DNA of 29,606 nucleotides. Origin: a virus. A model generated the notes under the pieces. The model was not told the DNA's origin. It made no database searches and saw only the letters and a program-made list of their open reading frames with translations. The translations under genes and the position numbers were made by a program. Shown here in pieces: positions 1 through 29,606 of this stretch. Position 1 is the first letter of the stretch; each line of letters begins with the position of its first letter. The DNA is taken from the IMG/VR virus record IMGVR_UViG_3300042522_000129, positions 1 through 29,606 of that record, one strand, 5' to 3'.

Positions 1-533
1 ATCTTCGATGTTGGGGTATGACAATCTCCTACACCAAAATGCTTGAGCGTTTCTTCTTTAAAATTCCTGCCAAGAAAATATTGCGAGGGGCAAGAAATAT
101 TGTCTAATTCAATTGGCTTGATGGATTTTTTGGATACAACCTCCTCATTAATCATATCTACAAGCTTACTAAACTCATCGCAATAAGTAACTTGCTGTGA
201 TGGTTCTGGAGTCGTTGTTCTTCTAACATCTAGTAGTCCACACGCCCACTTCAATGCTTGAGAGAATCCAACGTCCTCGCCTTCTTTATTTGACAATGCT
301 CCACGTATTAAACCAAAAATATCATTCCGATATTGATGTTGACAATCTCTTGTCCAGCACTTCCATATACCTTTATCGATAGAAAACGAAAAAGCCCTAG
401 GGTTGTCGCTAGAATCGTGTACGGGGCAAGTAGAATATATGTTGTCACCGAACACTTCATATTTCATGCCCAGTTTATCAAATACGTCAGTTGCTTTACT
501 ATTTAGCTTTTCTTTAATCTTCTGTAAGTCCAT
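1..533 (-). CDS. DNA primase, CHC2 zinc-finger type (3' part missing)
   Basis: Partial gene: it starts at the ATG at 533-531 and runs open for 177 codons to the left edge, so the catalytic TOPRIM part lies outside. Near the N-terminus it reads CPVHDSS, then about 20 residues later WKCWTRDC, followed by DIFGLI. This is the CHC2 zinc-finger layout (Cys-x2-His then Cys-x4-Cys) that DnaG-type primases use to recognise template DNA. Downstream residues such as CPSQYFLGRNF fit the linker before a TOPRIM core. The start overlaps the 3' end of the DnaB-like helicase gene by 20 bases. Primase next to helicase is the usual phage replication pair, and the two may be translationally coupled. The zinc-finger assignment is seen directly; full primase function is inferred from family and context. 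Confidence 0.85.
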   Translation of the reverse strand, partial: MDLQKIKEKLNSKATDVFDKLGMKYEVFGDNIYSTCPVHDSSDNPRAFSFSIDKGIWKCWTRDCQHQYRNDIFGLIRGALSNKEGEDVGFSQALKWACGLLDVRRTTTPEPSQQVTYCDEFSKLVDMINEEVVSKKSIKPIELDNISCPSQYFLGRNFKEETLKHFGVGDCHTPTSK

Positions 534-1974
534 CATTCTTCAACTTGTCTAGCGTTTCATTGTCAACTAATCCAGTATCACCAACTGGTTGATTCTTAAA
601 CTCATTTCTTGTTTTGAGTTCTCGTAATTTAGAATGAGAACCTTGCATCAACATATTAATATAATCTCCATCATCCATGCCGGAACCATGCCTAGCAACA
701 ATAGGTACTAGTTTTCTATTTCCAGCATTTGGACCATCTTCTGCCAATTCTTCTGGCGATTTAATTTTGAAAATGCTGAATGATGTACATAACCAAATTA
801 GTCTGTCAGAACCGCTAACAGCGTCTGTACTTTCTTTGGTAATGCCATCACGATTTAACTGTACAAATGACAAACATGGGATATCTAGCTTAACACATAG
901 GTTATGCAATGATGTGATTTGAAATCCTAGTGCTTGATATTCTTGAATATTATTTGTGATCGAACTTGATGACATAAGCTTGAGATAGTCATATATGATT
1001 AAACAATCGTTAGTTTTACCATTTTCATCGGTTTTGACTTCTTGCATGACCCATCGTTTAATCAGATTCAAGATTTGTTCGAATGGTTTGCCAGCCACGC
1101 TAATATAACTATATGGTAAGCTTTCTAGCTTGCTCATAGCTTCTAGAATCTTTTGATGTTTTTCTTCATCGTCAATAAATCTACCAGTTGCTATTTCATT
1201 AATTGGCACACCGCTAATATTTGCTAGTAGTCTGTTTAGGTGGTCTTCTTTACTCATTTCTGTATCAAGCATAAGAACTGGGTATCCCTTGCTTGCTACG
1301 TTAAGAGCAACATTATCACCAAAAACGCTTTTACCAACCTTTGGCCTAGCAGCGATCAAATCGACGCACTTTCGCCTTAATCCTCCACCAATTGCTTCAT
1401 CAAATCTAGTAAAGCCGGTAGGAATACCTATAATATCGCACTTATTATTTTCTAGAAATTCAACATATTGTTTTATATCCTTGCCTATTTTCTCAGGATT
1501 TTCGGCACCGTCATCTTCTCTCAAGAATTCTGTAACGGGATTTTCTAGTATCTGAATAATATCATTAATAGACTCTGATCCTGTTACATCATCAATATCC
1601 TTGTGGATTTTGGCTGTAAGCTTCTTAATCTTACGAGCAAATTCAAACTTCTTGAGTTGTATAGCAAAACTAAAAATATTCTCTTTGCTAATTGGAAAAT
1701 CAAACAAAGACTTGATATACTTTAACTCTTGTGGGGTGTTGATAGAATCATATAGATTTAGCTGTGAAGCCGCAGACAATAAAGCTGGTATATCTATCTT
1801 TTGTTCATTAGAGATAACCTTGTCTATGCACTTGAACAAAACTTGATTATTAGCATGTCCAAATGAATCAACGGTAACAAGATCGGATATAGAAACATAT
1901 CCATCTATTCCGTGCTGCATAACGCCAGCTAAAACCGCACGTTCTGCTCCTATGTCTGTTAGTTTACTATCCAT
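514..1974 (-). CDS. dnaB: Replicative DNA helicase, DnaB-like
   Basis: A 486-aa RecA-fold (superfamily 4) helicase that would unwind the phage replication fork. The N-terminal part (about 1-110) looks like the DnaB helical domain that contacts primase. The C-terminal motor has Walker A ARPKVGKS at about 209-216, DTEMS at 237-241 in the position of the DnaB E/DxEMS motif, a Walker B strand in CLIIYDYLKL, and the sensor-like FVQLNRDG. Length is typical for bacterial and phage DnaB (450-500 aa). ATG at 1974 follows a weak GGA-containing site. The primase gene overlaps its end, and a zinc-ribbon gene lies just upstream. No intein or insertion is visible. Function is clear at family level; loading partners are not identified. 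Confidence 0.93.
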   Translation of the reverse strand: MDSKLTDIGAERAVLAGVMQHGIDGYVSISDLVTVDSFGHANNQVLFKCIDKVISNEQKIDIPALLSAASQLNLYDSINTPQELKYIKSLFDFPISKENIFSFAIQLKKFEFARKIKKLTAKIHKDIDDVTGSESINDIIQILENPVTEFLREDDGAENPEKIGKDIKQYVEFLENNKCDIIGIPTGFTRFDEAIGGGLRRKCVDLIAARPKVGKSVFGDNVALNVASKGYPVLMLDTEMSKEDHLNRLLANISGVPINEIATGRFIDDEEKHQKILEAMSKLESLPYSYISVAGKPFEQILNLIKRWVMQEVKTDENGKTNDCLIIYDYLKLMSSSSITNNIQEYQALGFQITSLHNLCVKLDIPCLSFVQLNRDGITKESTDAVSGSDRLIWLCTSFSIFKIKSPEELAEDGPNAGNRKLVPIVARHGSGMDDGDYINMLMQGSHSKLRELKTRNEFKNQPVGDTGLVDNETLDKLKNDGLTED

Positions 1975-1977
1975 AAT

Positions 1978-2385
1978 TTATCGTCCAACACACTTGCTGC
2001 AACGATGATATTCTCCATAAACATATCTTGGGTCTGTTTTAAATGATCGCCCGCATACGCTACATTCAACGTCTACCTTCTTTTGTGGTGGTCTGTTTCT
2101 TGGGGTTTTTTCGCCATAATTAGTTTCAATATCTCTAAATTCCCCTTCGTCAGTCCACTGATTCTTCTTGGCTCTCACGGGTTCTCTTCTCCTACTATTT
2201 GATGAAGTTTCTTCTGTCTTTGTAACTATAAAGTTATCACCGACAGTGACAGAACTCTGTCGTGATTGAGTTTTGGTTTCTGGTGCTGGAGTGGCTGGCT
2301 TGGTTGTATTTTGCGACAAAGCAGCCATAAATTTAGCTTTTTGTTCATCAGTTAACGATGCGATGAAATCATTAAAATCGGTCAT
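1978..2385 (-). CDS. Small protein with C-terminal zinc ribbon
   Basis: A 135-aa protein of unknown function. The first 100 residues are polar and low in complexity (Thr/Pro/Gln/Ser-rich, with an RRR patch), so probably disordered. The C-terminus holds a four-cysteine zinc-ribbon pattern: CSVC at 108-111 and CSKC at 129-132, separated by aromatic and basic residues. It sits between the coiled-coil protein and DnaB with an ATGA overlap to the gene upstream, so it is probably part of the replication/recombination operon. Small zinc-ribbon proteins often bind nucleic acid or RNA polymerase, but which applies here cannot be told from the sequence. Confidence 0.75.
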   Translation of the reverse strand: MTDFNDFIASLTDEQKAKFMAALSQNTTKPATPAPETKTQSRQSSVTVGDNFIVTKTEETSSNSRRREPVRAKKNQWTDEGEFRDIETNYGEKTPRNRPPQKKVDVECSVCGRSFKTDPRYVYGEYHRCSKCVGR

Positions 2386-2861
2386 TGTCGTTTTCCTTTC
2401 TCTAGCAGAATGTCTGCCTTTCTTTTTAATTCATAAACCTTACCATCTAATAAATTAAGTCTGGCCTCTGCAACTTCCCTCATGTTTTCCAAAGCCGCTG
2501 CATATGAATTGTTTTGTGACAAAATATGTTTTTTGGATTCATGTTTTGTATACTGACTGAAATCTTGATTATGTTTTACAATGAGCTTTTCCATTTGATC
2601 ATGGCACCAACTTAAAGCAACCTTGTTTTTATTAATTTCGTCTTGAATATATGTGGCATATCCATACATTAAATATGCGGCATCGAATAATTCTTGCTGA
2701 GTCAACTTTCTGAGTTGATCCATTGATAAGTCTGACACTAATAGATACTCTTCTCTAAAAGAAGAGAACTTCGTATTAGTGCTATTTATATAGTTGTTGA
2801 TAGACTCAAGATGTTCTGCTAGTCTATCAGATGCTTTTAATTCTTTGTCGCCACTCATCAT
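2382..2861 (-). CDS. Coiled-coil protein beside RecA (possible recombination mediator)
   Basis: About 159 aa, mostly charged and helical, with a likely coiled coil over the last 60 residues (EARLNLL, then VYELKRKADILLEKGK). I do not recognise the family. The reading frame opens with GTG ATG ATG; I start at the first ATG (2861), and the second (2858) is equally possible. It overlaps the nuclease gene upstream by about 35 bases and the zinc-ribbon gene downstream by four, so the set is tightly coupled. Size, helical character and place next to the UvsX/RecA gene resemble T4 UvsY, the mediator that loads UvsX on SSB-coated DNA, but no UvsY signature is visible. That role is only a guess from context. 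Confidence 0.7.
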   Translation of the reverse strand: MMSGDKELKASDRLAEHLESINNYINSTNTKFSSFREEYLLVSDLSMDQLRKLTQQELFDAAYLMYGYATYIQDEINKNKVALSWCHDQMEKLIVKHNQDFSQYTKHESKKHILSQNNSYAAALENMREVAEARLNLLDGKVYELKRKADILLEKGKRQ

Positions 2862-3249
2862 CACTTTCTGTATATTTTAGAGTTACAAGTCGTATATCGT
2901 TCAATTCGCACCAAGCTATTTTATCTTCATCCCTAGCTTTTCCCTTCAAAAAATCCGCTTTGCTCTTGTGAAAAAATGGGCAAAATTCATAATGCTGTTG
3001 CCCATGAACTTCTATGGCTAGTTTAATCGAAGGGATGTAAAAGTCAAGGTACAGTACAGATTTTCTGTGTAACTCTGTACTTCCCGGTAGTTTTACTTCT
3101 TCTAGTATTCTATAGCTATTAAATAGTTCTTTTAATAGTCCCCTTGCTCTAACATGAAACTTTGATCTTTTACGCTTATCGTCGTTAAAAACATCATATC
3201 CAGTAAGATTCCATACATATTCTTTACCATTGATGCCAGTAACTTTCAA
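2827..3249 (-). CDS. Endonuclease-like protein (PD-(D/E)XK / DUF559-like), TTG start
   Basis: A 140-aa protein with the core of a restriction-endonuclease-like fold: LYLDFYIP (D69), IKLAIEVHGQQHYE (E80, H82, Q84), a basic helix KARDEDKIAWCELN, then the strand IRLVTL. This is the pattern of DUF559 and very-short-patch-repair-like nucleases, where Asp and Glu bind metal and the last helix and strand close the domain. There is no internal Met, so the start must be non-ATG. TTG at 3249 has GGAG five bases upstream and overlaps the RecA stop (TTGA). It could process recombination intermediates, act as a resolvase-like enzyme, or be a stray homing-type nuclease. The fold is well supported; the substrate is unknown. 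Confidence 0.75.
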   Translation of the reverse strand: MKVTGINGKEYVWNLTGYDVFNDDKRKRSKFHVRARGLLKELFNSYRILEEVKLPGSTELHRKSVLYLDFYIPSIKLAIEVHGQQHYEFCPFFHKSKADFLKGKARDEDKIAWCELNDIRLVTLKYTESDDEWRQRIKSI

Positions 3250-4352
3250 TGCAACTCCTTTATTTTCTGATACAGGAAGCTAGCAATAGATGGATTATTG
3301 TTGATAAACTCTGCCACATTGTTGATGCCTTGAAACTTGAAAAATCTCTCTATTTCATCTGGAGTTTTGTTTATGCTATTGCTTTCTAGAACCTTTGCAA
3401 CAACAGGATTATCTGCTTCATCTACAGCACATTGTATCGTATACCACGCTCCAGCAGCTTTAATCAATCTGAACTCACATGCAATCTGTATGATTTCTTG
3501 TGCTTCGTCTATTCCAATGCCATATTTAATCCAGCTTTCCGCTGTGCTATTTGGTCTGCCTCCAGCATTAGAAGTTTTAATTACCCAATTAGCAATCTGA
3601 CCAACGTGAGGACCGGTATCTTTTGGAACTTGCCATTTACCACGATGGGTTATAATCATATTTGTTCCAGCTTGATATTGCAACATATTTCCACAATCTG
3701 CCATCTTTTGTGGTGCGTATGGGGAACCTCCAGTGTTGGCAATGTTGTGTGTGATGCATATTAAAATAGTCTTGTTCTTCATGAGGGTTCCGCTGATTCT
3801 TTTGAAGAACATGGACAAGAGCCTTGGGAGTGCATTTCTAACACCGGTGCGAACTTCTCCTTCTAATTCACACGCCGGAACCATATTTGAAAGAGAGTCC
3901 GCTATAATCAAGGAGCCGGGATCATTATTGATATAAAACTCTATGATATTCAAGAAGTCTTCCGCAGATAATACTCTTTCATCGGTTGACTCTATAATCA
4001 AAATATTATCTGGCTGTAATCCTTTGATACCATCAAAGTTTTGTTTAGATAGTCTACCCTCAGTGTTTACATAGATGACACGCTTACCAAGTTGTTGACA
4101 TTTTGATGCAAAATGTAAAGCAGTTGTTGTTTTCCCGCTCTTTGGATCACCCGTCATTACAACGACTGAACCTTCGCGTAACCCTCCACCTAAAGCGATA
4201 TCTAGTGCTGGCGATACGCCAACTACAGATAAGCTATTGATATTGTCTAGTACTTCCGTACCACTGCGAACAACGTCGCCATACTTGCTAACAATTGAAC
4301 TGCTTACACTGTCTTCTGCAAACTTCGTACTTGCCTTTTTTGTCTTACTCAT
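3246..4352 (-). CDS. RecA/UvsX-like recombinase
   Basis: A 368-aa strand-exchange ATPase. Walker A GDPKSGKT is at 68-75, the catalytic glutamate is probably E98 in NTEGR, Walker B is LIIAD at 148-152, and the ICITHN stretch near 200 corresponds to the L2-proximal Gln/His switch segment. The N-terminal stretch (about 1-40) is polar and may serve in filament contacts. Length is between E. coli RecA (353) and T4 UvsX (391). GAGG lies six bases before the ATG. It overlaps genes on both sides by four bases, in an operon with a nuclease, a coiled-coil protein and DnaB. This fits recombination-dependent replication of the T4 kind. Confidence 0.93.
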   Translation of the reverse strand: MSKTKKASTKFAEDSVSSSIVSKYGDVVRSGTEVLDNINSLSVVGVSPALDIALGGGLREGSVVVMTGDPKSGKTTTALHFASKCQQLGKRVIYVNTEGRLSKQNFDGIKGLQPDNILIIESTDERVLSAEDFLNIIEFYINNDPGSLIIADSLSNMVPACELEGEVRTGVRNALPRLLSMFFKRISGTLMKNKTILICITHNIANTGGSPYAPQKMADCGNMLQYQAGTNMIITHRGKWQVPKDTGPHVGQIANWVIKTSNAGGRPNSTAESWIKYGIGIDEAQEIIQIACEFRLIKAAGAWYTIQCAVDEADNPVVAKVLESNSINKTPDEIERFFKFQGINNVAEFINNNPSIASFLYQKIKELH

Positions 4353-4858
4353 AGGTTCCTCAACTGGTTCATGGTAGTCCTTTTTGTATTATAGCTCTGC
4401 GTCGATCTTGTCTCAATCTGTTTTTCTTCCGTTTCAACATTCATATTGACTTCAATTTTCTGCTGAGACTCTTCTAGAAGTTTCTGGTGCTTTTGAATCA
4501 CTTTTTCTGCTAGAGGGTTAACTTTGTATCCTCTGCCATTCTGAACGCCTAGAACCAAAAGGCCATCAAAATCCTTAGATTTGATAGCACTCAATATAGC
4601 TTCTTCGCTATATTTCTTTTTAAGTTGGATAGCGGCACCATATTGCTTTTTCCAAAGCCAGTGTAGAGGATCACCCTTGGTCCAAAATTTATAAGATGGC
4701 TTCCCCAAATTCAACTTTTCTGATCTTCGCAACACAATATACTCTGCAACATACGCCTCAAAAGTACAGTATTCGCCAGTATGAATATGCTTGTATTTAT
4801 GAGTTTCAGACCATTGCTTTTGAAAATTTTTATTAAATAGTTCCGGTTTTTTCTTCAT
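4349..4858 (-). CDS. Hypothetical protein upstream of recA
   Basis: A 169-aa protein I do not recognise. The N-terminal 100 residues are basic and aromatic (PSYKFWTKGDPLHWLWKKQY), suggesting a small folded, possibly nucleic-acid-binding domain. The C-terminal 60 residues are charged and polar (repeated Gln, Glu and Thr) and look flexible. The ATG follows an in-frame stop by only two codons, which fixes the start although the ribosome site is weak. The start overlaps the upstream gene by 26 bases, suggesting translational coupling. Its end overlaps recA by four bases, so it is very likely co-expressed with the recombinase; any direct role is unknown. Confidence 0.75.
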   Translation of the reverse strand: MKKKPELFNKNFQKQWSETHKYKHIHTGEYCTFEAYVAEYIVLRRSEKLNLGKPSYKFWTKGDPLHWLWKKQYGAAIQLKKKYSEEAILSAIKSKDFDGLLVLGVQNGRGYKVNPLAEKVIQKHQKLLEESQQKIEVNMNVETEEKQIETRSTQSYNTKRTTMNQLRNL

Positions 4859-5261
4859 AATTCAATATCAACGCTTCCTTAAAGCATTCGTCAACGTTCG
4901 TAATTTCTTTAGTTTCTTCAATCAATTCTGGAGTAATCCATAGCGTTTTATGAACGTCGGTTCCGTACAGTTTACCAATCGTTATAGTATTTCTGCTATT
5001 TTCTCCCATTACTCCAACAAGGGATCGAACCAAGTATACACCATCGGCATCGGATGTATCAACCCCCACTGAATGAGAACGATACTGTAATCCAACACTT
5101 GTGATACCAAGTTTATTTTCTTCGCAATATATTTTAAGTTTTAACCAATCTTTATGTTCTGGCAAATAAACGTCGGCCCCATTAGATAAGGTTACTCTAA
5201 TCCATATCTTATACTTATCTTTTCTATATTCTTCTAACCAAGCCTCATAAGAAGTAATCAT
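4833..5261 (-). CDS. Hypothetical protein
   Basis: A 142-aa protein with no family I recognise. It has an alternating beta-rich pattern in the middle (WIRVTLSNGADVYLP, then GVYLVRSLVGVMG) and an acidic C-terminus. No signal peptide, membrane segment or metal-binding cluster is seen. The ATG at 5261 has GGA seven bases upstream. It lies between the DUF5672-like glycosyltransferase gene (four-base gap) and the gene before recA (26-base overlap), so it is part of the same transcript. Confidence 0.75.
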   Translation of the reverse strand: MITSYEAWLEEYRKDKYKIWIRVTLSNGADVYLPEHKDWLKLKIYCEENKLGITSVGLQYRSHSVGVDTSDADGVYLVRSLVGVMGENSRNTITIGKLYGTDVHKTLWITPELIEETKEITNVDECFKEALILNYEEKTGTI

Positions 5262-5265
5262 ATTT

Positions 5266-5895
5266 TTATCCGTAAATTAAGTGTCTAAATTGTGGTTGTT
5301 GTCTAAAGTCATGAAATCCAAAAGATTTATGTTCATCATATACACCATATTCTGTTGAAAATTTATAGCCTACTTCTGGAGTAGCATATTTGCATCCCAG
5401 TTCGGTAAACTGATCACGTAACTTTATACATAGCATAACATCATCGTGCAATCCGTGGTGTCCATGAACATCATCATTCTCTAAATCATATTGTTGCGAT
5501 AATATTTTTTGTGACTCTAAGAACTTTTGGCTTTTTAGACAAAAACCACTATTCCCACAAAGTTGGTTCCAAGGCCAAGGTGCCCCAATGTAATCATATT
5601 GCAAAAATTCATCTGTCCATGCCAGAGGATTAATTATAAATCCATCCCATTGAATGCTAAGAATAAACTCAGTATCGATGTATTTGGGCAATTCATAATA
5701 TACAAATTTGTTATATTCTAACGTGGAATTTAATTTGTCAATTGTTATAGTGTATTCTGTATCAATATCTGAAAAAAGTATGATTTTATCGAAGTTTGCA
5801 TAATTCGTACAAATTTCAATAGCTTTTAAAGTTTCTTTTATTTTGTCCGAGGTTGCACAAACAAGAGTAATATTACTTAGCTCTAGCTTAGTCAT
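5266..5895 (-). CDS. DUF5672-like glycosyltransferase
   Basis: A 209-aa protein matching the DUF5672 pattern as I know it. An N-terminal Rossmann-like half starts with NITLVCATSD. Then come SIQWDGFIINP, DEFLQYDYIGAPWPWN, GNSGFCLKS, and a late acidic EDDV/LHDDVMLCIKLRD followed by FSTEYG. The WDGF(I)xNP, YDYIGAPWP and GNSGF blocks are the family hallmarks and resemble the acceptor and sugar-nucleotide site of GT-A fold transferases. The length suggests a stand-alone catalytic domain. It starts within an eight-base overlap with the upstream small gene. It is the third glycosyltransferase of the window but lies 19 kb from the other two, among replication genes. Target (DNA base, virion protein or host surface) is unknown. 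Confidence 0.8.
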   Translation of the reverse strand: MTKLELSNITLVCATSDKIKETLKAIEICTNYANFDKIILFSDIDTEYTITIDKLNSTLEYNKFVYYELPKYIDTEFILSIQWDGFIINPLAWTDEFLQYDYIGAPWPWNQLCGNSGFCLKSQKFLESQKILSQQYDLENDDVHGHHGLHDDVMLCIKLRDQFTELGCKYATPEVGYKFSTEYGVYDEHKSFGFHDFRQQPQFRHLIYG

Positions 5896-6193
5896 CTTTT
5901 ATTTTAATTACGCAGCTAGTACTGCGCTTATTTGCAGTAGATTTTCTTCGTGCGTCACTAATAGTGGATGCATTCTCTGTCATAATTACAGCACCATTCT
6001 TACGAATAAACTGATCAGACGCCGTTAATCCTTTTGGTGCATTTTCTTTTTGAGCTTTAGCAACACATTTTTCTATTGACTTTGCTGGCCTATCTAAATC
6101 TGTGGCTATAGTTGTAATATCTTGGCCCATCTTTACATGTTCTTCGATATAAAATGTTTCTGCCTTACTAAGCGGTCCTCGTTTACTAGCCAT
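5888..6193 (-). CDS. Small helix-turn-helix-like protein
   Basis: A 101-aa basic protein. Residues 5-50 (LSKAETFYIEEHVKMGQ, then ITTIATDLDRPAKSIEKCV) look like a short helical DNA-binding domain of the GcrA/homeodomain-like kind, where an acting helix is followed by a recognition helix with basic residues. The rest is Lys/Arg/Ser-rich and probably flexible. It overlaps the gene upstream (ACTAG) and the DUF5672 gene downstream. A regulatory or DNA-binding role is plausible but rests on pattern alone. Confidence 0.65.
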   Translation of the reverse strand: MASKRGPLSKAETFYIEEHVKMGQDITTIATDLDRPAKSIEKCVAKAQKENAPKGLTASDQFIRKNGAVIMTENASTISDARRKSTANKRSTSCVIKIKDD

Positions 6194-6527
6194 TGATAAA
6201 ACTCCTTTGTGCCCTTGTCATATAAAGTCCATTCTTTGACCTTAGATATAACATATAATAGTCAAAGGTTTTCTGAGATACAGACTTGAGTTCTGTTCTT
6301 CTCCAAATATCTCTACCAGCTTCTGGACCCATAGGGTCAAGAGGGATATTGTTATACGTGCGGATAAAATATTGATGCTGATGCTGATTGTGCCCTAAAT
6401 CTATTACTAGATTCTTAGCCCAAACCCTATCTTTCTCGTCATTGAGTGGATTTCCCTTATCGTCAAAAAGATTCTGAGTAGATGTTTTATTGTTTTCAAC
6501 ATCCAAATGAGACTGAATAAACTTCAT
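6186..6527 (-). CDS. Hypothetical protein
   Basis: A 113-aa soluble protein I do not recognise. It is rich in His, Asn and Gln near the centre (GHNQHQHQYFIRTY) and basic toward the end (YLRSKNGLYMTRAQRSF). No membrane segment or cysteine cluster is present. AGGTG stands before the ATG, which overlaps the stop of the FmdB-type gene in an ATGA arrangement, so the two are co-translated. Confidence 0.72.
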   Translation of the reverse strand: MKFIQSHLDVENNKTSTQNLFDDKGNPLNDEKDRVWAKNLVIDLGHNQHQHQYFIRTYNNIPLDPMGPEAGRDIWRRTELKSVSQKTFDYYMLYLRSKNGLYMTRAQRSFING

Positions 6528-6877
6528 TTTTCACCTGTGATAATATATTTCTTTTTTTGAGCCGGTGTCATTTTGCCAATTTCTTTTCTTGAAGCATTGC
6601 CAAAGGAAGAGAAGGGCGAAGCTTCTTCTTTTTGTTGAGACTTGCGTTCGTGTTCTATTTCTGATTTTTGATAAGAACCCATCTTTGACCAATTTTTATC
6701 TGCTAACTGGCCTATAGTCTTGGCTTCCTTCATAAACGATCCTAGTCCACCATATATTACTCTACACAGAGTGTCCTTTCCACAAGCAGGACACTCCGTG
6801 AGAGCATTATCTTTGATAGACTGATAAACATCCTTTAATTCGTGCGAACAATTGTCGCACCTATAATCATATAACAT
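6524..6877 (-). CDS. FmdB-type zinc-ribbon protein
   Basis: A 117-aa protein that begins LYDYRCDNCSHEL and continues ECPACGK: two CxxC knuckles at C7/C10 and C29/C32, as in the FmdB/CxxC_CxxC_SSSS regulatory-protein family, whose members start M-x-x-Y-x-Y-x-C-x-x-C. The remaining 75 residues are basic and Ser/Lys-rich with no visible fold. It sits seven bases after phoH and overlaps the next gene. FmdB-like ribbons occur in many phage genomes but their function is undefined; binding to a transcription or replication component is a reasonable idea only. Confidence 0.82.
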   Translation of the reverse strand: MLYDYRCDNCSHELKDVYQSIKDNALTECPACGKDTLCRVIYGGLGSFMKEAKTIGQLADKNWSKMGSYQKSEIEHERKSQQKEEASPFSSFGNASRKEIGKMTPAQKKKYIITGEK

Positions 6878-6884
6878 TTTGTCC

Positions 6885-7571
6885 TCAAGATTCTAAAGCG
6901 TGTAATACAGCTCCTAATATTCCATTTCTTTGAATATCACTATATCCTAACTCGCAAATACCGATACCATTTATATCACTGAGTTTATTCAAGCAATATG
7001 ATAAACCGGTATTATTGTAAAGATCAGTCTGTTTGGTATCTCCGTTGATAATGACTTTGGAATTTTCACCCATTCGCGTAATAAACATTTTTATCTGTTC
7101 TAATGTACAATTCTGTGCTTCATCAAGAATCATGTAAGCATTATGAAATGTTGCACCACGCATTGTTTCTAGGGGTTCAAATTTGATGCGTCTGGTATTG
7201 AAATATAATCCAAACTTATCTCTTCCAAGAAAGTATTTTAAATTCTCTTCCATTGGTTGTAAATATGGTTTAATCTTTTCATTCAATTCTCCGGGTAATG
7301 ATCCGATATCTTTACCAGTACAAATTAATGGCCTTGTTACTATTATAGTCTCAATCTTATCTTTTACAAGATGTTCAGCGGCAATACCGGCAGCTATAAA
7401 AGATTTACCGGTTCCAGACGGTCCAGTACAAAATGTGATATCATTTTCTACTATTGATCTGATATATGTTTTTTGGTTTTCTGTCTTTGCTACGAGAACA
7501 TTTTCTTTTGGTTGATTTCTATTTCTAGCTTTCTTATTTTTTTTCGAGTTGTTATTTTCCGCTGCTGCCAA
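6885..7571 (-). CDS. phoH: PhoH-like ATPase, TTG start
   Basis: A 228-aa P-loop ATPase of the PhoH family. Walker A GPSGTGKS is at 50-57, the IVTRPLI stretch follows, and Walker B MILDEAQN is at 147-154. The MITRMGENSK and INGDTKQTDL motifs are diagnostic of the family (sensor and Q-loop-like). Length is typical of phage PhoH (about 200-250). The frame has no early Met; TTG at 7571 has AGGAG nine bases upstream and overlaps the dUTPase end by 20 bases, so a TTG start is well supported. PhoH genes are widespread in marine and other phages. The host protein is induced by phosphate starvation, but the role in phage is not settled and may involve RNA metabolism. Confidence 0.92.
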   Translation of the reverse strand: MAAAENNNSKKNKKARNRNQPKENVLVAKTENQKTYIRSIVENDITFCTGPSGTGKSFIAAGIAAEHLVKDKIETIIVTRPLICTGKDIGSLPGELNEKIKPYLQPMEENLKYFLGRDKFGLYFNTRRIKFEPLETMRGATFHNAYMILDEAQNCTLEQIKMFITRMGENSKVIINGDTKQTDLYNNTGLSYCLNKLSDINGIGICELGYSDIQRNGILGAVLHALES

Positions 7572-7983
7572 AGCCGTTGTCTCCTCGTTGCGAGGAACCT
7601 AACGAGTCATGGACCTCCATAAGTACGCGAGGAACCTCTTGGAATATAATCTGAGCGATTCTATCCCCGGTGTTTATAGTAACATTTTCGTCAGAAGTGT
7701 TGTATAAACAAACCATTATTTCTCCTCTATATCCGCTATCCACTACTCCTGCTAGAACATCTATACCTTGTTTAACAGATAGGCCCGATCTAGGCCAAAT
7801 TAAACCAGCAAAATGTTCTGGCATTTCTAGCGATATTCCGGTGCTGACAGTCTTGCGTTGTTTTGATGGGATGACGGTGTTAATAATTGAGTATAAATCA
7901 AATCCGGCATCAGTAAGATTTGTTTTTGTTGGCATTTTTGCCAATTCGTTGAGTAACACAACCTTCACGGTGCTTGTTGTCAT
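7552..7983 (-). CDS. dut: dUTP diphosphatase (dUTPase)
   Basis: A 143-aa trimeric dUTPase that hydrolyses dUTP to dUMP and pyrophosphate, supplying dUMP for dTMP synthesis and keeping uracil out of DNA. All five family motifs are present: DAGFDLYS (25-32), PRSGL (64-68), GVVDSGYRGEI (79-89, with the catalytic Asp and the base-stacking Tyr), TGDRIAQII (105-113) and the glycine-rich RGDNGFGSSG C-terminal arm (133-142). GGAGG precedes the ATG, which overlaps the nrdB stop (ATGA). Complete and apparently active. Confidence 0.96.
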   Translation of the reverse strand: MTTSTVKVVLLNELAKMPTKTNLTDAGFDLYSIINTVIPSKQRKTVSTGISLEMPEHFAGLIWPRSGLSVKQGIDVLAGVVDSGYRGEIMVCLYNTSDENVTINTGDRIAQIIFQEVPRVLMEVHDSLGSSQRGDNGFGSSGK

Positions 7984-9059
7984 AGTTCGATTCCTCCAAA
8001 GTCAGTATCTTCAAGATCGTTCTTGCTAGCACCAATTTTGTATGAAGTAATTTCGTGTTCCTGCGGTGCTACCTGTACAGACTCACTATTCATCCAAGGA
8101 TCGGTCCATCCAGCGATGGGATTTCTGCAACCCTTATCATATGGTAGGCCAATATTTTTTCTTCTGGTCATACAAAGCCAATCTATATAGTCGGCCATGA
8201 CCTTTTCATTTAAGCCAATAATTGACCCATCTTTAAAGAGATATTCTGACCAAGCCTTTTCCTCTGTAGCGGCTGATTCAAACATTTTCACCGCATCTTC
8301 TTGGCACTCTTCTGCGATCTTTACAAATCCTTCGTCTGGATTGGTATGTAAAATCTTAAGAATCTCTTGGGTATTATAAAGATGTAAAGCCTCATCACGT
8401 TTGATCAATTTAATAATATCGGCATTGCCTATCATTTTCTTATTTTCAGCAAATGCAAATGCACAAATAAAAGAGACATAAAAACGAACAGCTTCAAGTA
8501 TATTAACGCTTACGAGAGTTAGGTAAATCTGCTTTTTAATGTCTTTAAGCTTGCCGGAATGTCCTATTTCTCTCAGGGCGTTATATTCTTTGATAGCCAC
8601 ATTGGCTCGTTTTAGAATTTCTTTATCTGTTAAGCAGCTATCTAATATTTCGCTTGGATTGCTATAAACGTTCTTGATGATATATGTGTAACTGTAGCTA
8701 TGAATTTGTTCAAAGAATTGCCATACGTTCATACATGCTTCTAATTCTGGATTAGAAACATATTCTGTTAGCGTAGGAACTCCACGACAGATTACGCTAT
8801 CCATCATTGTTTGGTATTTTAAATTGGATGTAAAGATGAAACGCTCATTTTCTGACATTACATCGTCATTTTTGAAATCGTTACGATCTTTCTTCAGCTC
8901 TATTTCTTCTGGCCTCCAAAAGAATTCTAGCTGTTTTTTGTATAAATCAAAGAATACAGGATATTTGAACTTGTCATATCTCTGTAGGGACAGGTCTTCT
9001 CCCAAGAAAAGGGGTTGTGCCAAGTAATCAACGTTATGCTTATTTAGTATTGTTTTCAT
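7980..9059 (-). CDS. nrdB: Ribonucleotide reductase small (radical) subunit, class I
   Basis: A 359-aa NrdB. The di-iron ligands and radical site align with E. coli: D87 in YQTMMDS, E117 and H120 in FEQIHSYSYTYII with tyrosyl radical Y124, E189 in ILEAVRFY, and E223/H226 in RDEALHL. Presence of Tyr at 124 argues for a Tyr-radical (class Ia-like) enzyme, not a Phe-bearing Ic form. The acidic C-terminal tail (DLEDTDFGGIEL) would dock on NrdA. AAGGAG stands before the ATG; the gene follows nrdA by nine bases and is followed by dut, a dNTP-supply operon. Length is near the usual 340-375. Confidence 0.96.
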   Translation of the reverse strand: MKTILNKHNVDYLAQPLFLGEDLSLQRYDKFKYPVFFDLYKKQLEFFWRPEEIELKKDRNDFKNDDVMSENERFIFTSNLKYQTMMDSVICRGVPTLTEYVSNPELEACMNVWQFFEQIHSYSYTYIIKNVYSNPSEILDSCLTDKEILKRANVAIKEYNALREIGHSGKLKDIKKQIYLTLVSVNILEAVRFYVSFICAFAFAENKKMIGNADIIKLIKRDEALHLYNTQEILKILHTNPDEGFVKIAEECQEDAVKMFESAATEEKAWSEYLFKDGSIIGLNEKVMADYIDWLCMTRRKNIGLPYDKGCRNPIAGWTDPWMNSESVQVAPQEHEITSYKIGASKNDLEDTDFGGIEL

Positions 9060-9068
9060 ATGTACTCC

Positions 9069-11297
9069 TTATATTGCACAAGAACCGGATTCACAACCCG
9101 AAGACTTTTCTGTTTGACCGTCACCGTCAGGAGTATTGCAGTAATAAAAGTTCTTCACACCATATTTATACCCGTAAATTTGATCTTTGATCAAAATACT
9201 CAACGGAATATTGCCGTCAGGATAATGGGAATAATTGTAATATAGATTGACGCTAATACTCATATCGACAAATTTCTGCAAGACCGCACAAATATTTAAA
9301 ATCGCCTTGTTGTCTTCCATTTCCCACGCTAGGGTATAATAGTTTTTTCTAGAGGCATAATTTGGCACTAGCTGTTTTAGAACTCCGTTTTTTGCCTTCT
9401 TATATGACATAAGGCTTCTTACTGGTTCTATTCCATTAGTGCTATTCTGAATGACGCTAGAAGATTCACAAGGCATGATGGCAGTAAGGGTAGAGTGTCT
9501 TAGCCCATGCTTTGATATTCTCTGCCTTAGACTCTCCCAATCCATAGTATACTGCGGGGTCACAAGTTCGTCAACTGTTTTTTTGTACCAATCTATTGGT
9601 AGCAAGCCATTGGCATATTTTGTTTCCGCAAACTTATTGCATGGACCCAATTTTTCTGCTAATTTGCAAGATTCGTTGAGTAAATGCCATTGTATTTTTT
9701 CCATAGTCTCATGAACTAATTTGAGAGTCTCTGGATCATCATATTTTAATTTGTTCTTCGCCAAGTATCCAGCAAAATTAGTAATGCCGATACCTAACGA
9801 TCTTCTATTTTTTGTAAAGTTTTCTCCAGCAAGAACAGGATAATCTTGGTAGTCAATAATTGATTCCAACGTTCTTACTGCAATTGAACAAGCTTGCTCT
9901 ATATCATCGTCGGATTCTAGCTCTAATAGATTTAAAGCAGACAAAATACAAATACCAATTTCTCCGTTTGGATCATCAATGGAATGAATGGGTATTGTCG
10001 GATGAATAATTTCTTGACATAGATTGCTCATATAGACAGGAACTGACCAAGAGCCATGCTCATTGGCATTATCAATATTCATAACATAAATGCGACCAGT
10101 TTCTAGTCTTTCCTTGGCAAAGATTTCTGCTAACTTTCTGGCACTAATCTTTTTCTTCATCTTTACGTATCTGCTATTTTCATACTTTTCATAAAGCTTT
10201 TTGAAGTCTTCATTGTCATTCATTGAACTATACAGCCCACCAGTTTCTTCTGGACTGAATAGGGTAATATCCTCATTCTTAATTAGACGTTCATAGAATA
10301 GCTTATTGAATTGAACGGAATAGTCGAGCTTTCTTACTCTATTATCGTCTGTTCCTGCATTATTCTTTAATGCCACAATATCTTCTATCTCATAGTGCCA
10401 AAAGGGAATGTGAACCGTCGCTGATCCTCCACGAATTCCATTTTGACTTGTGGCCTTTACGGTAGACTCAAATATCTTTAAGTATGGGATAAGACCGGTG
10501 TGTATTACTTCACCGCCGCGAATACTTGAATTGATAGGTCGTATTCTCCCAATATTTAGTCCAATTCCAGCCCTTCTTGCTGTATACTTTCCCACGGCAT
10601 GAACGCTAGAAAAGATAGAGCCTAAATCATCCTCAACATCTACGAGAACGCAACTGGCAAATTGTTTAATTTTAGTTCTTACGCCAGCCATGATTGGGGT
10701 GGGTAGATTGATCTTGAATGTAGAAAAACATTCATATGCTTCTTCAACTTCTTCAATTGTGTTAAATAAAGATAGTGCAATACAGATGTATGCAAATTGT
10801 GGGGTTTCATATATTTTGCCCGTTGACCTATTTTTTACAAGATATTTATCTATTAGTTGCTGCAATCCAGCGTAGGTAAATAGGTAATCTCTGTCGTGAT
10901 CAATGGCCTGTTCGATTTTCTCTATATCAGATTTGCTCCACTTTGTTAATAGGGTTTCGTCGTATATGCCATCCTCTATATTTGAAGAGATATGACTGTA
11001 AAGTGATGGCGGGTTATCGTACTTTTCCCATAGGTCTTTGCGAAGAGACATGTTTAAGAGTCTTGACGCAACATACTGATAGTTGGGCTTGCTAGGAGAA
11101 GTAAGATCATTAGCAGACTTGATTAAAATCTGATGAATCTCTTGAGTGGTTATGCCATCTCTTAGAGAGAGCTTGGCATTCATTTCAATATCTGACCAAG
11201 AAACATTATTTATACCACTAATCGCCCACTCTACTACCTTATGAATCTTTTCTACGGTATATGCCTCAAGACTGCCGTTCCTCTTCTGAACCTGCAT
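9069..11297 (-). CDS. nrdA: Ribonucleotide reductase large (catalytic) subunit, class I
   Basis: A 742-aa NrdA that reduces ribonucleoside diphosphates to deoxy forms. An N-terminal ATP-cone (VQKRNGSLEAYTVEKI) suggests allosteric on/off control. Active-site residues are present: C216 in FASCVL, SNLCQE with C427 and E429, and C450 in GEIGICILSALN. The tail ends with a CESGSC motif (C735 and C740), the redox pair recharged by thioredoxin or glutaredoxin. Paired Tyr in NFYYCNT fit the radical-transfer path. Length is close to E. coli NrdA (761). AGAGGGG lies upstream of the ATG. No glutaredoxin gene is seen within the window. Confidence 0.96.
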   Translation of the reverse strand: MQVQKRNGSLEAYTVEKIHKVVEWAISGINNVSWSDIEMNAKLSLRDGITTQEIHQILIKSANDLTSPSKPNYQYVASRLLNMSLRKDLWEKYDNPPSLYSHISSNIEDGIYDETLLTKWSKSDIEKIEQAIDHDRDYLFTYAGLQQLIDKYLVKNRSTGKIYETPQFAYICIALSLFNTIEEVEEAYECFSTFKINLPTPIMAGVRTKIKQFASCVLVDVEDDLGSIFSSVHAVGKYTARRAGIGLNIGRIRPINSSIRGGEVIHTGLIPYLKIFESTVKATSQNGIRGGSATVHIPFWHYEIEDIVALKNNAGTDDNRVRKLDYSVQFNKLFYERLIKNEDITLFSPEETGGLYSSMNDNEDFKKLYEKYENSRYVKMKKKISARKLAEIFAKERLETGRIYVMNIDNANEHGSWSVPVYMSNLCQEIIHPTIPIHSIDDPNGEIGICILSALNLLELESDDDIEQACSIAVRTLESIIDYQDYPVLAGENFTKNRRSLGIGITNFAGYLAKNKLKYDDPETLKLVHETMEKIQWHLLNESCKLAEKLGPCNKFAETKYANGLLPIDWYKKTVDELVTPQYTMDWESLRQRISKHGLRHSTLTAIMPCESSSVIQNSTNGIEPVRSLMSYKKAKNGVLKQLVPNYASRKNYYTLAWEMEDNKAILNICAVLQKFVDMSISVNLYYNYSHYPDGNIPLSILIKDQIYGYKYGVKNFYYCNTPDGDGQTEKSSGCESGSCAI

Positions 11298-11338
11298 ATA
11301 GTATCCCCTCTAAATAAATTGTTTTGTCGAAATCAATA

Positions 11339-11968
11339 TCAGTTGAAAAGCTTTTTGAATAGCCTTTCAAGTATAAACTTCAAAATCACAGGAAGAACAA
11401 CATAGAAAAACAAAAATGTTAGGATAACCGATCCAGCTTGAATTTCTGGATCATTTTTGATGTTATCCATTACAAACTGTTTGCAATCTTTTTTGAGCTT
11501 TCTTCTTGTGATAGGAGTTGCGGAAGCAAAATCACATCCTTGACTTGCTATTGTAGCCCATTCAGACGCATAGTGCAAGCACTTTTTTGCCACGATGCGA
11601 CTTTCTTCATCCTCATATTCTGAATAGATATCTTCTTCTATGTCGTAAAAATTATATGACTTACCAAATAATTGTTCTGTTGATGAATCATCATAAGAAA
11701 ACGTTATATCTGGTAAATATTTTAATTTTAGAACTCCACCGGTTTCTCCAAGCGTGATACCAATAATTCTAGCAGACAAAGAGATGAATTTCTTCCATGT
11801 CACCTTTGGCATAGACTGCGTAAAGGTTAATGTAATATCCTCATTGTTTCTGGTTATTTTCATATCCAGAGGGTGTGGGAATTGTAGATTTAGATTCTTT
11901 ATGTTATAACCAGAGTTAGAAAATATGGAATCTATTATATCTCTGATTTGTTGAATCTGTATTTTCAT
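11339..11968 (-). CDS. C-terminally membrane-anchored protein, unknown
   Basis: A 209-aa protein. Residues 1-170 appear soluble, with a beta-rich start (ITRNNEDITLTFTQ) and an acidic middle (EEDIYSEYEDEE). Near the end lies one strong membrane segment (SVILTFLFFYVVLPVILKF) followed by a basic tail (LERLFKKLFN), the shape of a tail-anchored or C-terminal-TM protein facing the cytoplasm. I do not recognise the family. It is the last of four consecutive small envelope-type genes placed between the protease and nrdA. Confidence 0.72.
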   Translation of the reverse strand: MKIQIQQIRDIIDSIFSNSGYNIKNLNLQFPHPLDMKITRNNEDITLTFTQSMPKVTWKKFISLSARIIGITLGETGGVLKLKYLPDITFSYDDSSTEQLFGKSYNFYDIEEDIYSEYEDEESRIVAKKCLHYASEWATIASQGCDFASATPITRRKLKKDCKQFVMDNIKNDPEIQAGSVILTFLFFYVVLPVILKFILERLFKKLFN

Positions 11969-11972
11969 AGTT

Positions 11973-12440
11973 TTACCTGTAAATTAAAGCCCAAGAGAAT
12001 CCTAGAAAATTCTTTGAGATTTTTTCTTTCTCTTCTGGAGTAATCGTATGATTTTCGTCTGTAGTAACTAGTTCAATAAGCTTGATAATATTTGTGTCTA
12101 AGTTATCATACTTATTTTTTAATGAGTCTTCAAAAAAAGTTGAGGCCGCTAGAACATAAACATCATTAAGTTTTTGTATATCGGTATCATATTTAAGAAG
12201 TCTTGTTGAGAATTCTTGATTAAAAATTGCCAACTTGGCTTTGTCTGTTGGATCAGTAATTGCTTGAGCCATAGGGGTTACAATTTGTAGAATATCATCA
12301 GACGGTTTTTCTATGTTTAAAACCGACAGATCATTTTCTATTGGGCGTGGACCTATTGACGGCTTGTACGCTAATACTAATGCAGCAATAATACAAGCTA
12401 AACCTATAGCTGTTCTAATATTAAATATCTTGTTCATCAT
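11973..12440 (-). CDS. Small membrane protein with N-terminal anchor, unknown
   Basis: A 155-aa protein with a single N-terminal hydrophobic segment (AIGLACIIAALVLAY) and no clear cleavage site, followed by a helical, probably periplasmic domain of about 125 residues with many Asp, Lys and Leu. Two adjacent ATGs (12440 and 12437) both lie downstream of GGAG, so the first residue is uncertain by one. It overlaps the upstream 96-aa gene by 20 bases. Family unknown; see the neighbouring lipoprotein for a possible spanin-like reading. Confidence 0.7.
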   Translation of the reverse strand: MMNKIFNIRTAIGLACIIAALVLAYKPSIGPRPIENDLSVLNIEKPSDDILQIVTPMAQAITDPTDKAKLAIFNQEFSTRLLKYDTDIQKLNDVYVLAASTFFEDSLKNKYDNLDTNIIKLIELVTTDENHTITPEEKEKISKNFLGFSWALIYR

Positions 12441-12711
12441 CTAGCACTCCATTTAGTAGAGGAAAAACCTCATCTAGTTTCTCTGATGCTATTTTTAATT
12501 TGCATCGGTCGCATTGTTCTTTTAATTGATACCATAGAGAAATGATATGTAAAAAATCTGCTTCTTTACTCGTTGAGTCTTTTGATACTGCGAGTGGTTT
12601 TATCTTTTTAGCAAAAAGCTTGGCTATAATCCATTTAGCATCAAGAAAGTTTGATAAAATAGTTAAACATCCTATGGCTAATAATCCGTAAATCAAATAA
12701 TTAATTGACAT
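12421..12711 (-). CDS. Small single-TM membrane protein, unknown
   Basis: A 96-aa protein with an N-terminal transmembrane helix (YLIYGLLAIGCLTILSNFL) and a short soluble tail rich in Lys, Glu and Leu that contains CDRC. AGAGGAT precedes the ATG. It begins ten bases after the lipoprotein gene and overlaps the following membrane-protein gene. N-terminal anchor plus helical tail resembles an inner-membrane spanin subunit in outline, but size and order alone do not establish this. Confidence 0.68.
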   Translation of the reverse strand: MSINYLIYGLLAIGCLTILSNFLDAKWIIAKLFAKKIKPLAVSKDSTSKEADFLHIISLWYQLKEQCDRCKLKIASEKLDEVFPLLNGVLDDEQDI

Positions 12712-12720
12712 TTTATCCTC

Positions 12721-13047
12721 TCATTTTCTAACAGGAAGTTTTTGCGATGGAATATCGCCTTTGTGATGAAACGGGCATGGTGTTTTGTGTCCATCTCCCT
12801 GTACTATTATACCAGTGCCTTTACAAACGCACTTTGATACATCTGGATTTGGACCAACAACATCGTCTGGCTTGGGTTTAATAACGAAGACCTCGGCTTC
12901 CGCTTTATCAAATGATGTTTTTGCCTTTTCTTGCCATTCGTTTACATAAGAAGAGTACATATTAGTTATATCTTCTGGATTGACACAAAACATATTATTT
13001 GAGCATCCAGTTAATATCAGTACTAATAATAGCATATATTTTTTCAT
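12721..13047 (-). CDS. Small lipoprotein with CxCxGxG zinc-knuckle-like motif
   Basis: A 108-aa protein. It begins with KK, then a hydrophobic stretch and a textbook lipobox, ILTGC with the lipidated Cys at position 15, so it should be cut by signal peptidase II and anchored to a membrane. The mature part has a helical region and then a cysteine-rich segment (KCVCKGTG, then DGHKTPCPFH) that resembles half of a DnaJ-type zinc site. It lies next to two N-terminally anchored membrane proteins. A phage lipoprotein beside an anchored helical protein could be an outer-membrane spanin pair or an immunity/exclusion lipoprotein; the sequence does not decide. Confidence 0.78.
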   Translation of the reverse strand: MKKYMLLLVLILTGCSNNMFCVNPEDITNMYSSYVNEWQEKAKTSFDKAEAEVFVIKPKPDDVVGPNPDVSKCVCKGTGIIVQGDGHKTPCPFHHKGDIPSQKLPVRK

Positions 13048-13059
13048 TGTAATTTACCC

Positions 13060-14295
13060 TTAATATGAGTTGAAACTAGAAAGATCGATTTGTGTGAGTT
13101 GATAACCGCCACCCAAAGTAGTCATCATAGTATTAATAGCAGTTATGTGGTCACTTACTAGAGTTCCGCCGCCAGCACCTCCAGAAGTAAATGTTCCAAG
13201 AACTACCAAATCTCCATCAATTATTAATAAGACCGGATTACCCGAATCCCCCGTGATTATGTTTTCATAGTATGATTGTCTCAAGGTAGAAGATGGGTAT
13301 TGTAAAAAAAATGACCCCAAATTGCCGAATGAACCTCGCCAATTTGCCACACTTGCCCTTTCGTTTTGATTTAGTCTTAAAACGGGTATACTAGAAGATG
13401 TTGAAAGGGAAGGTAAATATGTTCGCCAATTTGATGGAAGGACTTTAGCAAAAGAAATTGATAAGGGAACATCAGAATCTAATACTCCTATGCAGATATC
13501 TGGATAGTATGGAACATAAGATGGGTGTGTCAATCTGTTTGTAATTGTGCGAGATATAACAGTATTGTCAGAAGTTACAAATTTAATAGTAGCTCCGATT
13601 TCTGGACGAAAGTTAAGATGTTCGCAAAATAAAACATGTCTACGACTGATCAAAGTGCCACCCATAGTGTTTCGACCTGTACTATTCCAAGGAGAAATAC
13701 AAGTTAAATCTATATCACTAATCCAACAATTTTGATTACGTATAAAAGTGTTACCGTTGATAGAATCCTGCGATGAATAAACTGTCATATCGCCAGATAA
13801 ACGAGAATCTATTTGCTGCTCACAATGCAAAGCTAAAGAATTTGTTACCCAATTTAAAAAGGTATCAACCGTTGCAGACGATGCGCTAGATGTAGTGACA
13901 TTAATTAATGATACCTCGCCATTATTAGAAGTAACTCTTAATGTGCAATTTCCATTTGATTGATAGGTAGCAATTTGTGTGTCGATATTAGATTCTACAG
14001 GGTGCGACAAGACTGTGGGATTATCCGAAGAGAAAGTTATAGTATTATTAGATGGTATTCTATTTATGAGTTTCACAATGAAATCAGTTACATATGCTGT
14101 GCTAACATTTCGTAAAACTGATTTATCATTTACAGTTATGGTAGAAGATGAACCAGCAGAGGTAATTCGTTTTTTTTCTATGGCCTCTATATCAAAAGAC
14201 CTATTTGAGATAGTTTGTTTCTCAAATTGTCTAGTAAAGGTAGAGTTTGCTAAACCACAATTTATTGGATGATTTACAGCATCAAGCACAGCCAT
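13060..14295 (-). CDS. Trypsin-like serine protease, probably virion-associated
   Basis: A 411-aa protein. Residues 1-200 are Ser/Thr/Asn-rich and beta-like, as in tail proteins; the C-terminal half carries a chymotrypsin-fold protease. The triad is visible: His226 in LISRRHVLFCEHL (the TAAHC position), Asp266 in YYPDICIGVLD, and Ser351 in ITGDSGNPVLL, followed by LVVLGTFTSGG, a typical S1-pocket strand. A longer frame starts at 14310, but ATG at 14295 has GGAG nine bases upstream and overlaps the previous stop (TGATG), so it is preferred. Lying directly after fibre genes, it may process tail proteins or degrade host-surface protein. No signal peptide is seen. Confidence 0.85.
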   Translation of the reverse strand: MAVLDAVNHPINCGLANSTFTRQFEKQTISNRSFDIEAIEKKRITSAGSSSTITVNDKSVLRNVSTAYVTDFIVKLINRIPSNNTITFSSDNPTVLSHPVESNIDTQIATYQSNGNCTLRVTSNNGEVSLINVTTSSASSATVDTFLNWVTNSLALHCEQQIDSRLSGDMTVYSSQDSINGNTFIRNQNCWISDIDLTCISPWNSTGRNTMGGTLISRRHVLFCEHLNFRPEIGATIKFVTSDNTVISRTITNRLTHPSYVPYYPDICIGVLDSDVPLSISFAKVLPSNWRTYLPSLSTSSSIPVLRLNQNERASVANWRGSFGNLGSFFLQYPSSTLRQSYYENIITGDSGNPVLLIIDGDLVVLGTFTSGGAGGGTLVSDHITAINTMMTTLGGGYQLTQIDLSSFNSY

Positions 14296-14966
14296 CAAGT
14301 TATTCTCCATCTCTGAGTAACAGTATCGTATATTAATCTAACAGAATACGCTGCGGCTAGCGTGTAATTGGAACCATTTGGTGTAATAATTCGATCTACA
14401 GCAATAGGTGTAAAGGCTGGGTTTCCCCCATAAGTTGCCGTATGATGTTTTATTGTTACTGTTACAGAGCCAACATTTATTAATAATATTTCATAACAAG
14501 CATTTGGGGCAGTTATTGCCCATAAATCGAATGGAAATGTTGCTGATAGCCTTATTATATCGGGAGGTATAGTAGTAGTTATTGGTATTGTTGCATTTGT
14601 AAATCCACTCAAATTTAAAATTGTTTTTGCTGCCTTTGGGCCGACAACAATTCCTCCAGCGGTCTGACCATCTCCAACAACTAATGACTTTTCATCGGTT
14701 TTCCATACTGGTTCACCCTGTAGCGGGGTGATTGCTCCCACTTCTGCCGCCGTCCCTCTTCTGATTTGTAAATTAGCGGGGCTAGTCATATCAATCCAAT
14801 TGCCATCTTTTCTTCCATAAATGATCCCATCTTGTGGAGAATCAATGTCTTTCCAACTAATCTTTTTTGTTACATATGGATTACCACTATCAACTATAAC
14901 TAATAGATCATCGCTAGTTATAGATGTTGCTGATGGGAGTTCGGTTATTTTAATTACATTAGCCAT
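14295..14966 (-). CDS. Tail fibre-like protein with tropism-determinant-type N-terminal modules
   Basis: A 223-aa virion-type protein built of recognisable modules. Residues 1-40 (ITELPSATSITSDDLLVIVD, then VTKKISW) form the short leader also found at the start of the LRR fibre. Then IIYGRKDGNWIDM (48-60) is a common fibre motif. Residues 66-108 (LQIRRGTAAE, PLQGEPVWKTDEKSLVVGDG) match the N-terminal repeat of phage major-tropism-determinant and hyaluronidase-like fibres. The remaining 110 residues are beta-rich and would form the host-facing tip. AAAGG precedes the ATG. It is short for a fibre, so it may be a tip or accessory fibre. Confidence 0.82.
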   Translation of the reverse strand: MANVIKITELPSATSITSDDLLVIVDSGNPYVTKKISWKDIDSPQDGIIYGRKDGNWIDMTSPANLQIRRGTAAEVGAITPLQGEPVWKTDEKSLVVGDGQTAGGIVVGPKAAKTILNLSGFTNATIPITTTIPPDIIRLSATFPFDLWAITAPNACYEILLINVGSVTVTIKHHTATYGGNPAFTPIAVDRIITPNGSNYTLAAAYSVRLIYDTVTQRWRIT

Positions 14967-14987
14967 AAAATACCTTTTAATTAGATT

Positions 14988-15848
14988 TTATAATTTAGCA
15001 GCCTCTCGGAACGCTTGATCAATTGTATCATTATCCATGCTGAAGTTAGACGCGATAAGTGCTACGAGCGGATTTGTTCTTTCAACATACGGCGCATATT
15101 CCCACAATACTTCTGCTTCTGATCTTGTTTGAGAATCAACAATGGCAGAAATAGCATCGGTAATTTGTCCCATTGTTATTCCATTACGTATCAACCAAAG
15201 GCGAATTTGGGTTGCTGTGATGCTTTGAGGTACGGGTAAAATAATTGGCTCTGGCGATGGAGGAACATAAGTGTAGTCCATGCCATTATTTGGAATAGCT
15301 TCATAAAGAGATTGATCTTCAGAATAATAAGCTATTACTCTGGATTCTTGTTCTGGAGTTAGTGTGGGTTTTTCTTCGGACGCCTCATTAATAACGGGAA
15401 GAGGTAATGTTAAACCAATATAAGCCGCAGCTGAATTAAGGTCTTCCAATTTAAAAACCTTCGCGGAAGGTTGAGCAAATGTGAATTGATGTTTAAAATG
15501 AACGTCTGTTCGTATTTTGCGAGATACTTTTCGAAATTTAATTTCTTTATCTTGTTCAAGTGCATTCAAAACGGCATTAACATCAGTTAAGCCTGCCTCT
15601 GCCATTGCAGAGCAAAAACGTGAAATTGGATTTCGAATTATAAGAACTATTGGCTTGCTAGGTTTTTCTTCGCGTGGGCAAAGCCAATGAGCCTGAGTAT
15701 TGTCCGGTCCTTTTCCCGCAGGATAAGCAGCGTTTTGAATTGTCGATTCTTGTTCTGGATAAAATGTGGCGATAATAGCGCGTGATAATGTACTAGAAGC
15801 TACTTTTGCATTAAATGCAACAGAATAAAGTGGTGTAATAAAATACAT
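14988..15848 (-). CDS. Sulfotransferase-like domain fused to a phage tail-associated domain
   Basis: About 286 aa (ATG at 15848 preferred because GGAG lies nine bases upstream; the upstream ATG at 15863 lacks a site). Residues 1-190 resemble a minimal sulfotransferase: VAFNAKVASSTLSRAI near the start matches the 5'-phosphosulfate-binding loop (KxGSTSL type), IVLIIRNPISRFCSAM matches the 3'-phosphate-binding motif (RxPxxRxxS), and VFKLEDL matches the later ExL strand. A Pro-rich linker (PPSPEPIILPVPQ) leads to an 80-residue C-terminal domain (ITATQIRLWLIRNGI, WEYAPYVERTNPLV, IDQAFREAA) that I know from small proteins in phage tail gene clusters. Catalytic activity is unproven; the usual catalytic His is not obvious. 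The fusion is unusual. Confidence 0.7.
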   Translation of the reverse strand: MYFITPLYSVAFNAKVASSTLSRAIIATFYPEQESTIQNAAYPAGKGPDNTQAHWLCPREEKPSKPIVLIIRNPISRFCSAMAEAGLTDVNAVLNALEQDKEIKFRKVSRKIRTDVHFKHQFTFAQPSAKVFKLEDLNSAAAYIGLTLPLPVINEASEEKPTLTPEQESRVIAYYSEDQSLYEAIPNNGMDYTYVPPSPEPIILPVPQSITATQIRLWLIRNGITMGQITDAISAIVDSQTRSEAEVLWEYAPYVERTNPLVALIASNFSMDNDTIDQAFREAAKL

Positions 15849-15875
15849 AAATATAGACTCCATTTGTTGTAATGA

Positions 15876-17582
15876 TTAACTTCCGTAGACAGTATAACCC
15901 TTGGCTGTTGCAATAGTGGGGTTATCACTACTTGTACCGGGATTGTTAGCAACATTCAAAAAGCCAGCACTTGAAGCAAGGTCGGAATAGAATTGATTCA
16001 AAGCTCCCGCAGATAAAGAATTATCGCTTATATCTCCTCCATAAATCAATCCATATGTATAGCCCGAAGACCCTCCAAGTGCAACACCAGTAGCACGTAA
16101 CGAAGTAAGGGAATTATCCGAACAATATAGAGTCGTTAACGCTGTAAATCCGCTAACGTCTAGAGAAACGATAAAATTATTAGCACAATTTAGACTACTC
16201 AATGAAGTTGCCCCGCTTGCATTTATAGATGTTATTGAATTATCTGAACAATTTAAGTTACTTAGTGACGTTAATCCACTAACATTCAATGTAGTAATGG
16301 AATTGTTAGAGCAATTTAAAATACCTAATACTGTCAATCCACCGACATTCAGTGTGGCGAGAGAATTATTAGAACAGTCTAAATAACCTAGTGATGTTAA
16401 TCCGCTTACATTTAATGAGGTAAGAGAATTATTATTACATGACAATTGCTCTAATGTTGTTAATTCACTAACATCTAACTCGACAAGGGCATTACTATCG
16501 GTCAATAGAATTTCTAAAGCTGTTCCGCTAAGTTCTAACGATGTGATGGAATTATTATAACAACGCAAATGGGTCAGCGATGTGGCTCCCTTCGCATTCA
16601 ATCTAGTAATAATTGAGTTGTTATAACAAAATACAGTATCTAATGCTGTCAGACCGCTAATATCCAATGCGGTAAGAAAATTATTATTGCATTCTAGACG
16701 AGTAAGCGCTGTCAATCCGCTGAGATTGAGCGATGTGAGAAGGTTATTAGCGCAATATAAATTAGTAAGTGCATTCAAGCCACTAATGTCTAGAGCAGTA
16801 ACCTTATTATTTGAATTGCTAACATTTATCCATGTTAAGTCGCCGTCTTGGCTTAGACCGCTACTATCAGTACTCCAAATAAAAATTTCTTTAGGAGAAG
16901 GACCACTCCAGCTACCTTCTAATGGAATACTTAATGTAATGTAATGAGTAATGTCGGAACCGTCGCCAAATAGAGTAAAAGTTCCATCCCATGAGCGGAC
17001 ACCAATATATCCGGTTGTAGATTTTACGTATGCAACAAATTCGCTAGTGCTAATTGTTACAATTCGGGCCATGCCAAGTGGGTTTTGTTGTGGTCCTTTT
17101 GTCATAGGATCGCTAGATGTTACTTGGATGCTTCCGTCTGGAAAAGTTAATCCTTTGGCACCGACTTCCATGTTAGAAGTCCCGACGCCGGGAAATTCTA
17201 ATGAAGAATCACACCAAATGTTAGCTGCTGTTGAGCCTCCATCAGTGGTACTTTTTAAATGACCGCCTTGCCAATTCAACTCATAGCCAACATAACAATT
17301 CAAACTGATACCACTTTGACCACCAGTTGAGTTGTCAAAAGTTCCTTGAGCTAGAGTGGTTCCGTTTGATAGATTTACACCAACAAATGTAGGGGTATCT
17401 GTTGTATTCAAATCTTGATCAAATGAACTTCCACCTCCACCGCCGATAACAGTAGCTAATTGACTAAGACTGATTTTTTTAGTAACTCCACTACCAGATG
17501 GGCTATCCATAAATAACATAATATCGTCATTGGACAATGAACCGCTTCCATCTGGAAAGTCTTTTATTCGTTTAATACTCAT
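15876..17582 (-). CDS. Leucine-rich-repeat tail fibre / receptor-binding protein
   Basis: A 568-aa modular protein. Residues 1-45 (IKDFPDG, DDIMLFMDSPSG, VTKKISLSQL) are the virion-leader module shared with the 223-aa fibre. Residues 55-157 hold fibre motifs: FDQDLNTTDTPTFVGV and LTFPDGSIQVTSSD. Residues 261-500 form 11-12 leucine-rich repeats of about 21 residues, consensus LTSLNVSGLTSLxxLxCsNNS, the BspA/InlA-like type with a Cys at each Asn-ladder turn. A C-terminal cap of about 65 residues follows. LRR solenoids bind proteins or glycans, so a receptor-binding role is likely. AGGTGG precedes the ATG, which follows the upstream stop directly. Confidence 0.88.
   Translation of the reverse strand: MSIKRIKDFPDGSGSLSNDDIMLFMDSPSGSGVTKKISLSQLATVIGGGGGSSFDQDLNTTDTPTFVGVNLSNGTTLAQGTFDNSTGGQSGISLNCYVGYELNWQGGHLKSTTDGGSTAANIWCDSSLEFPGVGTSNMEVGAKGLTFPDGSIQVTSSDPMTKGPQQNPLGMARIVTISTSEFVAYVKSTTGYIGVRSWDGTFTLFGDGSDITHYITLSIPLEGSWSGPSPKEIFIWSTDSSGLSQDGDLTWINVSNSNNKVTALDISGLNALTNLYCANNLLTSLNLSGLTALTRLECNNNFLTALDISGLTALDTVFCYNNSIITRLNAKGATSLTHLRCYNNSITSLELSGTALEILLTDSNALVELDVSELTTLEQLSCNNNSLTSLNVSGLTSLGYLDCSNNSLATLNVGGLTVLGILNCSNNSITTLNVSGLTSLSNLNCSDNSITSINASGATSLSSLNCANNFIVSLDVSGFTALTTLYCSDNSLTSLRATGVALGGSSGYTYGLIYGGDISDNSLSAGALNQFYSDLASSAGFLNVANNPGTSSDNPTIATAKGYTVYGS
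16083..16802 (-). repeat. Tandem 63-base repeats encoding leucine-rich repeats
   Basis: Eleven to twelve degenerate units of about 63 bases inside the LRR fibre gene, each coding for one 21-residue repeat. The units vary in sequence, so recombination between them could alter repeat number. This is coding structure, not a CRISPR array. Confidence 0.9.
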
Positions 17583-17807
17583 TTAACCACCTACTATTGT
17601 GTTAGTGCCAACGGTGTAGTATGTTACATCATCAAATCTATCGGTATATCTGTCTTCTAGGGTATTATAAGATATATTCTTTTCGTATGTTGGGTTGATA
17701 GTATCAAATGTACCCGTTCTTTGGCAGCATACCACTACTGTGCCAGTTTTTTGGGATTCATTGCCACTCACCACATTTGTTACTACATCTACTGTTGTTA
17801 TCGCCAT
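17583..17807 (-). CDS. Small beta-rich hypothetical protein
   Basis: A 74-aa protein, Thr/Val/Asn-rich (ITTVDVVTNVVSG, TGTVVVCCQRTG, YYTVGTNTIVGG), suggesting a small beta domain. AAGGAG precedes the ATG, and the stop abuts the LRR fibre ATG. In this tail cluster it could be a minor virion component or a fibre assembly factor, but no family is recognised. Confidence 0.7.
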   Translation of the reverse strand: MAITTVDVVTNVVSGNESQKTGTVVVCCQRTGTFDTINPTYEKNISYNTLEDRYTDRFDDVTYYTVGTNTIVGG

Positions 17808-17817
17808 GTTAGTCTCC

Positions 17818-18105
17818 TTATAGGTATGGTATTATCTGTTTTCTTGTGAAATATAAGTTAACGAAGAATCCACAGAAAGCACTCAACACATTGCTAACTA
17901 CTGGACAACAGTATGATTCCAATGGATTGATAAATACGCTAAGTAATAAGCTGATCCAAAAGCTAGAACATTCGTGGCATAATAAGGGTTTATTAATATA
18001 AGGTAATTTTGCTATTTGATTTCTTATAGGGCGACTAGCTTCTGTGTCGCTCCATCCATAAGATACACCTAAACAGCATATTAAATAGGTCAATAATTCG
18101 GTCAT
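17818..18105 (-). CDS. Small membrane protein (DUF1360-like)
   Basis: A 95-aa protein with an N-terminal hydrophobic stretch, then PIRNQIAKLPYINKPLLCHECSSFWISLLLSVF and a further hydrophobic segment, so two or three membrane helices. The CxxC-S-FW motif entering a helix resembles DUF1360 membrane proteins (TCPWCLGFW type), found in spores, phages and prophages. It overlaps the upstream gene by ATGA. It may be a second holin/antiholin-type or envelope protein, but function is not known for the family. Confidence 0.68.
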   Translation of the reverse strand: MTELLTYLICCLGVSYGWSDTEASRPIRNQIAKLPYINKPLLCHECSSFWISLLLSVFINPLESYCCPVVSNVLSAFCGFFVNLYFTRKQIIPYL

Positions 18106-18509
18106 AGTAGATAAACGGTAAGGTTTTCTCCATTGTCTACTATTGAAAATGTTCTATACATCTTACCAGATAATGTTTGGGAGAATGCTAGCCAAGCTTC
18201 TTCACCCTTATCTACTGTGAATACTTTGCCAGCATAATTGTTTTGAATTCTTTGATTTTGAATTATTGCTATCTGGTTTTGCAAATCCTGCGGATTATCC
18301 ACATATTTGTCTAATAGATTGGGGTCTTCGTTTAGTTTGTCTGAAAAATACTTTACAACTCTACCTCTGCATGTGCAATTAGGATTAGTTTTGAATGTGG
18401 TTAGGTCCGCTAAAATATCTGGAAAATCAGTTGTTAAACGGGTATAAAATGTATCATTTTTGATTAATATACCAAGAGCGTCGTTTAAGTTGATCTGATT
18501 GATAATCAT
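18102..18509 (-). CDS. Hypothetical protein
   Basis: A 135-aa protein. A longer frame starting at TTG 18542 exists, but ATG at 18507-18509 with AAGGA eight bases upstream is the better start. The sequence is mixed alpha/beta with a CTCRGR motif near residue 50 and a YYF/Asn/Gln-rich helical centre; the end (YRTFSIVDNGENLTVYLL) is beta-like. No known domain was recognised. It lies in the tail region and overlaps the membrane-protein gene downstream. Confidence 0.72.
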   Translation of the reverse strand: MIINQINLNDALGILIKNDTFYTRLTTDFPDILADLTTFKTNPNCTCRGRVVKYFSDKLNEDPNLLDKYVDNPQDLQNQIAIIQNQRIQNNYAGKVFTVDKGEEAWLAFSQTLSGKMYRTFSIVDNGENLTVYLL

Positions 18510-18588
18510 TATTTGATCCTTTCGTAATTTATGGTGATCCAATATTGATTATACTGTATCTAGCTAGTTTTAGCAGCACACAATTATG

Positions 18589-18933
18589 CTATTCGGTTGG
18601 TGTATTAGATTCAATAACTGTGACTGTACCATCTTCATTTATGGTAAATTGACCAACTAATGATAATCCTTCTTGAATGCTTTCTGGACTCACGCTGCCT
18701 ATTAATGTACCGATAGCATAGTGTAGTTCAAATATTTCTTTAGCATTTGTTCCTAATGCAGAAGATATATCTGATGGGGACGCACCGTTTCCATTACGCC
18801 AGAATATTTCAGACCCTTGATTGAAGGCGTTTACCATTTGTTGATAAGTATGTCTAGTGATTTGTATCAATCTTTGGGCAGCTAATTCTGCTGGCTGCGG
18901 TTGATTTATTGATTCATTGTTTAATATACTCAT
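18589..18933 (-). CDS. Hypothetical small protein, tail region
   Basis: A 114-aa soluble protein, mostly helical in the first 90 residues (RLIQITRHTYQQMVNAFNQG, then LGTNAKEIFELHYAIGTLIG) with a short beta end (GTVTVIESN). GGAG stands upstream of the ATG. It follows the large fibre gene by 14 bases. I cannot assign a family; small helical proteins in this place are often fibre assembly or virion accessory proteins. Confidence 0.7.
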   Translation of the reverse strand: MSILNNESINQPQPAELAAQRLIQITRHTYQQMVNAFNQGSEIFWRNGNGASPSDISSALGTNAKEIFELHYAIGTLIGSVSPESIQEGLSLVGQFTINEDGTVTVIESNTPTE

Positions 18934-18947
18934 TATTTTCTCCTATA

Positions 18948-21191
18948 TTATGGTGTGCCATAACTAACTTGACTAAAATCTACAACTCCTACCCAACGAA
19001 TATTTTTGCCAGCAACACCAGTTATTCTTATTTCTAATGCTTCATTGGTATCATCAGCAACAACATCAGCTATAGATGTTGCTATACTACTTTCAACACC
19101 ACTACTTGCTACTACGGTTCCTATCAAAACTGTTGAATTAGCATTATTTCGTCTAATTCCTCCCCTAAATGTCCACCATCCGCCTTGATGATTCGTTACG
19201 TTGTAAGCACTTAATTTGATATCAAAAGCCCAACATGTTTGTGCAGGAATAGAGAAAATATTATCTGCTGCTGGAGTTGATCCATTGAGGGTCAATATTT
19301 GTTGAGTGTCATCCGTGGTTAATCTTCTACCAATTAGGATAGTGTGCTGGGCATCACCGGCACTATTAAATAAGCCAGCAGCGTGACTTAATTCTCCCTG
19401 CCTAGTGGCTTTTCCTCTAAATCCTCCCGGCACGAATGAATATACTCCGTTGGCGATGTTATTTGATCCACCCCCTATAGATGAAGATGTGGCTGACGCT
19501 GTATTGGAAGTACCACCGCAAATAACTGATCTACTACCGGTAGCATTATTTAAGTCACCTCCGCATACTGTTGACCAATTACCGGTAGCTATATTAGTTT
19601 GTCCACCAACAACGGTTGAATAACTATTAGCGGTACGATTATCGGACCCTCCACCTATAACGCTATAGGTTCCAGCCGCCACTCCCGAAACAGAAGTTCT
19701 GACTCTTTGAAAGTCATTGCTATAAATACCTCTAGTATTTCCGCTAGTGTCTGCTAATAATGCACCAGCCCCATTTGGACTAACTATTAAATCTGTGTTT
19801 GCTGTGGCTATAGATAAAATATTGTTATCTAATCTAAGATCATCTACATTTATTTGACTAGTAGTACCCTCTATATTAAGCGTTCCATTTCCAAATAATG
19901 TTGCTATATTATTCGTTCCAGCATACCATTTAAAAGCCCTAGATGTAGATATGGGTATAGAAAACCACATAGCTCCAGCTTCTATGCCTAATGCATATTC
20001 TACTTGATTAGAAGCAACATTTGGTGATAAAACAATTTTAGTACCAAGACTTCTATTTGTTGTAAAAGCTGGCGCTGCTACTCCACTAGCATTAAAATCA
20101 ATTCTATTACCATTGGTCCCATTTAAAAATAATTGAGTATTACCAGTTTCATTACCAGTATTACCATCGATATCTATAGTTTTGAACAATCCACTATTAG
20201 CAATAAGGGTTGAAAAATTTCCACTAGAACTTGGAACCCATAGTCCACTGCCGCTGTTGTATTGTAGAAATTGACCGTTAGTAGCTCCATTTGTAGCGAC
20301 ATTGTGAAGTTCTTCTAATTCATAACCATTTTGTATGGCGACGTATATTCTTCCCGAACTAGAGTTCTTTTTGAGAACAACGCCAACAAACACAAGATGT
20401 TCTGGGGCATAATTCTTTGTTGTTGTGTATGTTCCGGGGGTATTTCCTAGCCATAAAATATCTCCAGCATTATAACTATTAGTGTCTATTCCCCTAATGA
20501 TGCCTCTATTTATGACCCAACCTTCAGAACCAGCTGATATATTTTCAGCTACTATACCAAATGTTTTAGCTGATGTTGTGTCTGATGCACTAGATGCTCT
20601 TTTAACAGACACTCTTTGCCCCTGTGCGCCAAATATATAAACAACTTCACCTTTATTTAATGTTGTGGTTTCAGCATTATAGACTAATGAGGTTAAGTCC
20701 TGACCAATAGATAAAGCAATATTGCCACCCTTCAGATATTCTTGTAAGATTCCTTCTCCATCATCCCAAAATATTGATCCATATCCACCAACCGTTTCTG
20801 GCGTTGTGTCAAATTGGATTGTATCAAAAGTACCACTGTGAGCAATTAAATTGCCGCTAACATTTAATAAAGTCCCATCAAAAGTTAAATTGCTTTCACC
20901 GTTGATTCCAGATGTGCTGCCGTCGCTAGTTAAAATTCTATTATCTAGAGGGTTGTATACATATGTTTGTCCTCCTCCAGACCCTGTTGATCCAGACCCA
21001 ATTGGACTTAAATCTGACCAAGTATCGATACCATTACCTATTTTAAGAATATTGGTGTCTACAGCGAAGGCTGGTTCACCAGAAGCTAAAACTGGATTAT
21101 AAGAAACGAAATCTGTTTCATTTCCTCTTCTTAATTGTATCTTCAAGAATTGTTTTTGAGAATCACAAGGATTTAGTTCATTTTCTGGCAT
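18948..21191 (-). CDS. Large tail fibre / adhesin-like protein
   Basis: A 747-aa fibre. ATG at 21191 (AAGGTG five bases upstream, TGATG overlap with the peptidase stop) is preferred to TTG three bases earlier. Residues 15-65 carry the module LKIQLRRGNETDF, LASGEPAFAVDTNILKIGNG, shared with the 223-aa fibre and with major-tropism-determinant-like proteins. The middle is Gly/Asn/Ser/Thr-rich, typical of trimeric beta shafts. Residues about 500-600 contain six or so repeats of 14-15 residues (VVGGQTNIATGNWST, VCGGDLNNATGSRSV) like the head repeats of YadA-type adhesins. The C-terminus (WWTFRGGIRR, LEIRITGVAGKNIRWVG) is a beta-sandwich-like tip. No S74 chaperone is visible. Confidence 0.87.
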   Translation of the reverse strand: MPENELNPCDSQKQFLKIQLRRGNETDFVSYNPVLASGEPAFAVDTNILKIGNGIDTWSDLSPIGSGSTGSGGGQTYVYNPLDNRILTSDGSTSGINGESNLTFDGTLLNVSGNLIAHSGTFDTIQFDTTPETVGGYGSIFWDDGEGILQEYLKGGNIALSIGQDLTSLVYNAETTTLNKGEVVYIFGAQGQRVSVKRASSASDTTSAKTFGIVAENISAGSEGWVINRGIIRGIDTNSYNAGDILWLGNTPGTYTTTKNYAPEHLVFVGVVLKKNSSSGRIYVAIQNGYELEELHNVATNGATNGQFLQYNSGSGLWVPSSSGNFSTLIANSGLFKTIDIDGNTGNETGNTQLFLNGTNGNRIDFNASGVAAPAFTTNRSLGTKIVLSPNVASNQVEYALGIEAGAMWFSIPISTSRAFKWYAGTNNIATLFGNGTLNIEGTTSQINVDDLRLDNNILSIATANTDLIVSPNGAGALLADTSGNTRGIYSNDFQRVRTSVSGVAAGTYSVIGGGSDNRTANSYSTVVGGQTNIATGNWSTVCGGDLNNATGSRSVICGGTSNTASATSSSIGGGSNNIANGVYSFVPGGFRGKATRQGELSHAAGLFNSAGDAQHTILIGRRLTTDDTQQILTLNGSTPAADNIFSIPAQTCWAFDIKLSAYNVTNHQGGWWTFRGGIRRNNANSTVLIGTVVASSGVESSIATSIADVVADDTNEALEIRITGVAGKNIRWVGVVDFSQVSYGTP
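19400..19690 (-). repeat. Short tandem repeats in the large fibre (adhesin-head type)
   Basis: About six degenerate units of roughly 42-45 bases encode a GG-x-N-x-A-x-G pattern in the 747-aa fibre. This is like YadA-type head repeats, which stack as a left-handed parallel beta-roll in trimers. Confidence 0.7.
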
Positions 21192-22108
21192 CAAAACACC
21201 TTATCTAAAGTCCAAGTTACTTTTCGCGGTGGGAATCCATCAACATCGCTGAATACCCAAGAACCGTTTTGATTTAACATTTCAGCAGCATCGCGTTCTC
21301 TTATCCAGAAACTACCTTCTGGTTGATCATGACGTTTTTCACCGCCATTCCATACGCCCCAACTATTCTGAATGAGGAATAGCGTTTCATTATAAATTTC
21401 GTGTGTATCATCTACACCTATCCAAGCCATCGCGTGACTCCAAGAGCCACTTCGTGATGCTACTCCATATTTATCTCTTCTTGAAGAGAATCCAGAATTA
21501 CTACAAACACTAATAGAATAACCATTAGCAATAGCATCTCTAGCTTGTTCTATTGTATTTATTAAGCTGATAGTTTTAACTTTATGTTTTTGGGCATATT
21601 TAACTAATTCATCTGGAACTCCAGAGCGGCCCCATTTACCACCAATGGCACTGTATTGTGATAAATCGTAGTCGCCGTACTTTTGTCGTAATAATATTCC
21701 ACCCGTTTGATTTACAAATCGTGCGGCACCAGAACAGGTCATGCCCTCGCCGCCGTGCCCTCTAGAACCATAGATACCCTCTGTTGCTCCACGGGCAACG
21801 AAATCTTCTCGTTCACCGTTTAATATTTCACAACTACGGGTCACATCTACAGCATTTCTAGTTGCATGGCTAACACAATCGCCTTGTACCTGTCTTTCTG
21901 ATGGACCAAACGCTGGATCAAACTGTAATAAAGACTTAAAAGGTAAAGCTAGTTTACCCTTTCCAGTGCCAAACAAATCGTGTGCTGCCACACCGAATAA
22001 TGGGTGTGGAAGCTCTCCAAGTAATTTGTCTAAATCTTTTGGGTCACAGTATGATCCAACAAAGCCGTCTTTATAGGCTTTAAGTAAATCTCTAGGTGTT
22101 TTAAACAT
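21191..22108 (-). CDS. Papain-like (C1-type) cysteine peptidase
   Basis: A 305-aa protein with the papain triad in order: Cys78 in RQVQGDCVSHA (the preceding Gln serving the oxyanion hole), His225 in GSWSHAMAWIGVDD, and Asn248 in FLIQNSWGVWNGG followed by GSFWIRE. The glycine-rich GIYGSRGHGGEGM stretch lies between. No signal peptide or propeptide is evident, but residues 1-70 could be a short pro-region. It lies between a holin-like gene and the large fibre. C1 peptidases are unusual as endolysins; possible roles are virion maturation, host protein cleavage at entry, or peptidoglycan cross-link cleavage. AGGAT precedes the ATG. Confidence 0.87.
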   Translation of the reverse strand: MFKTPRDLLKAYKDGFVGSYCDPKDLDKLLGELPHPLFGVAAHDLFGTGKGKLALPFKSLLQFDPAFGPSERQVQGDCVSHATRNAVDVTRSCEILNGEREDFVARGATEGIYGSRGHGGEGMTCSGAARFVNQTGGILLRQKYGDYDLSQYSAIGGKWGRSGVPDELVKYAQKHKVKTISLINTIEQARDAIANGYSISVCSNSGFSSRRDKYGVASRSGSWSHAMAWIGVDDTHEIYNETLFLIQNSWGVWNGGEKRHDQPEGSFWIRERDAAEMLNQNGSWVFSDVDGFPPRKVTWTLDKVF

Positions 22109-22109
22109 A

Positions 22110-22331
22110 TTACTTATCCTTTGTGTTATCTCTTGCCCATTTGACTACAGTATTGATGACAACTGCTACTACTGGAACGATTAAAGCTGACATATTGCCA
22201 AGATCAATCTTTGCGAGATTTTCACCGACATATGTTAAAACAGCAGCTAATCCTACTAATAGAGCATTTTTGCCAACTGATACTAAATCATATGCATTTA
22301 GAGCAAAAGATTTTGAACCGTAGTTGTTCAT
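22110..22331 (-). CDS. Holin-like small membrane protein
   Basis: A 73-aa protein with two hydrophobic segments (NALLVGLAAVLTYVG and SALIVPVVAVVINTVV) separated by a short turn, ending in a charged tail (KWARDNTKDK). Two helices, short length and a basic end fit a class II or III holin. AAAGGAG precedes the ATG. It lies between the PAS membrane protein and the C1 peptidase, where a lysis cassette could sit. Holin calls from topology alone are tentative. Confidence 0.65.
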   Translation of the reverse strand: MNNYGSKSFALNAYDLVSVGKNALLVGLAAVLTYVGENLAKIDLGNMSALIVPVVAVVINTVVKWARDNTKDK

Positions 22332-22332
22332 G

Positions 22333-22932
22333 TTAAGTCTCCTTTGTGTCTGAAATACTGATACTAATTAAAAACCCACCATGAGAACTGTCGTTAATCT
22401 TATACGGAAAACCGATTAGTTTTATGGCCTTGTCCTCGCAGTTTCTTGTCATTTTAACGAATTTTCTATTCATGTCTAAGCACGATTTGAATTCGCTAAA
22501 AAATTCTTCTCTTTCGTCTTCGTGGATATAACTTAACCAATCATACCCATCGACGCTATTTATTAAATCGCTAGTTAATTCGTAAAAGCTATAGTTTGTC
22601 CAGACTAATCTTCCGTGATCATCAGTTTCGAAAAGAGCTTCTTTAGTATAATGTAAAGCCGCTTTTGTTCTTTGTTCGATAACTTTCTGTCGTGTTTCCA
22701 TTCTGCCTATAGTGACTCTTAAATCTATAACAGCATCTTTCAAACTATTTCCACCATTTGTGGTTAGTTCTTTTTTTATTGCTTGCAACGAGTTGATGAG
22801 ATCATCTTGACTTTTAAGAAGCTTGATGATTGGCTTTATTGCTTTGACCCAAATTAGACTACAGAAGGTGCCTAAACCACCAAGTAAACTAAATACTAAT
22901 GTTATATGTTCGGGGTCTTTGAAGTCTATCAT
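22333..22932 (-). CDS. Membrane-anchored PAS-domain protein
   Basis: A 199-aa protein with three parts: an N-terminal membrane helix (about 10-28, VFSLLGGLGTFCSLIWV), a coiled coil (about 38-95), and a C-terminal PAS-like domain (95-199). The PAS pattern is ALFETDDHGRLVWTNYSFYELT, then DWLSYIHEDEREEFFSEF, then IGFPYKINDSSHGGFLISISD, the sensor-fold order seen in signalling proteins. No kinase, cyclase or HTH output is attached. GGAGG precedes the ATG; a strong hairpin lies 17-57 bases upstream. Next to a holin-like gene, it may sense a ligand, redox state or light and act on membrane events. Fold is supported; ligand is unknown. Confidence 0.78.
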   Translation of the reverse strand: MIDFKDPEHITLVFSLLGGLGTFCSLIWVKAIKPIIKLLKSQDDLINSLQAIKKELTTNGGNSLKDAVIDLRVTIGRMETRQKVIEQRTKAALHYTKEALFETDDHGRLVWTNYSFYELTSDLINSVDGYDWLSYIHEDEREEFFSEFKSCLDMNRKFVKMTRNCEDKAIKLIGFPYKINDSSHGGFLISISISDTKET

Positions 22933-22948
22933 TTTACCTCCAAAGTAA

Positions 22949-22989
22949 TGGAATTATGCCCCACAACCCATGCTGTAGGGCATATTCCA
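22949..22989 (-). promoter_or_regulatory. Strong RNA hairpin between virion gene and PAS gene
   Basis: In the minus-strand RNA, two 16-base arms pair (TGGAATATGCCCTACA with TGTGGGGCATAATTCCA) with one bulged A and one G-U pair, and an eight-base loop. No U-run follows on the minus strand, so it is not a normal intrinsic terminator. It starts 14 bases after the stop of the 208-aa virion gene and ends just before the GGAGG of the PAS gene. It may stabilise the 3' end of the abundant virion mRNA, be a processing site, or lower readthrough into the downstream genes. Confidence 0.65.
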
Positions 22990-23002
22990 AATAATTACCG
23001 TA

Positions 23003-23629
23003 TCAAGACTCGTAACTATTCTTGGCCTTATATGATGTGCTAACTGGATTTTTAGCGCCAAACATATAGGTTAATTCACCGGGAACGCTTCTTGTTGGTG
23101 TAGCAGCATCATCTGTAGCGGCTGTTGAGCCATCATCAGCCTTAACAAAGTTTGCTTCTGAACCAGCACTAGTACCCTTTGTACGACCGGGAACAACATC
23201 TCCATTTGGAACTGCTAAAACGTTGAATTCAGCGTCAGCGTAAGCACCAATTCTGTAAGTTGATACAGTCTTGTTGATACTCTTACCAGTAACTCCACCG
23301 GGAATAGTTAAGAATGTAGAAGTTGAATTATTTACCTTTGAGGCGTTGTCGCCAGCGGCTCTGAGTAAATAATTTGTACCGGGAGCAGGTGTATAGGCAA
23401 AAGTACCAGAACTCTTGGCCTTTGTTACACCATGAGGGTCAGCATTAGAAGCACCGCCGTTTGTATCTTGTACAACGACTGTGCCATAACTTTTCTTAGC
23501 GGCATTAACTTCTACTAGGTCTAAAACGTTGGCGATTGGGCCGCTAGCGGAAACATTGCCAGCGGCTACTAGTGTGCCACCGTTATTCTTTTTTGATCCG
23601 CCGCCGGACTTTGCAGCTGTGGTTGACAT
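23003..23629 (-). CDS. Probable abundant virion protein
   Basis: A 208-aa protein very rich in Gly, Ala, Ser, Thr and Val, with no Cys and few large hydrophobics, suggesting a beta-rich structural protein. It opens with a flexible, glycine/lysine-rich arm (SGGGSKKNNGG) and contains tandem short motifs such as SGTFAYTPAPGTNYLLRAAGD. It is the first gene after the TATAAATA box and the sigma gene, has a good GGAG site eight bases before the ATG and a hairpin behind it, all consistent with strong late expression. It may be a head decoration or fibre protein; no sequence family was recognised. Confidence 0.7.
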   Translation of the reverse strand: MSTTAAKSGGGSKKNNGGTLVAAGNVSASGPIANVLDLVEVNAAKKSYGTVVVQDTNGGASNADPHGVTKAKSSGTFAYTPAPGTNYLLRAAGDNASKVNNSTSTFLTIPGGVTGKSINKTVSTYRIGAYADAEFNVLAVPNGDVVPGRTKGTSAGSEANFVKADDGSTAATDDAATPTRSVPGELTYMFGAKNPVSTSYKAKNSYES

Positions 23630-23696
23630 AGATTTTCTCCATTGAAATTAGTTAGAAATGTCATATTCCACATCCTTTTAAAGTCCGGTTCCTACT

Positions 23697-23704
23697 TATT
23701 TATA
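23697..23704 (-). promoter_or_regulatory. TATAAATA box, T4 late-promoter motif
   Basis: TATAAATA on the minus strand, 68 bases before the virion-protein ATG and within the 80-base gap after the sigma-factor gene. This is the exact -10 element used by T4 gp55 with RNA polymerase. No -35 element is visible, as expected for late promoters. Six copies of this octamer occur on this strand and about two or three are expected by chance at this AT content, but this is the only one in an intergenic gap. Confidence 0.55.
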
Positions 23705-23709
23705 CACAT

Positions 23710-24183
23710 TCAAATGAATTTTTTCTGAATGTTTTTCATGATTTTATGCATCTTTCTGCGTGTACTTTCCCTATTCATATTATGCTTTTTGGCTATTTCT
23801 GCTATGGTCATGTTAGCGATTCTATCTAAAAACATCTCTTTTTCGGTTTCGTCATGTAGTTCATCCAGAACGTCTACGAGCATAAATTGATCATTATTTT
23901 GTGGTATATTGTCGTGCAATTTGCCACCAAATCTATTCATTTTTTGAGCAAACTTAATTTCCTTCATGCACTCTATAAAAACTCCATTATAGAGATACGT
24001 CGTAAACTTAGCACCCTTTGATGGCTCATGATTCAAAAACGTTTTCCATAAAGCATTTAGCTGGCAAGAATTAATAGTATCCTTGTCTAGCTGATTACTA
24101 AATCTACGTGACGCTTTGTTCATTATCTTTACAATATTTATGTCTTTTAGAGCATCTTCAATCTTTGTATTCAAATCATTCAT
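23710..24183 (-). CDS. Small sigma factor, T4 gp55-like (late sigma)
   Basis: A 157-aa protein. Residues about 17-75 look like sigma region 2 (ASRRFSNQLD, then EPSKGAKFTTYLYNGVFIECMKEIKF), which binds the polymerase coiled coil and melts the -10 element. The C-terminus has a helix-turn-helix-like stretch (MTIAEIAKKHNMNRESTRRKMHKIM), like region 4. T4 gp55 is 185 aa and similarly minimal. AGGAG precedes the ATG, which overlaps the upstream stop (TAATG). It is controlled by a sigma70-like promoter and is followed at once by a TATAAATA box and virion genes, which strongly supports a late-switch role. A family search would confirm region assignment. Confidence 0.8.
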   Translation of the reverse strand: MNDLNTKIEDALKDINIVKIMNKASRRFSNQLDKDTINSCQLNALWKTFLNHEPSKGAKFTTYLYNGVFIECMKEIKFAQKMNRFGGKLHDNIPQNNDQFMLVDVLDELHDETEKEMFLDRIANMTIAEIAKKHNMNRESTRRKMHKIMKNIQKKFI

Positions 24184-24644
24184 TAGTTATCTCCTAAAAT
24201 AGCTTTTTCAATGTCATTTCTAACTTCTGTAAAATCAAACATTTGTCCTATACCAACAAAAAACCTGTATCTGCTACAGATTTTCAAGACCTCAATACCC
24301 GGAACTTTGTTTAATACATCTTTAATTCCGTGTGTTAGATCAAAATTTGTGTGACCAAGCCAGCAATCAAAGCTTGACAACATAGCAACATCATCCATTA
24401 ACTGTGGTGTTATCGGCACCATAGGGCTGGAGTTAATAATATTTTTCTTCTTGTCGAAAAGATCGTAATCATCCTCATCTTCGTCTTCGTCCTCTTCTTC
24501 TAGTTCCTCCCCCATATCTCCTAATTTATCTAAATGTTGCATGGCTATGTTTTGTATAATATTGGTAAGCATGGGTGAAGTAAGCTGTTTTTCAAGATAG
24601 TCTTCGTACTTCTGCCAGCCAATCTTTTTGATATTTTTACTCAT
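24183..24644 (-). CDS. Hypothetical protein with acidic tract, co-transcribed with the sigma gene
   Basis: A 153-aa protein (ATG at 24644, GGAG eight bases upstream; a longer frame from 24722 overlaps the previous gene and lacks a site). It has a basic start, a run of about 16 acidic residues (EELEEEDEDEDEDDYD), then a folded-looking C-terminal domain (SSFDCWLGHTNFDLTHGI, ICSRYRFFVGIGQMFD). Acidic tracts can mimic DNA or bind basic surfaces. Placed between a sigma70-like promoter and the sigma gene, it might modulate transcription, for example as a sigma partner, but no family is recognised. Confidence 0.7.
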   Translation of the reverse strand: MSKNIKKIGWQKYEDYLEKQLTSPMLTNIIQNIAMQHLDKLGDMGEELEEEDEDEDEDDYDLFDKKKNIINSSPMVPITPQLMDDVAMLSSFDCWLGHTNFDLTHGIKDVLNKVPGIEVLKICSRYRFFVGIGQMFDFTEVRNDIEKAILGDN

Positions 24645-24662
24645 TATCGTGACTCCAGCGTG

Positions 24663-24691
24663 ATTATACCATGTCGGATGGTCTGATACAA
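24663..24691 (-). promoter_or_regulatory. Sigma70-type promoter with extended -10
   Basis: On the minus strand TTGTAT (24691-24686), a 17-base spacer and TATAAT (24668-24663) preceded by TGG, giving a TGnTATAAT extended -10. The start site would fall near 24656, about 12 bases before the ATG of the acidic-tract gene. It overlaps the 3' end of the upstream gene. The -35 matches in three of six bases; the extended -10 compensates. It likely drives the acidic-tract protein and the sigma factor. Confidence 0.6.
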
Positions 24692-25026
24692 GGCTCGTCT
24701 TTGAGACTTTCCTTATGACCATTGAGTATTTTTTCTCTTACTTGACGGCTTATATGTGTGAAAATTTTGATTAGTAACTCTTCTTGATTATCTTTAATCA
24801 ATGATGACTTGATCATTTCTATAGTTTCCATATAGCAAGTTTCTTCTGCTAGTGTATCCAATAATTCACAAAGACTAGCGATAGAATCATCGTCATAATC
24901 GGACAGTTGTATATTTATGTATGGTCCAGAACCGTCTGGTTTCATATAATAACATATAGAGGCTGATACTGGCTCATCCGGTTCTTTAGGCGGGTTGTCT
25001 TTTCTTCTAAAGAATTCAAATAGCAT
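24664..25026 (-). CDS. Hypothetical protein
   Basis: A 120-aa soluble, acidic protein with a polar N-terminus (RRKDNPPKEPDEP), a short beta stretch (ASICYYMKPDGSGPYINIQL) and a helical remainder with many Leu, Glu and Ser. It overlaps the glycosyltransferase gene upstream by 11 bases, and its end contains the promoter for the sigma genes. The ribosome site is weak, implying coupling to the gene before it. No family is recognised. Confidence 0.72.
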   Translation of the reverse strand: MLFEFFRRKDNPPKEPDEPVSASICYYMKPDGSGPYINIQLSDYDDDSIASLCELLDTLAEETCYMETIEMIKSSLIKDNQEELLIKIFTHISRQVREKILNGHKESLKDEPCIRPSDMV

Positions 25027-26080
25027 TAGTTATCTTTCTAGCTGAGTTTTCCCATGTAAAATTTTTAGAGGTTTCAATACCAACAGTATTTAGTTCTAAT
25101 GCTCTGTCTTGATGCAATCTATAAACTTTTCTCATTGACTCGACCATGTAATCTATAGTATTATAGTCAATTTTGGCCCAATTACCCTGACCATGAAACC
25201 ATTTGCCATCATAAGCAACTTCTGTCTCACTGATTGGTGCTAAATAAGAATTGGCATCTGTGCAAAATTCAGTATGAGCAGAATAATTTGTTGTTATAAC
25301 TGGCCTGCCACAAGCCATCATTTCTAATAATTCTAAGTTCCACCCTTCTGCTCTAGAAGGAAATATGCCGCAATGGCATTGTTTCATAATAGTATACACT
25401 TCTTTTTGGGTTGGCTGTCGCGGGATAATAGAAATCTTACTGCCCAGTTTTGATTCTTTATAGAGTCTTACCCATTCTTTTTGCTCATTTTCAGTATAAA
25501 ATGGATTATCACACATCAATACTAATTCTACGTCATCATTAGTTTCAAATGCTTTATTAAATATTTCTACTAGAGCGTCGTGTCCTTTTCTTATTTCCCA
25601 TTTTCCGCAGTTATAGAATCTAGTAGTTTTAGAGTCAACATACTCTGCTGGCTCAAAAATACTTAAATCTACACCTAGAGGTATTACGCAAATCTTATTT
25701 TCATCGATAGATAGATTCTCTAAAATCACTCCCTTTGCCCAATTTGAGCAAACAAATACTTTGTCTAGAGAACTAAGATGATGTTGTTCAAGTTTGTCAA
25801 ACTTATCTAATTCAAAGATTGGGAATCCAATTCTTAAGCCTCTACCGACAAATTGAGTCATGTCGTTTTGATGCCATATTTTAATACATGGAGCATCAAA
25901 ATCTGTTAATCTACCCCTTGATATACAGCTACGAATAATGTTCGCATCTTCTTCGCTTGTCACTTGGGGTTGCCCTATGCACCATAAAGACACTGGTGCA
26001 ATTTTGCTAAGACTTTTGGTTATGTTTAATCCGGTGACTCCATAACCAAGTTGATTAATAGGTGTTAATAAGTTTATCAT
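25016..26080 (-). CDS. Glycosyltransferase family 4 (GT-B fold)
   Basis: A 354-aa glycosyltransferase of the GT4 type. The N-terminal half has YGVTGLNITKSL near the acceptor side and VFVCSNWAKGVILE; IPLGVDLSIFEP marks the linker. The C-terminal half has RFYNCGKWEIRKGHDAL and the EX7E motif (E245 and E253 in AEGWNLELLEMMACGRPVI), which holds the nucleotide-sugar diphosphate. Length and motif order are complete. AAGGAA precedes the ATG. It overlaps the upstream glycosyltransferase by 26 bases, so the two probably act in one pathway. Confidence 0.9.
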   Translation of the reverse strand: MINLLTPINQLGYGVTGLNITKSLSKIAPVSLWCIGQPQVTSEEDANIIRSCISRGRLTDFDAPCIKIWHQNDMTQFVGRGLRIGFPIFELDKFDKLEQHHLSSLDKVFVCSNWAKGVILENLSIDENKICVIPLGVDLSIFEPAEYVDSKTTRFYNCGKWEIRKGHDALVEIFNKAFETNDDVELVLMCDNPFYTENEQKEWVRLYKESKLGSKISIIPRQPTQKEVYTIMKQCHCGIFPSRAEGWNLELLEMMACGRPVITTNYSAHTEFCTDANSYLAPISETEVAYDGKWFHGQGNWAKIDYNTIDYMVESMRKVYRLHQDRALELNTVGIETSKNFTWENSARKITNAI

Positions 26081-26996
26081 TGGTGTTCCTTGAAAATTTG
26101 TGATCGGAATATGAAACTATCATACTTGGATCAAGGATTATATTATATCCTTCATTGATCAATTGTTCATTTAGTATTACGTGATCCGGGTCAACTTCTC
26201 CCTCTTCCCATTGTCTAGCACCGTATTTTTTATTTTTTAAAAGTGGTAGTCGATAGATAGACATACCTCCAAAGTTTGATGAAACTTTTAATGGTTGATC
26301 TCCACGGTCAAATGTTATTTTATTAAACATAGGCGTATTTAAAATATGAATACCTCTGGGTTTCCCAAAAGGTCTGAACGCTAAAGAATCATACATAATG
26401 TAGTCTTCTGGCTCACAATCTTCTAATAATTTTATATTGTTTGCTTCTGTTAAAACTCCATAGGCTGACACGCAAGCATTTTTCGGATCAGATTCAAGGG
26501 TAAAAATTCCATGCTGAAAACCAGTATATGACCAGCCCCCCTTAATATCTAAGTCTAATATGCACAAATAATCATAATCTGCATAGTGTGAAATTACGTG
26601 ATCAAGATATTTATTCCTACACTGTGCTAATATCTTGCATCTTCCAAAATGCCACGGGTCTGTTCCATCATCTACCAACCGTCGATAATCTTTGTCATCT
26701 CTTTTCTCAGATAAGAATTCTAATTTTGTTTTTGTACGATATGATTCTAATATGCTAACGGTGTTGTCCTCAGAATCGTTTTCGTATAAAAAAATACTGA
26801 AATCTTTGAACATATTGGATGTTTTGTGCATTCTTTCAATATTTAGTGCTATGGTATCTTCTACATTTCTACAAATACCGGCAAAAACGATCTTTTTGGA
26901 TTTAGCAATTTGTAAACCCGTATCCACTTTATATTTATATATGTGTGGATTTTTAAGTCGGCTATCGAATATATTTTCTGGAAAATTTGTATTCAT
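26055..26996 (-). CDS. Glycosyltransferase, GT69/CAP59-like (GT-A fold)
   Basis: A 313-aa protein. It has an N-terminal Rossmann strand (IVFAGICRNVEDTIALNIERM), FSIFLYENDSEDNTVSIL, then a metal-binding DLD (148-150) in YDYLCILDLDIKGGW, and a later SSNFGGMSIYRLPLL acceptor-like segment. This order is that of CAP59/GT69-type mannosyltransferases and related GT-A enzymes as I know them. The start overlaps the upstream stop (TGATG). It is followed by a GT4 enzyme. Whether it modifies DNA bases, virion proteins or host polysaccharide cannot be read from the sequence. Confidence 0.75.
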   Translation of the reverse strand: MNTNFPENIFDSRLKNPHIYKYKVDTGLQIAKSKKIVFAGICRNVEDTIALNIERMHKTSNMFKDFSIFLYENDSEDNTVSILESYRTKTKLEFLSEKRDDKDYRRLVDDGTDPWHFGRCKILAQCRNKYLDHVISHYADYDYLCILDLDIKGGWSYTGFQHGIFTLESDPKNACVSAYGVLTEANNIKLLEDCEPEDYIMYDSLAFRPFGKPRGIHILNTPMFNKITFDRGDQPLKVSSNFGGMSIYRLPLLKNKKYGARQWEEGEVDPDHVILNEQLINEGYNIILDPSMIVSYSDHKFSRNTNDKLINTY

Positions 26997-27538
26997 CAGA
27001 ATTCCTTAAAAAAGAACCATCTTGATAGTGTATCTATATTTTTTGTTTGATCTATGTATTTGAGATAGTCTACAACTTCTTCTATTGTAGAGAATATATA
27101 TTCATGTGGCAGCATAAAAAATAACCAATTGGGTGCTTTTGATTTTCCTTGCTTGCACCATACTAAAACTGGTTTTTTCTGCCTATTGGCTGTTACTATT
27201 TCTTCGTAAGTCCCACAGGCGTGAACGTCTAGGTCTATGTGTGCGATGATAAAATCAGATATATCAACACACCTTAAATCGGCACTTCTGATAGATGAGA
27301 AATGTTTTCTGATCTTTTCGTATTGTCCGGTTTCTTTGTAATAGTCTATCCACCATCTGGTTTCCTCGTCTTCTCTGACGGTCAGAATGGGCTTTTTACA
27401 TGGGTCAATAACTCGTACACCAAGGTCTTTAAGAATTGGTGTTAACTCTTGTCTCCAAGTTACTCCACCGTCATGTACCCTATCCATAGCACCAACAAGA
27501 TAGGTTTTGACGCCGCGAAGATTATTGATTAAATCCAT
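26996..27538 (-). CDS. Nucleoside 2-deoxyribosyltransferase-like protein
   Basis: A 180-aa protein with the family's pattern: a TYLVGAMDR start strand and loop, VRVIDPCKKP, a central SADLRCVDISDFIIAHID where Asp contacts the sugar, and VHACGTYEEIVTANRQKKPVLVW carrying the likely nucleophilic Glu (112 or 113). Such enzymes swap bases on deoxyribose or hydrolyse deoxynucleotides. It overlaps the deaminase gene upstream by 17 bases and precedes two glycosyltransferases. A DUF4406-like relative is an alternative; substrate is undetermined. Confidence 0.78.
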   Translation of the reverse strand: MDLINNLRGVKTYLVGAMDRVHDGGVTWRQELTPILKDLGVRVIDPCKKPILTVREDEETRWWIDYYKETGQYEKIRKHFSSIRSADLRCVDISDFIIAHIDLDVHACGTYEEIVTANRQKKPVLVWCKQGKSKAPNWLFFMLPHEYIFSTIEEVVDYLKYIDQTKNIDTLSRWFFFKEF

Positions 27539-27929
27539 TATCTATGCTCCACCATATCTTATTAATACCAAGAGATTCTATAATTGTTTGACATCTTTTG
27601 CACGGCTGACTACACCTTAGTTCTCCACGCTTATTCAATCTTATTATAACCATTCTGAGGCTACTATCTATATAGTATTTTCCCCAAAGTCTGGAAATTA
27701 AATCTGTTTCGGCATGAAAGTGTGGATACTCAAGTTCAGTATTGAATCTTTTAGCCAACATTAAAGCTTTAGTGTGTGTTTTTTCTGGATTATTCTGACC
27801 AATTGCCAAAAGCTTATTTCTTTTGTATGCAAATGCAAAATGAAAGAATTTGTTTTTGGTTTGTCTATCTTCTTTAGCTTGAGGTAATAGGCTTAGAGCG
27901 ATATCCATAGATTGATCAATTATATTCAT
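27522..27929 (-). CDS. Cytidine/deoxycytidylate deaminase-like protein
   Basis: A 135-aa zinc deaminase. HAE at 72-74 (HFHAETDL) provides the zinc ligand and proton shuttle, and PCKRC at 109-113 provides the two cysteine ligands, the hallmark of the CDA/dCMP deaminase fold. ATG at 27929 has AGGA six bases upstream and replaces a longer frame starting at 28001 that overlaps the previous gene. It may supply dUMP for dTTP and cooperate with the dUTPase and NrdAB elsewhere in the window, or act on a modified base. Confidence 0.8.
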   Translation of the reverse strand: MNIIDQSMDIALSLLPQAKEDRQTKNKFFHFAFAYKRNKLLAIGQNNPEKTHTKALMLAKRFNTELEYPHFHAETDLISRLWGKYYIDSSLRMVIIRLNKRGELRCSQPCKRCQTIIESLGINKIWWSIDNGFNQ

Positions 27930-27930
27930 A

Positions 27931-28275
27931 TTAATTCCTAAGAGCCATAACCAAAAATTCTTGTACGCTTTGGGGCTGCGGATCATTGTTGAAAATCTCA
28001 ATCGCTTTGTTTTTAGCAGGAGTTTTCTTCATACCCAAGGCATGTAATGCATCAACACAATCTTTGAAAAGCTGTGAGGATTTGAAGTCTTTCTTGCTCT
28101 TGTCTATGATATAGACAGGCGAGTTCTCAACATATCCAAACGTAAACAAATCCATAGATTGAGGCGAAATATGCTTAGTAGGATCATTGTAAGCTTTGAC
28201 AAAGTGATAAACGATAAATGCTATAAAAGCAAGTGCAAAAAAGTGTCCAAGCATCGGTGAGGGTTGAGGATTCAT
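27931..28275 (-). CDS. Membrane-anchored protein with RuvA C-terminal-like domain
   Basis: A 114-aa protein. One membrane helix (about 8-26, MLGHFFALAFIAFIVYHFV) is followed by a polar linker and, from about 68, a small three-helix domain (DCVDALHALGMKKTPAKNKA, then SVQEFLVMALR) like the RuvA C-terminal/UBA-type fold. The frame extends to 28314, but its first 13 codons lie in the promoter; ATG at 28275 with AAGGAG upstream is the true start. Immediately behind a consensus promoter, it should be strongly expressed. Its target may be a helicase or nuclease brought to the membrane. Confidence 0.75.
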   Translation of the reverse strand: MNPQPSPMLGHFFALAFIAFIVYHFVKAYNDPTKHISPQSMDLFTFGYVENSPVYIIDKSKKDFKSSQLFKDCVDALHALGMKKTPAKNKAIEIFNNDPQPQSVQEFLVMALRN

Positions 28276-28305
28276 GAGTTGCTCCTTGAGAGTTTGTACA
28301 CCATC

Positions 28306-28333
28306 ATTATACAATGGTATCGGCAGTTGTCAA
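28306..28333 (-). promoter_or_regulatory. Consensus sigma70 promoter
   Basis: On the minus strand TTGACA (28333-28328), a 16-base spacer and TATAAT (28311-28306), a perfect pair. The start site is expected near 28299. It serves the membrane/RuvA-C-like gene and the deaminase, deoxyribosyltransferase and glycosyltransferase genes behind it. An inverted repeat (ACCAT, nine bases, ATGGT; 28300-28304 and 28314-28318) spans the -10 and could be an operator. Confidence 0.85.
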
Positions 28334-28340
28334 GGGCGAA

Positions 28341-28383
28341 CATAAATAAAAATGGCCCGCTGCTTCCTTGCAAACGGGCCATT
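28341..28383 (-). terminator. Intrinsic terminator after ssb
   Basis: On the minus strand a nine-base perfect GC-rich stem (AATGGCCCG and CGGGCCATT) with a 15-base loop is followed by TTTATTTATG. It lies 26 bases after the ssb stop and just before the consensus promoter, so it separates the ssb transcript from the next operon. Confidence 0.88.
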
Positions 28384-28408
28384 CTCTACTTACTATCAAT
28401 TGTTGGCA

Positions 28409-28750
28409 CTATTCAGTTTTCTCTTTTGAAGTCTCTGTTACAGTATTAGATGGACCAAGAGAAATTTCGTCAGCCATAACGCATATCGAATTCTTCGTGT
28501 TGCCATCCTTATCCTGATAGTCATCGATTTTGATCTTTCCTTGAACGCCAACTAATCGTCCCCTAGTAAGGTGTCCCTTTAATGCTTCTGCCATCTTACC
28601 GAAGCAGAGAACATTTAGAAACAGGGTGTCTTCATTTCTACGGTCATTTACCGCCATACGAAACTTTGCCATCGTTGTACCCTTTTGGGTAACGCTGAGT
28701 TCCGCATCCTTTGTTAATCTGCCACAACCTAGCCATGTATTAATATTCAT
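28409..28750 (-). CDS. ssb: Single-stranded DNA-binding protein
   Basis: A 113-aa OB-fold protein: NTWLGCGRLTKDAELSV, MAKFRMAVNDRR, TLFLNVLCFGKMAEALKGHL, GRLVGVQGKIKIDDYQDKDG and KNSICVMADEISL follow bacterial SSB strand order. ATG at 28750 with GGAGG nine bases upstream replaces a longer frame from 28786. The C-terminus ends in TETSKEKTE, without the acidic DDDIPF tip that recruits partners in bacterial SSB; phage SSBs often differ here. It would coat single strands for the UvsX and helicase system. An intrinsic terminator follows. Confidence 0.93.
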   Translation of the reverse strand: MNINTWLGCGRLTKDAELSVTQKGTTMAKFRMAVNDRRNEDTLFLNVLCFGKMAEALKGHLTRGRLVGVQGKIKIDDYQDKDGNTKNSICVMADEISLGPSNTVTETSKEKTE

Positions 28751-28754
28751 ACAA

Positions 28755-29072
28755 TCATACCTCCAGTGCTGAACGAATCTTACCACGAACTACCTGAGTA
28801 TTACCACGATTATAAGTACCTAGAGTGGCACTATAAACGTTTCTAGCGAATGATCTAGGGATGCCTAATAGTCTTGCGGCAAACTCCGTATCCTCTCTAG
28901 TATTGTTAAAAAACCCGAAACCAGCCTTGTGAGCTAAAGCTGTAATGGGATTTAATGTGAAGCCCTTGAAGTAACCGCTCTGAATCTTCGCAGTTACCTT
29001 ATTGTTTTCAATGTCCCAATGATATGCATTGGAAAGGTTTTGTAAACGATTAAAAAATTCACTGTATATCAT
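28755..29072 (-). CDS. Hypothetical protein upstream of ssb
   Basis: A 105-aa basic, helical protein. No family is recognised. It contains FKGFTLNPITALAHKAGFGF and an Arg-rich second half (LLGIPRSFARNVYSATLG, then a basic VVRGKIRSALEV end) that could bind DNA or RNA. GGAG stands six bases before the ATG. It ends four bases before the ssb ATG, so the two are co-expressed and may work together in replication. Confidence 0.75.
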   Translation of the reverse strand: MIYSEFFNRLQNLSNAYHWDIENNKVTAKIQSGYFKGFTLNPITALAHKAGFGFFNNTREDTEFAARLLGIPRSFARNVYSATLGTYNRGNTQVVRGKIRSALEV

Positions 29073-29081
29073 ACTAGTCTC

Positions 29082-29258
29082 CTATTTGCTTTCCTCTGTG
29101 CTAACTTTTTCGCTATTTTCGATTTGCTCTAAACCCTTGGCGACGTATAAAGAAAGCTTCTGAATTTCTTCCTCTATAAACTGCTTCTGAGCTTTTAGCT
29201 CTTCTATTTTCGCGTGAACATTTTGTAAGTGGGCTTTAGCCATTTCTACAACTGACAT
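29082..29258 (-). CDS. Small coiled-coil protein
   Basis: A 58-aa acidic and helical protein (AKAHLQNVHAKIEELKAQKQ, then EEEIQKLSLYVAKGLEQIE), with heptad-like spacing of hydrophobics. ATG at 29258 with AGGAG six bases upstream is preferred to a TTG six codons earlier. No family is recognised; it may dimerise or tether a partner protein. Confidence 0.65.
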   Translation of the reverse strand: MSVVEMAKAHLQNVHAKIEELKAQKQFIEEEIQKLSLYVAKGLEQIENSEKVSTEESK

Positions 29259-29296
29259 TTTTATCTCCTGTTTCAATGTTATATCTACTAGCGGTT

Positions 29297-29327
29297 AAAA
29301 AAACACTATCTCTTGTATTGATATGTT
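29297..29327 (-). terminator. Weak intrinsic terminator candidate
   Basis: On the minus strand an eight-pair AT-rich stem (AACATATC with GATA-G-TGTT, one bulge) overlaps the stop codon of the 68-aa gene and runs into a seven-base T-run. The stem is low in GC, so efficiency would be modest. It may reduce flow into the next operon. Confidence 0.35.
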
Positions 29328-29512
29328 AAATAGTCTAATAAATCATTATGGGTCCAAGTTACTTGATATTCCCCATCTGTAGATAATTCTGCTATTTCTT
29401 TATATTCTTTCTGTATTTTGATTATTAAGCTTGCTAAAAATTCTTTTTTGTCATTTAGAATACAGTGATCAATGACTTCAATCATGTTTCTAATTTCTTC
29501 GTCTTGATGCAT
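29306..29512 (-). CDS. Hypothetical small protein
   Basis: A 68-aa acidic helical protein (MIEVIDHCILNDKKEFLASLII, then a polar end with WTHNDLLDYLTYQYKR). The ATG at 29512 follows the previous stop by one base with no strong ribosome site, so translation is probably coupled. No family is recognised. Confidence 0.6.
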   Translation of the reverse strand: MHQDEEIRNMIEVIDHCILNDKKEFLASLIIKIQKEYKEIAELSTDGEYQVTWTHNDLLDYLTYQYKR

Positions 29513-29513
29513 G

Positions 29514-29606
29514 TTAATATAGAGTTAACTCTATCCCCGACTCTTCAAATAGTTGTTGACTAACCTCAAACTCATTTGCCCACCTTTCTGGCATATGGTT
29601 GTATGA
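29514..29606 (-). CDS. 3' end of an unknown gene, truncated by the window
   Basis: Thirty codons plus a TAA run open to the right edge, reading HMPERWANEFEVSQQLFEESG near the end. It ends one base before the next ATG, as in the rest of this packed strand. The upstream part lies outside, so function is not assigned. A 16-base palindrome covers its last codons. Confidence 0.55.
   Translation of the reverse strand, partial: SYNHMPERWANEFEVSQQLFEESGIELTLY

Follow-up and report, generated by a model that had tools for sequence, protein, structure and literature searches.

The closest described systems include tail-fiber chaperones on one side and phage sulfotransferases on the other. The chaperones V22 gp27 and A5 gp9 carry the domain DUF4376, and cell binding by V22 gp26 is reported to require co-expression with gp27, which is described as absent from the final complex (PMC7289586, PMC10579305). 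Phage sulfotransferases as such are already known; in work on OM43 phages they are counted among phage metabolic genes, and their role is called unclear (PMC10580990). The nearest published case comes from Burkholderia phage CSP3, where a gene of the CysH family, named PAPS sulfotransferase (PAPS reductase), lies downstream of the tail fiber genes (PMC10269572). Among the papers listed by searches of the open-licence PMC literature, we found no link of true sulfotransferases to fiber genes or fiber-accessory domains.

Here we analyze a sulfotransferase-like gene in a stretch of viral DNA of 29,606 nucleotides (IMG/VR record IMGVR_UViG_3300042522_000129), referred to as the window. At 100% identity, the window forms part of a 132.6-kb phage contig (G001), whose predicted terminase shares 24–26% identity with the best 10 of 42 matching cultured-phage records. 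By homology, fold, and conserved cofactor-site residues, the gene product is a predicted PAPS-type sulfotransferase, to which a small tail-associated domain is fused. Most of its relatives lie directly behind a tail-fiber gene, a position suggesting that, in some phages, the virion part that grips the host is chemically decorated.

Gene organization and neighbors

The fusion gene occupies positions 14988–15848 of the minus strand, stop codon included, and encodes a protein of 286 residues; the plus strand of this interval is stop-rich throughout. An alternative ATG for the same ORF is found at 15863, but the start at 15848 fits the proteins of several relatives, which open with MYF.TP or similar. 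The sulfotransferase domain (residues 1 to ~192; 15273–15848, minus) was identified through a relative that exceeds the PF03567 cut-off, comparison of a structural model with the PDB, and a family HMM. It contains the predicted 5′-phosphosulfate-binding loop NAKVASSTL (residues 13–21; 15786–15812, minus), recognized from sequence, model, and conservation, and the predicted 3′-phosphate-binding motif RNPISRFCS (residues 72–80; 15609–15635, minus), supported by conservation and by alignment with 3-OST-3. A proline-rich linker of approximately residues 193–206 (15231–15272, minus), similar to the linker of a relative at locus L140, separates the two modeled domains. The C-terminal tail-associated domain (residues 207–286; 14991–15230, minus) is defined by matches to phrog_6034 and phrog_14311, alignments, and the model.

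Directly upstream, positions 15876–17582 (minus) encode an LRR tail-fiber-like protein (LRR_4, E 1.6e-22) with the C-terminus ...NPTIATAKGYTVYGS, and this gene ends 27 nt before the ATG of the fusion gene. Directly downstream lies the gene of a 223-aa protein with an Mtd_N domain (14295–14966, minus; PF18454, E 1.3e-10), next to that of a 416-aa protein (13060–14310, minus) whose GDSGNP, H, and D motifs resemble those of trypsin by eye; Pfam (E ≤1) and PDB sequence searches gave no match for it. The initial annotation described a protein fused between an LRR fiber and another fiber. The gene does lie behind an LRR fiber, as a separate gene that precedes an Mtd_N-bearing one; the fusion is real in that the enzyme is joined to a small tail domain, but it does not extend to the flanking fibers.

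Further along the minus strand, the window encodes a 114-aa tail-cassette protein (18589–18933), 62% identical over a 98-aa piece to a protein of the related phage G003, and a 748-aa fiber with an Mtd_N domain (18948–21194; PF18454, E 9.3e-11) that resembles the 1700-aa fiber of the same phage by tblastx. A 305-aa protein at 21191–22108 (minus) is papain-like by eye (QGDCVSHA, SHAMAW, NSWG), has no Pfam or PDB sequence match, and is conserved on the L140 contig.

The sulfotransferase domain and its family

Both PAPS-type motifs and an N-terminal sulfotransferase domain had been read from the sequence at the outset, and relatives, model, and conservation agree with that reading. The motifs are present as FNAKVASSTLS, with K15 and S18, and as RNPISRFCS, from R72 to S80 with an Arg-to-Ser spacing of 8. 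Taken alone, the window protein gave chance-level results far below the cut-offs against Pfam (best E 0.19, none at E ≤0.05) and NCBIfam (best E 0.077), and a weak match to phrog_3347 (E 0.0028–0.0068) that is collinear over residues 60–137. Searches with the enzyme half by tblastn found no match in 50,697 phage records, and neither tblastn against plasmids nor a PDB sequence search gave a relative. Two peptide scans from this half found the window's own phage only and a third found none, and bacterial genome scans, with only 2–6 peptide patterns per scan, yielded 63 and 94 stretches and no relative, so that a cellular source for the enzyme may still exist. A match to PilC (E 0.015), spanning 63 residues, was discounted as due to chance.

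The sulfotransferase signal, weak from the window sequence alone, becomes firm through relatives. Scanning viral contigs for DNA that encodes a loosened K-P-x-L-T-P-E-Q-x-x-R-V stretch returned 39 stretches, 32 of which, the window phage included, were judged family members by eye, while the other seven are unrelated proteins. An alignment of the window domain with two relatives of 51 and 54% identity (A4) led to 23 loci, and the alignment of a second group (A6) to 56 distinct loci, among them the window phage at 29% identity. A family HMM built from 27 members detects 113 ORFs at E ≤1e-5 in the collected loci (one contig may count as several loci), and these form 50 clusters at 90% identity; many members are only ~160–250 aa long. 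The relative L132, which is 51% identical to the window domain in A4, passes PF03567 (Sulfotransfer_2) with 24.0 versus 22 bits. This family matches 12 of the 27 members at E ≤0.05, and every other Pfam family matches at most one. Close relatives are under purifying selection, with a dN/dS of 0.13–0.30 in six usable of eight close pairs tried (some pairs share a row); the pair L139/L140 was set aside as saturated and L145/L149 as too close.

The full-length AlphaFold model, computed from 27 rows, has a mean pLDDT of 86.5. A structural second look, which re-ranks Foldseek candidates, gave 182 chains with Z ≥2; the best 50 of these 182 are all sulfotransferases, with Z of 5.2–7.3, values below 8 being middling by the tool's own warning. 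Residues 6–192 are the region of the model aligned with PDB sulfotransferases, and the top match, heparan sulfate (HS) 2-O-sulfotransferase (2-OST; 3f5f), extends over 151 residues with a Z of 7.3 and an rmsd of 4.0. This enzyme presumably belongs to PF03567, and the listed Teg12 and Teg14 are likewise taken to be sulfotransferases. With Foldseek by itself, a 2-OST entry comes top at a non-significant E of 0.15, in a list with many unrelated proteins, and the fold assignment therefore rests on the uniformity of the sulfotransferase list combined with the Pfam result. For the predicted model, the structure search does not refute the initial annotation.

In the model, K15 and S18 occupy a strand-loop-helix turn between the strand of residues 9–11 and the helix of residues 18–29. 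Residue 15 is K or R in 47 of the 50 clusters, and the remaining three are gapped at that column; NAKVASSTL is read here as the 5′-phosphosulfate loop typical of such enzymes. The R72–S80 motif follows the strand of residues 67–71 and is partly inside the helix of residues 74–84, where S80 is located. R72, P74, R77, and F78 are found in all 50 clusters, and residue 80 is S or T in 49. The RxPxxR motif, expected to line a nucleotide pocket, is aligned with that of 3-OST-3, taken from a PDB entry with PAP bound: RNPISRFCS pairs with VRDPVTRAIS at the same R-to-S spacing (E 0.57, weak when taken alone), which is consistent with the predicted role.

In sulfotransferases, the catalytic base is typically a His or Glu located between the two motifs. 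Inspection for this residue yielded a candidate in that interval, H54, but only 12 of the 50 clusters have His there, and L140 has Q. At the column of residue 42, H is found in 30 of 50 clusters and Y in the window protein. A lectin built on a dead enzyme, one of the options considered initially, is less likely in view of cofactor-site residues that are conserved in very divergent members and of the low dN/dS given above.

The C-terminal domain and the fusions

That the last ~80 residues form a tail-associated domain is supported by matches of residues ~207–286 to phrog_6034 (E 7.5e-19) and phrog_14311 (E 4.2e-12), and by a scan that found the domain in 77 viral loci including the window phage, C-terminal in mostly small proteins. 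Small proteins of phiM9, Palo, Acica, and Flavobacterium phages align with residues 207–286. The domain genes of phiM9, Palo, and filifjonk stand behind a tail collar, tail fiber, or structural gene, and that of Acica behind a hypothetical gene in the tail region. We analyzed 71 of the other 76 domain loci, leaving out L075–L079, which have the same score as L074, and grouped them into 45 clusters. Of the 43 testable clusters, 41 have the start of the domain-bearing gene directly behind an ORF of 150 aa or more, and in 34 of the 43 the G+S+T+N share of this ORF reaches 0.33 or above. Both counts are without a control set, and where several starts were available, we chose the start that gave the longest upstream ORF, which favors a hit. 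The enzyme half was found in none of the 36 records searched among these 76, in a search without a positive control.

The modeled C-terminal domain has a pLDDT of 96.2. Compared with the PDB, it has no convincing match, the best being AcrIIA1 (Z 5.3), followed by mostly HTH-like proteins, and its matches in a viral library include one named tail fiber assembly-like. The C-terminal 90 residues have no Pfam match at E ≤10, neither to DUF4376 nor to another tail-fiber assembly domain, and for this reason the window protein is not classed as a DUF4376/Tfa-type tail-fiber chaperone. Its position, 27 nt behind the LRR fiber gene, is nonetheless chaperone-like, and the same arrangement is seen in L140. 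We infer that the fusion protein serves the adjacent LRR fiber.

A C-terminal extension of more than 30 aa is present in three of the 50 clusters, represented by the window protein, L140, and L103. The L140 protein (282 aa) has the same two domains as the window protein and is 56–59% identical to it. Its cassette repeats the window order: before the fusion gene stands a homologue of the window LRR fiber, split over two frames there, and after it comes one of the 416-aa protein (tblastx pieces of at most 73% identity). In the L103 cluster, which comprises three contigs, the enzyme is instead joined to DUF4376 (E 7e-17), a domain found in L103 only among the proteins scanned. The other 47 clusters are enzyme alone, with no fused domain, so docking must work otherwise in them.

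Position behind fiber genes

The family was compared with other ORFs of similar size from the same loci for its position relative to fiber-like genes. A hit was defined as an upstream ORF of at least 150 aa with a Gly/Ser/Thr/Asn (GSTN) share of at least 0.36, within a 150-nt gap to a 40-nt overlap; one of the 50 clusters is too close to a contig end. The enzyme stands directly behind such a fiber-like ORF in 39 of 49 testable clusters, versus 11 of 219 control ORFs, where controls start at the first start codon and the enzyme start is set by the HMM (Fisher p 1.4e-27, with some dependence among the clusters). The hit at L214, with its gap of 139 nt, is a doubtful one among the 39. Four of the ten failures have upstream ORFs of 262–869 aa with a GSTN share of 0.31–0.35, and two of these four are, by Pfam, a LamG (L109) and an LRR (L140) protein. 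The remaining six include one enzyme behind another enzyme copy, one without an upstream ORF, and four with non-fiber-like neighbors. In 20 of the 49 clusters, the stop codon of the upstream ORF shares 1 or 4 nt with the start codon of the enzyme. At locus L202 (3943–5048), two tandem copies of the tail-linked sulfotransferase lie behind one GSTN-rich ORF.

Ten chosen upstream proteins comprise, by Pfam, six LamG lectins, three LRR proteins (below the cut-off in L216), and one without a match. Many others have a Gly-rich C-terminus ending ...GAVVLYFT, and this end allowed a reverse scan independent of the enzyme sequence, for DNA encoding GAV[VI][LF]YFT and a stop codon. Among 50 such fiber ends, several of them on the same or near-identical contigs, the enzyme follows directly in 34 and does not in 16. 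An equivalent scan with the LRR fiber end kept 80 of 87 loci, with the enzyme directly behind in 34 and not in that place in 46. At L254, L256, and L299, the place behind the LRR fiber is occupied by the C-terminal domain without the enzyme. At several loci within L263–L297, LRR fibers without the enzyme are followed by a short gene whose product starts like ..SGFYKLD..LLYGPNFVLN.., perhaps another fiber-accessory family.

In a tree of 48 LRR-ended fibers, all ten with the enzyme are set apart from the rest by a single branch (support 91), and many inner branches are weak; this suggests a long-kept partnership between LRR fiber and enzyme. The 48 are representatives of 60 fibers, 20 of the 80 having been dropped because the protein runs more than 70 aa past the match start. 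A C-terminal Tyr is present in eight of the ten fibers with the enzyme behind them and in none of the 38 without it. A role of this Tyr as sulfate acceptor is unsupported and is not claimed here, since the tree needs a single change and gives one independent pair, and since Gly-rich fibers ending in GAVVLYFT occur both with and without the enzyme.

A proposed model for fiber sulfation

The computed basis for a functional model comprises homology, fold, conserved cofactor-site residues, purifying selection, frequent linkage to fiber genes, and fusions to two kinds of fiber-linked domain. We propose, with a confidence that stops just short of evenly balanced, that the window protein is a PAPS sulfotransferase carried on a tail-fiber accessory domain that modifies the newly made fiber inside the infected cell. 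The enzyme, PAPS-dependent and from a phage-borne branch related to Sulfotransfer_2, would be translated next to the LRR fiber; the C-terminal domain would dock it onto the fiber, probably at the tip; and sulfate would be added to the fiber or to a fiber glycan within the cell, before virion release. The gene's place and the fusions point to the fiber as partner. The cofactor PAPS occurs inside cells, the host cell included, and an active enzyme therefore most likely works before lysis. No APS kinase match exceeded the cut-off in 19 phage records, many of them fragments, and two records had matches below it. Among the targets named in the initial annotation, the phage's own fiber, acted upon within the cell, seems best placed.

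For the family as a whole, we are more hesitant. Its members may be tail-fiber-sulfating phage enzymes in a chaperone slot behind LRR, LamG-lectin, and Gly-rich fibers, sometimes delivered by accessory domains of the kinds involved in fiber folding, so that sulfation, of protein or of a phage-encoded glycan, would form part of adsorption.

The slot of fiber-tip accessory proteins would also suit a virion-borne adhesin, in which the fold is kept at the fiber tip as a non-catalytic binder of host surface groups that are sulfated or resemble nucleotides. The catalytic base is only a candidate, and Mu Tfa and S16 gp38 are reported to remain on the fiber, although the DUF4376 chaperone V22 gp27 is reported to be missing from the final fiber complex (PMC7289586). 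We regard an adhesin as unlikely, given that the deep conservation of PAPS-motif residues would be needless for such a protein.

The window phage encodes GT4-type/group-1 glycosyltransferases, a GDP-mannose 4,6-dehydratase, and a GT2-like protein just under the Pfam cut-off, together a set for making and transferring sugars; group-1 glycosyltransferase and associated genes lie at 25016–26080 (minus) and, in G001, at L006 12359–13207, L010 6439–7530, and L007 1462–2574. At L104, a GT2 gene follows right behind the enzyme, and a phage GT2-like protein is 67% identical to its product. From the GT2-like and other glycosyltransferases, a fiber glycan is a possible sulfate acceptor. These genes, and the PAPS of the host cell, would equally serve an enzyme that sulfates host envelope glycans or their precursors during infection and blocks superinfection or alters the receptor. 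Such a host-surface role appears improbable, since the place directly behind fiber genes, the 20 of 49 stop/start overlaps, and the fusions to fiber-linked domains fit fiber modification better. Least probable of all, an ex-sulfotransferase domain could act as a structural cap only, a fiber trimerization chaperone with cofactor binding incidental or a folding switch, as would be compatible with the chaperone slot and with DUF4376 and the C-terminal domain as fusion partners, but the 47 clusters of enzyme alone and the conserved cofactor site speak against it.

Through the linkage to fibers, one branch of phage sulfotransferases can be assigned a specific, testable task where the virion binds its receptor. 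If the fibers are sulfated by the window enzyme and its relatives, this would amount to sulfation of the virion by a phage enzyme, and not only the fiber sequence but also the enzyme would determine how charged and how specific adsorption is. Recombinant fibers produced without the enzyme could then mislead, and tools that predict fibers would overlook some of their chemistry. The family is also a source of small sulfotransferases that have the gene of their likely substrate as a neighbor.

Comparison with known systems

The CysH family of the CSP3 gene presumably has a reductase fold, other than the sulfotransferase fold predicted here. PHROG 3347, annotated as a galactose-3-O-sulfotransferase under moron, auxiliary metabolic gene, is a borderline match to the window protein.

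A second type of phage sulfotransferase is found close to the window phage. The related 159-kb phage G003 has fiber and small tail genes in common with the window, and also a 139-aa protein with the C-terminal domain. It carries a stand-alone Sulfotransfer_3 gene (L096 11555–12355, minus; PF13469, E 6.8e-13) between its 1700-aa fiber and a conserved 118-aa gene, and its counterpart of the 114-aa protein comes after this gene; the Sulfotransfer_3 protein has no sequence similarity to the window protein. Members of phrog_27463 are present in S-SRM01 and G003, with tblastn relatives in S-SKS1 and S-SCSM1. In G003 and S-SRM01, the Sulfotransfer_3-type genes likewise stand directly behind GSTN-rich fiber-like ORFs, and the S-SRM01 region contains tail fiber, glycosyltransferase, and epimerase genes, whereas the neighbors of the S-SCSM1 gene are not tail genes. 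We therefore confine the tail-linkage claim to the present family, the cyanophage Sulfotransfer_3-type genes being not uniformly tail-linked.

Other genes were noted in these cassettes. S-SRM01 (L093 41680–43137, MW015081) has an annotated flavin-dependent halogenase near putative tail fiber/adhesin tip genes, possibly another fiber-modifying enzyme. A pair of genes for proteins of 325–328 aa and 415 aa recurs in two sulfotransferase-holding tail cassettes (L125 4012–6230 and L096 4152–6382); the larger protein appears by eye to combine TPR with an FkbM methyltransferase and has no Pfam match in L125.

The family shares with its Sulfotransfer_2 (PF03567) relatives, for instance HS 2-O-sulfotransferase (PDB 3f5f, 4ndz), a common fold, the K/R loop, and RxPxxRxxS. 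Unlike them, it is phage-borne and mostly located behind fiber genes, and its window member is fused to a tail domain. The genes of the DUF4376 chaperones V22 gp27 and A5 gp9 are reported to lie directly behind a fiber gene, as do most of those of the sulfotransferase family, but the C-terminal domain of the window protein corresponds to phrog_6034 and lacks DUF4376. The small tail proteins of phrog_6034 and phrog_14311 (phiM9_137/138, Palo_050, and filifjonk gp065) have the same C-terminal domain at 25–31% identity, and they carry a short variable N-terminus where the window protein has the enzyme.
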